Source of the DNA: Eleftheria terrae
GTDB taxonomy: Bacteria > Pseudomonadota > Gammaproteobacteria > Burkholderiales > Burkholderiaceae_C
Assembly (NCBI RefSeq): GCF_030419005.1
Contig: NZ_CP106952.1
Location: forward strand, 496,001 to 560,000
DNA: 64,000 bases
Direction: 5' to 3'
In this document: positions 1 to 64,000 of the stretch, piece after piece
Position numbering within the stretch: position 1 is the stretch's first letter
Layout: every line of letters begins with the position of its first letter
Position numbers and translations under genes: made by a program
The notes under the pieces: model-generated
Database searches by the model: none
What the model was told of the DNA's origin: nothing
Seen by the model: only the letters and a program-made list of their open reading frames with translations

Positions 1-102
1 GCCCCCGCGGCGGGCAGGGCGGCCAGGGGCCGGCGACCGGCCCTGCCGGGGCAAGGCCGGCAGGCACCCGACCTGTGGCGCGGGCTGGAGTCGCTGTCAT
101 GA
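1..102 (+). CDS. C-terminal end of an upstream gene (partial)
   Basis: The frame starting at base 1 is open up to a TGA at 100-102, giving the last 33 residues of a protein that starts outside the window. The tail is rich in Ala, Gly, Pro and Arg and ends in LWRGLESLS. Its stop overlaps the ATG of the following ABC exporter in an ATGA arrangement (99-102), which suggests translational coupling and is the main reason to believe it is real. The fragment is too short to identify. Given the exporter and the SyrP-like hydroxylase downstream, the end of a peptide synthetase or tailoring gene is plausible, but that is inference. High GC makes chance open frames common here. Confidence 0.45.
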   Translation, partial: APAAGRAARGRRPALPGQGRQAPDLWRGLESLS

Positions 103-1880
103 GCCGGGCCCGTTCCTCCTATGGATCGCTGTGGCAGCTGCTGCGCCTGGCCCGTCCGCCCGGCCTGCTGCTCGCGGCGGCCACCGGCATTGCGGTGCTG
201 TCGGTCGCCGGCACGCTGGGCTTCCCGGTGTTGACCCGGCAACTGGTCGATGAGCTGGCCGGCGGCATGGTGAACCAGGCCAGCATCGTGCTGCTGGCGG
301 TGGTGATGCTCGGCTCCGCGCTGGCCTCCGGGCTGTCGTCCTACCTGCTCGGTCGGGTCGGGCACGAGATGATCGCGGCGCTGCGCAGCTTGTTGATCGA
401 CAAGCTGCTCAGGTTGCCGGTCGCCTCGTATGACGAGGAAAGCACCGGTGAGCGTGTCAGCCGCGTGCTGAACGACTGCCAGTCGATCTCGGAGCTGGCG
501 ACGCGCCAGGCCATCAACCTGTTGACGGGCGTGCTGGTGCTGGCCGGGTCGGTGGTCGTGCTCCTGTACCTGGACGTGCGGCTGACGCTCACCGTGCTGG
601 GCTGCGTTGCCGCCGCCTTTGCGGTGGTGATTCCGTTGGCGGGCCTGCTGGAAGGCCTGGGGCGCAGCACGCAGGACCGCACCGCCAAGCTGGGCGGCAT
701 CCTCACCCATGTGCTGTCGGAGATCCGCCTGGTCAAGGCATTCACCGCCGAGGCGCGCGAGCGCGAGCGCAACCGGCAGGAGATCGAGGACATCCGGCGG
801 CTCGGCTTCCAGGTGGCGAAGATCAACGCCGCGCTTGAGCCGCTGATCAGCCTGTCGCTGACGGCGGCGGTGCTGTTCATCCTCGTCTACGGCAGTGCGC
901 GCGTGAGCAGCGGCAGCATCAGCATCGGCACGCTGACCGCGTTCATCCTGTACATCTTCAATGTCGCCGTGCCGCTGATCCAGCTGACCAACTTCATGGC
1001 GGAGCTGCAGAAGGCCAAGGGCGCGTCCACCCGCATCGCCGCGCTGCTGCAGCATGGCGAAGAGGAGGGCCGTGAGGGCGAGGCGGTCGGCAACACGCAC
1101 GGGACGCTGGAGTTCCGCGAGGTGTCGTTCTCCTACCCGGGGCGCGATGCCAAGGTGCTGCACGGCATCAACCTGGCGTTCCGGCCGGGCACGACCACTG
1201 CGCTGGTGGGCGCCAGTGGCAATGGCAAGACCACCATCCTGTCGCTGATCGAGCGCTTCTATGCGCCCACCGAAGGCGCGGTGCTCTATGACGGCAAGCC
1301 GATCGGCGACTTCTCGCTGGGCGCCTGGCGCGAGCGCATCGGCTACGTGGCGCAGAGCGCGCCCATCATGCCGGGCACCGTGCGCGACAACATCCTCTAC
1401 GGCCTGTCCGGCGCCTACAGCGACGACATGGTGCGCATGGCCGCCGAGAAGGCCGGCGCGCTCGAGTTCATCGAGCAGATGCCGCAAGGCCTAGACACCG
1501 TGCTGAGCGAGCAGGGCGGCAACCTCTCGGGCGGGCAGCGGCAGCGCATTGCGATCGCCCGCATGTTCCTGCGCAATCCCGACATCCTGATCCTGGATGA
1601 AGCGACCTCCAGCCTGGACAGCGAGACCGAGCACCGCGTCAAGGTGGCGCTGGAATCGCTGATGCAGGGGCGCACCAATATCGTGGTGGCCCACCGGCTG
1701 GCCACCGTCATCCATGCCGACCGCATCTACTTCCTCGAAGGCGGGCGCATCTCGGGCTCGGGCAGCCATGAAGAGCTGTTGAACTCGCATCCCTACTACG
1801 CGCGCCTGGTGGCGCGGCAGTTCCGCAAGCCGGTGCAGGAGGGCGTGGAGCCGCTGCTGGTCGGAACCGGTACGAATTGA
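99..1880 (+). CDS. ABC exporter, fused permease and ATPase (MsbA/BmrA type)
   Basis: This is a half-size ABC exporter with membrane and ATPase domains on one chain, working as a dimer in the inner membrane. Residues about 15-310 contain the six-helix type I exporter domain. The ATPase follows, with Walker A GASGNGKTT near residue 371, signature LSGGQRQR near 476, Walker B ILILDEATSSLD and the H-loop VVAHRLAT. At 593 residues it has normal family length. I prefer the ATG at 99 over the GTG at 75 because it overlaps the stop of the preceding frame (ATGA). The following dioxygenase gene begins only 15 bases after its stop, so the two are probably co-transcribed. The substrate cannot be read from sequence. 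Lipid A, drugs and peptides are all transported by this family. The neighbouring SyrP-like hydroxylase suggests export of a non-ribosomal peptide. Confidence 0.9.
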   Translation: MSRARSSYGSLWQLLRLARPPGLLLAAATGIAVLSVAGTLGFPVLTRQLVDELAGGMVNQASIVLLAVVMLGSALASGLSSYLLGRVGHEMIAALRSLLIDKLLRLPVASYDEESTGERVSRVLNDCQSISELATRQAINLLTGVLVLAGSVVVLLYLDVRLTLTVLGCVAAAFAVVIPLAGLLEGLGRSTQDRTAKLGGILTHVLSEIRLVKAFTAEARERERNRQEIEDIRRLGFQVAKINAALEPLISLSLTAAVLFILVYGSARVSSGSISIGTLTAFILYIFNVAVPLIQLTNFMAELQKAKGASTRIAALLQHGEEEGREGEAVGNTHGTLEFREVSFSYPGRDAKVLHGINLAFRPGTTTALVGASGNGKTTILSLIERFYAPTEGAVLYDGKPIGDFSLGAWRERIGYVAQSAPIMPGTVRDNILYGLSGAYSDDMVRMAAEKAGALEFIEQMPQGLDTVLSEQGGNLSGGQRQRIAIARMFLRNPDILILDEATSSLDSETEHRVKVALESLMQGRTNIVVAHRLATVIHADRIYFLEGGRISGSGSHEELLNSHPYYARLVARQFRKPVQEGVEPLLVGTGTN

Positions 1881-1895
1881 GGAGAGAAGTTGTCT

Positions 1896-2858
1896 ATGAA
1901 TCTACGCAATGAACTTCAGGAAATCGCCGGGCGCAATATCCTTCTCCAGGTGAAGCCGCTCACCCATTCGCTCGACTGGGCCAGGCAGAACAAGGAGCAG
2001 GTGCAGTCCCTCTTGCATGACCAGGGTGCCCTGCTGGTGCGCGGCCTGCGCTTCCACGGCAGCAAGCAGTTCGGCCAGTTCCTCGAGGAGCTGTTCGAGC
2101 ATTCGCTGGCCGAATACACCTACCGTTCCACCCCGCGCACCAAGCTGGGGGGCAACGTCTACACCGCCACCGAATACCATCCCAGCGAGACGATCCCGCA
2201 GCACAACGAGTCGTCCTACGCCAATGCGTGGGCCATGCACATCGGGTTCTTCTGCATGATCCCGCCGGGACCCGGGATGGGGGGAGCCACCCCGCTGGCC
2301 GACAGCCGGGAAGTGCTGGCGAGGCTGCCCGCGGCGCTTGTCGAGAAGTTCGAGAAGAAGAAGCTGCAGTACGTGAGGAACTACGGCAACGTCGACCTGC
2401 CGTGGAGCGAGGTGTTCCAGACGAACGACAAGCGGGAAGTCGAGGCCTTCTGCGAGAGCAACGACATCGCGTTCGAATGGACCGACAACAACGGGCTGCG
2501 CACCCGGCAGACCACGCCTGCCACGGAGGTGCACCCGGTCACCGGCGAGAAGGTCTGGTTCAACCAGGCGCACCTGTTCCACGTCTCGGGGCTGGCCGGC
2601 GAGGTCGGCCGCGACATGCAGGCGCTGTACCGGGTGGAGGACCTTCCGCGCAATGTCTATTTCGGTGACGGCACGCCCATCGACGTCGCCGATCTCGACC
2701 AGATCCGCGCGGCCTACGATGAGGTGAAGTTCCATTTCGAGTGGCAGAAGGACGATATCGTCCTCCTCGACAACATGCTCTACACGCATGGCCGGCAGCC
2801 CTATTCGGGCGCGCGAAAGGTGCTGGTCGGCATGGCCCGGACACGCACCCGGACGTGA
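1896..2858 (+). CDS. TauD/TfdA-family Fe(II)/2-oxoglutarate dioxygenase (SyrP-like)
   Basis: A non-heme iron, 2-oxoglutarate-dependent oxygenase of about 320 residues. The iron-binding triad is visible: H103 and E105 in QHNES, and the distal H298 in YTHGRQPY. R307 nine residues later is the usual 2-oxoglutarate anchor. The region around QHNESSYANAW resembles SyrP-type enzymes, which hydroxylate amino acids, often aspartate, bound to peptide synthetases. That substrate class is known from the family and is inferred here. The ATG at 1896 is preferred over the TTG at 1890 because GGAGAG at 1881-1886 is well spaced from it. It lies directly downstream of the ABC exporter on the same strand, and probably forms part of a secondary-metabolite cluster lying to the left of the window. 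Confidence 0.88.
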   Translation: MNLRNELQEIAGRNILLQVKPLTHSLDWARQNKEQVQSLLHDQGALLVRGLRFHGSKQFGQFLEELFEHSLAEYTYRSTPRTKLGGNVYTATEYHPSETIPQHNESSYANAWAMHIGFFCMIPPGPGMGGATPLADSREVLARLPAALVEKFEKKKLQYVRNYGNVDLPWSEVFQTNDKREVEAFCESNDIAFEWTDNNGLRTRQTTPATEVHPVTGEKVWFNQAHLFHVSGLAGEVGRDMQALYRVEDLPRNVYFGDGTPIDVADLDQIRAAYDEVKFHFEWQKDDIVLLDNMLYTHGRQPYSGARKVLVGMARTRTRT

Positions 2859-2945
2859 GACTCGCCACGGTGATGGGCCAGCGGGTGATGCCCGGCCCGT
2901 TCTTGCAGATTTAGCTCGGCAGCAACAAGGAAGGCCGGATTGCGG

Positions 2946-3422
2946 ATGGCTACCAATACCGAACTCGAGGTGTCGCGACACGTCGAAGCGACGCTGGAAT
3001 TCCTGCATGAGGACTTGAAGCTCAAGCGGCTTCTGGCGTTGACCTACTCGCGCGCCGAGGCAGGGCAGGCCGCCATCGACCTGGTCTTGCCTCTCTTCTG
3101 TGGGCCCCGCACGCCACCGTGGCACCTGGTCCACCTGTCCGGGGAGGCCTCGGTCACCTTGAAGATGCTGGACGACTGCCTGGCGGCCTTCGAGCAGCTC
3201 AGGATGTGGAGCGCCTGCGACATCGAGAGCGCCATTGCCGGCACGGCGGCGTCGCTCCAGACGTCCACCGCCAAGCTGAGCGCGCTCATCTCCTACATGG
3301 TCTTCGGGAACCCGCCCGGCATCCCGATCGGCGACCTGCTGGAGTTCTTCGGCAAGAGCCAGTCGCTGTCGACGCTGCGCCGGAACACCGAGACCTTCCG
3401 CAGCATGAACCTGATTTCCTGA
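2946..3422 (+). CDS. Stand-alone GluRS-like anticodon-binding domain protein
   Basis: A 158-residue protein with no signal peptide and no membrane segment. Its C-terminal two thirds resemble the last domain of bacterial glutamyl-tRNA synthetase as I remember it. Matching landmarks are a conserved Trp in MWSACDIE, the alternating AI...TAASL helix, a Gly-x4-Pro pattern in FGNPPGIPIGDLL, and FFGKSQSL, which corresponds to the GK(T/E)xS(I/L)xR segment of GltX. No Rossmann catalytic domain, HIGH motif or KMSKS motif is present. A strong AAGGAAGG at 2927-2934 serves either the TTG at 2940 or the ATG at 2946, and I chose the latter. It lies 87 bases after the SyrP-like hydroxylase, so it may belong to the same cluster. 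Its function is unknown: it could bind tRNA-Glu in an aminoacyl-tRNA-dependent step, or be a regulator. Confidence 0.7.
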   Translation: MATNTELEVSRHVEATLEFLHEDLKLKRLLALTYSRAEAGQAAIDLVLPLFCGPRTPPWHLVHLSGEASVTLKMLDDCLAAFEQLRMWSACDIESAIAGTAASLQTSTAKLSALISYMVFGNPPGIPIGDLLEFFGKSQSLSTLRRNTETFRSMNLIS

Positions 3423-3573
3423 CACCAGGCGTGCACCGGCGGCGCGCTGTGCGGCGCGACAGGCCGGTCTGCCCGAGTGGCGCATCGCCGTTGCCTGCCT
3501 CGGCGCTGCGGGCCTCGCAGGCCGGCGCCGCCGGCCCGGCAGCCGATGCCGCCACAGGGCGGTGAAGCCATCC

Positions 3574-4131
3574 TCAGCCGGCACGCCTGCGGCGTGTGCC
3601 CAGGGCCACCAGGCCCGCCACCGTCAACACGACGGTGGCCGGCTCCGGCACCGGGCTCAGCGCCAGGGTGTGTTCGGCGGCCAGCTCGGCGGGGCCGGCA
3701 ATGAGGTAGTTGAGCCCGAGGTCGAGATCGCTCGCCTCGCTGAACACGCGAAGGCGGGTCACACCGGCGTCCAGCACCCGAAAGCGCAAGGTCCCAAGCG
3801 CCAGTACTTCCGTCCCCGGGTCGGCCACACCGGGGAAGGCCGACGCGCCGTAGCGGCCGGGGCCGAGCCAGGGGCTGTCGTCGTTCCACCCTTCGGCGGG
3901 CAGGAACTGCAGCAGCTGCAGCCGGCTGGCATCGAAGTCGAGCCGGAAGCCGAAGGACAGCAGCAGCTCGGCCGGATCGAGCTGCGCGAACGGATGGCGC
4001 AGCCGCAACTGCAGCGCGAAGGACTGGCCGACGCGCGGCTCGCCGGTCAGCTGCAGCGCCGCACCGGCGGCCCGGGCGAACAGCGGGCTGGCGGCCAGCA
4101 GCAGGCTGGCCAGCAAGGAGCGGTAGTTCAT
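3574..4131 (-). CDS. PEP-CTERM sorted protein with cohesin-like domain
   Basis: A secreted protein of 185 residues. The N-terminus is a Sec signal (MNYRSLLASLLLAASPLF...). The C-terminus is a textbook PEP-CTERM signal: VPEPAT, a hydrophobic helix, then RRRR, which exosortase systems recognise for surface delivery. The region between has the features of a cohesin fold: VGQSFALQLRLR, then LSFGFRLDFDASRLQLL, and a closing LALGTLRFRVLDAGVTRLRV. The next gene on this strand, which lies upstream in transcription, ends in a dockerin-like duplicated calcium repeat, so the two may dock (inference). I used the ATG at 4131 because the signal peptide starts there. An upstream extension to 4179 is possible but adds an unlikely leader. 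No exosortase is encoded in the window. Confidence 0.85.
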   Translation of the reverse strand: MNYRSLLASLLLAASPLFARAAGAALQLTGEPRVGQSFALQLRLRHPFAQLDPAELLLSFGFRLDFDASRLQLLQFLPAEGWNDDSPWLGPGRYGASAFPGVADPGTEVLALGTLRFRVLDAGVTRLRVFSEASDLDLGLNYLIAGPAELAAEHTLALSPVPEPATVVLTVAGLVALGTRRRRAG

Positions 4132-4162
4132 GGTGGAGGGTGTGGTGCAGGCGTGACGCGGC

Positions 4163-6787
4163 TCAGCGAGCCCCGCCATAGGCCTGGTACCAGGCCCGGT
4201 AGTCGGCCTGCGTCACGCAGCCGTCGGCATCGAAATCGGCCAGCGGCTCGAAGCGCGCCTGCCCGGTGCAGCTGGCGAGCGCCTGGCGCAGCGCCTCGCG
4301 GTCGGCCGCATCCACTGCGCCGCTGGCGTCCAGGTCACCGGCCGCCAGCACCCGCAGGGCGGCGCGCGGCGCCGCCTCGGCATAGCCGTCGTCCAGGAAG
4401 AGGCCGATGAAGTACTCGCCCTCCTGCAAGCCGGCCACCGCCTGGCTGCCCGCGGCGCTGGCAAGGTAGTTCCAGGCCAGCGAGCCCTGCACGCCCGGGG
4501 TCTGGCCCTTGCGGTAGACGCCGATCCAGTGCCGGCTACCGGGTGGCAGGCCTTGCCACTGCACCTGCGCCGCCTGGCCGGCACGGATGCGTTCGCTCTG
4601 CAGCCGCAGGCTGGCGGCGGCCGGTGGGGTGGGGGGCAGCACGGGCGGCGGCGACCAGGTGACGCTGGCCAGGCCATTGAGCACCGGGTCGGTGGCATCC
4701 AGGCCGGCGCCTTCCAGATGGCCGGCCAGGCGGCGCTGGTAGCTGGGGTCGCCGTCCACCGTCACCACCAGGTCGTACCAGCCGTGGCTGGGGGAGACAT
4801 CGCGCGGCTGCACCCGCGTCTGGCCGGGCGGCACATCGATGCTGATCACGGTGCGGTCGCCATAGGCGTTGTCCACGCAGCGGAAGCGGCAGGTGCCGGC
4901 GCCGCCGTTGAAGAAACTCAGGCGCACCACCCGCGCGGCAGCGTCTTCTTCCAGGCCCACCTCGGCGCGGGCCGCGGCCGATGCCAGGTTGCCGCGGAAC
5001 TCGCGCAGGAAGCCGTTGTGGCTGTGCACCGCGAGGTGGTAGGCCGGCGTGCTCCAGTTCCACACCTCCCGCTCGATGCGCTTGCCGGCCTCCACCGTGT
5101 AGTGCCAGGGCCCGTCGCTGCGCAGCGTGGAGTAGACGATGTAGGCGGCTGCCGGCGTGCCGGCCGCGGCGGCATTGCCGAAGTCGAGCGCGAACTGGCT
5201 GGCGGGCAGGGCGGTGCCGTGCAGCTGGCAGCGATAGGTCAGCGGCATGGCCGGGCGTGGCCTGCCACTGGCGGAGCGCTCCTGGCGCGGCAGGGCCTGG
5301 CGGGCCGGCGGGAGCGCGTCGCGGCTGCCCCAGCCCTTGAAGTAGACGGCCGAGCGCGGCACGCTGTCCGGGAAGCCGGCCGGCGGGGCCGCGAAGTCGA
5401 AGGCCTGCGTCAAGTCACCACAGACCGCGCGCCGCCAGGGCGAGATGGCGTCGCAGCGCACCCTGGCCGGCTCCAGCCCGCGGCCGTGCACCAGCCAGGT
5501 CTCCAGCAGGCGCAGCAGCGAGGTGTGGTCGAACAGCTGGGAGCACACCCGGCCGCCCTTGCTCCACGGCGACACGACCAGCGCGGGCACGCGCGGCCCA
5601 AGCCCGATCGGCTCGCTGCCATGCACCTCGCCCTGGGTGGCGTTGCCGAGCGTGGTGCGGCCGCGGGCGACGCCCAGCGGCGGCACGGCCGGCGGCATGT
5701 GATCGAAGAAGCCGTCGTTCTCGTCATAGGTCAGGATCAGGGCCGTGCGTGACCAGACCTCGGGGTGCGCCACCAGCGCCTGCAGCAGGCGGGCGGTGAA
5801 GTGTTCACCGGCATTGGGCGTCTGGTCCGGGTGCTCGCAATACTCGGTGGGTGCGCAGATCCATGACACGGCCGGCAGCCGGCCGGCCGCCACGTCGGCC
5901 GCGAAGTCGTCGATCAGCCATTGCCCGGTGGTGCCTGCCGCATTGGTGGCGTTCGAGCCGGGCGCCATCGCGCGGCCGCGCCGGTAGAGCGCCGAGTCGG
6001 GCGTGAGCGGCCGGCCGCTGGCGTCCACCCGGAAACTCCTGAAGTACTGCAGGTAGTTGTCGCCGTAGTTGTCCCACTCTTGGTAGACCTTCCAGCTGAT
6101 GCCGTTGGCCTCCAGCAGCTCGGCATGGCTGCGCCATTCGATGCCGCGGGCCGAGGGCGCGTCATTGGCGATGTCGGCGTTGTAGGTGCCGTTGTTGACG
6201 TTGTAGAGCCGGGCGTCCGGGATGCCGGTGACGTGGCCGCCGGCATGGCCGCTCAGCGCATAGAAGCGGTTCGGGTCGGTGGGACCGAAGACCGAGCAGT
6301 GGTAGGCGTCGCAGACGGTGAAGGCGTCGGCCAGCGCGTAGTAGAAGGGCAGGTCGCTGCGGTCGAAGTGCCCCATCGTGCGCACGGTCTTGCGGGCGAC
6401 CCAGGCGTTCCAGTCCTTCCAGGTGGCCTCGCTGCCCTTCCAGCTGTGGTCCAGGCCGACCCGCAGCGCATTGGTGTTGCGGATGTCGAAGTGGTAGGGC
6501 AGCACATGGCCGCTGCCGTGGGGCTGCGCCCAGACGGGTTGCCCGCCGGGCAGCGGAATGGGGCGGGGATCGCTGTAGCCGCGCACGCCGCACAGCGTGC
6601 CGAAATAGCTGTCGAAGGAGCGGTTCTCCTGCATCAGGAAGATCACATGCCCCAGGTCGGCAATGGTGCCGCTGCGGTGGTGGGCCGGCGTGTCCAGTGC
6701 GCGCCGCAGCGTGGCGGCGAAGGTGCTGGAGCCGGCCATGGCGGCGCAAGCCGTGCTCAGGAAGGCTCTGCGGGAGGGCTGGGTCAT
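4163..6787 (-). CDS. Tat-exported phospholipase C with C-terminal dockerin-like repeat
   Basis: A phosphoesterase-family phospholipase C (phosphocholine-specific type) of 874 residues, which cleaves the head group from phospholipids outside the cytoplasm. It starts with a twin-arginine signal (PSRRAFLSTACAAMAG). The catalytic N-terminal motif VIFLMQENRSFDSYFG is intact, followed by the long phosphoesterase domain and the usual C-terminal beta domains to about residue 690. Unusually, the chain continues through a proline-rich linker and an extra beta domain into a final stretch of about 58 residues with two calcium-loop repeats, GDLDASGAVDAAD and ADFDADGCVTQAD, typical of dockerin type I. The ATG at 6787 is chosen for the Tat signal. 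The gene lies 31 bases upstream of the cohesin-like PEP-CTERM gene on the same strand, so they are likely co-transcribed. Confidence 0.9.
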   Translation of the reverse strand: MTQPSRRAFLSTACAAMAGSSTFAATLRRALDTPAHHRSGTIADLGHVIFLMQENRSFDSYFGTLCGVRGYSDPRPIPLPGGQPVWAQPHGSGHVLPYHFDIRNTNALRVGLDHSWKGSEATWKDWNAWVARKTVRTMGHFDRSDLPFYYALADAFTVCDAYHCSVFGPTDPNRFYALSGHAGGHVTGIPDARLYNVNNGTYNADIANDAPSARGIEWRSHAELLEANGISWKVYQEWDNYGDNYLQYFRSFRVDASGRPLTPDSALYRRGRAMAPGSNATNAAGTTGQWLIDDFAADVAAGRLPAVSWICAPTEYCEHPDQTPNAGEHFTARLLQALVAHPEVWSRTALILTYDENDGFFDHMPPAVPPLGVARGRTTLGNATQGEVHGSEPIGLGPRVPALVVSPWSKGGRVCSQLFDHTSLLRLLETWLVHGRGLEPARVRCDAISPWRRAVCGDLTQAFDFAAPPAGFPDSVPRSAVYFKGWGSRDALPPARQALPRQERSASGRPRPAMPLTYRCQLHGTALPASQFALDFGNAAAAGTPAAAYIVYSTLRSDGPWHYTVEAGKRIEREVWNWSTPAYHLAVHSHNGFLREFRGNLASAAARAEVGLEEDAAARVVRLSFFNGGAGTCRFRCVDNAYGDRTVISIDVPPGQTRVQPRDVSPSHGWYDLVVTVDGDPSYQRRLAGHLEGAGLDATDPVLNGLASVTWSPPPVLPPTPPAAASLRLQSERIRAGQAAQVQWQGLPPGSRHWIGVYRKGQTPGVQGSLAWNYLASAAGSQAVAGLQEGEYFIGLFLDDGYAEAAPRAALRVLAAGDLDASGAVDAADREALRQALASCTGQARFEPLADFDADGCVTQADYRAWYQAYGGAR

Positions 6788-7026
6788 GGGGCTGGACCTC
6801 GGCAGGAGGAAAAGAGGGACGGCGGCGCCGGTGGCAGACCGGGCGCGCCAGGGGCAGCGGCAGGATGGCCTCGCAGCCGGTGGCTGTCGATGATCCGGGC
6901 TGCGCTGCCGCTGGCCGGCATGCTCGCCGCCTTCGATGACCCCCTGATGAAGCACCGCCGGGCGGCGCCCGGGGCAGGACCGTCGGCTGCCGCCCCAGGG
7001 GCCGCTGTTGCCTATACGCCGCGGCT

Positions 7027-8178
7027 TCAACCCAGCCAGGCCGGCACCCACCGGTTGATGCAGGCGCCGCCCACCACCAGCCAGGCGAACAGGCCCAGGC
7101 CCAGCAGCAGCGGGCGGACGCCGGCAGCACGCAGGGTGTCCCAGCGCGCGCCGAGCCCGAGGGCCGCCATCGCCACGGCCAGCAGGCACTGGTCCAGCGT
7201 GGCGGCGAGCGCCAGCAGTGCTGCCGGCACCGGCAGCCAGGTGCGAAGCAGCACCAGCAGCAGGAAGCCGGCGGCGAACCAGGGCACCGCGCCGGGAGCC
7301 GGCGAGGTGCGATCGCTGCCCCCCTCCGACCCGGCCTGCGCCGCGTGGGTGAAGCGCGACACCACCAGCAGGAACGGCAGGAGCATGAGCACCCGGGCCA
7401 TCTTGGTGACCACCGCCGTGTCGGCCGCTTGCGGCCCGATGGCGCGGGCGGCCGACACCACCTGGGCCACTTCGTGCACGGTGGACCCGATGTAGATGCC
7501 GAAGGTCCGGGCGTCCGGCGGCAGCACCCGAGCGTGCTGGTTCCATTCGTAGAGCAGCGGATAGAGCAGCACCGCGCCGGTGCCGCAGGCGACCACGCTG
7601 ACCACGGCCACGGCCACGTCCTCGGCGCGGGCGCGCACGGCCGACTGTGTGGCCATCACGGCGGCGGCACCGCAGATTGCGCTGCCGGCGCCGATCAGCG
7701 TGGCGGTCCTGGCGTCGAGCCCCAGCCAGCGGGTGCCGGCCACCCGGGCGAGGAAGATGGTCGATGCCAGCACGAGCGCGTCGACTGCCACGGCGGCGCT
7801 GCCGATGTGTGCCAGGTCGCCCAGCGTCAGGCGCAGACCGTAGAGGACGATGCCGCCGCGCAGCAGGGTCTGCCGGCACAGCGCCAAGCCGTCTTCCAGG
7901 TGCGCGCCTCCGCCGCCACCCCGCCGCGCCTGCAGCAGGTTGCCGCAGGCGGCGCCCAGCAACATGGCCAGCGTGAGCGGGCTCGTCAGGTGAGACCGCG
8001 GGCCGGTCCATCCGGCCAGCAGCAGGGCCGCTGCCGCCAGCGCAAGGCACAGCAGCAGGCCGGGCAGCAGGGCACGGTGGCGGTGCCAGGCCGGGGCAGG
8101 GGCGTGCGAGCCCGGGCGTGAGGCGGCGTGGCCGCCGGGAAGCGTTGCCGCAGGCGGCGGTCGATGCAGGGTGAACAT
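7027..8178 (-). CDS. YeiH family (UPF0324) putative sulfate exporter
   Basis: An integral membrane protein of about 383 residues with ten or more hydrophobic helices. It has the YeiH/UPF0324 signatures TLRGGIVLYGLRLTL-like (here TLLRGGIVLYGLRLTLGD), GAGSAICGAAAVMAT and YIGSTVHEVAQVVSA. Family members have been proposed to export sulfate or related anions, but the transport role is weakly established. The N-terminus has a Pro/His-rich cytoplasmic extension before the first helix. I chose the ATG at 8178; a GTG at 8187 would add three residues. It is transcribed away from an adjacent LysR gene, with an 89-base shared promoter region. This is the standard arrangement for yeiH and its YeiE/CysB-like regulator, so control by that regulator is likely. 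Confidence 0.85.
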   Translation of the reverse strand: MFTLHRPPPAATLPGGHAASRPGSHAPAPAWHRHRALLPGLLLCLALAAAALLLAGWTGPRSHLTSPLTLAMLLGAACGNLLQARRGGGGGAHLEDGLALCRQTLLRGGIVLYGLRLTLGDLAHIGSAAVAVDALVLASTIFLARVAGTRWLGLDARTATLIGAGSAICGAAAVMATQSAVRARAEDVAVAVVSVVACGTGAVLLYPLLYEWNQHARVLPPDARTFGIYIGSTVHEVAQVVSAARAIGPQAADTAVVTKMARVLMLLPFLLVVSRFTHAAQAGSEGGSDRTSPAPGAVPWFAAGFLLLVLLRTWLPVPAALLALAATLDQCLLAVAMAALGLGARWDTLRAAGVRPLLLGLGLFAWLVVGGACINRWVPAWLG

Positions 8179-8267
8179 GGGCGGCACTCTATGAAGCTCG
8201 CATCAAGCCGTCCAACGACTTGTTTGTGTAGCATCGAGCGACCTGATCGCTTGAAACACCGCCGCCC

Positions 8268-9224
8268 ATGGACGTGCTCCGCCTCACGCTGCGCCAGTTG
8301 CAGATCTTCGTCGCCGTGGCTCGCCACGGCAGCACCGCCGCGGCGGCCCAGCAGATTGCGCTGTCGCAGTCCGCCACCAGCGCCGCGGTCAACGAGCTCG
8401 AACGGCTGCTCTCACTGCAGGTGTTCGACCGCGCCGGCAAGCGCCTGCTGCTCAACGACAGCGGCCGGGCGCTGCTGCCGCGCGCGCTGGCATTGCTGGA
8501 TGGCGCCAGCGACATCGAACGCCTGGCGCACGACGGCCGGGCCCGGCTGCAGCACATGCGCATCGGCGCCAGCACGACCATCGGCAACTATGTGCTGCCG
8601 GGCTTGCTGGGGCGCTTGTTCGCGGGCCTCGCGCTGGGCGAGGCACCGGCGTGGCAGTCGGCCGTGGCCATCGCCAACACCGCCGAGATCGGCCGCCGGG
8701 TGGCCAGCTTCGAGCTGGACATCGGCCTGGTCGAGGGACCGGTGCATGAGCCGCAGGTGGAGGCCCTGCCCTGGCTGCGCGACGAGATGGTCATCGTCGG
8801 CAGCACGCGGTGCACGCCGGCTGACGGCGTGCTGCCCGCGGCGGCCTTGCGCGAGGCGGTCTGGCTGCTGCGTGAAGCCGGCTCCGGCACGCGGCAGGCG
8901 GCCGACGAGGCGGTGCTGCCGCGCTTGCGGGCTTACCGGCGCAGCATCGAGATCGGCAGCTCGGAGGCCATCAAGCACGCGGCGGCGCACGGCGTGGGGC
9001 TGGCCTGCCTGTCGCGCTGGGTGGTGGACGACCTGGTGCAGGCCGGCCGGCTCCGGGTGCTGAAGACCGGCTGGCCGAAGGCCTTCCGGCCTTGCTATGT
9101 GGTGGTGCACCGCCTGAAGCGGCAGTCCGCAGCGGTGGCGGCGCTGCTGGAGCGCATGGGGGTGGAGGTGGGGCGGCCGGCCATGCCGCCGAAGGGCGGC
9201 GCCAGGACCGGGCCTGCACCGTAG
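8268..9224 (+). CDS. LysR family transcriptional regulator (YeiE/CysB-like)
   Basis: A 318-residue LysR-type regulator. The N-terminal winged helix-turn-helix is clear (LRQLQIFVAVARHGSTAAAA...LSQSATSAAVNELERLL), and the effector-binding domain occupies residues about 90-300. The ending is a short Pro/Gly-rich tail. It is divergent from the YeiH-type transporter gene, which it presumably controls through the short intergenic region 8179-8267; I did not find a clear dyad there. The effector is unknown. Sulfite, sulfate or cysteine-pathway signals are likely by analogy with YeiE and CysB. Confidence 0.88.
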   Translation: MDVLRLTLRQLQIFVAVARHGSTAAAAQQIALSQSATSAAVNELERLLSLQVFDRAGKRLLLNDSGRALLPRALALLDGASDIERLAHDGRARLQHMRIGASTTIGNYVLPGLLGRLFAGLALGEAPAWQSAVAIANTAEIGRRVASFELDIGLVEGPVHEPQVEALPWLRDEMVIVGSTRCTPADGVLPAAALREAVWLLREAGSGTRQAADEAVLPRLRAYRRSIEIGSSEAIKHAAAHGVGLACLSRWVVDDLVQAGRLRVLKTGWPKAFRPCYVVVHRLKRQSAAVAALLERMGVEVGRPAMPPKGGARTGPAP

Positions 9225-9595
9225 GGCCCGCGCTTGCCGCCGCGCATCGGTCGCCGTCGCAGACGGTTGCCCGGGCAGCGGCGCCGGGTGCTCCCGTCAC
9301 CCTGCCCGCCAGCCGCGCATCGCTCGCTGTCCATCAGGGCGTGGGGATCTCGATGTGGTCGCTCGTCGCGGGTGCTCGGCGAGACGGCTGTGCGCGGCGC
9401 CGTTGCACCCTTCGAACCCGCGATCCTTCTGCTTGCGACGGCGAGCGCCGTGCCGCCACGCCGGGGCACCGCAGCGTGGCATCTCCGGGGTGCGTCGCCT
9501 CGGCTTGCCGCCGGCGGCCAGTACGGACAAGGCCGGGCTGGGCGTGTGCGCATCGGTGCACGAGCGCCCGAGCCGTACCGGCCATCCGCCAGCGT
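9225..9595. other. Gap without recognisable genes
   Basis: This 371-base stretch lies between the convergent LysR and pectate lyase genes. Several frames are open through it on both strands, but none has a convincing start, ribosome-binding site or recognisable motif. No strong hairpin followed by a T-run was found. Confidence 0.5.
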
Positions 9596-11332
9596 TCAAA
9601 GGTGCCCTGGCCCGGCAAGGTGCGGCACCACCTCGGGCACCTTGCTCGCCGGATACGGCGTCACGGTGTGGTGCGCGCCGTCGGCCTTGAATCGCTCCAG
9701 CACCGACGGCTGCACCCGGAAGCCGCCGCGCTCCAGCGCGCCGCGCTCCTCGTTGCCGGCGCAGTCGCGGCCAAGGGCCGCGCGGCAGGCGGCCTGCGCG
9801 CCGCTGTCCGGTGTGCCGAGGGGGGCCCACACGCCGCCGGCATCCTCATGCCGCACCAGGGGCGTGTGCACCGACGTGAAGTAGTTGCCCTCCACCAGCA
9901 CCTGGGCGGGGGCCGTGACGTCGATCGCGTGCCCCTTGCCGCGCTGCAGGTAGTTGTTCACCAACTGCACGCTGGCGCGGCCGGCCGCGGTGCCGATCTT
10001 GGGACTGCGGCCCGAGAAATCGTGCAGCCAGTTGTTGGCGAAGGTGATGCTGTCGTCCTTGCCGACCAGCAGCAGCATCCAGTAGTGCTGGCCGTTGCAG
10101 GTGGCGGAGGCTGCGCTGCGGCCGTCGAACTGGTTCCACGAGATGGTGACGCGCGAGGCCTTGCCCCAGCCGGAGACGATGTGCTGGCGGCCGATGCGCT
10201 GGAAGCGGTTGTGGTCGATCCAGACCCGGTCGGTGTCGTCCAGCGTGATGGCGTCGCCCGCGAAGACGATGCCGGGGTTGATGTCGCTGAAGCTCAGGTT
10301 GCGGATCGCGATGTTGCTCACGCCGCCTCTCAGCATCAACCCCTTGCCCTTGATGACGCCGTCATCGCCGATGCCGATCAGCGTCTTGTTGGAGCCCACC
10401 AGCAGCGGCGTGCGGCCCGCCGCGTCGAAGGCGACCGAGAAGGTGGGCTTGCCGTCGCAATGGGTGATACCGGGCGCCGCGACGATCAGTCGCTCGCTTT
10501 GCATCGGCGCCGGGCAGACGGCCTGGTAGCAACCCGGCTTGTGCTCCGGACCTTCGCTGCCACGGAAGTCGAGGGTCGACGCCACCTCGATGATGCGGGG
10601 CGTGGTGTCGGTGCAGGTGGAGCCGCTGCGTGTGCGGCACAGCGCGCTGGCCAGCTCCGCCGGGGTGCGCACGCGCACCCGCTCGCCGCCGCTGCCGCCG
10701 GTGACGCTGCTGCCCCAGCCTTGCGGGCGCGCCGCTGCGGCGTCAGGCACCCACAGGCGCAGGCGGAACAGGGCGACGCCCGGGCCGGCGTTGGCCGGCC
10801 AGATCGAGCGCGCCGCCCCGTCCGAGGGGAAGCCGCTCGGGCGCGGGATGGGCCGCTCGCTGGCGGGGGCCCAGTCGCTGTCGTTGTAGTCCAGCCGGCT
10901 CCAGGGGCCGTTGGCCTCGGCCGCCTCGCCGGCCGAGGCCAACCGGGCGCGCCATCCGCTGTTGCTCACTGCGCGGCCGAACTCCCCTTGCAGCTGTGCA
11001 TAGGCAAAGGACGCGGCGTCCTGGCTGCGCACCCGCAGCACGATGACGTTGTCGCCCACCCGCAGCGCCCGGGCATAGGCGCTCAGGCGCTGCCGCGCGT
11101 CGATGGCCCGGCCCATGAACTGGCCATTGATGAACAGCTCCAGGCGACCGCTGGCCTGGGCGGTGACGCGCGCCTTGGCGGGGTCGATCGCGCTGGCGCT
11201 CGCCTCGGCGGCCGTGGTCGCCCCGAAGGCCAGCGGGGACGGGGCGGCGTTGCCGCTCGTCGCCCAGGCCCCGGTGTGGCCGGCAAGCAGGCAGGCAAGG
11301 AGATGAAGCGCAAGGCGCGGGGAGCGGGGCAT
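9596..11332 (-). CDS. Secreted pectate lyase, PL1 family, with N-terminal galactose-binding-like domain
   Basis: An extracellular pectate lyase of 578 residues that would cleave polygalacturonate by beta-elimination. A signal peptide is present (PRSPRLALHLLACLLAGHTGAWA). Residues about 40-230 look like a carbohydrate- or galactose-binding beta sandwich of the type found in rhamnosidases and sialidases (ELFINGQFMGRA, LDYNDSDWAPA, FRLRLWVP). The right-handed beta-helix of PL1 follows: NKTLIGIGDDGVIKGKGLML, IRNLSF, ITLDDTDRVWIDHNRF, and the FSGRSPKIG region near the catalytic arginine. The WIDH motif is diagnostic of the family. I chose the ATG at 11332 for the signal peptide. It is divergent from a secreted protein gene at 11598. 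Confidence 0.9.
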   Translation of the reverse strand: MPRSPRLALHLLACLLAGHTGAWATSGNAAPSPLAFGATTAAEASASAIDPAKARVTAQASGRLELFINGQFMGRAIDARQRLSAYARALRVGDNVIVLRVRSQDAASFAYAQLQGEFGRAVSNSGWRARLASAGEAAEANGPWSRLDYNDSDWAPASERPIPRPSGFPSDGAARSIWPANAGPGVALFRLRLWVPDAAAARPQGWGSSVTGGSGGERVRVRTPAELASALCRTRSGSTCTDTTPRIIEVASTLDFRGSEGPEHKPGCYQAVCPAPMQSERLIVAAPGITHCDGKPTFSVAFDAAGRTPLLVGSNKTLIGIGDDGVIKGKGLMLRGGVSNIAIRNLSFSDINPGIVFAGDAITLDDTDRVWIDHNRFQRIGRQHIVSGWGKASRVTISWNQFDGRSAASATCNGQHYWMLLLVGKDDSITFANNWLHDFSGRSPKIGTAAGRASVQLVNNYLQRGKGHAIDVTAPAQVLVEGNYFTSVHTPLVRHEDAGGVWAPLGTPDSGAQAACRAALGRDCAGNEERGALERGGFRVQPSVLERFKADGAHHTVTPYPASKVPEVVPHLAGPGHL

Positions 11333-11597
11333 GGGCGGGGTCCGGTGGGTGGGAGTGCAGCGGCAGGCCGGTGGCCGGCGTCGCATCGACCGCGGCATTA
11401 GGCCGTTTCTTCGCGCGTTCGCCCGGTTTGCGCAGGCAAATGTTGAAAGTGGACTTTTCCCCGTGGCGGCGGCCCGCGGCAGGGCGGACGGCGGGTGGGG
11501 GCAGCCCGCCGGCAGGCAGGGCGATTGCCCGGTCATCGGCTCGACACGCCGGCCCGACAGGCTGGCGGCTTTTGTTGTCTGGACAAAGGAGCTCCCG

Positions 11598-12686
11598 ATG
11601 CCACGTTCCATGGTCGCCCTGGCCACATGCGCCGGCGTTCTTCTCGCGCCGGCCGTCGTGCCCGCCGCCACCCCTGCCGAGCTGGCTTATCACCATGCGC
11701 CGGTGCACTACCAGGACACCGATTCCAGCGATGCGGCATCGGACTACCTCACCGCCTACGACTACGACGGCGACCGCGTCACCACCAACAACTGGGATCA
11801 CCGGGGCGACGGGCTCTGGCCGGCCACCGTCTACTACTCCGTGGTGGAGAGCTGCAGCCACTACTTCATCACCTATGCCTTCTATCACCCGCGTGACTGG
11901 TCCGACACCATCTTCGACCAGGAGCACGAGAACGACCTGGAAGGCGCCCTGCTGTCGGTGCGCAAGGATGGCTCGGCCTTCGGTCGGCTGGAAGGCATGA
12001 TCACCGTCTTCCATACCGACTTCTATGCCTATACCCCGCCTGGCAGCCCCTACGTGGGCGGCCACGAGGACATCGACGGCACCTTGTCCTTCGAGCTGCA
12101 CGAGGGCGTCAGCCGCGTCAAGACGGTGCAGGAGGCCAAGGGCCATGGCCTGAAGGCCTGGCCCTACACCTCCGATTTCAACGGCGCCGCCGACCAGGAC
12201 GGCGTGATCTACTACCCCAGCCTGGGCACCGCCGGCCATCCGGCCTCGGGCAACGATCGCCAGGTGCCCTATCGCCTGGTCGACATGGCGGCGCCGGGCG
12301 GGCTGTGGGCGGCCGCGTTGGACGAAGCCGTGCAGCCGGGTGCGCAGGCGCAGACCTTCAACAGCTGGGGCAGCTTCAAGGGCGACAGCAGTGGCGGCTG
12401 CGGTGCCGGCCTCAAGAGCTGCAGCAGCCATTCGGCCAATGCGCCCTGGGGCTGGGACGACGGCAACGACGGCGCCAGCCACCGTGGCGAATTCGCGCTC
12501 GACCCGGCCCGGCTGTTCTCCCATTACTTCGGCAACCTGGGGAGCTTCAGCCAGCAGTACCTGAGCCATCCCTTCCTGGCCGGCCTGCGCAGCCGGGGCT
12601 TTGCCAGCGGGCAGGTGCCAGCCGGCTTTCCTGCGCAGCTCGACCTCAACACCTTGTACGGCAAGCTGACGGCCGCCTGCTTCTAA
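11598..12686 (+). CDS. Secreted Vps62/NPP1-like protein of unknown function
   Basis: A protein of 362 residues with a clean Sec signal (MPRSMVALATCAGVLLAPAVVPAA). The mature part shows VYYSVVESCSHYFITYAFYHPRDW followed by EHENDLEGALLSV. This resembles the layout of Vps62-type proteins and, more remotely, necrosis-inducing NPP1 proteins, where a Tyr-rich strand, a charged YxxYxPxD segment and a His/Asp/Glu metal site (GHRHDWE in NPP1) occur in the same order. The similarity is from recall and needs a profile search. AAAGGA at 11585-11590 is a suitable ribosome-binding site for the ATG at 11598. It is the divergent neighbour of a pectate lyase, so a role in plant-cell or polymer attack is conceivable but unproven. 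Confidence 0.7.
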   Translation: MPRSMVALATCAGVLLAPAVVPAATPAELAYHHAPVHYQDTDSSDAASDYLTAYDYDGDRVTTNNWDHRGDGLWPATVYYSVVESCSHYFITYAFYHPRDWSDTIFDQEHENDLEGALLSVRKDGSAFGRLEGMITVFHTDFYAYTPPGSPYVGGHEDIDGTLSFELHEGVSRVKTVQEAKGHGLKAWPYTSDFNGAADQDGVIYYPSLGTAGHPASGNDRQVPYRLVDMAAPGGLWAAALDEAVQPGAQAQTFNSWGSFKGDSSGGCGAGLKSCSSHSANAPWGWDDGNDGASHRGEFALDPARLFSHYFGNLGSFSQQYLSHPFLAGLRSRGFASGQVPAGFPAQLDLNTLYGKLTAACF

Positions 12687-12785
12687 GGGGGCCGGCTCCG
12701 GGAACCCACTCAGTGCAGGCGCCCGCCGTCCCTCTAGAATGGCCACGTCCTGGCGGACCGGGCGAAGCCCGGCCGGCAGGCGGGA

Positions 12786-13035
12786 TCGACGGTGCCGACG
12801 CCTGCCAGCAAGGGGGGCGTGGGTTCAACGGGAAACAGGTGCGCTGCGCTTCGTCGAGCGTGGCAAGGCCTGTGCTGCCCCCGCAACGGTCAGCAGGCAA
12901 GGAAGGGTTCAGGCAGGGGCCGGCGGTGCCCTGCAGCCACTGCACGCAGCCGCGTGCGGGAAGGCGAGCCCCTTTCCGCAGGGTGGTGCCGCCTCGGCGC
13001 CGCCCGGCTCTGCAAGCCCGGATACCGGCCGTCGT
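12786..13035 (+). promoter_or_regulatory. Cobalamin (B12) riboswitch
   Basis: The leader of the cobalt/B12 operon contains the conserved cobalamin riboswitch core: GGGAAACAGGTG near 12830, then CCTGTGCTGCCCCCGCAACG near 12880, and the B12 box AGCCCGGATACCGGCC at about 13015-13030. GACGG at 12788-12792 can pair with CCGTC at 13029-13033 to close the outer helix. Adenosylcobalamin binding normally represses downstream genes of this kind. The first gene starts about 140 bases downstream, leaving room for an expression platform. Boundaries are approximate. Confidence 0.92.
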
Positions 13036-13174
13036 CCCTCACTCGGAAGCCGCGGGAGGGCGGCGTCCGGGCTGTTCCTGCGGCCGGAGCCGGCGCGGGA
13101 ATGTCCGGGCTGTACCTCTCACGGCATCACGTTCGCCACCCGGCCGGCGGGGACGCCGGCCTGAAGAGGATGTC

Positions 13175-13855
13175 ATGGACCGTCTGCTCCTTCTGCCTTC
13201 CCCTCGCACCAGGGCGCCTCACCGTGCCTGGACGGGCGCTGCCGTGCGCGGCGGTGCTGCCGCCTTCGCGGTGCTGGCCTCGCCGGCCTTCGCCCACCAC
13301 GCCATGGGAGGCGCCATGCCCGGCACCTTTGGCGAAGGGCTGCTGTCCGGCCTCGCGCATCCGGTGATCGGGCTGGACCACCTGGCCTTCGTGCTGGCGC
13401 TGGCGCTGTTGGTGGCGCGGCTGCCACTGGCACTGCGGGCCGGCCTGGCGGGTGTGTTTGTCGCCGGCTCGCTGGCCGGCACGGTGCTGCACCTCAATGC
13501 CGTCACGCTGCCGGCCGGCGAGCTGCTGGTGGGCCTCAGCGTGGTGGTCGCCGGGCTCGCGCTGCTGTGGCGGCGGGCGTTGCCGGCGGCAGTGCTGTGG
13601 ACGGCCCTGCCGGTGGCCGGGCTGCTGCATGGCTATGCCTACGGCGAATCCATCGTCGGTGCGGAATCCACGCCGCTGCTGGCCTACCTGTTCGGCTTCG
13701 CGCTGATCCAGGCCGGGCTGGTCGTCGCCGTCTCCACGGTGGCCTCGCGGTGGACCGTGCCGCAGCTGCAGCGCGCCGGCCTGGTGGCCGGCACGGTGGT
13801 CGGCGTGCTGGGAGCCTACTTCTCCTTCGTGCAACTGGCGCCGCTGGCGGCCTGA
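13175..13855 (+). CDS. hupE: HupE/UreJ family metal transporter (probable cobalt uptake)
   Basis: A membrane protein of 226 residues with a cleavable-looking N-terminus (AVLASPAFAHHAMGG) and about six helices. The HupE/UreJ motif HPVIGLDHLAFVLALALL is intact, with a second His-containing helix VAGLLHGYAYGESIVGAE. Family members move nickel or cobalt. Position right after a cobalamin riboswitch and before cobW and cobN argues for cobalt import for B12 synthesis. GAAGAGGA at 13163-13170 precedes the ATG at 13175. The cobW start follows its stop by only ten bases. Confidence 0.87.
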   Translation: MDRLLLLPSPRTRAPHRAWTGAAVRGGAAAFAVLASPAFAHHAMGGAMPGTFGEGLLSGLAHPVIGLDHLAFVLALALLVARLPLALRAGLAGVFVAGSLAGTVLHLNAVTLPAGELLVGLSVVVAGLALLWRRALPAAVLWTALPVAGLLHGYAYGESIVGAESTPLLAYLFGFALIQAGLVVAVSTVASRWTVPQLQRAGLVAGTVVGVLGAYFSFVQLAPLAA

Positions 13856-13865
13856 GGGAGGGCAC

Positions 13866-14915
13866 GTGCTGACCACCAAGATCCCCGCCACCGTCGTCAC
13901 CGGTTTCCTGGGCAGTGGCAAGACGACGCTGCTGCGCCATGTGCTGCAGAACGCGCAGGGCCGGCGCATCGCGGTCATCGTCAACGAGTTCGGCGAGCTC
14001 GGCATCGACGGCGAGATCCTCAAGGGGTGTGGCATCGGCTGCGACGACGACGGCCGCGAGCGCCCCGGCCAGCTCTACGAGCTGGCCAACGGCTGCCTGT
14101 GCTGCACCGTGCAGGAGGAGTTCTTCCCGGTGATGCAGGCGCTGGCCGAACGGCGCGAGCAGATCGACCATGTGGTGATCGAGACCTCCGGCCTGGCCCT
14201 GCCCAAGCCGCTGGTGCAGGCCTTCAACTGGCCCGGCATTGCCAATGCCTTCACGGTGGATGCCGTCATCACCGTCGTCGACGGGCCGGCCACCGCGGCC
14301 GGGCAGTTCGCGGCCGATCCTGCGGCGGTGGACGCGCAGCGTCGGGCCGATCCCGACCTCGACCATGAATCGCCCTTGCACGAGTTGTTCGAGGACCAGC
14401 TCTCGGCCGCCGACCTGGTGGTGTTGAACAAGATCGACCTGATGAGCGAGGCCCAGCGCCGCGAGGCCGAGGTGCTGATCCGGGCGGAGATCCCCGCTGA
14501 GGTGAAGATCGTCCCGGCACGGGGCGGGGAACTGCCGGTGGACCTGCTGCTGGGCCAGCAGCGGGCGGCCGAAGCGCACATCCACCTGCGCGAGAGCCAC
14601 CATGACCACGAGGAGGCGCACGAGCACGACGAGTTCGACTCGCTGGTGCTGGAGCTGCCGGCCGTCGATCGCGAGCGCCTGATGGCGGCGCTCGCCGGCC
14701 TGGCGGCGGCCCACACGCTCTATCGCGTGAAGGGCTTCGTGGCACTGCCGGGCAAGCCGATGCGGCTGCTGGTGCAGGGGGTGGGCCGGCGCTTCGATGC
14801 GCACTTCGACCGCCGCTGGCGCGACGACGAGGCGCCGTCGACCCGGCTCGTGTTCATCGGCCAGGGGCTGGACGCGGCGTCGCTGCGCGCCGGCCTTGCG
14901 CCGGCCCTGGCCTAG
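13866..14915 (+). CDS. cobW: CobW family GTP-binding metallochaperone
   Basis: A G3E-family GTPase of 349 residues, thought to deliver cobalt to the aerobic cobaltochelatase. The P-loop GFLGSGKTT is at residues 12-20, the metal-binding motif NGCLCCT is near residue 77, and the Walker B/G4 region includes NKIDLM. A His/Asp/Glu-rich patch (ESHHDHEEAHEHDEFD) in the linker before the C-terminal CobW domain is a likely metal reservoir. Translation starts at a GTG with GGGAGG five bases upstream, just after the hupE stop. It is in a riboswitch-controlled operon with cobN, which is its expected partner. Confidence 0.93.
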   Translation: MLTTKIPATVVTGFLGSGKTTLLRHVLQNAQGRRIAVIVNEFGELGIDGEILKGCGIGCDDDGRERPGQLYELANGCLCCTVQEEFFPVMQALAERREQIDHVVIETSGLALPKPLVQAFNWPGIANAFTVDAVITVVDGPATAAGQFAADPAAVDAQRRADPDLDHESPLHELFEDQLSAADLVVLNKIDLMSEAQRREAEVLIRAEIPAEVKIVPARGGELPVDLLLGQQRAAEAHIHLRESHHDHEEAHEHDEFDSLVLELPAVDRERLMAALAGLAAAHTLYRVKGFVALPGKPMRLLVQGVGRRFDAHFDRRWRDDEAPSTRLVFIGQGLDAASLRAGLAPALA

Positions 14916-14935
14916 GCCGCCGGCATCCCCCCGCG

Positions 14936-17900
14936 ATGCACCTGCTCAGCACCCGCCCCGGCGGTTTCGTCGAGGACGAGGGCGCGGTCATGCGACTCGG
15001 CCAGAGCCCGGCCGAGCTGGTGGTGCTGAGTTCGGCCGACACCACCTTGTCGCTGCTGGCCCGGGCCTACCGCGAGCTGCAGGCGGGCGAGCCCGGCTGG
15101 CCCGGCCTGCGGCTGGCCAACCTGATGTTCCTGCGGCAGCCGGCGTCGCTCGACTTGTATGTGGACGAGGTGCTGCAGCATGCCCGGGTGGTGCTGGTGG
15201 ACCACCTGGGTGCCGAGTCGGCCTGGCCCTACGGCGTGCAGCGGCTGGGCGAGCTGGCCTCGGCACGGGGGCTGCGGCTGGCGATGTTCTCGGGCGACCT
15301 GCAGGAGGACGTCAACCTGCTGCGCAAGAGCACGCTGCCGGAGGCGCTGTGCCGCCAGTGGTGGCAGTACCTGCGGGCCGGCAGCCTGCACAACGCGCGG
15401 CAATTGCTGCGCAGCCTGGCCCACGACGGTCTCGGCTGGGGCGAGCCGCCGCTGCCGCCGACGGCCCTGCCGCAGGTGGCGCTGTACCGGCCGCCCTGCC
15501 TGCAGGCCCCGGCGGCCGGCGCACGCCACCACGGTGCTGCCGCCACGCTGGACGAAGTGCGGGCCGGCTGGCAGCCGGGCGCCCCGGTGGTGGCGCTGGT
15601 GTTCTACCGCTCCCACCTGCAATCCGGCAACACGGCGGCCTTCGACAGCCTGGCGGCGGCGCTGCTGCAGCGTGGGCTCAATCCGCTGCCGGTGGCGCTT
15701 GATTCGCTGAAGGAGCCCCTCTGCCTGGCCGCCTTGCGCCAGCTGTGTGCCGAGCAGTCGGTGGACCTGGTGCTCAACAGCACCGCGTTCGCCGCGCTGT
15801 CGGGCGAGCTGGCCGAGCCGCTGGCCGGCGACGCGCCGGTGCTGCAGGTGCTGGTGGCCGGATCGGCCCGCGACGACTGGCTGGCCGACCCCCAGGGCCT
15901 GCGGCCCCGCGACATCGCGATGCAGGTGGCCCTGCCGGAGGTGGACGGCCGCATCGTGACCCGTGCCATCAGCTTCAAGGGCCTGGCCTACCGCTGCGAG
16001 CTGACGCAGAGCGACGTGGTGGCCTACCAGCCGGACGAGGAGCGCTGCCACTTCGTGGCCGAGCTGGCGCGGCGCTGGGTGCGGCTGCGGCGCCTGCCTG
16101 TGGCAGAGAAGCGGCTGGCCCTGGTGCTGGCCAACTACCCTGGCAGCGATGGGCGCCTGGGCAGCGGCGTGGGGCTGGACACGCCGGCCTCGGTGATGGA
16201 GATCCTGCGCCTGCTGCAGCGCGAGGGCTACCGGCTCGACGCGCTGCCGGCCGATGGGGATGCGCTGATGCGCCGCTTGCAGCAAGGCATTGCGGCCGAC
16301 CCCTCGCAATGGCCGCTGCGCCCGGCCTGGCAAAGCCTGGCCATGGCCGACTACCTGGCCGCACTGGCGCGCTTGCCTGCCGGCATGGCGGCCGCGGTCA
16401 CCGCCCGCTGGGGGGCGCCGGAGCAGGATCCGCTGGTGCGGCAGGGCCGCTTCATGATCGCCGGCCTGCGGCTGGGCCAGGTCTTCATCGGCATCCAGCC
16501 GGCCCGCGCCTATGGCGAGGCTGGCGCCGCGAGCTACCACGATGCCGAGCTGGTGCCGCCGCACGGCTACCTGGCTTTCTACTTCTGGCTGCGGCAGGCC
16601 TTCGGGGTGGACGCGGTGGTGCATGTGGGCAAGCATGGCAACCTGGAATGGCTGCCGGGCAAGAGCGTGGCGCTGTCCGGCAGCTGCTGGCCGGACGCCA
16701 TCCTTGGCCCCTGGCCCCATCTCTATCCCTTCATCGTCAACGATCCCGGCGAAGGGGCGCAGGCCAAGCGGCGCGCACAGGCCGTGATCATCGACCACCT
16801 GATGCCGCCCCTCACGCGGGCCGAGAACCATGGGCCGCTGCAGGACCTGGAGCGCCAGGTCGACGAGTACTACGAAGCCCTGTTGCTGGATGCCCGCCGC
16901 GCGGCCCAGCTGCGCACGCAGATCCTGGCCGAGGTGCGCCGGCAGCGCCTGCACGAGGAACTCGACGCGCCATCCGCCGAAGACGACGACGGCCTGCTGG
17001 CACGGGTCGATGCCTACCTCTGCGAGTTGAAGGAAACCCAGATCCGCGACGGCCTGCATGTCTTCGGCGTTTCCCCGCAAGGCCGCCAGCGGCGCGACAC
17101 CCTGGTGGCGCTGGCCCGCTTCCCGGCCGGCGACGGGCAGGGCCGCCAGGCCAGCCTGTTGCAGGCGCTGGCCCGCGACCTGTTCCCGGGGCACGCATTC
17201 GACCCTTTGTCGATCGACGCGGCGCTTCCCTGGCAGGGCCCGCGGCCGCCACTGCTGGCGGCCGTGAGCGACGCCCCCTGGCGCCACGAGGGCGACACCC
17301 GCGAGCGCCTCGAGTTGCTGGCCCAGGCGCTGCTGGACGCGGCGGTGCCGCCCGGCCTGCCACAGGCGGCCGCGGTGCTGCAGCGCGTGCATGACGACCT
17401 GGCGCCGCGGCTGGACGCCTGTGGCCCGCAGGAACTGCAGCAGCTCTCACGCGGGCTGCAGGGCCGCTTCGTGCCCCCCGGCCCGAGCGGCTCGCCCAGC
17501 CGTGGCCGGCCGGACGTGCTGCCCACCGGCCGCAACTTCTACAGCGTGGACACCCGTGCCGTGCCGACCCCGACCGCCTGGACGCTCGGCCTCAAGTCGG
17601 CCCGCCTGCTGGTCGAGCGGCATCTGCAGGAGCAGGGCGACTATCCGCGGGCGGTGGGCCTGTCGGTGTGGGGCACCGCCACCATGCGCACCGGCGGCGA
17701 CGACCTGGCCCAGGCCTTTGCGCTGATGGGCGTGCGCCCGCGCTGGGCGCCCGGCAGCCACCGGGTGGTGGACATCGAGGTGCTGCCGGTGGCGGTGCTG
17801 GGGTGGCCGCGCATCGACGTCACCCTGCGCATCTCCGGCTTCTTTCGAGACGCCTTTCCGGCCGCGGTGCAGCTCTTCGATGCCGCGGTGCAGGCGGTGG

Positions 17901-18739
17901 TGGCGCAGGCGGATGAAGACGCCAGCCAGAATCCCTTGCGTGCCCGGGTGCTGCGCGAGCGAGATGCCCTGACGGCCGCCGGCCTGGCGCCCGAGGCGGC
18001 GCGGCTGCAGGCTGGCTGGCGGGTGTTCGGCTCGCCGCCGGGGCACTACGGCTCGGGCCTGCAGCCGCTGTTCGACCACGGGCAATGGCAGACCGATGAA
18101 GACCTGCGTGACGCCTATGTGGCCTGGGGCGCCCATGCCTATGGGCAGGACGCCGCGGGGCAGCCGGCGGCCGAGGCGCTGACGCGCCGCTTGCGCGAGA
18201 TCGACGTGGTGGCGCACAACCAGGACAACCGCGAGCACGACCTGCTCGATTCCAACGACTACTACCAGTACCAGGGCGGCATGGCGGCCGCGGTGCGCAG
18301 CCTGAGCGGGCGCCAGCCGGCCCTCTACCACGGCGACCATGCCAACCCGCAGGCACCGCGCATCCGTACCCTGCGGGAGGAGATCGCGCGGGTCGTCCGG
18401 GCCCGGGTGGTCAACCCCAAGTGGCTCGACGGGGTGAAGCGCCACGGCTACAAGGGCGCCTTCGAGATGGCGGCCACGGTGGACTACCTGTTCGGCTACG
18501 ACGCCACCGCCCGCGTGCTGGGCGACCACCAGTACGCGCTGGTGGCCGATGCCTACGTGCTGGATGACGCCACCCGCGCCTTCGTCGAGCGACACAACCC
18601 GCGCGCCCTGGGCGACATGCTCAACCGGCTGCTGGAAGCCATGCAGCGTGGCCTCTGGCAGCAACCCGGCGGCTACCGCGAGGCGCTGGAAACCCTGCTG
18701 CTGGCCCACGAACAAGAGATGGAAGGAACCGCACGATGA
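14936..18739 (+). CDS. cobN: Cobaltochelatase large subunit CobN
   Basis: The 1267-residue catalytic subunit that inserts Co2+ into hydrogenobyrinic acid a,c-diamide in aerobic cobalamin synthesis, in complex with an AAA+ ATPase and a VWA subunit. The sequence shows CobN/BchH features: HVGKHGNLEWLPGKSVALS, YPFIVNDPGEGAQAKRRAQAV, IDHLMPP, the C-terminal region with NREHDLLDSNDYYQYQGGM and NPKWLDGVKRHGYKGAFEM. Length is normal for the family. It starts 20 bases after cobW and ends in an ATGA overlap with the ATPase gene, which points to coupled translation. No other corrin-ring biosynthesis gene is in the window. Confidence 0.96.
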   Translation: MHLLSTRPGGFVEDEGAVMRLGQSPAELVVLSSADTTLSLLARAYRELQAGEPGWPGLRLANLMFLRQPASLDLYVDEVLQHARVVLVDHLGAESAWPYGVQRLGELASARGLRLAMFSGDLQEDVNLLRKSTLPEALCRQWWQYLRAGSLHNARQLLRSLAHDGLGWGEPPLPPTALPQVALYRPPCLQAPAAGARHHGAAATLDEVRAGWQPGAPVVALVFYRSHLQSGNTAAFDSLAAALLQRGLNPLPVALDSLKEPLCLAALRQLCAEQSVDLVLNSTAFAALSGELAEPLAGDAPVLQVLVAGSARDDWLADPQGLRPRDIAMQVALPEVDGRIVTRAISFKGLAYRCELTQSDVVAYQPDEERCHFVAELARRWVRLRRLPVAEKRLALVLANYPGSDGRLGSGVGLDTPASVMEILRLLQREGYRLDALPADGDALMRRLQQGIAADPSQWPLRPAWQSLAMADYLAALARLPAGMAAAVTARWGAPEQDPLVRQGRFMIAGLRLGQVFIGIQPARAYGEAGAASYHDAELVPPHGYLAFYFWLRQAFGVDAVVHVGKHGNLEWLPGKSVALSGSCWPDAILGPWPHLYPFIVNDPGEGAQAKRRAQAVIIDHLMPPLTRAENHGPLQDLERQVDEYYEALLLDARRAAQLRTQILAEVRRQRLHEELDAPSAEDDDGLLARVDAYLCELKETQIRDGLHVFGVSPQGRQRRDTLVALARFPAGDGQGRQASLLQALARDLFPGHAFDPLSIDAALPWQGPRPPLLAAVSDAPWRHEGDTRERLELLAQALLDAAVPPGLPQAAAVLQRVHDDLAPRLDACGPQELQQLSRGLQGRFVPPGPSGSPSRGRPDVLPTGRNFYSVDTRAVPTPTAWTLGLKSARLLVERHLQEQGDYPRAVGLSVWGTATMRTGGDDLAQAFALMGVRPRWAPGSHRVVDIEVLPVAVLGWPRIDVTLRISGFFRDAFPAAVQLFDAAVQAVVAQADEDASQNPLRARVLRERDALTAAGLAPEAARLQAGWRVFGSPPGHYGSGLQPLFDHGQWQTDEDLRDAYVAWGAHAYGQDAAGQPAAEALTRRLREIDVVAHNQDNREHDLLDSNDYYQYQGGMAAAVRSLSGRQPALYHGDHANPQAPRIRTLREEIARVVRARVVNPKWLDGVKRHGYKGAFEMAATVDYLFGYDATARVLGDHQYALVADAYVLDDATRAFVERHNPRALGDMLNRLLEAMQRGLWQQPGGYREALETLLLAHEQEMEGTAR

Positions 18740-19887
18740 CCGCCCCCCACGCGCTGCCGGGCCACGAGCTGCCGGCCGGCCAGGCGGCCCTGCCACCCCT
18801 GTTTCCCTTCAGTGCGCTGGCCGGCCCGGCCTCGCTGCGCACCGCCTTGCTGCTGGCGGCGGTGGACCCGGCGCTGGGCGGGGTGCTGATCGAAGGCCCG
18901 CGCGGCACGGCAAAGTCCACTGCGGCGCGAGCCCTGGCCGAGCTGCTGCCCGATGCCGCCTTTGTCGCGCTGCCGCTGGGCGGCACGGTGGAGCACCTGG
19001 TCGGCACGCTCGACCTGCAGGAGGCACTGGCCGGGCACCGGCTGCGCTTTGCGCCGGGCCTGCTGGCCCGGGCGCATGGCGGCGTGCTGTATGTGGATGA
19101 AGTGAACCTGTTGCCCGATCCGCTGGTCGATGTGCTGCTCGATGTGGCGGCCAGCGGTGTCAACGTGATCGAGCGCGATGGCATCTCGCACCGGCATGCC
19201 GCGCGCTTCGTGCTGGTGGGCACGATGAACCCCGAAGAGGGCGAGCTGCGGCCCCAGCTGCTCGACCGGTTTGGCCTGTGTGTGCGCTTGTCCAACCTCT
19301 CCAACGCGGAGGAACGGGCCGCGGTGGTGCGCGAGCGCCTGGCCTTCGATGCCGATCCGCTGTCCTTCCGCGAGCGCCATGCGCCGGCGCAGGCGGCGCT
19401 GGCGGCTCGCCTGGCAGCGGCCCGGGCTCGCCTGGCGCAGGGCTCGGCGCTGCCGTTCGACGATGAGCTGCATGTGCAGGTCAGCCGCCTGTGCATCGCC
19501 GCCGAGGTGGACGGCCTGCGGGCCGACCTGGTGATGCTGCGGGCCGCCCGCGCGTTGGCGGCCTGGCAGGGCGCAGCGGCCATCGAGCCGGCCCATGTGC
19601 AGCAGGTGTCCGAACTGGTGCTGGCACACCGCCGGCCGCCCGGGGCCGCCCCTGCCGAGCGGACACCGGCGCCCGGCGAGGCAGGGCCGCCGCCCGCAGG
19701 TGCGGGGCCCTTGCCTGCAGCGGCGACCCGGGGCGGCGGGGCCCCGGCCGCCGACCCGGTCGCAGCGCCCGGTGCACCCGCGCACGGCGAGGCGGCGCAC
19801 TGGGGGGCACTGCCTCCCGAGCCGGCCGGCCTGGCGCCGGTGAAGCCCTTGCGTGCCTTGCGCGAGCCAGCTGCAAAAAAAGCCTGA
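18736..19887 (+). CDS. ChlI/BchI-type AAA+ ATPase of cobaltochelatase (0-frame product of chlD-type gene)
   Basis: An AAA+ ATPase of 383 residues that powers CobN. Walker A GPRGTAKST lies near residue 54, and Walker B GGVLYVDEVNLL near 115, followed by GTMNPEEGELRPQLLDRFG with the arginine finger region. After residue 300 the chain becomes a Pro/Ala-rich linker, as in ChlD-type proteins, and stops at 19885-19887 just after a run of seven A residues. The VWA domain expected in ChlD is encoded directly downstream in the -1 frame. A -1 frameshift would give a fused product of about 605 residues, while normal termination gives the ATPase subunit alone. Programmed frameshifting that produces two subunits from one chlD gene has been described for cobaltochelatases. 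Confidence 0.92.
   Translation: MTAPHALPGHELPAGQAALPPLFPFSALAGPASLRTALLLAAVDPALGGVLIEGPRGTAKSTAARALAELLPDAAFVALPLGGTVEHLVGTLDLQEALAGHRLRFAPGLLARAHGGVLYVDEVNLLPDPLVDVLLDVAASGVNVIERDGISHRHAARFVLVGTMNPEEGELRPQLLDRFGLCVRLSNLSNAEERAAVVRERLAFDADPLSFRERHAPAQAALAARLAAARARLAQGSALPFDDELHVQVSRLCIAAEVDGLRADLVMLRAARALAAWQGAAAIEPAHVQQVSELVLAHRRPPGAAPAERTPAPGEAGPPPAGAGPLPAAATRGGGAPAADPVAAPGAPAHGEAAHWGALPPEPAGLAPVKPLRALREPAAKKA
19875..19881 (+). other. Probable programmed -1 frameshift site (A7)
   Basis: Seven consecutive A residues read GCA AAA AAA GCC TGA in the ATPase frame and TGC AAA AAA AGC CTG in the -1 frame. The ATPase stop comes two codons later, while the -1 frame continues into the VWA domain. 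A hairpin with arms GGCCCG (19907-19912) and CGGGCC (19921-19926) lies 25 bases downstream, somewhat far for a classic stimulator. Confidence 0.7.
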
Positions 19888-19973
19888 GCCACCGCACCGA
19901 CCCGGCGGCCCGCCATCGATCGGGCCCGCGGTGGCCAGGACCCGGCCGGGAGCGTCCCGACGCATGGCATTCG

Positions 19974-20552
19974 GTGACGCCGGACTGGACCCGCACCCTG
20001 GCGGCGCGTGGCGCCGCACGCCTGCAGCGGCGCCACCTGCGCTGGCGGGCCGAACAGGCCGGTGGGGGGCGGCTGCATTGCTTCCTGCTCGACGTGTCGG
20101 CGTCGATGCTGGCGCATGGCCGGCTGGCGCTGGCCAAGGGTGTGGTGCTGGCGCTCGCACAGCAGGCCTACCAGCGCCGGGAGCGTGTCGCCTTGCTGTG
20201 TTTCCAGGCCGGCCGCGTCGAGCTGGTGATCGCGCCTGGCCGTGCCGGTCGATGGCCGGCCGCACGGGTGGCGCCCATTGGTGGAGGTGGCGGTACGTCG
20301 CTGGTCACGGGGCTGCAACAGGCCCAGGCGCTGCTCGACCGCGAACGTCGCAGGGCGCGTCAGCAGGCGTGCTGCCTGTGGCTGCTGACCGATGGTCGCT
20401 TTCCCGAGCGCCCGCTGCGGCCCGAGGCCGCCGACGAGGTGCGCGTGATCGACTTCGAAGACGGCCGCCTGCGCCTGGGCCGGGCAGCCGAGCTGGCGCG
20501 CGACTGGGGCGCCGAGTACCTGCTGGCGGGCGACCTGGCGGCGCAGCTGTGA
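19974..20552 (+). CDS. VWA domain of cobaltochelatase (ChlD C-terminal part)
   Basis: This frame encodes a von Willebrand type A domain with the metal-ion site motif FLLDVSASM and, later, GGGGTSL and CLWLLTDGRF, as in the C-terminal half of ChlD/BchD. It should bind the ATPase ring and CobN. Conserved sequence begins at about TPDWTRTLAARGA. A GTG at 19974 is the first plausible independent start, giving 192 residues, but it has no good ribosome-binding site. The frame stays open upstream through the A7 run at 19875, so I think the domain is mainly made as a -1 frameshift fusion with the preceding ATPase. The coordinates therefore mark the shortest likely product. It closes the riboswitch operon. 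Confidence 0.8.
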   Translation: MTPDWTRTLAARGAARLQRRHLRWRAEQAGGGRLHCFLLDVSASMLAHGRLALAKGVVLALAQQAYQRRERVALLCFQAGRVELVIAPGRAGRWPAARVAPIGGGGGTSLVTGLQQAQALLDRERRRARQQACCLWLLTDGRFPERPLRPEAADEVRVIDFEDGRLRLGRAAELARDWGAEYLLAGDLAAQL

Positions 20553-21094
20553 GCCTGCACGGCCCTCGCCCAGCCGCTTGCGGGTGATGTGGCCACAGCG
20601 GCGGCAGGCCAGCCGGCTTGCCGCCGTCGGCCCCGGCGCACCGGCCATGCTGCGTGCTTGCCGGGGGCTGGGGCCGATCTCGTCGAGCGCGACGCACTGG
20701 TTTGGGGCGCCTGCAAAGGGCCCGCAAGCGCCGCCGCAGGCGATGGCGCACAGAGGAACAACGCATACCCGGTGGCGGCCGCCGCGAGCGCTGCTGTCGC
20801 GCCCTGCTTTCGTCAACCCAGGGACATCCCTTGCCCGGAGCCCGGGCCGCCCCTTGCAGGCGATGGACGGTCGGCACCTTCCGATCGGAGGGCCGGGACC
20901 CTGAGGGAATCACCACACAATGCCCTCGCGCATCAGCGCCTGCTCCAAAGCGCCGGTGATGGCACCGCCGCGGAAGGCCGGGCCGCGCGAAGGGCAGTCA
21001 TTGGCATTCAAAGGGCACAGGCAGAACGCTTCATCGTTGCATCGAAATGGTGCGGCTGCCTGAGCGGCCGACGGGGTGATGGAAGCTTCCAAAG
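20553..21094. other. Gap without recognisable genes
   Basis: A 542-base stretch between the VWA domain and the PL3 pectate lyase. Open frames exist on both strands, including a minus-strand one with a CRRC pair, but none has a good start or recognisable domain. The promoter of the pectate lyase should lie at its right end; I could not place -35 and -10 boxes with confidence. Confidence 0.5.
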
Positions 21095-22315
21095 ATGGGT
21101 TGCAGCGTGTCGAACATTGAAAGATCCCTCCTGGGCAAAACCGCCGCGATGGCGGTGTTGAGCGCCGTACTCTCGGCATGTGGTGGCGGTGGAGGAGGCA
21201 CTGAAGAGGGCCTCGGCGCGTCCTCGCAGGGCGTGGATGCCGGCTATGTGGAGACGGCCGCTGCCATGGCGGTGGCCGCCGGCGGCAACCTCGCGGTCAG
21301 CGCCGATGGCAGCAGCAAGGCCGGCGGGTCGAGCTATGCACGGGTGGTCGACGGCGACACCGACACCTACTGGCAACCCGCCTCGGCGAACGCCCAACGC
21401 ATCTCCGCCAAGGGCTTCTCGTCCACGGTGGGCTCGGCGAAGGTGCATGAGCTGACGAACAGCGTGGTGCGCTGGCGCCTCGTGAACCACGACAGCGGCA
21501 AGCTGCTCGCCTCGGGCACCACGCTGGGGGCGGACAAGCTCATCCGCTTCACGCCGGTGAAGAGCAGCAAGCTGGACCTGTTCATCGACCAGGCGCATGC
21601 AGCACCGCAGATCGCGGAGTTCGAGGTGTATGCGCACAACGGCCTCCCGCCGGGCGACGGCGGCGAGCTGCCCCCCGACGACGGCGGCCCTCCCCCGCCC
21701 GGCAACGCCGGCCCCGCCACCGGCGCGAGCTGCCAGTCCACCGGCTCGGTGCCCCTCGAGAAGACGTACGTCGTCAAGGCCGGACAGGTCTTCGACGGCC
21801 AGTGCCGCACCTACAACCCGACCTTCGGCGATGGATCGCAGGACGAGCACCAGGCGCCGGCCTTCCTGGTGGAGAAGGGCGGTGTGCTGAAGAACGTGAT
21901 CATCGGCAACAACGGGGTGGACGGCGTCCACGTCTATGGCGACGCCACCATCGACAACGTCACCTGGAGCAACGTCGGGGAAGACGCGCTCACCGTCAAG
22001 GCGGCCGGCAAGGTCACGGTGCGCAACATCACCGGCTACGACGCCGCGGACAAGTTCTTCCAGCTCAACGCCGCCACCACCTTCACGCTCGAGAACGTGG
22101 TGGTGGTCGGCACCAGCAAGCTGTTCCGCGAGAACGGCGGCAAGTGCTATCCGGTGCAGGTGACGGTGCAGCGCGCCAGGTTGTCGGAGGTGAAGGAAGC
22201 CGTGTTCCGCTCCGATTGCGCCCGCAGCAGGTTCGCGCTGAGCCAGGCAGAGCTGAACAACGTCAAGACGGTCTGCTACGCCAAGGGCAAGTACCGCAGC
22301 TGCGGCCTGCATTGA
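21095..22315 (+). CDS. Lipoprotein pectate lyase, PL3 family, with discoidin-like domain
   Basis: A 406-residue pectate lyase. The N-terminus has a lipobox LSAC followed by a Gly run, indicating an outer-membrane or surface lipoprotein. Residues about 50-185 resemble an F5/8 type C (CBM32-like) domain: ARVVDGDTDTYWQP and a C-terminal IAEFEVYAHN. A Gly/Pro/Asp-rich linker leads to the PL3 beta-helix: LKNVIIGNNGVDGVHVYGDA, TWSNVGEDALTVKA and YDAADKFFQLNA are hallmarks of this family. These enzymes are calcium-dependent and cut unesterified pectin. The ATG at 21095 is used; a GTG at 21107 would also keep the signal. The next gene, a rhamnogalacturonan lyase, follows in the same direction. Confidence 0.9.
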   Translation: MGCSVSNIERSLLGKTAAMAVLSAVLSACGGGGGGTEEGLGASSQGVDAGYVETAAAMAVAAGGNLAVSADGSSKAGGSSYARVVDGDTDTYWQPASANAQRISAKGFSSTVGSAKVHELTNSVVRWRLVNHDSGKLLASGTTLGADKLIRFTPVKSSKLDLFIDQAHAAPQIAEFEVYAHNGLPPGDGGELPPDDGGPPPPGNAGPATGASCQSTGSVPLEKTYVVKAGQVFDGQCRTYNPTFGDGSQDEHQAPAFLVEKGGVLKNVIIGNNGVDGVHVYGDATIDNVTWSNVGEDALTVKAAGKVTVRNITGYDAADKFFQLNAATTFTLENVVVVGTSKLFRENGGKCYPVQVTVQRARLSEVKEAVFRSDCARSRFALSQAELNNVKTVCYAKGKYRSCGLH

Positions 22316-22502
22316 ACCCGACTGTCCCGGGGGCCTGAAGCGTCCCGGGGCAGCCCGTGCCGCCGCCGCATTGCCGGCGGCAGCCCCGACCGCGTGCGCC
22401 GCCTGCCGCGCGGCCCGCGAGCCGCAGCCATGCGGCCGGGCCGGGCGCCTGGCCGCCTTCCCGATCCTCTCCACCATCTTCACCTTTCCACGGCGAGACC
22501 CC

Positions 22503-24338
22503 ATGAAGCCTGCCTTGTCCGCATCCCTGCTGTTGTGTGCCACCCTTGCCGCCTGCGGCGGAGGATCGTCGGACACGACCGGCGCCAGCGCCGAAACCGC
22601 CACGGCGACCGTGCCTGCGCCGGCATCCGGCGGTGCCGCCGCGGCGCCGGCCGAGCGGGTCGACGATGCAGCTGCCGACGCCTTCCTGGCGCAGACCGAA
22701 CCCGCCCTCCATGCCGCAACGACGTCCGCGGACGCGAGCGCCCTGGCGGGCTTCTCGCTGCAGGCCGACGACAACTTCTATACCGTCGATACCGGTGCGG
22801 GCCTGGTCTTCAAGGTGCGCCGCCGCGACAACGGCGTGAGCACGCAGTCGCCCGGCGACATTGCATCGCTGGTCTACAAGGGTGTGCAGTACCAGGACGC
22901 CTCGCGCGGCAGCCAGCTCAATTCGGGCTTCGACTACCTCTACAACGGCGTGTCGGCCGTGCAGGTCGACGCGCTGCAGCTCGATGCGGACCACATCAGG
23001 GTGACGGTACAGGCCGGTCCGCTCACGCACTACTACCTGGCCCGACGAGGCCAGCCGCACATCTACATGGCGACCCACTTCACGCGCGAGCCGGACACGC
23101 TGAACCTGGCGCGCTTCATCCTGCGCGTGCCGGTGGGGGTGCTGCCGAACGGGCCCGAGGCGTCCGACATCCGCGGCAACGTCGGGGCGATCGAGGCGTC
23201 CGACATCTTCGGCATGCCGAATGGCGAGACCCGGTCCAAGCACTACTCGAACATGCGGCTGAAGGACTGGCGCCACATCGGCGCCACCGGGCCGCAGGCC
23301 GGGCTGTGGATCGTGCGCGACAACAACGAAGGCAACTCCGGCGGCCCCTTCTACCGCAGCCTGCTGAACCAGGGCACCGACCGCAACCAGGAGCTGACCT
23401 ACATCATCAACTACGGCGAGGCGCAGACCGAGGCCTTCCGCACCGGCATCCTCAACGCCTATACGCTGGCCTTCACCGACGGCAGCGCCCCGGGTGCCAT
23501 CGACACCGCCTGGCTGGCTGGCATGGGCTTGAAGGGATATGTCGGCGCCGCAGGGCGGGGCGGCGTGGCCGGGGTCGGCATTGCCGGCCGGGACGCCCGG
23601 CATGGCTACACCGTGGGGTTCTCCAGCCCGGCGGCCCAGTACTGGGCCGACGTCGTCGGCGAGAAAGGCCACTACAGGGCCACCGGCATGCTGCCGGGCA
23701 CCTACACCATGACGGTGTACAAGAACGAGCTGGCGGTCGACACGCGCACGGTCACGGTCAGCCCGGGGCGCACCACCGTGCTGCACACCCTCACGCCTGC
23801 GGGCGATCCCGCCAAGGAGCCGGCGCTGTGGCGCATCGGCGACTGGGACGGCACGCCGCTGGAGTTGCTCAATGGCGACAAGCTGACCCGCATGCACCCC
23901 TCCGACATCCGCATGGCGCCCTGGTCGGTGCCGCCCTATGTGGTCGGCCTGTCGAAGGCGGCCACCGGCTTTCCGGCGGCGCAGTGGAAGTCGGTCAATG
24001 GCGCGGTGTCGGTGCGCTTCAAGCTCACGCGCGAGCAGCTGGGCAGCTACACGCTGCGAGCCGGCATCACCACCGCCCACTCGGGAGGCCGGCCGGTGGT
24101 GCAGGTCAATCAATGGACCTCACCGGTCCCGGCTGCATCGGCGCAGCCCAAGACGCGGATGCTGACGGTGGGCACCTACCGTGGCAACAACACGCTGTAC
24201 AGCTACACCATCCCGGCCAGCGCGCTGGTGGTCGGCGACAACGTGCTGACGCTGCGTGTCGCCAGCGGCTCAAGTGGCGAACGCTTCCTGAGCCCGGGGT
24301 TCGCCTATGACGCGATCGATCTGGTGCGCGCCCGCTGA
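22503..24338 (+). CDS. Lipoprotein rhamnogalacturonan lyase, PL4 family
   Basis: A 611-residue enzyme for the rhamnogalacturonan I backbone of pectin. The signal ends in the lipobox LAAC followed by GGGSS, so it is probably a lipoprotein. The three-part PL4 layout is present: an N-terminal beta-sandwich catalytic domain (VFKVRRRDNG, HYYLARRGQPHIYMATHF, NNEGNSGGPFYRSL), a middle fibronectin-like domain (GYTVGFSSPAAQYWADV, GTYTMTVYKNEL), and a C-terminal carbohydrate-binding jelly roll beginning at WRIGDWDGTPLEL. Length fits the family. It lies 187 bases after the PL3 gene on the same strand, and the two enzymes would attack smooth and hairy pectin regions together. Confidence 0.92.
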   Translation: MKPALSASLLLCATLAACGGGSSDTTGASAETATATVPAPASGGAAAAPAERVDDAAADAFLAQTEPALHAATTSADASALAGFSLQADDNFYTVDTGAGLVFKVRRRDNGVSTQSPGDIASLVYKGVQYQDASRGSQLNSGFDYLYNGVSAVQVDALQLDADHIRVTVQAGPLTHYYLARRGQPHIYMATHFTREPDTLNLARFILRVPVGVLPNGPEASDIRGNVGAIEASDIFGMPNGETRSKHYSNMRLKDWRHIGATGPQAGLWIVRDNNEGNSGGPFYRSLLNQGTDRNQELTYIINYGEAQTEAFRTGILNAYTLAFTDGSAPGAIDTAWLAGMGLKGYVGAAGRGGVAGVGIAGRDARHGYTVGFSSPAAQYWADVVGEKGHYRATGMLPGTYTMTVYKNELAVDTRTVTVSPGRTTVLHTLTPAGDPAKEPALWRIGDWDGTPLELLNGDKLTRMHPSDIRMAPWSVPPYVVGLSKAATGFPAAQWKSVNGAVSVRFKLTREQLGSYTLRAGITTAHSGGRPVVQVNQWTSPVPAASAQPKTRMLTVGTYRGNNTLYSYTIPASALVVGDNVLTLRVASGSSGERFLSPGFAYDAIDLVRAR

Positions 24339-24654
24339 AGCCAGGCGACGCACAGCAGTCGCTGGCCGGCAGGTTGGAGGCAGGGCGCCTGGGTGGGTCG
24401 CAACGGCGTCCGCGCATCGGTGCCCGCAGCTGCTCGCGCAGCCGCAGCAAGAAGCCGGGATCGCGAAACATCGAGGTGGGTACAGCGATGCTTCAGGCCC
24501 TGCCAGGGGCGCCTGCAGGACGGTGTCGCCCTGATGCAGTCACAGGCGTGGCTGCCGGGGCGTCGCCGGCGCGGCGAGCCACGCTTGCATGGCGCACGGG
24601 GCCGCCTCGCCGGGCCCTGCGCGCACCGACGGTCGTCGGTGTCAGTGCCGGGCC
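24339..24654. other. Gap without recognisable genes
   Basis: A 316-base stretch between the convergent rhamnogalacturonan lyase and chemoreceptor genes. I see no supported gene and no clear terminator with a T-run. Confidence 0.5.
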
Positions 24655-26331
24655 TCAGCGCGACCCGGCTTTGGCGGGCAGCTGGAACACCGCCACGGCT
24701 TGAACCAGTTGCCGGGCCTGGCCCTTCAGGCTTTCGGCGGCGGCGGCACTTTCTTCCACCAGCGCGGCGTTCTGCTGGGTGGTATGGTCCATCTGGGTCA
24801 CGGCATTGCCCACTTGCTGCACCCCGGAGCTCTGCTCGGCACTGGCCGACGTGATCTCCGCCACGATGTCGCTCACGCGCTGGATCGAGCCGACGATTTC
24901 ATCCATCGTCCTGCCGGCCTGGTCCACGAGCACCGTGCCTTGCTCGACCTGTTCCACACTGCGCCCGATCAAGGACTTGATCTCCTTGGCGGCCCCCGCA
25001 CTCCGTTGTGCCAGGCTGCGCACTTCGGAAGCCACCACCGCGAAGCCGCGCCCCTGTTCACCTGCGCGAGCCGCTTCCACCGCCGCGTTCAGCGCCAGGA
25101 TGTTGGTCTGGAAGGCGATGCCGTCGATCACGCCGATGATGTCGCCGATCTTGCGGCTGCTGTCGCTGATGCCCTGCATGGTGGAGACGACCTTGCCCAC
25201 CACGTCACCGCCCCGCGCGGCGACCGACGAGGCACCCAGCGCCAGTTGGTTGGCCTGTGCGGCACTGTCGGCGTTGTTGCGCACGGTGCTGCCGAGCTGC
25301 TCCATCGTCGCTGCCGTTTGCTGGAGGGCACTGGCCTGCTGTTCGGTGCGTTGGCTGAGGTCCTGGTTGCCCTGGGCAATCTGTGAACTGGCCGTCGCCA
25401 CGCTGTCGGCGCCGCTGCGAATGGTGCCCACGACATCGGACAACTGCTGCTGCATGCGGTGCATGGTGCGCAGGAGATCACCTTCTTCACCCGCCACGCC
25501 GAGGTCGATCGACTGGTCGAGCCGCCCGGCCGCAATGCCGGAAGCCACGCGGCCCACGTCGCCGAGCACGGCACTGGTGCGCCGGCGCAAATACAGCAAG
25601 CCGGTGAACATGATCACGATGAGCGTTGCGGTGGAAGCCATGGCGGCTTGCGACCAGCGCTGGCGGGCAGCCACCGCGGTGGCCAGTTCCGCTGCGGTGC
25701 GCTGGTCCAGCAGAACCAGGAACTCATCCACCGGCTTCATGATCTTGGCCTTGTTCTGGTGATACGCCAGGTCATGCATCATCTCGAGTGCCTTGGCCTT
25801 GTCCGGCTCGGCCTGGCGGGTGAATCCGCCCTTGCCGTCGTCGTAGAGGCCCTTCACCATGTTCATGGCGATCGTTTCAGTGCGCACCAGGTCGTCTGAA
25901 TTGGCCTTGGCCTCGGCCAGCTTGGCCAGCTCGTTGTCGGCGAAGCCGGCTTGCTTCATCAGGTCGAGCAGCGGCACCGTCTCGCCGGCCGGGCGCACGT
26001 TCTGCACGTCTGCCGCGCGGAAGTCCCAATAGATCCGCTCGTAGGCCTGCGGACGTGGCAGCTTGCCGTTGCGAATGTCGAGGATCTCGAAGTACTGCTT
26101 CTCCCATTTGTCTTCACCGCTGGCGACGTAGGTGCGCGCGAGTCGGGTCAGGTCGTCGGAGCTCTGCCGCAGTTCGTCGGCCAACAGGTACGACTGGTAT
26201 CGCCTGGCCGCGGTCTCGTCAGCCAGCGCGCTGCTGCGGTTGCTCATGGCAGCAGCGCCGATGGTGGCTGCGCCAAGCACCATGAGGAGAGCGGCGCCGT
26301 AGCTATATGCGTGCTTGATCTGGAGCTTCAT
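24655..26331 (-). CDS. Methyl-accepting chemotaxis protein
   Basis: A 558-residue chemoreceptor. The first transmembrane helix is at about residues 8-30, a helical periplasmic sensor spans to about 225, the second helix is around 228-250, and a HAMP domain follows. The signalling hairpin tip is perfectly conserved ([37 protein letters not shown], positions given by its key residues only), so coupling to CheA/CheW is expected. No C-terminal NWETF-type CheR/CheB tether is present; the chain ends in LPAKAGSR. The ligand is unknown. It sits alone with no che genes nearby, which is normal for a dispersed receptor. Its proximity to pectin lyases may hint at sensing of breakdown products, but that is speculation. 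Confidence 0.95.
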
Positions 26332-26703
26332 TGCGGTTCCTGGGACGAAGGGCTTGCCCCGGCGAGGGCATTTGACCCGTTATCGGCAGGCCGCCGGAGG
26401 GCTTTAGTGGATGGGGCCGGCGCGGCCCGACAGGCCGGGCCGCCGTGAACACCGCCGCACTTCTGGCGCAGTGGCGGGTGCTGTCGTCCACCCGGTCCTG
26501 CAGGCGCTGGGGCGACTGGCCCCTTGCGACCGGCGCCACCTCGGCGACACACTGCGTCGCAATCGCTTCAGATCATTGCCGGCGCCTGCTCGTCGCGCGC
26601 GACGTGGATTCCCGGCTGAGCGGCCCACCTCCGACAGCCGGACGCACTCGCAGGCCGGCGCCGTTCGGCCCGGAGCGCCTGGTGTGCAGGCCGGCGCGAT
26701 TTA
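26332..26703. other. Gap upstream of the chemoreceptor
   Basis: A 372-base stretch that should hold the chemoreceptor promoter (reading leftward) and borders the MITE-like element on the right. No supported gene was found. Confidence 0.5.
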
Positions 26704-26815
26704 GAGCGGCTAACAAAACTCTTCTGGCGTCGTTGCGCCGCCTTGCCGTACCGGTCGTACTGTCTGCGGCGGCGCGCCTAGCCAGAACCGCTGCGCTGAG
26801 TTTTGTTAGCCGCTC
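26704..26815. mobile_element. 112-bp MITE-like element with 18-bp perfect terminal inverted repeats
   Basis: The left end GAGCGGCTAACAAAACTC (26704-26721) is the exact reverse complement of the right end (26798-26815). Inside, TTCTGGC pairs with GCCAGAA and GCGCCGCC with GGCGGCGC, so the whole element can form a long imperfect hairpin. It is flanked by TTA on both sides (26701-26703 and 26816-26818), consistent with a 3-bp target duplication. No transposase is encoded. The ends recall those of IS5-family (IS427-group) elements of betaproteobacteria, from memory. The right TTA is also the TAA stop of the adjacent DUF3325 gene, so the element may act as that operon's terminator. Confidence 0.8.
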
Positions 26816-27133
26816 TTAGCCCTCGGACCGCGCCTGCGCTGATCGGGGGGTCGCTGCCGGCGCGCAGCTGAGCACCAGCACCACCGCCATGGCGGCGGCG
26901 GTCATCACGCCGAACCAGAGGACCCATCCCTGCGCGGCACCTCGTGCAGCGATGCTGGCGAGCAGGGAGGCCGCCAGCCCCAGCGCGCCGCCCACCCGCA
27001 GGAAGGGCCGCAGCCGGCCCGGCTGCCGGCCACGGCCGAAGCACCCTTCGAAATGCCGGTCCATCGCCAGCGCGAGGGCCGTGAAACCCAGGCATGCCGC
27101 CAAGCCGGCGAAGGCAAGCAGCGCGCCTTTCAC
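26816..27133 (-). CDS. DUF3325 family small membrane protein
   Basis: A 105-residue protein with three hydrophobic helices and the DUF3325 pattern LLAFAGLAACLGFTALALAM followed by DRHFE. Translation probably starts at the GTG at 27133, which overlaps the TGA of the PepSY gene (GTGA), the usual arrangement. Family members lie at the end of TonB-receptor iron-uptake operons; their function is not known. The stop codon TAA coincides with the flanking triplet of a MITE-like insertion, so the last codons may have been altered by it. Confidence 0.82.
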   Translation of the reverse strand: MKGALLAFAGLAACLGFTALALAMDRHFEGCFGRGRQPGRLRPFLRVGGALGLAASLLASIAARGAAQGWVLWFGVMTAAAMAVVLVLSCAPAATPRSAQARSEG

Positions 27134-28785
27134 CGGGCGCCTTTCACATCGGCCAGCAGCCCGGTGGCATGGGCCGGCTGCTTGCGGACCATCGGCCGGC
27201 CGTCCTTGCGCGCAAGCCACCAGGCACTGTAGGCAAAGGCGGCCCCCATCGCCAGGCAGACCAGATCGAAGCCGGCCACCCGCCACAAGCCGGCCGGCAG
27301 CGTCGCACCCAGGTGGGTGTCCGTGGTGAGGGCGTTGAGCAGCGGGATGGCGCCGAACAGGAAGGCAGCGATGCCCAGTTGTGCCAGCCACATGCGGCGG
27401 GTGGGCCGTGCCAGTGCGGCGATGGCGGCCAGCGCCCAGGCGGCAAAGAACAGATGGATCTCTGCTTGCGCACGCTCGTGCAGTTGCAGCGGCAGCAGCC
27501 GGTTGCCCCAGAAGAACGCCGCCATGGCGATCGGCAGGCCGGCGATCGTGCCCACGTTCAATCCGTCGACCAGGCGCAAGGCCCAGCCCGCGCCCAAGCC
27601 GCGCGCCGCGGCCTTGCTGTACTTGTTGCGCTCCTTCACCGCCCACAACAGCAGGCCGGTGGCCACCATCACACAGCCGGCCAGGCCGGAAAGGAAGAAC
27701 AACGCCCGCAGCAGCGGGTCGCCGAAGCGGCCGATGTGCAGGCCGTACAGCACGCTGCGGGTGGCGGTGGCGGCCCCCGGCTCTTCGCCAACTTCGCTGA
27801 TCAACCGGCCGGTGGCGCCGCTGAACGTCATGGCGGGCTGGGTGGAGGACATGTCGTGCCCCTCCTGCCGCGACAGGACGATGGTGGCGGCCGCGTCGTT
27901 CGGGTTGTTCACCGTGATCCGGCCCACCGGCGCACCGCCCCAGCGGGACGTGGCCTGCGTGACGAGCGGCCCCACCGGCACCATCGGCACGCTGATGCCC
28001 GAGGGCTTGGGGTCGCGGGGGCCGTTGGCTGGGAACACCTCGGCGAGAAAGGCGCTCGTGTCGCCCTTGTAGGTCAGCTGCGGACCCCATGGCATGTACA
28101 TCAGCATCAGCGTGACGAGGCCGGTGTAGGTGATCATCAGGTGATACGGCAGCGCCAGCACCGCGACGGCGTTGTGCGCGTCCAGCCAGCTGCGCTGGCC
28201 CTTCCCGGGGCGGAAGGTGAAGAAGTCCGCGAAGATGCGCCGGTGCGTGACCACGCCCGAGACGATGGCCACCAGCATGAACATCGCGCAGAAGCCGATG
28301 ATCCAGCGGGCCCACAGCGGCGGCATGTAGTGCAGGTCGAAGTGCAGGCGGTAGAAGAACTCGCCGCCGCGCGTGTCGCGGCTGGCCTGGAGCGGCCGGC
28401 CCGTGGTGGCGTCCAGCAGTGCGGAGTCGAAGCGCCCGCGCCGGCTCACGCCGGGCTCGGGTGCTGCCTCCGGCTGGCCCCGGGGCACGGCCGCCCGCAT
28501 CCAGCTCGCGCGCACGCCGGGCTCGCGCTCGGTCGGCAAGGTGACGAACCAGCGCTGGCCCTGGGCGCCGCGCTGCTGCAAGGCGGCAAAGGCACGCTCC
28601 GCGACCTCGGCCTGCGGCGGCGCGTGCAGGTCCGCCAGGTGCAGCTCGGGCCGCATCCAGAAGCTGATCTCGTCCTTGAAGTAGGAGGCCGTGCCGGCCG
28701 CGAACACCATGAACAGGACCCACCCGACGAGCAGGCCGCTGTAGGTGTGCAGCCAGCTCATCGACTGCCGGAAGCCTTCCTTCAT
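27130..28785 (-). CDS. PepSY-associated transmembrane protein (PiuB-like)
   Basis: A 551-residue inner-membrane protein of the PepSY-TM family. Key segments are the N-terminal helix with WLHTYSGLLVGWVLFMVF, HFDLHYMPPLWARWIIGF, LDAHNAVAVLALPYHLMITYTG, and YGLHIGRFGDPLLRALFFLSG, which place paired histidines in membrane helices. Such proteins are linked to ferric-siderophore reduction or iron release at the inner membrane. The start ATG overlaps the stop of the DUF3649 gene (ATGA), and its own stop overlaps the DUF3325 start, so the three are translationally coupled. It should be part of the iron-repressed operon headed by the TonB receptor. Confidence 0.92.
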   Translation of the reverse strand: MKEGFRQSMSWLHTYSGLLVGWVLFMVFAAGTASYFKDEISFWMRPELHLADLHAPPQAEVAERAFAALQQRGAQGQRWFVTLPTEREPGVRASWMRAAVPRGQPEAAPEPGVSRRGRFDSALLDATTGRPLQASRDTRGGEFFYRLHFDLHYMPPLWARWIIGFCAMFMLVAIVSGVVTHRRIFADFFTFRPGKGQRSWLDAHNAVAVLALPYHLMITYTGLVTLMLMYMPWGPQLTYKGDTSAFLAEVFPANGPRDPKPSGISVPMVPVGPLVTQATSRWGGAPVGRITVNNPNDAAATIVLSRQEGHDMSSTQPAMTFSGATGRLISEVGEEPGAATATRSVLYGLHIGRFGDPLLRALFFLSGLAGCVMVATGLLLWAVKERNKYSKAAARGLGAGWALRLVDGLNVGTIAGLPIAMAAFFWGNRLLPLQLHERAQAEIHLFFAAWALAAIAALARPTRRMWLAQLGIAAFLFGAIPLLNALTTDTHLGATLPAGLWRVAGFDLVCLAMGAAFAYSAWWLARKDGRPMVRKQPAHATGLLADVKGAR

Positions 28786-29135
28786 GTGGCACTCCCTGCA
28801 TGGAGGTGGAGGAGCAGCAAGCCGCCCAGCAGGACGCCGGGCGCCAGCAGGCCCAGCCAGGCGCGCCAGGCGCTGCGCGCGGCGAACACCCACACCACCG
28901 CGCCGGTGTAGATGACGAACGACGCGAGCATGCCGGCAACAGCCGCCTCGACCCGGCTGGTAGGCAGGTGGATGGCCATCACCGTGGCGGCAAGCGCCGA
29001 CAGCGCATAGCCGCCCCCGATGGCCGCCAGCACGCGCGAGGCGACCGCCAGGCGCCGACGCAGGCGGCTGCTTCGGCGAAGAATCGGGCCTTTGCGGCCG
29101 TGGCGATGGGGTTCGGGCCTGGACGTGTCTGCCAT
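28782..29135 (-). CDS. DUF3649 family iron-uptake operon membrane protein
   Basis: A 117-residue protein with three predicted helices and a basic N-terminus. The DUF3649 pattern is clear: RVLAAIGGGYALSALAA, LPTSRVEAAVAGML, and WVFAARSAWRAWLGL. These proteins accompany PepSY-TM proteins in siderophore operons; no biochemical role is known. I use the ATG at 29135. A longer form from 29171 would add twelve residues. It overlaps the PepSY gene by four bases. Confidence 0.85.
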   Translation of the reverse strand: MADTSRPEPHRHGRKGPILRRSSRLRRRLAVASRVLAAIGGGYALSALAATVMAIHLPTSRVEAAVAGMLASFVIYTGAVVWVFAARSAWRAWLGLLAPGVLLGGLLLLHLHAGSAT

Positions 29136-29183
29136 CGGGACTCTGCTGCGAGGGCGTTTGGCGGTGGGCAACTGCGGCTGGCG

Positions 29184-29912
29184 TCAGTCAGCCGGGTTCG
29201 GGGCGGCCGGCTGGGGCGCCGGCAGGGCGGGGAGCCCTTCGGCCCGCACCAGGGTCAACGAGGTGACGTAGGTGGCGCGATCCCACTTCTCGGCGCCGCG
29301 CTCGCCCCCGGCGGTGTCGGTGTGCGCCAGCTCCAGCACATACGTGCCCTGCCACGGCAGGTTCACGGTGAGCCTGCCGGCATCGTCGGCGTGGTACTCG
29401 CGCGCCCAGCCCGAGGCGGTGACGACACTCACCTTCGCCTTGGGCAGCGGCTTGCCCTTGTAGAAGGCCTGCACTTGGGCGCTGCCCTGGCTGCCTTGCC
29501 CGGTGGGCACGAGGTCAAGCGTCAGCGCCGGCTCCTGCTTGGACAGATCGGTGACGAGCCTGGCGGCCGGTACATACAGGCTGCGGGTGACCGCATCACC
29601 CTGCCTGCGTTCTGAGATCGGGTAGGCCGGCTCCTCGGCCACCAGTGATTCGCCGCGCGCGGCGCGGCCGGCGAGCACGAAACCGGTGGCGGTCTTGCTC
29701 AACGGCAGCGGCTCGGCCCCCTTGGCCGACAGCTTGCGGCCCACCGGCTTGACGAACTTGTCCAACAGGCCCGGCGAGGCCTCGCGCAGGTTGTCGCCGT
29801 ACTCGCCGAAATACAGCGTCGCGCCCTGGGTGTCCTGCTCCAGCCAGACCTGGTGGGCCTGGGCCGTCATGGCACAGCTGGCAAGCACCAGCGTGGCGAT
29901 GGTGAGTTTCAT
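29184..29912 (-). CDS. DUF4198 family periplasmic protein
   Basis: A 242-residue exported protein with the signal MKLTIATLVLASCAMTAQA, cleaved before HQVWLEQ. The DUF4198 features are the mature N-terminal His-x-x-Trp, then YFGEYGDNLREASPG, and a C-terminal carboxypeptidase-regulatory-like domain (PLPKAKVSVVTASGW, DDAGRLTVNLPWQGTYVLELAH). Members occur beside TonB receptors and metal transporters and may bind metal or metallophore in the periplasm. The tail is Pro/Ala-rich. It lies 45 bases after the TonB receptor stop and 48 bases before the DUF3649 gene. Confidence 0.87.
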   Translation of the reverse strand: MKLTIATLVLASCAMTAQAHQVWLEQDTQGATLYFGEYGDNLREASPGLLDKFVKPVGRKLSAKGAEPLPLSKTATGFVLAGRAARGESLVAEEPAYPISERRQGDAVTRSLYVPAARLVTDLSKQEPALTLDLVPTGQGSQGSAQVQAFYKGKPLPKAKVSVVTASGWAREYHADDAGRLTVNLPWQGTYVLELAHTDTAGGERGAEKWDRATYVTSLTLVRAEGLPALPAPQPAAPNPAD

Positions 29913-29957
29913 GCTTTCTCCTTGGGAAGTGCTTGGCTTGCGGGGCAGCGCCCGCCG

Positions 29958-32153
29958 TCAGAACCGCGTGCGCAGCGTCGCACTGATGAAACGCGGCTCG
30001 CCATAGTTGGGATAGTCCAGCGTCGCCCAGTAGCGCTTGTCCAGCGCGTTGAACACCGCCAGGTTGAGGCTGGTGGACTCGGTGAAGCGCCAGCTGGCAT
30101 TGAGGTTGAGCAGGCCGAACGGCGACTGGCTCACCCTGGCCGGCCCGGACGGGCTCGGCACGTTGACCGCATCCATGCGCCCCTGCCACAGCAGCTCCGC
30201 GCCCACTTCGAGTGGCTGCAGCGCTGCCGGCAAGCGGTACTGCGTGCCCAGCTTGGCTTGCCATTCGGGCAGGTTGGCATAGGTCAGGTCGGCCGCGTTG
30301 CGCTGGGTGCGGGCCCGCGTCACGCCGGCGGTGACGTGCCAGCCGGGCGCGAGCCGTGCCGCCAGGTCGGCTTCCCAGCCGATGGTGCGCGTGCCGTCCA
30401 CGCCCACGTAGGCCGAGGCGCCGTCGGGCAGGCTGCCGGTCGGCTGGGTGCTGTCGCGCACGCCGTAGTTGTCCTGCTTGACCTCGAACACCGCAAACGA
30501 GCCGGACAGCTGCTGCGCCGGCCACTCGCCCTTGATGCCGATCTCGTTGCTCACGCCCTTGACGGGGTCCAGCGGCTGGTTGTTGCGGTCCTTGTAGTTC
30601 TGCGGATTGAAGATGCCGGTGTGGCTTGCATAGGCGGACAGATGCGGATTCAGGTCGTACACCACGCCCAGGAAGGGCGACGGCTCGCGCTTGACCGACT
30701 GCCGCCCGGTCGTGCTCGCATACGCGCCGGCGGTGTTGTAGTTGTCGGTGTGGCGGCGCCAGTTGGTGAAGCGCACCCCCGTGAGCACGGCCAGCTGGTC
30801 GGCCAGCCGCCAGCGCGCCGAGGCATACACCGCGTCCTGGCGCGTGCGCTGCTCGTTGAAGGCCCCGGTGCGGCGGTAGACGGGTCGCGGCGCCGAGCCG
30901 TCCCAGGTGAAGACATTGGGAATCGTGTAGCTGTACGTGTTCGGCCCCGAGGACAGGCTGGTGTAGCTGTCAGTGTGGTTGGTGGTGCGCAGGCTGCTGA
31001 AGCCGACCGTGACGTCATGCAGGCGACCGCCGAGGCCGACTTTGCCGACCAGGTGCGCATCCAGCGTGTCCTGCTCCTCGGTGCCGCCGCTGACCGCGCC
31101 ATACAGCCGCACGCCCGCGCCCGTGCTCCGGTCGGGGAAGGGCGCGTTGTTGACGGTGGTGCCATAGCCGTAGGTGCGCAGGCTGAAGGTCTTGCCCTCG
31201 GTGTGGTTGTAGCTGGCCTTCAGCGACCACTGGTCGCTGAACTGGTGGTCCACCGTGGCGAACAGGGTGCCCGACTCGCGCGACCAGCGCGTCCACGACG
31301 GAGAGAAGCTGGTCGACACCGGCAGCCTGGCCAGCCCGCCGTCCGAGGTGAAGCGCGGGATCGCGCCCCAGATGCCGGCGGTCGGGTCGTTCTTCTGGCG
31401 CTGGTAGCCGACCGATGCGACCGTGGACTGGCCCAGGTCGGCCTCCACCACGCCGAGCATGGCGTACTTGTCTTCCTGGTAGCGGTCGCGGAAGCTGTGG
31501 CGCTTCTGCGGCGCCAGCACCCAGCGGCTGCGCACGCTGCCATCGGCGGTCAGCGGTGCGTTCAGGTCCAGCTCGGCGCGGTAGTAGTCCCAGCTGCCGA
31601 CCGACAGGGATGCCGATCCGCCGAACTGGCGCTGCGGCTTCTTGCGGATCAGGTTGATGGTGGCCGAAGGCGTGCCGACGCCGGTCAGGATGCCATTGGC
31701 GCCGCGCACGATCTCGACGCGCTCGTAGAGCGCGGTGTCGAACTCCTGGTTGGTGCTGGCGCTATAGGTCGGCAGGCCGTTCGCCTGGAAGTCGGTGACC
31801 TGGAAGCCGCGGGCGTAATAGAGCGGGCGCTGCGTGTCGAAGAAGCTGACATGGATGCCGGTGGTGCTGCGCAGCACCGTGTCCACGCTGGTCAATGAGC
31901 GCTGTTCGATCTGCTTGCGCTCCACCGTGCTCACCGACTGGGGCGTCTCGCGCACGGTGAGCGGCAAGCGGGTCGAGGCGCTCTCACGGACGCCTTTGAC
32001 GCTGATGGCGTCCAAGGTCGTGACGGAGGAATGCGCCTCCTGGGCCCAGGTGGTGCAGCACAGGCAGGCCGCGGCGGCGACGGGGATGCATTTGGCGATC
32101 CGTCGAGGAGCATGGAGCGCGGTAGTGGCAGGGGCAGGCGGGAGATGTCGCAT
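29958..32153 (-). CDS. TonB-dependent siderophore receptor (FhuE/FpvA-like)
   Basis: A 731-residue outer-membrane receptor that would import ferric siderophore using TonB energy. After the signal region (CIPVAAAACLCCTTWA) comes a TonB box-like stretch, ISVKG, then the plug domain: PLTVRETPQSVSTVERKQI, the typical siderophore-receptor sequence, and ERVEIVRGANGILTGVGTPSATINLIRK. The 22-strand barrel ends in an aromatic residue (ATLRTRF), as outer-membrane proteins do. I chose the ATG at 32153; an upstream GTG at 32204 is less likely. A Fur-box-like site about 190 bases upstream suggests iron repression. It heads the operon with DUF4198, DUF3649, PepSY and DUF3325. Confidence 0.95.
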   Translation of the reverse strand: MRHLPPAPATTALHAPRRIAKCIPVAAAACLCCTTWAQEAHSSVTTLDAISVKGVRESASTRLPLTVRETPQSVSTVERKQIEQRSLTSVDTVLRSTTGIHVSFFDTQRPLYYARGFQVTDFQANGLPTYSASTNQEFDTALYERVEIVRGANGILTGVGTPSATINLIRKKPQRQFGGSASLSVGSWDYYRAELDLNAPLTADGSVRSRWVLAPQKRHSFRDRYQEDKYAMLGVVEADLGQSTVASVGYQRQKNDPTAGIWGAIPRFTSDGGLARLPVSTSFSPSWTRWSRESGTLFATVDHQFSDQWSLKASYNHTEGKTFSLRTYGYGTTVNNAPFPDRSTGAGVRLYGAVSGGTEEQDTLDAHLVGKVGLGGRLHDVTVGFSSLRTTNHTDSYTSLSSGPNTYSYTIPNVFTWDGSAPRPVYRRTGAFNEQRTRQDAVYASARWRLADQLAVLTGVRFTNWRRHTDNYNTAGAYASTTGRQSVKREPSPFLGVVYDLNPHLSAYASHTGIFNPQNYKDRNNQPLDPVKGVSNEIGIKGEWPAQQLSGSFAVFEVKQDNYGVRDSTQPTGSLPDGASAYVGVDGTRTIGWEADLAARLAPGWHVTAGVTRARTQRNAADLTYANLPEWQAKLGTQYRLPAALQPLEVGAELLWQGRMDAVNVPSPSGPARVSQSPFGLLNLNASWRFTESTSLNLAVFNALDKRYWATLDYPNYGEPRFISATLRTRF

Positions 32154-32345
32154 GGTCTTCAAGGAAAGGCCGGATGGCGCCGTCCACGGCACGGCCCCGA
32201 ACACCCGAGGTGTTGCGCAGGCACCGTGCTGGCGGAAGAGGTGGGCGCTGTCCAGCGGCTAGGAACTGGCTGCACGTGAAGCAAAGGACACCGGTCGAAG
32301 GAGCGCTGTACAGGCAGGTGGGGCTGAGGGCGGCACTATACTTTA

Positions 32346-32364
32346 AATGCGAATGATTCGTATT
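32346..32364 (-). promoter_or_regulatory. Fur-box-like operator of the siderophore receptor operon
   Basis: AATGCGAATGATTCGTATT is a near-perfect dyad fitting the 7-1-7 Fur pattern (TGCGAAT, G, ATTCGTA). It sits in an AT-rich island within high-GC DNA, 193 bases upstream of the TonB receptor start. A TATAGT hexamer lies next to it on the receptor side. Iron-dependent repression of the receptor operon is the likely role. Confidence 0.7.
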
Positions 32365-32429
32365 ATATGTTAACGAAATTTGAGGTGCGTCCCATGCAGG
32401 GACCCATCGGGGCCCGGCGTGGCTGGATG

Positions 32430-33177
32430 CGGCCGATGCGAGGGGCCGGGGTGCGGGGCGCTAACGGGGCTGCCGGGAGTTCCTTGCTCGTTGCCTGGCC
32501 GGCATTCGGGGCCTGCGTGGCGGGCGTGGGTCGCTGGTTGCGTGTCCCTTGCCCGGCGGGCGTCCGGCCGAGCTGGCGCGGCGCCGGGCAGGGCTGCTCC
32601 TGCGCCCCTGGTTGGCGTTCGAGCAGGCGATGAAGGATGTGGTGGCGATGGGCGCCGTCCCTGCCTCGGCGGTGCCGCTGCTGGGCCGGGCGCCGCCGGG
32701 CCCGGATAGAGGCGATCGACCCCGTTGGCCGGCGCTACCGGCAGCTGTCCGGGCGCGAGCAGCAGCGGGTGCAGTGCGCCCGGGTGCTGCGGCCGGTGCT
32801 GGCCGGCGCGGCGAGAGGCGCCGCCGGGCAAATCCTATCGTTGGACGGGCCAACGTCCGGCCAGGACCCCCTTGCACCAGCGGCCGCTGATGGCGGCGAC
32901 ACGCGCGCTCGCGCACGAGCACAGAGTGGCGGTGGTGGCTGTGCGGCACGGCCTCAACCTGGCGGCCTGCTGGTGCGCCCGCTTGCTGCAGCTGGCGGTC
33001 GGCCTCACCGCGGCTGGCGACCCGCCCGACGGGGTCATGGCGCCCGCCGCGCCGGAACGGGCCTGCGGTGTGTCGGCAGCGGTGCTGCCCCACCCCGACC
33101 GGCCCGGGGTGCCCCTGGTGTTGCTGGCCGGTCGGGCCGCCTCGTCACTGCACTGCGTCGGGCGGCCCCTGGCATGA
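32430..33177 (+). pseudogene. hmuV: Decayed heme ABC transporter ATPase (hmuV remnant)
   Basis: Pieces of an HmuV-type ATPase appear in order but in three frames. A Walker A relic GANGAAGSSLL (lysine lost) lies near 32456. Then, in another frame, ELARRRAGL and FEQAMKDVVAMGA. In the first frame again come QLSGREQQRVQCARVL (signature Gly changed to Arg) and ILSLDGPTSG (Walker B glutamate lost). In a third frame HRVAVVAVRHGLNLAACW, then VSAAVLPHPDRPGVPLVLLAG. HmuV normally energises heme import with HmuT and HmuU, which are absent here. At least two frameshifts and several lost catalytic residues mean it cannot work. It lies divergent from the siderophore receptor and may be the remainder of an earlier heme locus. 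Confidence 0.72.
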
Positions 33178-33185
33178 GCGGGCCC

Positions 33186-33217
33186 GGCTCACGGGCTCAC
33201 GGGCTCACGGGCTCACG
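33186..33217. repeat. Four tandem copies of an 8-bp unit
   Basis: The unit GGCTCACG is repeated four times without interruption just after the hmuV remnant, in non-coding DNA. It looks like a slippage-prone microsatellite and has no evident function. Confidence 0.85.
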
Positions 33218-33266
33218 CCGAACCAGGCCGCCCCGGCGGCCTGGTCATGGGGGCGTGCGCGCAGCC

Positions 33267-33629
33267 TCACTTCGACCGCATCGCGTCCTCCAGGGCTTCC
33301 ACCCCCACCGGTTTCAGGAAGTGCGCATCGAACCCGCAATCGGCCGCCTTTGCCTGGCCGTCTGCCTGCGGCACCCCGGTCACGGCGAGCAGCACCAGGC
33401 GTTCGCCAGCGAGATGCCGCAGCGAGCGAGCTGCCTCGTAGCCGTTCATGACCGGCATGTCGATGTCCAGCACCACGATGTCCGGGCCGAACTCTTCGGC
33501 CAGGGCCACCGCATGCCCCCCGTCATAGGCCACCCGCACCTCGTGTCCACACATCTGCAGGACCACCGCCAGGGAGTCGGCGGCATCCCGGTTGTCGTCC
33601 GCGACAAGGATTCTCTTGGGTCTGTTCAT
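33267..33629 (-). CDS. Single-domain response regulator (CheY-like receiver)
   Basis: A 120-residue receiver domain without an output domain. The acidic pair is D11/D12 (VADDNRD), the phosphorylation site is D55 (VVLDIDMP), the switch Thr lies in AVTG, and the conserved Lys is in FLKP. Such proteins act by protein contact, often after a hybrid kinase or in chemotaxis. No kinase gene is adjacent, so the partner is unknown. Confidence 0.92.
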   Translation of the reverse strand: MNRPKRILVADDNRDAADSLAVVLQMCGHEVRVAYDGGHAVALAEEFGPDIVVLDIDMPVMNGYEAARSLRHLAGERLVLLAVTGVPQADGQAKAADCGFDAHFLKPVGVEALEDAMRSK

Positions 33630-33934
33630 GGTGTCAGCAGCGGCTGGTGGACGAACGTGCCCGGCCTTGCGACCGGCACAAAGGAAGCGCCTCCCGGAAA
33701 AAACGGTGGGGGCGCTCCGGTCCGAGCAAAGCTCGCATGGGTTAGTTCCACATGGTCATGCGCAGCGATGTTAGCGGGGCCGCGACCGGGCTGCTGCCCG
33801 GGCGTCTTGTGGGCGGGCCGCATCCGCTGCCCGCGCTGCTGCGATGCGTCGTAGGCCTCGACGATGGGGCCACCAGCGGGTGGCGCACCACGTCCTCCGC
33901 GATACCGGCGCACCGCGGCGGCGCCAGCCGTTTG
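33630..33934. other. Gap between receiver gene and operator region
   Basis: A 305-base stretch between divergent transcription units. No supported gene is visible. It should contain the promoter of the receiver gene on the minus strand. Confidence 0.5.
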
Positions 33935-33990
33935 GTAAAGCGCGCTTTACACCCCGTGGGCTTCGGCGCACAATGGAAAGCGTCCTTTAC
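33935..33990 (+). promoter_or_regulatory. Promoter with two matching palindromic operators
   Basis: GTAAAGCGCGCTTTAC (33935-33950) is a perfect 16-bp palindrome, and GGAAAGCGTCCTTTAC (33975-33990) is a close second copy exactly 40 bases later. Between them TTTACA (33946-33951) and CACAAT (33969-33974) with a 17-base spacer form a plausible sigma-70 promoter. The first operator overlaps the -35 box and the second covers the expected start of transcription, a layout suited to repression. The XRE protein encoded by the second gene of the operon is the obvious candidate repressor. Confidence 0.7.
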
Positions 33991-34009
33991 ATTTCTTCCA
34001 GGAGGCGCG

Positions 34010-34402
34010 ATGCAGCCCACCCGACCCGCCGCACGCTACCGGGCCGAACTCGGCGTCACGATGGTGCTTTATGCGGTGGTGCTCACGCTGGCCATCGTCG
34101 CCCTGCGTTCGTGGGTGACCGATGACGCTGCGCTGCGTGCCGGCATCGCCCTGGCGCCGATGGTGCCGGGCGGCTTGGTGTGCTGGGTGGCGCTGAGGCA
34201 GCTGCGGCGCATCGACGAACTGCAGCGGCGCGTCCAGTTCGAGGCCATGGCCTTTGCCTTCGCCGGCACCGCCTTGCTGACCTTCGGCTATGGCTTCCTG
34301 CAGATGGTGGGCTTCCCGTCGGTGCCGCTGCTGGTGGTGTGGCCGGTGATGGGCCTGCTGTGGATGGTGGGCGTGCTGCTCTCGGCGCGGCGCTACCGGT
34401 GA
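34010..34402 (+). CDS. Small membrane protein paired with an XRE regulator
   Basis: A 130-residue protein with four predicted transmembrane helices (VTMVLYAVVLTLAIVAL, AGIALAPMVPGGLVCWVAL, MAFAFAGTALLTFGYGFL, VPLLVVWPVMGLLWMVGVLL) and a conserved-looking RIDELQRRVQFEAMA loop. A strong GGAGG precedes the ATG. Its stop overlaps the GTG of the next gene. Proteins of this size with RIDE(L/M)QRRI segments are commonly encoded with small helix-turn-helix regulators, and may control the regulator's activity. No biochemical function is known. Confidence 0.85.
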   Translation: MQPTRPAARYRAELGVTMVLYAVVLTLAIVALRSWVTDDAALRAGIALAPMVPGGLVCWVALRQLRRIDELQRRVQFEAMAFAFAGTALLTFGYGFLQMVGFPSVPLLVVWPVMGLLWMVGVLLSARRYR

Positions 34403-34617
34403 AGAACCACCTCAAGGCCCTGCGGGCCGAACGTGGATGGTCGCAGGGCGATTTGGCGGCGCGGCTGTCGGTGTCGCGGCAGACGGTCAATGCGATCGAG
34501 AACGGCCGCTACGATCCCAGCCTGCCGCTGGCCTTTGCGCTGGCGCGGATCTTCGGCCTGCCGATCGAGGCGCTGTTCGAGGACGACCCCGGCGCAGGCG
34601 CGCCGCCAGGTGGCTGA
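34399..34617 (+). CDS. Small XRE-family helix-turn-helix regulator
   Basis: A 72-residue protein that is almost entirely a Cro/C1-type DNA-binding domain: LKALRAERGWSQGDLAARLS, then VSRQTVNAIENGRYDPSLPL and FGLPIEALFED, as in YozG/YgzD-like regulators. It begins at a GTG inside the stop of the membrane protein gene (GTGA), so the pair is coupled. It probably binds the two palindromes at 33935-33990 and represses its own operon. Confidence 0.9.
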   Translation: MKNHLKALRAERGWSQGDLAARLSVSRQTVNAIENGRYDPSLPLAFALARIFGLPIEALFEDDPGAGAPPGG

Positions 34618-34716
34618 GCGGCCGCGTGCCGAATGGCGTGGCGTGCCGGGCGAGGGCCGGCACGCGCCAGGGAGGACAATGGCGGCTTTTCATTCACCGA
34701 TTGGAGCCACTCGCCC

Positions 34717-34968
34717 ATGACCGAGCCCCGAGACCTGCCTCCGCTGCCCGACCGCCTGTCGATCGACCCCAAGAGCCCGCACCATGTGGCGGCGGTGTTC
34801 GAGCATGAAGTCGGCATCCGCTTCAATGGCAAGGAACGCTTTGACGTCCAGGAGTACTGCATCAGCGAAGGCTGGATCCGCGTGCCGGCCGGCCGCACGG
34901 TGGACCGCAAGGGCAACCCGCTGACGATCAAGCTGAACGGCAAGGTCGAGGCCTCCTACAAGGAGTGA
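34717..34968 (+). CDS. DUF3297 family protein
   Basis: An 83-residue cytoplasmic protein matching DUF3297 over its whole length: LPPLPDRLSIDPKSPHHVAAVFEH, GIRFNGKERFDVQEYC, EGWIRVPAGRTVDRKGNPLTIKL. The family is widespread in proteobacteria and has no established function. It ends 13 bases inside the tail of the convergent PEP-CTERM gene. Confidence 0.92.
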   Translation: MTEPRDLPPLPDRLSIDPKSPHHVAAVFEHEVGIRFNGKERFDVQEYCISEGWIRVPAGRTVDRKGNPLTIKLNGKVEASYKE

Positions 34969-36845
34969 TGCACCGGTGGCCGCCGGCGCGCGCGCATGAC
35001 CATCATGCCGAGGCCCAGGGTCAGCAGCAGGGCCGTTTCCGGTTCAGGGACCGCGCTCACCACCAGGTCCATGAAGCCCGCACCGTAGACGGCCGAAAGG
35101 CGGTAGGCGGCTGGGTCCAGGTTGCTGCTCAACTCGCTGAACTGCGAGAAGACCCCCGCGTCGGCGCTGAGCAGACGGAAGCGGCCGGCAGCCACCGCGT
35201 TGTCCGAGAAGGTGGCTTGGAGGGTACCGCCCAGCGTCAGCGATGCCCGGGCGTGCAGCTGGTCGAAGCGGGCCGGTGCGAGGATGTCGACCTCGAACCG
35301 CAGCCCCTCCCCGAAGGACGCCTGCTGCAGCAGCCCCAGGCCGACGGTGCCATCCTGGCCGGCGCCGAAGCGTCCCTCGTGCAGGCTGGCCACCCCTTGG
35401 AGCTCGCCGTCGAGCCATGTCGCGGCATCGGCGCCGGATTGACCGAACCCGCCAACGGCGCTGAGCCGGCTGTGCTCGCCGATGACGACGGTGCCGGTGT
35501 TCGACAGCTGCTGCACGGTCATCGCCGCTGCGTTCAAGAGTTGCAGTTCACCGCGGTTGCTGCGCAGCGCCCCCAGCGGGCTCAGCACCTGCCCCCAGAC
35601 ATTGACGCTCTCCAGCCGTGCATCGGGCCCGTCCAGGATCAGGGTGGCCGCGCTGTCCTCGATGCCGAACCAGGGGTAGGCGTCGATGCCGGCCGGCTGC
35701 AGCTGCAGCGTGCCGTCGCGCATGACATACCGGCCGCCCGTCAGGCTGGCCCGGCTGCGGTTCCATTGGGCCAATGGTCCGCGCACCTCGATGCGCGAGC
35801 GAACCGCCTCGAGGGTGCCGGTGTTGTCCAGGGCGCCGTGGAAGGCCAGCGTGCCAGCGTCAGTGACCCGCACGATGCCGGTGTTGACGAAGGTGCTGTC
35901 GATGTGGGTGCGTCCCGCACCGGTCTTGAGGTAAGTGCCGCGGTTGTCGAAGGCGAACACGCCGATCTCCACCGGGAGCGATGACTGGCCGTCCGTGCTG
36001 GGCAGGTCCCTCGGGACGCGGTCCTCGAAGACCGTGCCGGCGGCCACTGCGATGCGGCCGGCGCCCAGCAGGTGGGCATCGCCCGCCCACTGCACGCCGC
36101 CGTTGAAGTGGAAGTCGGCCTCGAGATGCTTGGCGGGAAGGGTGCCCTGCGAGTCATAGGTGTGGCCCGACAGTTCGGCCAGTCCCCGCACGGTGGCGGG
36201 TCCACGCACCTGCAGCTCTGCGCCTCGCCAGACGAGCCGGTCGACGGTGAGCCGGCCCGACACGTTGAGCACCGAATGAAACCAGCCCAGGTTGGGCTGC
36301 AGGTACGGGTCGTCGAGCAGCAGCGCCCGGCTGTCGAGCGAGTCGTGCACCGACACTGAAGCACTCCGCAGCACCTGGATCTCGCCGCGGCCCGACAACA
36401 CGCTGCTGGGCACCTGGACGATGGCATCGGCGAACTGCAGCACGCCGTCGTTGCGGATGCTGCCACCGGTGAAGTCGACGGGCCGCCAGCGCTCGTCCCT
36501 CGGGTTGCTGCTGAAGGTCAGCGTGCCCGCGCGGCCCACCCGCCAGTCGGCGGTGCTGTGGAACAGCGTCCAGGGGCTGTCCACCGACATGCTGCCGCGT
36601 GCCACGTCGATCGGCCCGTCGAAGCGCAGGGAGGCGCGGAAGAAGAACATCTCGAGCCGCCCGCCGTCGACCAGGATGCGCCGCCCTTGCTGCTCCCAGG
36701 ACTCACCCGCCGAGCCGGTGATGGACAGCAGCTCGCCGTCCCGCACCACCAGATCCTCGGCTGCTGTCCAGGCGCCAGGGCCCGGCGCAGCGGACGCTGC
36801 CAGGCACAGGCAGGGCAGGGTGAAGGCCACGAGTGTCGATTTCAT
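34956..36845 (-). CDS. Large PEP-CTERM surface protein with beta-helix-like repeats
   Basis: A 629-residue exported protein. The signal peptide is MKSTLVAFTLPCLCLAASA. The middle consists of repeated short beta strands rich in Gly, Asn and Thr (NTGIVRVTDAGTLAFHGALDNTGTLEAV, in pieces; LSNTGTVVIGEHSRL), as in autotransporter-like right-handed beta helices. The end is VPEPET, a hydrophobic helix and RARRR, the PEP-CTERM sorting signal. AGGAGG sits just before the ATG. The role may be adhesion or matrix structure. It is the second PEP-CTERM substrate in the window, so the genome must carry an exosortase elsewhere. Confidence 0.85.
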   Translation of the reverse strand: MKSTLVAFTLPCLCLAASAAPGPGAWTAAEDLVVRDGELLSITGSAGESWEQQGRRILVDGGRLEMFFFRASLRFDGPIDVARGSMSVDSPWTLFHSTADWRVGRAGTLTFSSNPRDERWRPVDFTGGSIRNDGVLQFADAIVQVPSSVLSGRGEIQVLRSASVSVHDSLDSRALLLDDPYLQPNLGWFHSVLNVSGRLTVDRLVWRGAELQVRGPATVRGLAELSGHTYDSQGTLPAKHLEADFHFNGGVQWAGDAHLLGAGRIAVAAGTVFEDRVPRDLPSTDGQSSLPVEIGVFAFDNRGTYLKTGAGRTHIDSTFVNTGIVRVTDAGTLAFHGALDNTGTLEAVRSRIEVRGPLAQWNRSRASLTGGRYVMRDGTLQLQPAGIDAYPWFGIEDSAATLILDGPDARLESVNVWGQVLSPLGALRSNRGELQLLNAAAMTVQQLSNTGTVVIGEHSRLSAVGGFGQSGADAATWLDGELQGVASLHEGRFGAGQDGTVGLGLLQQASFGEGLRFEVDILAPARFDQLHARASLTLGGTLQATFSDNAVAAGRFRLLSADAGVFSQFSELSSNLDPAAYRLSAVYGAGFMDLVVSAVPEPETALLLTLGLGMMVMRARRRPPVHHSL

Positions 36846-37094
36846 GGAAGACCTCCTCGAGTCACACAAGGCGGCGTCATGGCCGCACGGCGGGGGGAGG
36901 GTCCCGCTCGGCACGAGGCTGGCCTGATCCACCCGGCAGGCAGGGCATCGCCTGCACGACGGCCTGCGGCACGATGCCGCGGCGACGACCAGCGTCCCAC
37001 CGGGGGGTGCAGAGGTGTGTGACGGTCGGTATGCCGTCGGCACCGGGCCCGCCGTCTCGGTCCCCCCGGGACCCGGCTCAAGTGCAAGCCGCCG

Positions 37095-38189
37095 TCAGCG
37101 GGCGCTTGCCGGAGGCCGGTCGGCCGGGGCGGCACCTGCCAGTGTCGCTGCCGATGCCGCGCCGGCCGGCGGTTTGCAGGGCGGGCCGCCCCAGGCGGCA
37201 TGCGCCTCGGCCATGAGCTCCGCCTCCCGGCCCCGGTAGCGCGGCGAGAAGTGGAAGGGCTGCAGCGCCCGGGCCCCCAGCCGCCGGGCGATCTCGCCGG
37301 CCTGGCGGGCGGTCAGGTGGTTCTTGCGCAGCGCATGGGCCCGGTCGGCGTCGAGGAAGACGCTTTCGATGTAGAGCCAGTCCACATCGGTCAGCAGGCC
37401 GGCCAGCTGCTCGAGATTGGCCTCGCTGTGACGCAGGTCGGTGACATAGCCGATGCGGCGCCCGGCCACCGCGTCCAGCACCAGGTGGCGCAATTCGGCC
37501 ACGCTGCGCGTCATGGCGTGTTCACCGTGGCGGTCGCGCCAGCGCAGGTCGATCGGCGTGTCCGCCGGGGCGCCGGTCAGCAAGGCGCGCTTGAGCGTGC
37601 CAAGCCAGGGACCGGTGGTCAGGCCCATGGCGGCCAACCGGTCGGGCGCCACGCGCAGGCAGGCCTTCTCCTCCAGGGCAAAGGCCAGCACCGGCATCTC
37701 GTGGTCGACAAATCGGCCGCGCACCCGAAAGGCCGCCTCGTCGTGCAGCAGGTCGCCGTCGAGTGGGAAGGTCGCCTCCTCGGCGCGGGCGAAGGACGCG
37801 CGGCTGTCGAAGCAGGCGCGGCGGCCCATCCCGTCGGGGCGGGCCTCGTGCACTTCGATGCGCAGCGGCAGCGGGTAGCGCTGCACCACGTTCCAGGTGT
37901 AGGCGCGCAGCTTGTGCTCCACCTGGTCCACGAAACCCGGCCCGCCCCACAGCACCAGCCGCGCCATGCGGCCCAGGGCCACGGCCAGCAGGTGGTCGAA
38001 GCCGGCGAAGTGGTCCATGTGGTTGTGCGTCACGAAGGCATGCGAGACGCGCAACAGCACGCGCGGCGGCAGCCGGTCGAGCTCGCCCAGGTCGAACAAC
38101 AGTGTGCGGCGTTGGTCGCGCACATCGACGATCAGGCCCGGTTCGCGGGCCTCCGGGTCCAGCAGGCGGGGCGACAGCAGGAAGGACAT
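37095..38189 (-). CDS. MBL-fold hydrolase, ribonuclease Z-like
   Basis: A 364-residue metallo-beta-lactamase-fold protein. The zinc motif THNHMDHFAGFDHLL is intact, and further metal ligands are likely the Asp of GYVTDLRHS and the His of LQPFHFSPRY. The RNase Z-like ending PFHFSPRYRGRE suggests a tRNA 3' processing-like or related phosphodiesterase, but the size and long insert around GMGRRACFDSRASF differ from classical RNase Z. The last 30 residues are an Ala/Pro-rich low-complexity tail. Substrate is unknown. It is flanked by 249- and 261-base gaps and seems to be monocistronic. Confidence 0.85.
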   Translation of the reverse strand: MSFLLSPRLLDPEAREPGLIVDVRDQRRTLLFDLGELDRLPPRVLLRVSHAFVTHNHMDHFAGFDHLLAVALGRMARLVLWGGPGFVDQVEHKLRAYTWNVVQRYPLPLRIEVHEARPDGMGRRACFDSRASFARAEEATFPLDGDLLHDEAAFRVRGRFVDHEMPVLAFALEEKACLRVAPDRLAAMGLTTGPWLGTLKRALLTGAPADTPIDLRWRDRHGEHAMTRSVAELRHLVLDAVAGRRIGYVTDLRHSEANLEQLAGLLTDVDWLYIESVFLDADRAHALRKNHLTARQAGEIARRLGARALQPFHFSPRYRGREAELMAEAHAAWGGPPCKPPAGAASAATLAGAAPADRPPASAR

Positions 38190-38450
38190 GATGTGTCGCA
38201 GCTTAACGGAGCGCGTACTGACGCCCGCTTGGCAGCGCGCGTGGACGCTGCCCGCGTCAACCGGCAGTGAAGCCGCCTCGCCGCGCGGCCCCGCGCCGCC
38301 CGGCGTGCCTTGCGCCCCGCCATCGCAGGCGCAAGGCGCGCGGACTTCCCGGCGGGCGGCAACGCCTCGGTGAGCGTGCTGCGAGGCACCGCTGGACAGG
38401 CGCGCACGCCCACGGCAGCACCGAAGCGGCGGGACGCTGCCTCGACCGCG

Positions 38451-38903
38451 TCAGCGACCCGAACCGTCCCTTCCCGTCTCGAGCAGCGGCAGCAGGCGGG
38501 CGTCCTCGATGGCGGCAGTGCGGTGCCCGATGCCGGCGAGGTAGCCGGGGTGCGAGGCAAAGGCGAGGAAGGACTGCACGCTGGCCTGCCGCACCAGCAT
38601 GGCGACGTCCCATCGCTCCTCGGGCGGGCCGATGAGAAATGCACCCCCGCTGCCAAGGAACAGCAGCTCGCCGCCCGATTCCCGCAGGTAGGGCAGGGTG
38701 TGCTCGACATACCGCCGGAACGCCTCGGCGCCGCTGACGGGAAGGACGGGGGCCAGCCCGGGCGTGGCCGAGTAGTCCGCGGTGTCGCGCAGCCTCAGCA
38801 GGTTGAGCATCACGACCTCGCCCTGCAGATGCCGCATCACCAAGGCACGGCCTGCTTCCTGGGTGGGCTCCAGGAAGCGCTGGGCAGCGGGTGGGAGGGG
38901 CAT
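38451..38903 (-). CDS. DUF1330-like small protein
   Basis: A 150-residue cytoplasmic protein with a dimeric alpha-beta barrel look: VVMLNLLRLRDTADY, GAEAFRRYVEHTLPYL, WDVAMLVRQASVQSFLAFASHPGYLAGIGHRTAAIEDARLLPL. This pattern matches DUF1330/EthD-like proteins. AAGGAGG lies well spaced before the ATG at 38903; an upstream ATG at 38921 would add six residues. It follows the DUF2239 gene with a gap of 17 bases, so the two form an operon. Function is unknown. Confidence 0.8.
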   Translation of the reverse strand: MPLPPAAQRFLEPTQEAGRALVMRHLQGEVVMLNLLRLRDTADYSATPGLAPVLPVSGAEAFRRYVEHTLPYLRESGGELLFLGSGGAFLIGPPEERWDVAMLVRQASVQSFLAFASHPGYLAGIGHRTAAIEDARLLPLLETGRDGSGR

Positions 38904-38920
38904 GCGCGAGCCTCCTTCCA

Positions 38921-39556
38921 TCAGTCCTCGCGGCGGCTGCCGGCCTCGCTGGTGCCAAAGGCCAGGCGGGTGGCGTGCTCGCGCACATCGGCGGGCCAGT
39001 CGCCGATGAGCTGGCTGAAGCGCGGCCGATCGTTGGCGAACAAGGCGCGCGTCGCTTCCTCGAAGCCGGGCAGGTCGCCGGCAATGGCCGACATGAAGTG
39101 GTAGGCGCGTTCCTGCGCCTGACGGCTGCGGTCCTTGTCGGTGCTGGCGCGTCGTGCGTCCTCCACCAGCTTGCGCAGCGCCACCGAGGCGCCACCCGGC
39201 TGCGTCGCCAGCCACTCCCAGTGCCGTGGCAGCAGGGTGACTTCACGGGCCACCACGCCGAGCCGCGGGCGGCCGCGCCCGCGCGGCTCCTCCACTGCGT
39301 CTGCCGGAGCGGGGGATGCGCCGTCCGGACCGCCCGCGGAGGGCGGCCCGGCCAGGCGCTGCGCCACCTCTTGCGGCGTGCCCCGGAGGTCGACATCGAT
39401 CGAGCGCCCGGTGCTGTCATCGAAGAGCAACACCGGCCCGGCCGCGCCGGACTCCAGGGCCTGCTTGACAGCCAGCGCATTGGCGGAGAGCGAGCCGGAC
39501 GCCAGGCGGCGATGGCCGTCGAAGCTCGTGTAGGAGGGGGCAAGGGGGGTGTTCAT
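38921..39556 (-). CDS. DUF2239 family protein
   Basis: A 211-residue protein matching DUF2239: SYTSFDGHRRLASGSL at the start, LLFDDSTGRSIDVDLRGT, GRPRLGVVAREVTLLPRHWEWL, and QERAYHFMSAIAGDLPGFEEATRALFA. The segment from VAREVTLLPRHWEWLATQPGGASVALRKLV resembles a ribbon-helix-helix/helix-turn-helix-like module, so it may bind DNA. The gene has an excellent promoter with an embedded palindrome (39586-39629), and could be autoregulated. Confidence 0.85.
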   Translation of the reverse strand: MNTPLAPSYTSFDGHRRLASGSLSANALAVKQALESGAAGPVLLFDDSTGRSIDVDLRGTPQEVAQRLAGPPSAGGPDGASPAPADAVEEPRGRGRPRLGVVAREVTLLPRHWEWLATQPGGASVALRKLVEDARRASTDKDRSRQAQERAYHFMSAIAGDLPGFEEATRALFANDRPRFSQLIGDWPADVREHATRLAFGTSEAGSRRED

Positions 39557-39585
39557 GGGGCAGGACCTGCTGTGACGATGGACAG

Positions 39586-39629
39586 ATAATACCCGGGTAT
39601 AAATCGGTTGGCAATTAAATCCGGGTGAT
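39586..39629 (-). promoter_or_regulatory. Promoter and palindromic operator of the DUF2239 operon
   Basis: Read on the minus strand, TTGCCA (39614-39609) and TATTAT (39591-39586) are separated by exactly 17 bases, a good sigma-70 promoter. The perfect palindrome ATACCCGGGTAT (39589-39600) overlaps the -10 box, and a related half-conserved copy, ATCCGGGTGAT, lies just upstream of the -35 box at 39619-39629. A repressor bound here would block transcription. The island is AT-rich in a high-GC genome. Confidence 0.72.
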
Positions 39630-39675
39630 ATTTCATCGCCCGGGCGCCAAGCGGCGCAGTGCCCGGGCCGGGTTG

Positions 39676-40119
39676 TCAGTCCAGCCGCTCGGCATCCACC
39701 TTGGCGAAGCGGCGCTCGTCGCACCGGTAGCCGCACTGCTCGTAGAAGGCGTGCGCCTCGCTCCGGTGGTCCCCGCTGGTGACCTCCGCGCGCACGCACC
39801 CCTGCTCTCGGAAATGCTGGTCCGCCGCTGCCCGCAGGCGACTGCCGACACCGCGTCGCCGCACCGCCCGGGACACCACCAGCGAGGTGATGCGCCCGAG
39901 GCGGCCAGGCGCGTGGAAGAGGTCGAGCACATGCAGGCTGATCACCCCGCACCCCCTGCCTTGCGCCTGCGCCACCAGCACCTGGTCGTGCCCGCCGGCG
40001 GCGAACAGCTGCAGCTTGTGCTGCAGCAACTCGGGAGTGGCCGGGTAGCCCAGCTCGCCCATCAGGCTGGCCAGGGCCTGCACGTCGTCGCCCACTGCGT
40101 CCCGGATGATCAGGTCCAC
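39676..40119 (-). CDS. GNAT family N-acetyltransferase
   Basis: A 147-residue acetyltransferase. The acetyl-CoA loop is in VVSRAVRRRGVGSRLRAAADQHF (R-x-x-G-x-G/S pattern), followed by the C-terminal AHAFYEQCGY. The substrate is unknown. It starts 22 bases after the AEC transporter stop and is probably co-transcribed with it. Confidence 0.9.
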   Translation of the reverse strand: MDLIIRDAVGDDVQALASLMGELGYPATPELLQHKLQLFAAGGHDQVLVAQAQGRGCGVISLHVLDLFHAPGRLGRITSLVVSRAVRRRGVGSRLRAAADQHFREQGCVRAEVTSGDHRSEAHAFYEQCGYRCDERRFAKVDAERLD

Positions 40120-40141
40120 GCTCTGCTCCCGATGAACCGCT

Positions 40142-41044
40142 TCACCGCCAGCCCAGCACCGCCAGCCACACCGGGATCGACGCCATCCCCAGCAGGGTCG
40201 ACACCGTCACCAGACCGGCCGTGTAGGGTCCGTTGCCGCCCATGCGCATGGCCAGCACGTAGCAGCTCGAGGCGGTGGGCATCGCGGCGAAGGCCACCAC
40301 CACCGGCTGCTGGGCCTCGGGCACGCCCAGCAGCACCACGCCGCCCAGTGCCGCCAGCGGCAGCAGCACATGCCGGATGCCGAGCAAGCCGGCCGCCAGC
40401 CCGGGGCCGGCCCACAGCCCGCCGAGCTTCAGGCCCGCGCCCACCGCCATCAGCCCCAGCGGCAGGGCCGCCTGGCCGATGCGGCCGAGCACCGGGCCGA
40501 GCGGATCGCCCAGCCGCAGGCCACCCAGGTTGGCCAGCAGGCCTGCCACCGTGCTGATGATCAGCGGGTTGCGCGCAATCTCATGCCAGAACCGGTGCCC
40601 GCCATGGCGGGCCAGCGGGTAGACGGCGCCGAAGTTGCACACCGGCACGCACAGGGCCACCAGCACCGCCGTCCAGGCCACGCCGTCGGGGCCGGCCAGC
40701 TTGTCGGCCAGGGCCAGGGCCACATAGGAGTTGAAGCGGAAGGCCACCTGCGCGCCGGAGGCATGCAGCTGCGGGTCCACGCCCGGCAGGCGGCCCAGGG
40801 CATAGGACGACGCGATGCCGAGCAGCGCGATGCCGAGCCCGGCGCCGGCCAGCGGCGCGGTGGTGCTGAAGTCCAGCGGGCTCTTGACGATGGCATTGAA
40901 CAGCAGCACCGGGAACAGCAGGTAGTACACCAGCCGCTCCACTGCGTCCCACACCGGACGGTCGAGGGCCGAATAGCGGCACAGCACGAAGCCGATGACG
41001 ATGAGGAGGAAGTCCGGCAACAGCAGCAGGGCGGTGGCGAGCAT
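40142..41044 (-). CDS. AEC family (auxin efflux carrier) transporter
   Basis: A 300-residue membrane protein with ten predicted helices and family features such as PDFLLIVIGFVLCRY, VERLVYYLLFPVLLFNAI, and the central RFNSYVALALADKLAG. AEC members move small organic acids or auxin-like molecules out of or into the cell. It is divergent from a TctC-type binding-protein gene; the 269-base space between them should hold both promoters. Confidence 0.9.
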   Translation of the reverse strand: MLATALLLLPDFLLIVIGFVLCRYSALDRPVWDAVERLVYYLLFPVLLFNAIVKSPLDFSTTAPLAGAGLGIALLGIASSYALGRLPGVDPQLHASGAQVAFRFNSYVALALADKLAGPDGVAWTAVLVALCVPVCNFGAVYPLARHGGHRFWHEIARNPLIISTVAGLLANLGGLRLGDPLGPVLGRIGQAALPLGLMAVGAGLKLGGLWAGPGLAAGLLGIRHVLLPLAALGGVVLLGVPEAQQPVVVAFAAMPTASSCYVLAMRMGGNGPYTAGLVTVSTLLGMASIPVWLAVLGWR

Positions 41045-41313
41045 CGGCAGACGGCGTCAGGAGGTGAAGGCCGGGCGGCCCAGGGGTGCGAGCATGAGGC
41101 CCTCGGGACAGACCCGGGTTCGTAGTTCCCACAATCCCCTGCATGCCCCGCCTCGTCGAGCATACGTCCACATCCGCAAGGACCTGTCGCGGTGCGTGTC
41201 CTGCGCGGCTCAAACCCGGCTAGGATGCACCGCTGTCGCCTGTGCAGGCGGTGGCCGCCAGGCCCGTGCCGCCGGACGCAAGTTCGTGAATCCTCACCTT
41301 GGAGACTTCCTCT

Positions 41314-42288
41314 ATGCAGCGCAGACATCTCTTGGCCGCACTTTCGATGCCCTTGGCGTTGGCAGCCGCGGGCCCGGCCTGGGCCCAGGCCTACCCCGCC
41401 AAGCCGGTGCGGCTGGTGGTGCCCTTCGCCCCCGGCGGCACGACCGACATCATCGCCCGCGTGCTGGCCGACAAGATCGCCCCTGCGCTGGGCCAGACCA
41501 TGATCGTCGAGAACAAGGCGGGCGGCGGCGGCATCATCGGCGCCGCCGAGATCGCGCGCTCGCAGCCGGACGGCTACACCCTCGGCGTGGCCACCGTGTC
41601 GACCACCGCGTCCAACCCGGCCATCAATCCCAAGACGCCTTACAACGCGCTGAACGACTTCACCTCCATCACCAACGTGGCCGCCACGCCCAATGTGATC
41701 GCGGTGCACCCGTCGTTTCCGGCGCGCGACTACAAGGGCTTCCTCGCCGAGCTCAAGAAGAACCCCGGCAAGTACAGCTATTCCAGCTCCGGCACCGGCG
41801 GCATCGGGCACCTGCAGATGGAGCTGTACAAGCAGCTCTCGGGCACCTTCGTCACCCACATCCCGTACCGCGGGGCGGGCCCCGCGCTCAACGACACGGT
41901 GGCTGGCCAGGTGCCGATGATCTTCGACAACCTGCCCTCGGCGCTGCCCTTCATCAAGGACGGCCGGCTGATCGCCATCGTGGTGGCGGCGCCGCAACGC
42001 CTGGCGGTGCTGCCCAACGTGCCCACCTTCAAGGAAGTGGGGCTGGAGCCGGTCAACCGCATGGCCTACTACGGCATCCACGGGCCCAAGAACCTGCCCA
42101 GGGAAGTGGTGGACAAGGTCTACGCCGCCGTCAAGAAGACGGTGGAGATCCCCGAGGTGAAGAAGCGCATCGAGGAGACCGGCTCCATCGTGGTCGTCAA
42201 CACGCCCAAGGAGTTCACCGCCCAGACGCAGGCCGAGTACGCGGTCTACAAGAAGGTGGTCGAACAGCAGAAGCTGAAGCTCGAGTGA
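41314..42288 (+). CDS. Bug family (TctC) tripartite tricarboxylate-type binding protein
   Basis: A 324-residue periplasmic binding protein. Signal peptide with cleavage after AWA. The Bug family signatures are present: [48 protein letters not shown], and [18 protein letters not shown], the two ligand loops. TctA and TctB partners are absent, which is typical of the many orphan Bug proteins in Burkholderiales. The ligand is likely a carboxylate. GGAGA at 41301-41305 favours the ATG at 41314. Confidence 0.95.
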
Positions 42289-42334
42289 CCCTGCCTCGCC
42301 TGCCGCCCCACGCGGCGGCAGGCGTCCACCGCGC

Positions 42335-43234
42335 ATGACCGCCCTCCAGCAAAGCCAGGCTTGCATCGACCGCTTCATCGACGCCGTATGGACCGAGGAA
42401 GGCCTGTCGGCCAACACCCTGGCTGCCTACCGGCGCGATCTGGCGCTGTATGTGCATTGGCTCGCCGAGCAGCACGGCAAGCCGCTCGACGCCACCACCG
42501 AGGCTGACCTGCTCGGCTACGCGGTGCACCGGGCGGACACCAAGGCCACCTCGGCCAATCGCCGGCTGGCGGTGTTCCGCCGCTACTTCCGCTGGGCCCT
42601 GCGCGAGCGCCTGCTCAGCGCCGATCCCACGCTCAAGCTCAGTACCGCCCGCCAGCCGATGCGGGTGCCCAAGACCATGACCGAGCGCCAGGTGGAAGAC
42701 CTGCTGTCCGCGCCCGACGTGGACACCGCGCTGGGACTGCGCGACCGCACGATGCTGGAGCTGATGTACGCCAGCGGCCTGCGCGTCAGCGAACTGGTCA
42801 CCCTCAAGACCGTGCACGTGGGCCTGGACGAAGGGGCGCTGCGCGTGATGGGCAAGGGCGCCAAGGAACGGCTGGTGCCGTTTGGCGAGGAGGCGCATGC
42901 CTGGTTGCGCCGCTACCTGGCCGAGGCGCGCGGCGCCATCCTGGGCCTGCGTTCGTCGCAGGCGCTGTTCGTCACCGTGCGGGGCGAGGCGATGACGCGC
43001 CAGATGTTCTGGAATCTCATCAAGAAGTACGCCCGCCAGGCCGGCATTGGCGCGCCCATTTCGCCGCACACGCTGCGTCACGCCTTCGCCACCCACCTGC
43101 TCAACCACGGCGCCGACCTGCGCGCGGTGCAGATGCTGCTGGGCCATGCCGATATCTCGACCACCCAGATCTACACGCACGTGGCGCGCGAGCGCCTGAA
43201 GGTGCTGCACGCCCGCCACCATCCGCGCGGCTGA
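42335..43234 (+). CDS. xerD: Site-specific tyrosine recombinase XerD
   Basis: A 299-residue recombinase which, with XerC, resolves chromosome dimers at dif. The catalytic set is complete: R150 in GLRVSEL, the Lys of GKGAKERLVPFG, H245 and R248 in HTLRHAF, H271 in LGHADIS, and nucleophile Y280 in TQIYTHV. The N-terminal SAM-like domain (NTLAAYRRDLALY) is also present. It stands alone without phage or integron genes, and its sequence is of the housekeeping type, so I do not read it as a mobile-element integrase. Confidence 0.95.
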   Translation: MTALQQSQACIDRFIDAVWTEEGLSANTLAAYRRDLALYVHWLAEQHGKPLDATTEADLLGYAVHRADTKATSANRRLAVFRRYFRWALRERLLSADPTLKLSTARQPMRVPKTMTERQVEDLLSAPDVDTALGLRDRTMLELMYASGLRVSELVTLKTVHVGLDEGALRVMGKGAKERLVPFGEEAHAWLRRYLAEARGAILGLRSSQALFVTVRGEAMTRQMFWNLIKKYARQAGIGAPISPHTLRHAFATHLLNHGADLRAVQMLLGHADISTTQIYTHVARERLKVLHARHHPRG

Positions 43235-43280
43235 GGCTGGCCGGCGGCCGCCCGGCCCGACCGCGGCGCCGGCCGGCTGC

Positions 43281-45944
43281 TCAGGCGTTCAGGTGGAAGC
43301 CGTCGCGCCCGGCGCCCTTGGCCGCATAGAGGGCGCGGTCCGCGCTTGCCAGCAGTTCGGCCATGCCGGTGTGGCCGTCGGCATCGCAGGCGATGCCGAT
43401 GCTGGTGGTGACCTTCAACGCCTGCAGGCCGACCTTGAAGTCCTTGCGCACCGCCAGCACGATCTTGCGGGCGACGAACTGCGCCTCGTCGCGGTTGCGC
43501 AGGCCTTCGAGGATGATGACGAACTCGTCGCCCGACAGCCGGGCCACCGTGTCGGTGCCGCGCACCGAGCGCTTGAGCCGCAGCGCAAACTCCTTCAGCA
43601 CCGCGTCGCCGGCCGCATGGCCGAGGCTGTCGTTGATGCTCTTGAACTTGTCGATGTCGAGGTACATCAGGGCCAGCGTCTGGCCGCTGCGCCGGCAGCG
43701 CGCCTGTGCCTCCTGCAGCTTGCGCTCGAACTCGTAGCGGTTGGGCAGCCCGGTCAGGCTGTCGGAGCGGGCCAGCTGGTCGAGCCGGGCCTGCACCTCC
43801 TTGAGCGCGGTGATGTCCGAGCTGAGCGTGTAGATGCCGGCCACCTGGCCGTTGGCATCGATGTCCGGCACGTAGTCGGTGTGCAGCTGGCGCGTCACGC
43901 CGGCCAGCACCGTCTCGCCTTCGAAGCTCACGCGCTCACCGCGCAGTGCGCGGTCCAGCGGCTCACGGCGCTGGGCGTACAGCTGGGGGCCGAGCAGCTC
44001 TTCCACCTTGCGGCCGATCATGCTTTCCGGGGCCAAGCCGGTCCAGTCGCGGTAGGTCTCGTTGGTGAAGGTGTAGCGCCTGTCGCGCGAGATGTAGCCG
44101 ATCAGCACCGGCAGGTTGTCGGTGATGGCGCGCAGCCGCTTTTCCTTGTCGGCCAGCAGTTGCTGCACCGTCTTGCGCTCGGTGATGTCGTGCAGGAAGG
44201 CGTGCGCCACCCAGTCGCCGCCCTGGCGCACCGACGCCACCGACAGCTCCACCGGGATCTCTCGCCCATCGCGGTGCAGCGCATTGACTTCCAGACGCTG
44301 GTTCACCACCGCGCCCTGCCCGGTGTGGGCAAAGTGGAGCAGGCCGCGGCGGTGGGCCTGGCGTTGCGACGGCGGCACCATCAGCTCGCCCAGGTCGCGT
44401 CCGATGGCTTCCGCCGCGGTCCACCCGAAGGTGGTTTCGGCCCGCCGGTTCCAGTCGGTGATGCGGCCTTCGGCATCGATGCTGATGAAGGCGTCCGGCG
44501 CATGCGTCAGGATGCTGCGCACCCGCGCCTCGCTTTGCTGCAGCGCCGCCTGCATGGCACGCTGCTCGGTGACGTCTTCCACGGTGCCGACGAAGCCGCC
44601 CAGCACCCCGCCGACGCGCACCGGCGCCCCGTGCACCGAGACGGTGACCGCCTGGCCGTCGGCGGGCCGCAGCAGGCGGTGCGTGCCCTGGTAGGGCTGG
44701 CCGCTGGCGATGGCCTCGATCCAGCGCTGGCGCACCTCTGCCGCTTCGTCGACCTCCGCCAGCAAGGCGGGCCAGCCTTCACTGCCGGTCTGGTGACGGT
44801 CCACCCCGCAGATGCGCAGGTAGCCGTGATTGGCATACAGCAGCCGGCCGCCGGCGTCGGTGCGGAACATGCCGATGGGCGAGGCGTCGTGCACCGCCTC
44901 GAGTTCGGCCGTGCTGGCCCGCAGCTGCTGCATCAGGCCGACGAACTCGCGCGTGACGTCGCCGATCTCGTCATCGGAGGTCACGACGGCATTGGCCGGC
45001 AGGGGCGCTCCCTGCCGCAGGCTGCGGATGATGCGGTCCAGCGTGCCGAGCGGCCTCAGCATCCACCAGGTGGCGCCCCACACCAGGAGCGCGAAGGCAA
45101 AGGCCAGCGTCAGGGTCTCGCGCAGCAAGTCGGCATGGGCATGCTGCAGGGGGCGCATCGCTTCGGCCGCGGGCAGCACCGTGCGCAGCTCCCAGTTCAC
45201 CTGGCGCAGGTAGCGGCGCGTGACGATGGCGGCTGCCGGGTCGTCGGCTGCCAGGGACTGCAGGCCGCGCACGCTCTCGATGGCGGCCACCGGCTTGAGC
45301 ACCCGCTCCTTGTCGGGATGCACGACATAGACCGGGTCTGCGCCGCGGGTGGCGACCACGAAGTGGCCGCTCTCTCCCACCTTGGCGCGGCCCAGCGCAC
45401 CGATGGCATTCGGGTTCTCCAGGTCGAGCGAGCCGACGAGCACCGCCCGCACCCGCCCGTCCAGCCCGATGACCGGCGCGGCCATCAACACCACCGGCCG
45501 CCCGCTGAGGCGGCTGACCAGGGGCGGGGAGATGTTGGCTTCGCCGGCGTCGCGGGCAATGCGGAAGTAGTCGCGGTCGCTGATGTCGATCGGCGGCCGG
45601 CTGCCGTCGCGCCGGCTGGCGGAGACGCGACCCTCCAGGTCGGCCAGGTAGACGGTGGAGAACAGGGTGGCCGCCGCCGCCAGCGGCGGCTGCACCACGC
45701 TGCGGTCGTTGAGGTCGGCGGTCCCGAGCGATTCGGCGGCGCGCTGCAGCACCCGCAGCTGCATGTCCAGCTTCTCCGCCAGCGCGTTGGCGGTGGCGTC
45801 GGTCAGCGTTTCCTGCTGGCGCTCGATCAGCTGGAGGTAGTCCTGGCTCATGCGCTCGCGCTGCAGCCAGCCCGCCAGCAGGCCAGCCAGCACCGCGACC
45901 ACGGTGGTCGCGAATGACAGCTTGAACTTGAGGGTGGCGCGCAC
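43281..45944 (-). CDS. Membrane sensor diguanylate cyclase with PAS domains
   Basis: A protein of about 887 residues that would make cyclic di-GMP in response to a periplasmic signal. Order: transmembrane helix, periplasmic double-Cache sensor (DLEGRVSASRRDG, ISDRDYFRIARDA, GHFVVATRG), second helix (TLAFAFALLVWGATWWML), HAMP-like stretch, three PAS domains (DASPIGMFRTDAGGRLLYANHG; ILTHAPDAFISIDAEGRITDWN; PVLIGYISRDRRYTFTNE, each quoted in part), then GGDEF. The active-site loop is RLSGDEFVII, an SGDEF variant that is usually active. No EAL domain follows. The start is uncertain: the GTG at 45944 gives a normal N-terminus, while the frame is open to 46112. It is convergent with xerD. Confidence 0.92.
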   Translation of the reverse strand: MRATLKFKLSFATTVVAVLAGLLAGWLQRERMSQDYLQLIERQQETLTDATANALAEKLDMQLRVLQRAAESLGTADLNDRSVVQPPLAAAATLFSTVYLADLEGRVSASRRDGSRPPIDISDRDYFRIARDAGEANISPPLVSRLSGRPVVLMAAPVIGLDGRVRAVLVGSLDLENPNAIGALGRAKVGESGHFVVATRGADPVYVVHPDKERVLKPVAAIESVRGLQSLAADDPAAAIVTRRYLRQVNWELRTVLPAAEAMRPLQHAHADLLRETLTLAFAFALLVWGATWWMLRPLGTLDRIIRSLRQGAPLPANAVVTSDDEIGDVTREFVGLMQQLRASTAELEAVHDASPIGMFRTDAGGRLLYANHGYLRICGVDRHQTGSEGWPALLAEVDEAAEVRQRWIEAIASGQPYQGTHRLLRPADGQAVTVSVHGAPVRVGGVLGGFVGTVEDVTEQRAMQAALQQSEARVRSILTHAPDAFISIDAEGRITDWNRRAETTFGWTAAEAIGRDLGELMVPPSQRQAHRRGLLHFAHTGQGAVVNQRLEVNALHRDGREIPVELSVASVRQGGDWVAHAFLHDITERKTVQQLLADKEKRLRAITDNLPVLIGYISRDRRYTFTNETYRDWTGLAPESMIGRKVEELLGPQLYAQRREPLDRALRGERVSFEGETVLAGVTRQLHTDYVPDIDANGQVAGIYTLSSDITALKEVQARLDQLARSDSLTGLPNRYEFERKLQEAQARCRRSGQTLALMYLDIDKFKSINDSLGHAAGDAVLKEFALRLKRSVRGTDTVARLSGDEFVIILEGLRNRDEAQFVARKIVLAVRKDFKVGLQALKVTTSIGIACDADGHTGMAELLASADRALYAAKGAGRDGFHLNA

Positions 45945-46144
45945 GGTCGACGGAAGAGGCTGGCTGCGGGGACGGTTCTTGGCGGTGCACAGCGTAGCCG
46001 GCCGGCGTGGCGGGCGATCGCCGGAAAAGCCGCCCTCTGACCCGCCTTCATCCGGCGGCGGCGGCATGCATTGCGGCCGCCGCCAGCTGCCGCGTGACGG
46101 GTCTGGCACCACACCGCCCGCGCCAGCCCTGCCAGAATGGCTGC

Positions 46145-46738
46145 ATGGACCACACCTTCGTTTCCGCCTTCATCCTGCTGCTGTTGGTGCTGGACCCCTT
46201 CGGCAGCCTGCCCATCTTCATTTCGGTGATGCGCAACGTGGCGCCGGAGCGGCGCCGCTGGGTGGCGGTGCGGGAAGTCCTGCTCGCCTTCGGCGTGCTG
46301 CTGGCCTTCATGTTCTCCGGCCGGGCCTTCTTGCAGCTGATGCACCTGTCGGAGCGTTCTCTCGAGGTGGCCGGCGGGGTGATCCTGCTGATGATCGCGA
46401 TCCGCATGATCTTCGCGACCGGCGGATCGCTCTATGCGGCGGAAGACGATCGCGAGCCCTTCATCTTCCCGCTGGCGGTGCCCTTGATGGCCGGCCCCTC
46501 GGCCATGGCGACGGTGCTGCTGCTGGCCTCCCGGCAGCCGGACCGACTGATGGAATGGGCGACCGCGCTGACGGTCGTGATGGTGGTGTCGGGCGCGGTG
46601 CTGCTGGCCGCCGACCGCATTCGCCGCCTGCTGGGCGACTCCGTGGTCAGCGCGGTCGAGAAGCTGATGGGCCTGGTGCTGACAGCCATCTCGGTGGAAA
46701 TGATCCTGGCGGGGCTGAAGCGCTATTTCTTCGACTGA
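46145..46738 (+). CDS. marC: MarC family integral membrane protein
   Basis: A 197-residue protein with six predicted helices and MarC/YhgN motifs: LLLVLDPFGSLPIFISVM, FLQLMHLSERSLEVAGGVILL, and PFIFPLAVPLMAGPSAMATVLLL. The name comes from E. coli, where a role in antibiotic resistance was not confirmed; the true function is unknown. It is divergent from the diguanylate cyclase gene and convergent with the acyltransferase gene. Confidence 0.92.
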   Translation: MDHTFVSAFILLLLVLDPFGSLPIFISVMRNVAPERRRWVAVREVLLAFGVLLAFMFSGRAFLQLMHLSERSLEVAGGVILLMIAIRMIFATGGSLYAAEDDREPFIFPLAVPLMAGPSAMATVLLLASRQPDRLMEWATALTVVMVVSGAVLLAADRIRRLLGDSVVSAVEKLMGLVLTAISVEMILAGLKRYFFD

Positions 46739-46818
46739 GGCCGCCCGGCATCCTTCCAGGCCCCGGGCCTGGGCCGGCAGCCGGCGGCCACCGAAGGCAT
46801 GGCGGCGGCAGCCCTCGC

Positions 46819-47904
46819 TCAGACCGCCGGCTCCCGCCGCCGGCCGAAGCCGCGCAACCGCACCCGTTCCACCGGCGCGAACAGCAGGCCCAGCGCCACC
46901 GTGGATAGCACCGCCAGCGCCCAGGTGGCCGGCCACGGCAAGTGCAGGCGGGCGGCCACGGCCATCGCGGCGGTGTAGCCCATGCCCTGCCACAGGTAGA
47001 GCGAGTAGCCGTTGCGCACGAACGGCCTCAGCCAGGCGGCTGCCTCCAGGCGGGCCAGCATGGAGGACGGCATGCGCCGGGCCAAGGGCAGGAGCAGGCA
47101 CATCCAGGCCGAGGTGAAGAACACGAAGACGGCATTTGGCGGGAACTTGTTGTCCTGCATGTCGAGCGGCGCCTGCAGCAGCGCATGCAGCCCCGCCACG
47201 CAGAGCATGGCCAGCCCACCGGTGGCCGCCAGCTCGCGCGGCTGGAGGGCCAGCCGGCCATCCAGTGCATAGCCGAGCACCGCCCAGGCCAGGTAGAACA
47301 GGGTGGTGCGCAGCTGGTAGCCGCCCTTGATGTCGCCCTGGCCGAGCAGGAACAGCAGTCCGGCCAGCAGGAGCATGCAAACCCACAGCGGCGGTCGCCA
47401 GGGCAGCTTGAGCCGGGTGACGACAGGCAGCAGGGCCGTCACCAGCAGGAACGGCGTCAGGAACCAGAGCTGGCCGTTGAGCACGCCCAGCGTGTGGCCC
47501 TCGCCGTGCCGCAGCGGGTTGAGCCAGGCGAGCAGGGTGGCCGAGACGGCGGGCGCCCCAGCCGCATCGTGCCGTTGCTGCAGTTGATGCCAGAGCAGCG
47601 CGCAGGCAGTGGCGTAGACCAGGTAGGGCAGCAGCACCCGCACACCGCGGCCGGCCAGATAGGCCAGGTAGCCAGACCCCTGCGGCCCGCCCGGCCGGCC
47701 CCCGGCCTGGGCGCGCTCGTACAGCGAGTAGGCGTAGCCCGAGACGACGAAGATGCCGGGCATCTCGAACAGCCACCACGAACTGAAGGACTGGGGCAGC
47801 AGCTGGAGCCAGAACACCGCGTGCACGACGGCCACGATGTAGAACATCAGGAGGCCCCGCGCGAGGTCGAGGCCGGGATGGCGGGATGGCATGGGTGGGT
47901 GCAT
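46819..47904 (-). CDS. Acyltransferase family 3 membrane protein
   Basis: An integral membrane acyltransferase of about 361 residues with ten or so helices. It begins GLDLARGLLMFYIVAVVHAVFW, where the usual R-x10-H pair of the family is present, and has FEMPGIFVVSGYAYSLYER and a C-terminal NGYSLYLWQG helix, close to OpgC-type acyltransferases. Members transfer acyl groups to sugars or glucans at the cell surface. The start is unsure: ATGs at 47928, 47904 and 47892 all lack a clear ribosome-binding site. Confidence 0.83.
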   Translation of the reverse strand: MHPPMPSRHPGLDLARGLLMFYIVAVVHAVFWLQLLPQSFSSWWLFEMPGIFVVSGYAYSLYERAQAGGRPGGPQGSGYLAYLAGRGVRVLLPYLVYATACALLWHQLQQRHDAAGAPAVSATLLAWLNPLRHGEGHTLGVLNGQLWFLTPFLLVTALLPVVTRLKLPWRPPLWVCMLLLAGLLFLLGQGDIKGGYQLRTTLFYLAWAVLGYALDGRLALQPRELAATGGLAMLCVAGLHALLQAPLDMQDNKFPPNAVFVFFTSAWMCLLLPLARRMPSSMLARLEAAAWLRPFVRNGYSLYLWQGMGYTAAMAVAARLHLPWPATWALAVLSTVALGLLFAPVERVRLRGFGRRREPAV

Positions 47905-48094
47905 TCTGGAATTCCGGTAGGACGGCATTGTCGCCACCGCATGACCGGTTGGATGGCATGCGCCCCCACCCGGCTCATGCCGGCACGTCATTCCGCCGAG
48001 CCCAGGCGATCCCAAGACCGATCGATGCACCGGGCGCGCTGGCCCCAGGGACGGTGCCGCTTAGCCGCTTTGGGTAACAAAACGAACACGGTGA

Positions 48095-48108
48095 TTGACC
48101 AATGTCAA
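48095..48108 (+). promoter_or_regulatory. Possible Crp/Fnr-type site upstream of the RHS gene
   Basis: TTGACCAATGTCAA is a perfect 5-4-5 dyad of the Fnr/Dnr type, in a 430-base non-coding region (47905-48334) upstream of the giant RHS gene. A GTGTTGCTTACGG stretch near 48136 lies downstream, but no clear -10/-35 pair was identified. One short dyad can occur by chance, so this is tentative. I see nothing else in that region. Confidence 0.35.
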
Positions 48109-48334
48109 TGCTGTCCCGGCGTGCGCGAGGGGGTGGTCGTGTTGCTTACGGTTTCAATTTCGAGAGGGTTGGCGCTAAACCGCGGCGCCAAACGCTGGAT
48201 ATCCATGTGGGATAGCCGACGCCAAAGAGCGTCGAGGTGTGGCCAGGCCGTCAGCAATCGGGTGGGCCCCGCCACCTTTACAAGACAGCCGCCGCTGGTC
48301 ATCGCCAGGGTGCGGCCCACAAGGGAACAAGAAG

Positions 48335-51300
48335 ATGACGGCAATCGTTGCAGGCCAGGGCCTGGGTTGGATGACTTCGTCGCTGGGCCAGCTGGGGGCG
48401 GGAGGGCAGCTGGGGCAGGCAGGGCAGGGGCGCTCGGGCGAGCGGGTGTACGTGAATGCGGGCACCGGCAACTTGGTGGTGCAGCAGCAGGACGAGTGGC
48501 TGATGGGCGCCGGCCCCGATGTGGCGCTGCTGCGGACCTACAACAGCCTGGGCGGGGCCGACGGCGACAACAACGACCAATGGCGGCTGGGGCTGAGCCG
48601 GCGCATCACCGGCTACAACGCCACCGACAACACGGTGCGCCGCATGGCCGAGGACGGCAGCGAGGCGCTGTACCGCTGGGACGCGGCGCGCAACCTCTAT
48701 GTGAACAAGGACGGCACCGGCGCCTTCGACACGCTGGCGTGGAGCGGCAGCGCCTGGACCTACACCGATGGCGACAGCCAGCGGCGCGAGGTCTACGAGG
48801 TCACCAACGCCACCACCCGCGAGGCGCGGCTCAAGAGCGTCACCGAGGTCGACGGCAAGAGCCTGACGCTGGGCTACAGCGGCGCGCTGCTGACTTCGGT
48901 GAAGACCGCCAGCGGCGAGACGCTGTTCATCGACTACGACAGCGCGGCGGGCAAGACGGCCAACATCACCCAGCTGCGCACCGTCAAGGCCGACGGCACG
49001 CAGACCCGGGTGCGCTACGGCTATGACAGCGCCAACCGGTTGAGCACCGTCACCGTGGACCTGACGCCGGCCGACGGCACGGTGGCCGACGGCCAAACCT
49101 ATGTCACCACCTACACCTATGTGGACGCCACCTCGCGGCGGCTGGACACGCTGGTGCAGAGCGATGGCAGCAAGCTGGACTTCGACTACGACGACAGCGG
49201 CCGGGTCAAGACGATCAAGGAGACGGTGGGTGGCCAGGTGCTGAGCACCAGCTTCGACTACGCGACCCCCGGCATCACCCGCATCACCGACGCGCTGAGC
49301 CAGCGCACCGACCTGAGCTACGACCCTGCCAGCGGGCGGCTGCTGAGCGTGAAGACGCCGGCGGTGGGCACCACCCAGCTGAGCCGCGAGTACCGCTACA
49401 CCGCGGACGGGCAGGCGCGGGAGCTGGTGGACGGGCAAGGCAACGTCACCACCTACGGCTACGACGCCAACGGCAACCGCCACTACGAGCGCGACGCCCT
49501 GGGCCACGTGGTGGAGCGGCAGTACGGCAGCCGCAACGAGCTGCTGAAGGAAACCCGCTACCGCCAGGGCGACCCGGACGGCGCGGGCCCGCAGCTGCCC
49601 ACCGAGCCGATGAGCACGCGCTACGCCTACGACGCCCAGCTGCAGCTGCGCTTCGTGGTGAGTGCCGACGGGCGGGTGGTGGAGCACCGCTACGACAGCC
49701 AGGGCCAGCGCACCAGCACCCTGCAGCACGGCGGCGGCGTGTACACCGCGTCCGCCAGCGACTTGGCGGCGCTGCAGGCCTGGGCGGCCAGTGTGGCCAA
49801 GGCCGGCAGCCAGCGCACCGACTACAGCTACGACTTCCGCGGGCAGCTGAGCACGACCACCACCTACGGCCAGCTGGATGCCAGCGGTGCCGGCGTGCTG
49901 GACGGCACGCAGAGCGTGACGCACTACGTCTACGACCCGTCGGGCCTGCTGCTGCAGAGCATCGAGGCGCGCGGCGACGAACTGGCCACCCGCAACACCG
50001 ACTGGGCGCTGCAGCAGCGCAAGGCGCTGGGCCTGGTGGACGACAAGCAGGCCCCGCTGCAGGCCGAGGCCTTGACGGCCGGGCAGAAGCAGGCGCTCAA
50101 GCAGCGCTATGTCACCACCTACCAGTACGACGGGCTCAACCGGCTGGTCAAGCAGACGGATGCGGCCGGTCAGAGCACGCTGACCGTCTACAACGACCGG
50201 CTCAGGCAGACGCGGGTGACGCTGGCCAACGGGCTGGTGCAGCTGAGCCTGTTCGACGAATCGGGACGGTTGCTGAAGCTGGAGCAGCAGGACCCGAGCC
50301 AGGCCACGCCCTCGCTGGGTGCCACCACCTACGAATACGACAAGCTGGGCCGGCTGGTGAAGGCCACCGACCCGACCGGCGTGAGCCGCTACACCTTGTA
50401 CGACCGGGCCAGCCGCAAGGTGGGCGAGGTGGACGGCGAGGGCGCGCTCACTGAGTACTTCTACGACCGCAACCACCGGCTGACCGGCACCAAGCGGTAT
50501 GCGACACCGCTGTCGCCGGCCCTGCTCGAGGTGCTGAAGGCGGATCCCACCGGCGTGTCGCTGCTGGCTGAGCAACTCGATCCCCGCCTGAGCAGCTGGA
50601 GTCCAGGCAACGATGGCCCGGCCACTGGCTTCAGCTTCGGCGAGGATCTGAGCTCGCAATGGACTCTGGCCGGCGAAACCACTTTGTGGATGAAGCAGGT
50701 CGGCACCGCCAGTGTCGCCGCGCACCTCACGTCGCCCCGCCTGAGCGTCGCGGCCGGCAAGAACTATGAGGTGTCAGCCTACACCGGCGCGCATCGGGCG
50801 ACGGTGTCGTTGGAAGTCGTGTTCTACGACGTCTCTGGCAACCGGATCGGAGCGGCCTTGGTGCCCAGCGGCGGGGTGGCCGTCAACAACGCAGAAAAGA
50901 ACGGCGGCCCGCAGCTGGCCGGCTACAAGCGCCTGTGGGGCTTCGTCACCGCGCCGGCCGGCGCGACGGCGGCAAGCGTGGTGGTGCGCAAGGCGCCCAC
51001 CGCCACCGGTCAGGCGGATTCCTACCTGTTCCTCACTCGGCCGCACTTCGCCGAAGTGCCGGCGGGCAAGACCCTCGCCAGCCCGGTGAACCTGCGTCCG
51101 CGCGCCTCCCAGCTCGACCGCATGAGCTTCCAGCTCTACGACCGGGCCGGCCGGTTGGCGCGCACATTGCAAGCCGACGGCAACGGGGCGACCGTGGTGG
51201 ACCATCGCTACGATGGCGCCGGCCGCCTGGTCGAGACGGTGGCCTTCGGCGGCCGCTTGAACGCAGACCGGTTTGGCTCGCTGGTCGACGCCGCGACAGG

Positions 51301-54300
51301 CGGCCTCCTCGACCTGCCGCTTGCGCAGTGGCAATCGCTGTCCGTCGAAGACGGCATGTCCGACCGCCGAACCCGCCAGTTCTACAGCGACGCCGGCCTG
51401 CTGCTGGGCACGCTGGACGGCGACGGCTACTTGACCGAGCACAGCTACGACGCGGCCGGCCGCCTGCTGCGCACGCGCCGCTACGCGAAGCCGACCGCGA
51501 ACGAACTGCAGGCTGGCGGCACGCTGGAGCAGCTCCGGCCCGCGGCCGACCACGTCAACGACACGCTGGTGGCGTACTTCTACGATGCCAAGGGCCAGCT
51601 GGCGAGCCGCTTCGATGCACAAAGCTATGCCAAGACGGCCGCGGTGCACCAGGGCTACCTCACCACCTTCCAGTACGACGGCGCTGGCCGCAAGGTCGGC
51701 GAGATCCGCCATGCACGGCTGGCTGCCTATGGCGTGGCGCATCCCGCGGCCGCTCCGACGGTCGCCGAACATGTCCAGGACCGCATCACGAGCTATGAGT
51801 ACGGCCAGGATGGCCGCCTGGTGCGCGAGGCGCAACGCGAGCGCACCGAGCCGGCGGCCCTGGTCACCGAGTTCAGCTACGACAGCTTGGGCCGCCTGCT
51901 GCAGACCACGCGGGGCGCGGGCTTCACCGATGCGCGTGTCACTGGCAGCCGCTACGACAAGCAAGGCCGCCTCATCGCCGAACTGGGCGGCGAAGGCCAC
52001 AAGGCGCTGGCAGCACTCGGCGCCGCAGCCACCGAGGCACAGATCGAGGCGGTGTGGCAGAAGTGGGCCACCTTCCACAGCTACGACCAGGCCGGCCGGC
52101 GCATCGCCACCGTCACGCCGAACACGGCTGGGACAGGCGACAAGACGGTGTACTACTACGACGGCGAGAGCCGGCTGACCCACACCATCAACGCCGAGGG
52201 CGAAGTCACCCGCTACAGCTACGACGCCTTTGGCCAGCAGTTGCGCGAGACCTGGTACGGTGCCCGCCTGGCGCCGACGGCGATCGGCGCCGGCGGGCGC
52301 CAGTCCGCCATCGCCGCCGCAGTGGCTGGCCTGGCAGGCGGTGTGGACACCGCCCGGCGCGTCTACGACCGGCAAGGCCGGCTGAGCGAGTGGTATGACG
52401 GCCGCGGCCGCCTGCTCGGAAGCCAGACGTACACCGCCTTCGGGGAGGTGGAGCGTCGCACCGAGCACCTGCGCGATGGGAGTGCACCGCAGCAGCTGAG
52501 CACGAGCTACCGGTACAACCGGCGCGGGCTGCTGGAGCGGCAGACCCAGGACGAGCTGGGCCCGCTTCAGCGGGAGACCAAGACGGTCTATGACGCCTTC
52601 GGCCGGGTGATCGAAACGACCGACGCCCGCAGCGGTGTCGCCAAGCGGCGCTATGACCGCCTGGGCCGCCAGGTCGGCAGCACAGACGCGCTCGGCGCGG
52701 CGCGCAGCATCACCTACGACGCCTTCTCCCGCGTGCTGACGCAGACGGACGCGCAGCAGCGCACGACCACCTACACCTACGACCCGGCCACCCGCAGCAT
52801 GACGCTGCAGACGCCCGAAGGCATCAAGCAGGTCACCCAGTACAACGCATGGGGCGAACGCATCAGCGTGAGCGATGGGCGCAGCCGCACCGAATACGAC
52901 TACGACCGCGATGGCCGCTTGCTGGCCACCCGCATCGAGGTGCAGGCCACCGGCGCCATGGTGACCCGCAGCACCACCAGCTACGACGCCGCCGGCCGTG
53001 TCTTCGAGACCAGCGACGGGCGCGGCACCGTCACCCGTCACACCTACGATGCCGCCGGGCGCGTGCTGACCCGGGTGGTCGATCCCAACACCCTCAAGCT
53101 GACCACCGCCTACCGCTATGACAGCCGTGGGCAGGCGGCTTGGATGCGTGACGCCAACGGCGTGTGGACGCAGACCGAGTACGACCCCGAGGGCCGGGTG
53201 AAGGCGGTGGTGGTGGACCCCAAGTGCGGGCCGGACTGGGTGACGGACGCGCCCCCCGACAACCCGCAGGGGCTGGCACTGCGCACCGAGTACGAGCTGA
53301 ACCTGGCCGGCCGCGTGCTGCGAGTCACCGAAGGCGCGGGCTCGGCCCAACCGCAGGTGACGGAGTACGTGTACGACGCCCTGGGCCGCCGCATCGAGGA
53401 AGTGGTGGCCCCCGGCAGCCTCGACATCCGCACCGTCTACACCTATGACGCCAGCGACAACGTCACCGCCAAGAAGGACGCGCGTGGCTTCGTGACCCGC
53501 TATGTCTACGATGCCGAGGACCGCCTGACGTGGACGGTCGACCCTACTGGCGCCGTGCGGCGGACCGAGTACGACGCTGACGGTCGCGTGAGTCGCACCA
53601 CCGCCTACGCCGTCCGGGTGCGCGCCGCGGAACTGACCACGCTGAGCCTGGGTGCCAGCGAAGCTGACCTGACCACCGCGCTGGCTGCGGCCAGCGCCGG
53701 CTATGCCGGGCATGAGGACAACCAGGTGGAGCGGCGCGTGTACGACCGTGACGGCCGCCTGACCCACAGCATCGACGCGATGGGTTTCGTTACCCGGCGC
53801 GAATACGACGGCAGCAACAACGTCGTGAAGCAAACGCGCCATGCCAAGCCGCTGCAGGGCAGCATGGCGCCTGTGACGCCGCCGGCAGGCGTGCCCGCCT
53901 GGTCCGTGAGCTTCGCGGCGCCGGCGTTGCTGGCCAAGGGAGATCCAATACCGTCGGGTGCCTACCTGGAGCAGGACGCTGACGACCAGGTCACGCAGAC
54001 CTTCTACGATGCAGCCAACCGGCCCGTGTTCAACGTCGACGCCGCCGGCGGCGTGACTCGGCGCCGCTTCGACGGCAACGGCAACGTGCTGGAGACCCGC
54101 CGCTACTTCAATGCCATGACGGGGAGCAGCGTCGTCGATGGCCTGACCACCGTGAACGTGGTCGCCAACGACGAGAAGGACCGCGTCGAGCGCAGCGTCT
54201 ACGACCGCGGCAACCGACAGCTGTTCTTCATCGATGCCGAGAACGCCGTCACGCAGAACGAATACGATGCGATGGGGCGGGTGAAGGCGACGACCCGCTA

Positions 54301-57300
54301 TGCCAACCGGCTGCAGGGTGCGTTCGCCGAAGGCCAGACCCCGGAGGTGCTGGCAGATGGCGGCACGCCCAAGGCCACCAGCAAGAGCTGGCTGTTCCGC
54401 TCGGCTGCTGGGGCGGTCGAGCGCGATGCACGTGTCGTCAACACCTACGACGATGCCGGCCGGCTGGCCGAGGTGCGCAACGCCGAGGACGTGCTGACCG
54501 TGCGCAGCTACGACGAGGTGGGGCGCCTGAAGGAGTTGAAGGAAGCAGCCGGCACGGCCGCCCAGCGGCGCACCTCCTACAGCTACGACATGGCGGGCCG
54601 CCTCGGCAAGGAAACCCGCTTCGGCGCGAACGGCGAGACACAGGTGACGCGCTACGCGCTCGACAAGATGGGCAACCGCGAGCGCATCATCGGCCCACTG
54701 GGAATCGAGCTGGCGGAGAGCGACAGCGACTGGGCGGTCAAGATGCGGGAGCAGCTGGGTTATGGCACGGCGTCATACACCAAGCTCTCGTCCACCGACA
54801 AAGCCAAGCTGTGGTCGCTGTACACGACGACGCAGGTTTTCGACGCGCTGGGTCGCGTGACCAAGGCGACCGATGCCGAGGGCGCATCGACCAGCACCCT
54901 CTACGACGCTTTCGGCAATGCGGTGAAGATCACCGATCCGCGCGGCAACGTGGGCTACTTCTACTTCAACCGCCGTAACGAGGGCCGGCTGCACGTGAAC
55001 CCGGACGGCGGGGTGGTGGAGACGTTCTACACCGCCTTCGGCACCGTCGACCGCATCATCCGCTACTTCCATCGCGTGTCCGTCGCTGGCGATGCGACCC
55101 AGCACAAGCTGAGCGAGACCAACCCGCCCGAGATCCTGGACAAGACACCGACCGAAGGGGTGCACCTGGTCCGGCGGCCCGAGCTCGACCAGGTGACCCG
55201 CATCGGCCACGACAAGCTGAACCGCCAGACCAGCATCACCGATGGCGAGGGCAAGACCGAGAAGACCGAGTACGACCGGCTGGGCGACAAGTGGCGCTAC
55301 ACCAACAAGGCCGGCGGCGTCTTCGTCTACACCCATTACCGGGATGGCCGGGTGAAGACCGAGACCTCGCCCGAGAAGACCGCCAAGCTCGGCGCCAACG
55401 GCCGGCCGGTGGTGGGCAGCGATGGCAAGCCGGTGATGGTGGACGTGGTGACCACCCACGTCTACGACACGCGCGGCAACCTGCGGTACAAGACCGAGGC
55501 CACCGGGCTGCAAGAGGAAAGGGTGACCGAGTTCCAGTACGACAGGCTGGACCGGCAGGTGAAGCAGATCGGCCAGAAGACCCGTGTCTATGACGGTGCT
55601 GCACGGCAGGAGAGCGATGTCGAGCCCACCCTCAGCACTGCCTATGACGCGATGGGCAACGTGGTCGAGACGCTGGACGCGCGCGGCGGGCGCTCCCTCT
55701 ACTACTACGACCCGCTCGGACGCCAGGTGGGACGTGTGGACGCGGCCGGCGTCTACACCACCTGGACCTACGATCGTGCCGGCAACCGCATCTCGCAGAA
55801 GATCTTCTCGAACGTGGTGCAGGAAGCGGGCAGCGCCAAGCTCGGGGCGGCGGTGTCGCCCAAGGTGCTCATGGACCCGCCGGCGGCGGGCACCGCCATG
55901 GTGTATGTCATCGCCGACAAGACCGACGCGGCCGACCGCTACGACCGGGAGGTGGTCTACCTCTACGACAGGGTCGGCCGGCAGACCGGCACCCGCATCG
56001 ACGGGATGCGCTTTGGCTCCTACCTGATCAATGCCAAGCCGCCGCGCTACGAGCATCGCAGTGGCTCCATCGCGACATCCACGGTGTATGACGGCGCGGG
56101 CAACGTCGTGAAGCAGGTCGACGGCAATGGCAATGCCACCCGCTTCTACTATGACCGCGCCGGACGCAAGCAGGCCCAGCTGGACGCTGGCCTGCACCTG
56201 ATCGTGTGGGACTACGACGGGCAGGGCAACGTCGGCAAGGAAACCCGGTATGCCAACCCGGTGCGCGGCCTTGCCGTCACCGACGCCACCACCTTGCAGC
56301 AGTTGAAGGACGCGCGCTACCTGGTGCCCAGCGCCGACGACCGCGTGACCGCCTATGCCTACGACAAGCTCAACCGCATCAAGAGCGAAACCCGCAAGGC
56401 GGTGCAGGCGGGCAAGGTGGACGCCAACGGGGTGCTGACGCCGTCGACCGAGGATGCGGTCACGGCGTATGAGTACGACGCGCTCGGCAATGTGAAGCTC
56501 AAGACCGACGCCACCAAGCTGGTGACGGAATGGCGCTTCGACACGCTGGGCCGGCAGGTGTCGGAGATCCGCCCGGAGTTCACCGACTTCGAGGGTGAGA
56601 AGGTGCGGCCCACCACGGACCGTGAGTACGACGGGCTGGGCCAGCTGCGGCGGGAATTCCGCCGTGCCAAGGCCGACCGGGCGGACGACCGCATCACCTA
56701 CTACGACTACAACAGCCACGGCTGGATGACGAGCCAGACGGATGCGAGCGGCGCGCGCACCGAGTACCGCCACGACGCGGCCGGCAACGTCACCCGCAAG
56801 GCCTTGATCGGCCGGCGCAATGCGGACGGGCAACGGGTAGACGACGTCGTCTACTACGTGCACGACGCGCTGAACCGCGAGGTGCGCCAGACCGACCATG
56901 CCAGCGGACGCGTCATGGAAACCCGCTACAACGGCTTCGGCGAGGTGAGCGGCCGGCGCACCAACGGCGGCGGAGCCAATGGCAGCTGGCAGGAAGTGGC
57001 CGAATACGACCGTGCGGGCCGGGTCTGGAAGACCAATGCGGGCGATGGCGTCGTCAAGCTGCACCTGCACGATGCGGCTGGCAACGCGACGCTGACCAGC
57101 GTCTCCGGTGCCAGCCTGGCCGAGATCCGGTGGTCGCAGATGGCCCAGGTGATCGACCGCGACGATACCGCCGAGACCTACACCGTCTTCAATGCGCTGA
57201 ACCGGGCCACCGACACGGTGGAGGCCGCGATGGATGCCAAGAAGGCCAGCGCGTCCATCCGGCCGAACACAGCGGGGCAGTCGGTCTTCGTGTCCGAGAC

Positions 57301-60300
57301 TTCGCACATCGACCTGCGCGTGGGCTCGGATGGCACGGGCCGGACCACCAACCCGGCGACCGCTGGATATGTCGAGGCCAGCAGGGCGGGGACGGTGTCG
57401 GTGTGGCAGTCCCCCACCTGGGAGGACGCATACGACCTTCCATCGCCGGCCTACGTGTCCATCGACGTCACGGTGCCGGACACCAGCGCCTGGGGCGACG
57501 AGGACGTGTATGTGATGCTCGACATGCCGATCAGGGACTGGCGGTATCCCAACGGCAATCCTGACGCTCCCCCTCACACCAGGTCGGTGTCGAAGGCGGG
57601 CGGCGCGGTGAAGTTTGACCGCCTGTTCCTGGGCTATGACGACAGAGTGACCGGCCATATCGGCTACACGGTCTACAAGAACACGGCCCAGGGCCGCCTG
57701 GTGTTGACGCAGCTGTCCTTGCCGCTCATGCTGATGATCGACAACGAGGCCCACGAGATCTGGGGTGCCGACCCCAACGGCGGCTCGTCAACGATCCCGT
57801 CGCGGTTGATCATCAACGGGCAGTCGCCGTTGGCCGATCGGCTGGTCTTGTTCTACCGGCCCGAGGGGTCCACCGGGCCCTACAACTGGGTGTGGGTGCC
57901 CAAGCAGCAGAACGGCGCCGGCAATGCCATGGACAGCCGCTTCGTGCAAGACCCCGCCGTTTTCGGCCAGGGCAAGTTCGAGTTCGAGTATGTTGCGCTG
58001 GGCGCCAATGGCGAGGTGCTCAACAAGCAATCAGGCAAGCTCGACCTGAGCAATCCGGCAGCGCCCGGCTTCTCACAGAACGGCCACAGCGTCGTCAGCG
58101 GCCTGCCAGGCCGCGGCCTGCTGCACAACAACGGCTGGCTGCATATCCTCGACCAGGGCAATGCCAACGAAATCACCGTGCGCTACCGCCCGAAGCAGGG
58201 CAACGGAGAGTGGCTGGTGCTCAACGACGCCGCGCGTGGACCGCGGCTGGCAGCCATCGGCGGCCGCGGCACGCCGGGCTGGTTCGAGATGGGCTGGGAC
58301 TTGCTGCCTGTGGGCGAGTACGAACTGGACATCCAGACCCGGCGCGACGGTGTGGAGGTCAACCGGGCCTGGGTGGAGTTCGGCCGCAACGCCAACGGCA
58401 GCCCCTGGATCGGCGAGTTCCTGCCGTTCGAGTCGCGCCCGGGCATGGTCCGGCTCGGCATGCCCGAGTCGACGCAGTCTGTCGAGGTGAAGTACCGCGA
58501 GGCCAACACCTCCGGACCGCTCCTGTCGGTGCCCGCGTCCTTGCTGCTGAACAAGGGCGATGGCAACTACCTGTGGGACGGCACCCGCCTGCTGCCGGAT
58601 GTGCGTACCAGCAAGCTGTTCGACGTGGTCATCACGAGCTACGGCCCGGGTGGGTTGGTCAGTAGCGTGACGAACGCCAAGCTCCTGCTGGGGCCCGACC
58701 CCAAGGTGCAGGAGGCCCACACCGAGGTGCAGCCGATGCAGCTGCGGCTGACGCCGCCGCAGGCGGGCGTCAAGTCCGTGCAGGTGGCCTATCGACGCCG
58801 GGACAGCGACGAGGACTACAAGCCCCTGGCGGCAGTGCTGGAGGGTGGGGCGTTCAAGGTCGTCCTCACCGGCTTGGAGCCGCCGGCCAGCGGTGAAGTG
58901 GTGTACGAGTACATCTACGACACCTTTGACGGCACCGGCAAGCCCCTGGGGCGCAACGAGGCCATCTTCACGCTGCGGCCCACCGGCGGCAGTTCCTCGC
59001 GCCTGGAGTGGGTGATCCTGGGGCCCAAGGACCCGGAGAAGGATCAAGTCCGCCGCAAGATCGGCTACAACGCCTTCGGCGAGGTCAGCTTCGAGGAGGA
59101 TGGCCGAGGCAACCGCACGGACTTTGCCTACAACACCGCCGGTTCCATGGTGCGCCAGCAGGCGCCGCTGACGGCCATCACACATGCGAACGGCTTCATC
59201 GAGCGCGACCGGCGGCCCACCACCGAGAACGTCTACGACCTGGCCGGCAGGCTGGTGGCGGTGAAGGATGCGGAGGGCAACACCGTGCGCCAAGGCTGGC
59301 TGCCCGGCGGCAACGGGGCCCAGATTGCGCTCGAGGCGCATGCCAAGGGCGTGCGGCGGCACAGCTTCGACATCTTCGGCGACAAGCGCTACAGCTACAA
59401 CGAGCTGGCCAAGGGCGCCGACGACCGCAGCGCCCGCACCGAGTACGACTATGACGCCATGGGGCGCCTGGTCGAGGTGCGGCATCCGGAGCGGGCGGCC
59501 CAGACGCCGGGCAACACCGGAAGCAGCCCGGCGCGCACCCGCGACCGCTACACCTACGACGAGGCCGGACAACGCATCACGCACACCGGCGCCTATGGCG
59601 ACGTCGAGAAGACCTGGTACGACAGCCTGGGGCGCGTGACGAAGACCCGCAGCTTCGCCGGCGCCGAGGTGAAGTACACCTACACCTACCTCGCCTCCAT
59701 TGCCGGTGCCGGCGGCATCCAGGTGGGCGGATGGAAGCAGAGCACCGTCGATGCGATGGGCCGCGAGCTGGTGGAGCACACCGACCTGTTCGGCCGGCTG
59801 AGCTGGAAGAAGGACCTGGGCGGGAACACCTTCACCTATACCTACAACGCGGCCGGCCGGCTCACCGCGCAGAGTGGCTCGTCCAAGCAGGACATCGTCT
59901 ACGACCACTACGCCAACGGCTACATCAAGAGCATCTGGGATCGCTCGACCGGCGCCTACACCTCCTACGAGTACGACAAGGCGGGCAACCGCACGCTGGA
60001 GGCGTATGTCTCGCTGAAGGATCCGAAGAACCTGCTGGGCGGCGTGCGCGACCATCACCAGTACGCACGGATCACGTATGACGAGCAGAACCGCATCCAG
60101 ACGGTGCAGGACCCGAGGGCGACCATCCAGTACGAGTACGACGCCGTGGGCAACCGCCGGCGTGTCTACAGCTACTACCACGACGGCGTGGACGGCAGCC
60201 GGCGCGAGCAGGACTACTGGTACACCTATGACGAGCTGAACCGGTTCACCCTGACGATGGGCCGGCTGGCCGGCAAGCGGGGCACGTCGCTGACCGACAA

Positions 60301-63300
60301 GTCCGGCGTGATCGAGCGCGGCACCACCGGCGTGTCGGTGTGGTACGACGCCGCGAGCCGGCGGCAGGAGGTCATCAACGGCGAGGATGGCACGCACGAG
60401 CGCTACACCTACACCGCTGACGGCTACCTGGAGGACACCTACCTCAACGCCAAGCACCGGTCGCGCCGCAACGTGGACCTGCTGGGCCGGGTGCTGAAGT
60501 ACACCGAGCTGAACGAACAAGGGGCGGTGACCTACGAGCGCAAGACCGATTACTCCCTTGACCACCGTATCCGCTGGCAGGAGGACAACCAGGGGCGCAC
60601 GGACTACTTCTACTACCTGGACAACAAGGAAGACGCGGCTGCTGCCACGGCGGACGGCCATGGTGCACTGGCCCGGACCGTGCACAAGGACAAGGCGAGC
60701 AAGCCAACCACCACCAACACCTACTACGCCTATGAGTACTGGGACACTGCCAAGCAGTTCGCCATCACGAACCAGGCCTACAACCCCTCGCTGAAGGGCA
60801 ACAACGCGGCCTGGGGCAAGGGCTTCTCGAACCTCGAGTACGACGTCAACGGCCACATCAAGATGGCCATCGACGTGAAGGCCAACCGCCGGTTCCGCTA
60901 CATCAGCGATGCCCAGGGGCTGATCCTGGTGCGCGACGAGGTGGTGGACGACGGGCGGGTGAACCAGGTGCACCGCTACTACTACGTCAACGGCCAGCGC
61001 GTGGGCGATGTCGGCAACGATGGACCGACCCGGGTCGACTATGCGCAGGCGCTCGCCAACCGCGGCAAGGCCAAGCCCGACTACAAGTCGTGGCGGCCGA
61101 TCGCATCGGCGGACTTCGACCAGAACTACGAGCCGATCGGTCCCGACTATCCGTCCAGTGCGCCGTCGAGCTACACCGTGCGCGACGGCGACGACCTGCC
61201 GTCGGTGGCGGCGGCCCTGTGGGGCGACCGGGCGATGTGGTACCTCATCGCCGATGCCAACGGCCTGACGGGCACCGAGAAGCTGGTGGAAGGACAGCGG
61301 CTGATCATTCCGCCCAAGGTCACCAACATCCACAACAACAGCGGGACCTTCCGCGTCTACGACCCGGCCGAGGCGATGGGCAACGTGCATCCCACGCTGC
61401 CGCCGGCGCCACGACCGCCGGGCGGGGGCTGCGGGGTGCTGGCCATTGTCGTGGTGCTGGTGGTGGCCGTGGTGGCAACGATCATGACCGCCGGAGCGCT
61501 GGCGCCGCAGCTCGCTGCAGCCGGCACGAGCGGTCTGGGGACCTTGTTCAGCGCCGGCACGGCGGCGCTGACCGGAGCAACCGGCGGCATGACGGCCGCG
61601 GTGGTCGGCGGTGCGGTGGGCTCCATCGTCAGTCAGGGCGTTGGCATGGCGCTGGGGGTGGTGGACGAGTTCTCCTGGTCCGGCGTGGCGCTAGGCGCCA
61701 TCGGCGCCGGAGTGGGCGCTGCCATCGGGCCGTCCTCGTCACTGGGCGCGTCGCTGGGCAAGGGCGTGGGCGGCGCCGTGGCGCGGGCAGCCATCGGCAA
61801 TGCCGCGACGCAGGGCATTGCCGTGGCGACCGGGCTGCAGCAGAAGTTCGACTGGCGCAGCGTGGCCGCATCGGCGGTGGGTGGCGCGGTGAGCCATGGG
61901 GTAAACAAGTTCATCGGCAATGCGCAGGTGGAGGCGGCGCGGGGAGCGGGCATGTCCCTGGCGGAGGCGCAGCTGTCGGTGCGCAACGACCTGGTGGGCG
62001 GTGTGTTGCGTCATACCGCGAGCGGACTGGCCGGCGGCAGCGTGCAGGCACTCGTGCAGGGCTACCGGCCGAACTTCGTCGCCATTGCGGCGCAGAGCTT
62101 TGGCAGTGCCGTGGGCGACACCATGGTGGACGGCGTCATCCAGTCCGACCTCGATCGCCATGCCAAGTATGGTTTCGGTGGGCTGGGCGCGGTGCTGGGT
62201 GCAGGTGGCGGATCGATCGCACTGGGCACCGGGGATGACGGCTCGGGCATCAACATGTACACCGGTGGGGACGACTGGGCGGCGGATGTACTGCGGCGCC
62301 GGGCCGGGATGCAGGCCCTCCAGGTCGATGGCTTTGCCAGCGGTGGCATGGCCGTACAGGCGGGGCAGGCCGACGGTACCCGCACCGTGACGGTTGCCAA
62401 GGGGCAGGTGCTGTCTCGCCTGGTGGGGACGAGCAACGCCGATACGCTGGATCGCGTGGCCCAGTTCAACGGACTCGCGTCCAGGCATCACTTGCCGACC
62501 GGCATGACGCTGCGGATTCCGGACGAGGCGACGTTGGCCAACGTGGACGTTGGCGCAGACGTGCAGCGGCTGGGCGCGGCAGGGGCGAAGTACTTTGCAC
62601 AGCGGCAGGCGGGGCAGGCCGCCGCGGCACAGCGGGCGAGCATGACGGTGGTGGACGGGCCGATGTCCGGCGCAGGCGGTGTGTTCCAGCCGGGAGCGTC
62701 CTTTGACGAGCTGAGCCAGCCGATCCCCTCGATCCTGCCGGCGGCGCAGGGTGCGACCGAAGCGCCGGACATGGTGAATGGCTTGTTCCGCAGCCACACG
62801 ACCTACCTGCGGCGCGATTTGTCGCCGGTGCAGAAAGCCCAACTGACGAGCTTGCGTTCGACCAGCTTGACCTTGGCGGCCGGCGGCGCAGTGGCAGCCG
62901 CGGCAGGGCCGCTGCTGACCTACGGCGCGGCTGGGGAGGCGGCTGTGTTGGGCCGTGGCTTGTACGTTGGTTTGCGGGGCGTCGTTACGGAGGTGGCAGC
63001 GCTGGGGCCCCTTGGTGCGGTACTCGCTAATCCATATGAGGCCACGGTGTTGGGCGTCGGCTTGGCCGAGGTCGGCTTGTTTGGTGGTTCTGGAGCAGCG
63101 GCTCCAGGTGGTTTCATGCCCGCGTCACGCTCAGTGGACGCCGCGTCTGAGATGGCTTCGAAAGCGCCAGGCCTCCCTCGCGACACTGTGCTAGACGAGG
63201 TGATCGGGGCCGCCGGTGGCTTAGGGCGGCCAAATTTGGTTAACCCAAGCAATGGCCGCTACAACTGCACGGCTTGTGTCTCAGCGAATATCACAAACAA

Positions 63301-63652
63301 GCTGATGCGCAACGGGCCTGCAGACTTGGTCACCGCAGACATGATTGAGTTGCGATTCGGGCCGACCGGCAGGGAAATGCAATTTTCCGAGGCGCAATCG
63401 GTCGCTTACATTGAAAGAGCAACGGGCACGACCGCCGTCAGGACACCAATAGGAGCGCCAAACGCACCAGTAGGAAACTATGCCGTCTACGCTAAAACCG
63501 AGGATGGCGGTCACGTTCTATATGGTCAAGTGCTGCCTAGTGGAAAGTACTATTTCTACGACCCGCAACTGGGGGGCGGGGCTATGACGCTCGACCAAGC
63601 TAGGGCGGCATACAATCTCCAACGGACTTACTATATGAGGCCGAATCCATGA
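48335..63652 (+). CDS. Giant RHS/YD-repeat polymorphic toxin with LysM domains and papain-fold tip
   Basis: A single chain of about 5,105 residues. Residues 20-75 match the RHS N-terminal segment (VYVNAGTGNLVVQQQD, LLRTYNSLGG). YD/RHS repeats (YDxxGR) then run to about residue 2960, interrupted at 735-920 by a jelly-roll-like insert. Residues about 2965-3560 form a long non-YD beta-sandwich region, after which YD repeats resume to about 4225. A LysM domain is at about 4279-4330, a glycine-rich hydrophobic segment at 4360-4450, and a second LysM at about 4683-4730. The last 140 residues resemble papain-fold glutamine deamidase toxins: C4978 in YNCTAC, H5060 in GGHVLYG, and D5076 in YFYDPQLG. 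There is no PAAR domain and no classical DPxGL cleavage motif. ATG at 48335 has AAGGG upstream. The stop overlaps the next gene. The toxin class is inferred from the Cys-His-Asp order. Confidence 0.93.
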   Translation: MTAIVAGQGLGWMTSSLGQLGAGGQLGQAGQGRSGERVYVNAGTGNLVVQQQDEWLMGAGPDVALLRTYNSLGGADGDNNDQWRLGLSRRITGYNATDNTVRRMAEDGSEALYRWDAARNLYVNKDGTGAFDTLAWSGSAWTYTDGDSQRREVYEVTNATTREARLKSVTEVDGKSLTLGYSGALLTSVKTASGETLFIDYDSAAGKTANITQLRTVKADGTQTRVRYGYDSANRLSTVTVDLTPADGTVADGQTYVTTYTYVDATSRRLDTLVQSDGSKLDFDYDDSGRVKTIKETVGGQVLSTSFDYATPGITRITDALSQRTDLSYDPASGRLLSVKTPAVGTTQLSREYRYTADGQARELVDGQGNVTTYGYDANGNRHYERDALGHVVERQYGSRNELLKETRYRQGDPDGAGPQLPTEPMSTRYAYDAQLQLRFVVSADGRVVEHRYDSQGQRTSTLQHGGGVYTASASDLAALQAWAASVAKAGSQRTDYSYDFRGQLSTTTTYGQLDASGAGVLDGTQSVTHYVYDPSGLLLQSIEARGDELATRNTDWALQQRKALGLVDDKQAPLQAEALTAGQKQALKQRYVTTYQYDGLNRLVKQTDAAGQSTLTVYNDRLRQTRVTLANGLVQLSLFDESGRLLKLEQQDPSQATPSLGATTYEYDKLGRLVKATDPTGVSRYTLYDRASRKVGEVDGEGALTEYFYDRNHRLTGTKRYATPLSPALLEVLKADPTGVSLLAEQLDPRLSSWSPGNDGPATGFSFGEDLSSQWTLAGETTLWMKQVGTASVAAHLTSPRLSVAAGKNYEVSAYTGAHRATVSLEVVFYDVSGNRIGAALVPSGGVAVNNAEKNGGPQLAGYKRLWGFVTAPAGATAASVVVRKAPTATGQADSYLFLTRPHFAEVPAGKTLASPVNLRPRASQLDRMSFQLYDRAGRLARTLQADGNGATVVDHRYDGAGRLVETVAFGGRLNADRFGSLVDAATGGLLDLPLAQWQSLSVEDGMSDRRTRQFYSDAGLLLGTLDGDGYLTEHSYDAAGRLLRTRRYAKPTANELQAGGTLEQLRPAADHVNDTLVAYFYDAKGQLASRFDAQSYAKTAAVHQGYLTTFQYDGAGRKVGEIRHARLAAYGVAHPAAAPTVAEHVQDRITSYEYGQDGRLVREAQRERTEPAALVTEFSYDSLGRLLQTTRGAGFTDARVTGSRYDKQGRLIAELGGEGHKALAALGAAATEAQIEAVWQKWATFHSYDQAGRRIATVTPNTAGTGDKTVYYYDGESRLTHTINAEGEVTRYSYDAFGQQLRETWYGARLAPTAIGAGGRQSAIAAAVAGLAGGVDTARRVYDRQGRLSEWYDGRGRLLGSQTYTAFGEVERRTEHLRDGSAPQQLSTSYRYNRRGLLERQTQDELGPLQRETKTVYDAFGRVIETTDARSGVAKRRYDRLGRQVGSTDALGAARSITYDAFSRVLTQTDAQQRTTTYTYDPATRSMTLQTPEGIKQVTQYNAWGERISVSDGRSRTEYDYDRDGRLLATRIEVQATGAMVTRSTTSYDAAGRVFETSDGRGTVTRHTYDAAGRVLTRVVDPNTLKLTTAYRYDSRGQAAWMRDANGVWTQTEYDPEGRVKAVVVDPKCGPDWVTDAPPDNPQGLALRTEYELNLAGRVLRVTEGAGSAQPQVTEYVYDALGRRIEEVVAPGSLDIRTVYTYDASDNVTAKKDARGFVTRYVYDAEDRLTWTVDPTGAVRRTEYDADGRVSRTTAYAVRVRAAELTTLSLGASEADLTTALAAASAGYAGHEDNQVERRVYDRDGRLTHSIDAMGFVTRREYDGSNNVVKQTRHAKPLQGSMAPVTPPAGVPAWSVSFAAPALLAKGDPIPSGAYLEQDADDQVTQTFYDAANRPVFNVDAAGGVTRRRFDGNGNVLETRRYFNAMTGSSVVDGLTTVNVVANDEKDRVERSVYDRGNRQLFFIDAENAVTQNEYDAMGRVKATTRYANRLQGAFAEGQTPEVLADGGTPKATSKSWLFRSAAGAVERDARVVNTYDDAGRLAEVRNAEDVLTVRSYDEVGRLKELKEAAGTAAQRRTSYSYDMAGRLGKETRFGANGETQVTRYALDKMGNRERIIGPLGIELAESDSDWAVKMREQLGYGTASYTKLSSTDKAKLWSLYTTTQVFDALGRVTKATDAEGASTSTLYDAFGNAVKITDPRGNVGYFYFNRRNEGRLHVNPDGGVVETFYTAFGTVDRIIRYFHRVSVAGDATQHKLSETNPPEILDKTPTEGVHLVRRPELDQVTRIGHDKLNRQTSITDGEGKTEKTEYDRLGDKWRYTNKAGGVFVYTHYRDGRVKTETSPEKTAKLGANGRPVVGSDGKPVMVDVVTTHVYDTRGNLRYKTEATGLQEERVTEFQYDRLDRQVKQIGQKTRVYDGAARQESDVEPTLSTAYDAMGNVVETLDARGGRSLYYYDPLGRQVGRVDAAGVYTTWTYDRAGNRISQKIFSNVVQEAGSAKLGAAVSPKVLMDPPAAGTAMVYVIADKTDAADRYDREVVYLYDRVGRQTGTRIDGMRFGSYLINAKPPRYEHRSGSIATSTVYDGAGNVVKQVDGNGNATRFYYDRAGRKQAQLDAGLHLIVWDYDGQGNVGKETRYANPVRGLAVTDATTLQQLKDARYLVPSADDRVTAYAYDKLNRIKSETRKAVQAGKVDANGVLTPSTEDAVTAYEYDALGNVKLKTDATKLVTEWRFDTLGRQVSEIRPEFTDFEGEKVRPTTDREYDGLGQLRREFRRAKADRADDRITYYDYNSHGWMTSQTDASGARTEYRHDAAGNVTRKALIGRRNADGQRVDDVVYYVHDALNREVRQTDHASGRVMETRYNGFGEVSGRRTNGGGANGSWQEVAEYDRAGRVWKTNAGDGVVKLHLHDAAGNATLTSVSGASLAEIRWSQMAQVIDRDDTAETYTVFNALNRATDTVEAAMDAKKASASIRPNTAGQSVFVSETSHIDLRVGSDGTGRTTNPATAGYVEASRAGTVSVWQSPTWEDAYDLPSPAYVSIDVTVPDTSAWGDEDVYVMLDMPIRDWRYPNGNPDAPPHTRSVSKAGGAVKFDRLFLGYDDRVTGHIGYTVYKNTAQGRLVLTQLSLPLMLMIDNEAHEIWGADPNGGSSTIPSRLIINGQSPLADRLVLFYRPEGSTGPYNWVWVPKQQNGAGNAMDSRFVQDPAVFGQGKFEFEYVALGANGEVLNKQSGKLDLSNPAAPGFSQNGHSVVSGLPGRGLLHNNGWLHILDQGNANEITVRYRPKQGNGEWLVLNDAARGPRLAAIGGRGTPGWFEMGWDLLPVGEYELDIQTRRDGVEVNRAWVEFGRNANGSPWIGEFLPFESRPGMVRLGMPESTQSVEVKYREANTSGPLLSVPASLLLNKGDGNYLWDGTRLLPDVRTSKLFDVVITSYGPGGLVSSVTNAKLLLGPDPKVQEAHTEVQPMQLRLTPPQAGVKSVQVAYRRRDSDEDYKPLAAVLEGGAFKVVLTGLEPPASGEVVYEYIYDTFDGTGKPLGRNEAIFTLRPTGGSSSRLEWVILGPKDPEKDQVRRKIGYNAFGEVSFEEDGRGNRTDFAYNTAGSMVRQQAPLTAITHANGFIERDRRPTTENVYDLAGRLVAVKDAEGNTVRQGWLPGGNGAQIALEAHAKGVRRHSFDIFGDKRYSYNELAKGADDRSARTEYDYDAMGRLVEVRHPERAAQTPGNTGSSPARTRDRYTYDEAGQRITHTGAYGDVEKTWYDSLGRVTKTRSFAGAEVKYTYTYLASIAGAGGIQVGGWKQSTVDAMGRELVEHTDLFGRLSWKKDLGGNTFTYTYNAAGRLTAQSGSSKQDIVYDHYANGYIKSIWDRSTGAYTSYEYDKAGNRTLEAYVSLKDPKNLLGGVRDHHQYARITYDEQNRIQTVQDPRATIQYEYDAVGNRRRVYSYYHDGVDGSRREQDYWYTYDELNRFTLTMGRLAGKRGTSLTDKSGVIERGTTGVSVWYDAASRRQEVINGEDGTHERYTYTADGYLEDTYLNAKHRSRRNVDLLGRVLKYTELNEQGAVTYERKTDYSLDHRIRWQEDNQGRTDYFYYLDNKEDAAAATADGHGALARTVHKDKASKPTTTNTYYAYEYWDTAKQFAITNQAYNPSLKGNNAAWGKGFSNLEYDVNGHIKMAIDVKANRRFRYISDAQGLILVRDEVVDDGRVNQVHRYYYVNGQRVGDVGNDGPTRVDYAQALANRGKAKPDYKSWRPIASADFDQNYEPIGPDYPSSAPSSYTVRDGDDLPSVAAALWGDRAMWYLIADANGLTGTEKLVEGQRLIIPPKVTNIHNNSGTFRVYDPAEAMGNVHPTLPPAPRPPGGGCGVLAIVVVLVVAVVATIMTAGALAPQLAAAGTSGLGTLFSAGTAALTGATGGMTAAVVGGAVGSIVSQGVGMALGVVDEFSWSGVALGAIGAGVGAAIGPSSSLGASLGKGVGGAVARAAIGNAATQGIAVATGLQQKFDWRSVAASAVGGAVSHGVNKFIGNAQVEAARGAGMSLAEAQLSVRNDLVGGVLRHTASGLAGGSVQALVQGYRPNFVAIAAQSFGSAVGDTMVDGVIQSDLDRHAKYGFGGLGAVLGAGGGSIALGTGDDGSGINMYTGGDDWAADVLRRRAGMQALQVDGFASGGMAVQAGQADGTRTVTVAKGQVLSRLVGTSNADTLDRVAQFNGLASRHHLPTGMTLRIPDEATLANVDVGADVQRLGAAGAKYFAQRQAGQAAAAQRASMTVVDGPMSGAGGVFQPGASFDELSQPIPSILPAAQGATEAPDMVNGLFRSHTTYLRRDLSPVQKAQLTSLRSTSLTLAAGGAVAAAAGPLLTYGAAGEAAVLGRGLYVGLRGVVTEVAALGPLGAVLANPYEATVLGVGLAEVGLFGGSGAAAPGGFMPASRSVDAASEMASKAPGLPRDTVLDEVIGAAGGLGRPNLVNPSNGRYNCTACVSANITNKLMRNGPADLVTADMIELRFGPTGREMQFSEAQSVAYIERATGTTAVRTPIGAPNAPVGNYAVYAKTEDGGHVLYGQVLPSGKYYFYDPQLGGGAMTLDQARAAYNLQRTYYMRPNP

Positions 63653-64000
63653 GCCGATTGTGCGAAATTTGTGGTGCCCCTATTGGGGACCTGGCCGGCA
63701 TCTGTCAATCGTGTGGCGTTTCCCACGATGCGCTGAATGCCGGCGAAACGATCATGGTGGGCCAGCCGCGTTGGGGCGTCATTATGATCGAATTGCCGAC
63801 TCAGCCTGCGGAGGCAAGCTCTGCCATTGCCGCTCTTCGGGCGACTTGGGGCGCTCTTGAGGAAAGTGGATTCCAAAAACTCGCGCCCAGTCAGCTTCAT
63901 TTGATAAATTTCGGACGTTCTTCCCTAGAGTTGGTCGGCCCTTATTCGAGCTTCAAGAAGATTCAGGAAGATCTTGAAGGCCAACTGAAAGTCGACTTCT
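63649..64000 (+). CDS. Probable immunity protein with N-terminal zinc ribbon (partial)
   Basis: The ATG overlaps the RHS stop (ATGA at 63649-63652), and the frame stays open to the end of the window, giving at least 117 residues. It begins MSRLCEICGAPIGDLAGICQSC, with C5-x2-C8 and C19-x2-C22 forming a likely zinc ribbon, followed by an alpha-beta sequence (WGVIMIELPTQPAEASSAIA, LEESGFQKLAPSQLHLINF) of no family I recognise. GC content is lower than upstream (27 of 60 in 63901-63960). Position right after a toxin tip makes an immunity role likely. The C-terminus is missing, so a different function cannot be excluded. Confidence 0.75.
   Translation, partial: MSRLCEICGAPIGDLAGICQSCGVSHDALNAGETIMVGQPRWGVIMIELPTQPAEASSAIAALRATWGALEESGFQKLAPSQLHLINFGRSSLELVGPYSSFKKIQEDLEGQLKVDF

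Follow-up and report, generated by a model that had tools for sequence, protein, structure and literature searches.

Gene arrangement at the locus

In the window, by which we mean the whole analysed stretch of 64,000 nucleotides from Eleftheria terrae, a phospholipase C gene and a small gene directly downstream of it share the reverse strand. Both were found where the initial annotation had placed them, and the following features were assigned:

4163..6787 (-): phosphocholine-specific phospholipase C (PLC), 874 aa (TIGR03396, PF04185, PF05506, PDB relatives)
4343..4612 (-): Ig-like (SKICH-like) domain, about residues 726-815 of PLC, immediately ahead of the dockerin
4199..4342 (-): dockerin of PLC, residues 816-863, with the calcium loops GDLDASGAVDAAD and ADFDADGCVTQAD (PF00404, profile, alignment)
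4132..4162 (-): intergenic gap between PLC and P0002, 31 nt (sequence)
3574..4131 (-): PEP-CTERM protein with predicted cohesin fold (P0002), 185 aa (AF2 model, Foldseek, VIA, PF07589, TIGR02595)

PLC consists of an apparently twin-arginine-like N-terminus (our reading of the motif PSRRAFL), the catalytic domain, two PF05506 stretches, the Ig-like domain and the C-terminal dockerin. With 695.4 bits it lies above the cut-off of the PC_PLC equivalog TIGR03396 (580.25), PF04185 was also matched in the protein scan, and a PDB search returned phospholipase C relatives (best E 2e-141). A second PC-PLC of the same genome (C2:2733215-2735353 (-), 756-aa frame) scores higher and carries no dockerin tail. 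P0002 comprises a signal-peptide-like hydrophobic N-terminus, a beta-sandwich (residues ~21-160) and a PEP-CTERM tag (residues 160-183). Elsewhere in the window, another PEP-CTERM match was located at 34980-35051 (-) in a 712-aa frame, and a 160-aa frame at 2940-3422 (+) encodes a stand-alone anticodon-binding domain (PF19269) near TauD-like and ABC transporter genes.

The dockerin tail of the phospholipase

PLC ends in two calcium loops with Asp/Asn ligands, as is typical of type I dockerins. The HMM check of this end against Dockerin_1 (PF00404; cut-off 22.9 bits) failed in the protein scan with 19.7 bits and succeeded in the genome scan with 24.8 bits. A database search with the tail gave 19 hits, of which 15 contained Ig domain and dockerin (11 PLCs and 4 purple-acid-phosphatase-like metallophosphatases), three the Ig part alone, and one was a different dockerin protein. 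In an alignment of 12 sequences, comprising the window PLC and 11 of the 15 dockerin-carrying hits, both loops were retained throughout, D7, D18, D42, D44 and D51 were invariant, and a Cys pair was present in ten sequences. The two dockerin-type loops quoted in the initial annotation are hence confirmed, and loss of calcium ligands, which it had proposed to look for in homologues, was not seen in these sequences. Because the loops are retained in all 12 sequences and the pairing with a partner gene recurs in all seven tail-bearing genomes of the family (see below), the dockerin is not a chance match.

The dockerin profile retrieved solved dockerins, the best being 2y3n_B (E 8.2e-9). The Ig-dockerin tail was modelled with a pLDDT of 91.1 and a pTM of 0.80, and Foldseek placed 5k39_B, which belongs to a solved complex of type II cohesin and dockerin, at rank 4 (E 4.8e-4). 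Structure comparison of this model spans residues 1-91, that is, the Ig part alone, for which similarity to SKICH and further Ig/Fn3 domains was seen; the dockerin assignment therefore relies on the sequence profiles.

The small PEP-CTERM protein

The sorting tag ascribed to the small neighbour was recovered by PF07589 (20.9 bits; cut-off 20.7) and TIGR02595 (24.4 bits; cut-off 16), and with this C-terminal tag and an exosortase in the genome P0002 qualifies as a PEP-CTERM protein. Its description as a cohesin fared unevenly. The Pfam scan gave no match to PF00963 at E<=10, with HMMER filters that drop most weak matches, the NCBIfam scan found no cohesin, and phmmer against the PDB returned ribosomal proteins alone (E 0.58 or worse) and no cohesin. 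At the level of sequence, the lack of a cohesin match that the initial annotation had named first among its refuting outcomes was thus observed. Structure and profile comparison, on the other side, spoke for a cohesin. In the AF2 model the core has a pLDDT >90 in most blocks, cohesin-bearing chains occupy Foldseek ranks 1-19 and VIA ranks 1-38, and the predicted fold is thus the cohesin jelly roll; the profile of the P0002 family reaches solved cohesins only at E 0.06-0.3. A database search with P0002 alone (7996 candidates scored) gave a near-identical copy and nothing else, a search of plasmids gave no match, and in the same genus, apart from the own gene, weak matches were confined to the tag region. 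The P0002 family emerged once partners had been located by gene context. On the predicted model, a cohesin-type fold that the Pfam model does not see is supported as the sole domain of P0002.

Calcium-loop repeats are found in many non-docking proteins. The dockerin-like end of PLC might thus be a mere calcium-stabilised cap and P0002 an independent matrix protein, the two being co-regulated neighbours that do not bind each other. The failure of the Pfam cohesin model on P0002 fits this explanation, yet the P0002 model matches the cohesin fold across its whole domain.

Co-occurrence of tail and partner

Tail and partner were searched in 399 genomes of the own family, with the best ~10 candidates per genome scored. 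The tail profile matched 15 of them at E<=1e-8, and Ig domain plus dockerin were matched at E<=1e-65 in seven of the 399 (G000, G083, G085, G189, G239, G294, G355). The eight remaining matches concern mainly the Ig part (G036, G161, G154, G237, G364) or another dockerin type (G202, G302, G394). The partner profile matched nine genomes at E<=1e-3, and at E<=2e-50 it found the same seven genomes, with one match each, directly downstream. The suggested survey of gene co-occurrence thus found tail and partner adjoining in the same 7/399 genomes. The partner frame of G239, which extends ~40 aa beyond the tag, was missed by the PEP filter and recovered by BLAST. Two further named genomes, Mitsuaria sp. 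GD03876 (L022) and Paucibacter sp. DJ2R-2 (L023), are concordant; Mitsuaria chitosanitabida (L021), with the same partner as G294, was left out as a separate count. No partner was found within 1.5 kb at L059 or by the PEP filter at L025, L026 and L027.

Absence was also joint: in G036 and G161 the PLC with its Ig domain stops before the dockerin, and no partner was matched at E<=1e-3. That tail and partner are present together and absent together speaks against neighbours that do not bind. In G085 and G189 the Ig-dockerin tail sits on a metallophosphatase-type protein and the partner is retained, so that one dockerin-cohesin type is reused on two unrelated enzymes, PLC and metallophosphatase, which again disfavours a mere cap.

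The position of P0002 immediately downstream, with one partner per enzyme, would also suit a chaperone dedicated to PLC, or a dedicated activator or inhibitor of it, rather than an anchor. We regard such a role as highly improbable, since the partner family also occurs beside the metallophosphatase, similar proteins lie beside peptidases, an MBL-fold protein and a GH10 protein, and P0002 bears a C-terminal sorting tag.

In its score above the equivalog cut-off the window PLC is like the PC-PLC family (TIGR03396), from which it differs by a rare tail: among at least 111 matches in 80 of the 399 genomes (best two per genome scored), seven have the Ig tail and five of these the dockerin. When 369 genomes sampled across the class were searched with the tail profile, G523 was the sole match beyond the own genome (dockerin part only), with no partner in view.

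Dockerin genes and PEP-CTERM neighbours across the family

The weak partner hits in G213 and G042 are PEP-CTERM proteins encoded immediately after other dockerin genes, and Dockerin_1 was therefore surveyed family-wide. Over the 399 genomes, 88 match at E<=0.01 and 70 above the cut-off. From ~118 rows we excluded ten over-cut-off matches in frames >5000 aa, repeats in counted frames and sub-cut-off matches. Of 80 dockerin matches examined, 58 end <=31 aa from the C-terminus (45 genomes), 14 stop 70-76 aa short of it and eight lie further inside. The group of 14 has no PEP neighbour; most resemble one family, and L121, the one scanned, is a GDPD.

Among the C-terminal dockerin genes, 25/58 are followed at once on the same strand by a PEP-CTERM frame, whose first possible start lies -55 to +105 nt from the dockerin stop; 5/58 have one upstream (L142 doubtful) and 28/58 have neither. 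The same filter applied to the opposite strand over 1.1 kb downstream gave two short frames of 93 and 120 aa. These counts use open frames because the simple gene caller missed some partners; the PEP filter used a pattern of our own making, and some partners were identified by visual inspection. In the own genome, PEP-CTERM is matched at least 49 times in 7.03 Mb, which corresponds, as a rough estimate, to under 1% of its genes. The combination at the locus, which the initial annotation had considered unusual, is accordingly one instance of a common family arrangement.

The PEP-CTERM neighbours were collected as a set of 29 (A6), consisting of P0002 and further downstream and upstream ones; near-duplicates of the P0002 family are omitted, and four members adjoin weaker or non-C-terminal dockerin matches. 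PF00963 is matched by 20/29 at E<=0.1 (best 6.1e-12) and PF07589 by 27/29, and the A6 profile retrieves cellulosomal cohesins (best E 5.1e-14). The pairing of other dockerin types with PEP-CTERM proteins, many of them cohesins called by Pfam, argues against a cap and an independent matrix protein, although the 28 C-terminal dockerin genes lacking such a neighbour are in its favour. On balance, we judge that explanation unlikely.

Ten dockerin proteins were scanned for enzyme families, giving three C25 peptidases, two metallophosphatases (one a database protein whose genomic context is not known), one MBL-fold, one GH10 and one M20-like protein, and two without enzyme family. Eight additional ones comprised three C25 peptidases, two M12B-type metalloproteases (L040, L042), one GDPD and two without enzyme family. 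No adjoining PEP-CTERM frame was found at L040, L042, L090, L093 and L160.

Several arrangements recur in the collected loci. L147, L113, L133, L139, L091 and others encode C25 peptidases that contain TSP3 repeats and end in a dockerin, each followed directly by a PEP-CTERM gene. At L164, L168, L172 and L176, another dockerin type has a PEP-CTERM cohesin-like gene directly upstream; L176 (= L128) encodes a GH10 family protein. L145 (G189) contains two dockerin genes in one stretch with a near-identical cohesin-like protein after each, the tag being SEP instead of PEP. Outside the family, in the Phycisphaerae MAG L024 (2423-3628), a Planctomycete, a short dockerin protein precedes a PEP-CTERM relative of the partner (hhalign 97.5, E 5.3e-12); both Pfam scores of this pair are under the cut-offs, and there is no Pfam cohesin match.

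Co-variation of dockerin and cohesin

For 35 pairs, distances of dockerins and cohesins correlate with r 0.89, those of enzymes and cohesins with 0.84 and those of dockerins and enzymes with 0.81 (partial correlation 0.66). Over 507 comparisons involving unrelated enzymes, the dockerin-cohesin correlation is 0.81. The cohesin of the nearest dockerin is the nearest cohesin in only 18/35 pairs and has rank five for the window pair; L107 and L148 show strong disagreement between both distances. As co-inherited neighbour genes yield a like correlation, co-variation supports contact without proving it.

Export, sorting and genomic setting

The own genome has one exosortase (EpsH) match (E 7.1e-72), which lies among EPS-type genes; we read its neighbours from sequence as a putative chain-length kinase, a putative EpsI-like protein and a putative sugar-nucleotide enzyme. 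A type II secretin scores above the cut-off. The route of PEP-CTERM proteins across the outer membrane is described as unknown (PMC12188702). A search for a Pho box upstream of ten tail genes found none, with scores of 8-9 of 14 as in random window stretches, and phosphate control of these genes is thus unsupported; for L178 and L179 the open-frame start was used, hence a region farther upstream was scanned.

With respect to clients, the genome encodes one dockerin above the Pfam cut-off, that of PLC, and one weak match below it. Its only Pfam Cohesin match is the C-terminal part of a secretin-like protein (794 aa, L143:5661-8045 (-), contig C3), which could in principle meet a dockerin, too. 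P0002 might anchor other dockerin proteins in trans within a larger complex, with PLC as one client among several, and the dockerin genes that have no neighbouring PEP-CTERM gene would agree with this. The near lack of further dockerins in the own genome and the single domain of P0002 make it quite improbable.

Relation to known systems

The Ig-like domain ahead of the PLC dockerin is reminiscent of the X module found in type II X-dockerins. In Ruminococcus flavefaciens, a Gram-positive bacterium, ScaE is a sortase-anchored single cohesin that holds the cellulosome; ScaE and P0002 both combine a single cohesin, predicted in P0002, with a C-terminal surface-sorting tag, ScaE differing by its sortase and Gram-positive host. 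Cellulosomal pairs (2y3n, 5k39, 1ohz) share with the window pair the cohesin fold, predicted for the latter, and the two-loop dockerin. The window pair differs in that its client is a phospholipase, its host is Gram-negative and its anchor protein would have a single cohesin and an exosortase tag. A multi-cohesin scaffoldin as expected for a cellulosome was not found in the own genome, given its two dockerin matches and one Pfam cohesin. Non-cellulosomal cohesins are known from glycoside hydrolases of Clostridium perfringens and from Archaeoglobus fulgidus (2vo8, 2jh2, 2xdh); according to the PDB titles, those of C. perfringens are enzyme modules, while the predicted cohesin of P0002 stands alone with a sorting tag.

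The PEP-CTERM/exosortase system, as described in PMC1569441, combines signal peptide, C-terminal PEP tag and an exosortase among EPS genes, as here, and its PEP-CTERM proteins are said to show little homology to known proteins. The role of non-cellulosomal cohesins and dockerins is called unknown in PMC5244752, citing Peer 2009. These two questions meet in such gene pairs. A full-text literature search, with most subscription papers outside its scope and a description elsewhere being possible, did not find PEP-CTERM joined with cohesin, dockerin or both; dockerin and exosortase are mentioned together in work on methanotrophic archaea, in separate sections.

A predicted docking pair and its implications

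Predicted cohesin fold, dockerin, sorting tag, operon-like order and co-occurrence all agree with and support a predicted docking pair. Docking is in our view the probable function of PLC and P0002, based on the domains, the fold predicted for the partner, the order of the genes, the shared presence or absence of tail and partner across genomes and their reuse on two unrelated enzymes; from these we infer binding, calcium dependence, surface location and a benefit of the pair. Against it stand the Pfam-negative P0002, the weak reach of its family profile to solved cohesins and the dockerin genes without PEP-CTERM neighbour. The two genes would form a self-contained docking cassette: PLC, with its Ig-dockerin tail, may be exported via its twin-arginine-like start and the type II secretin, and P0002 would be exported via its signal peptide and then cut at the PEP-CTERM tag by the sole exosortase found in the genome. 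P0002 would be displayed outside the cell or within the polysaccharide matrix, where its single cohesin would bind the PLC dockerin, presumably with Ca2+, and PLC would thereby be retained at the cell rather than lost through diffusion.

Beyond this locus, we think it more likely than not that single-cohesin PEP-CTERM proteins of exosortase-bearing Gram-negatives are dedicated, exchangeable surface sockets, each encoded beside its dockerin-tagged enzyme, as a general non-cellulosomal display system. If true, its cargo would include phospholipase C, phosphatases, C25 peptidases, GH10 and other proteins, and the system would be spread across Burkholderiaceae-type bacteria and reach at least one Planctomycete. 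Since partner and cargo are both predicted for these compact two-gene units, and relatives missing dockerin and partner together provide a natural control, it is directly testable whether the two bind, whether binding depends on calcium and what the exosortase contributes. The pairs also suggest ready-made single-enzyme display modules for Gram-negative surfaces, and the socket reading, if true, would explain what an entire class of PEP-CTERM proteins does.
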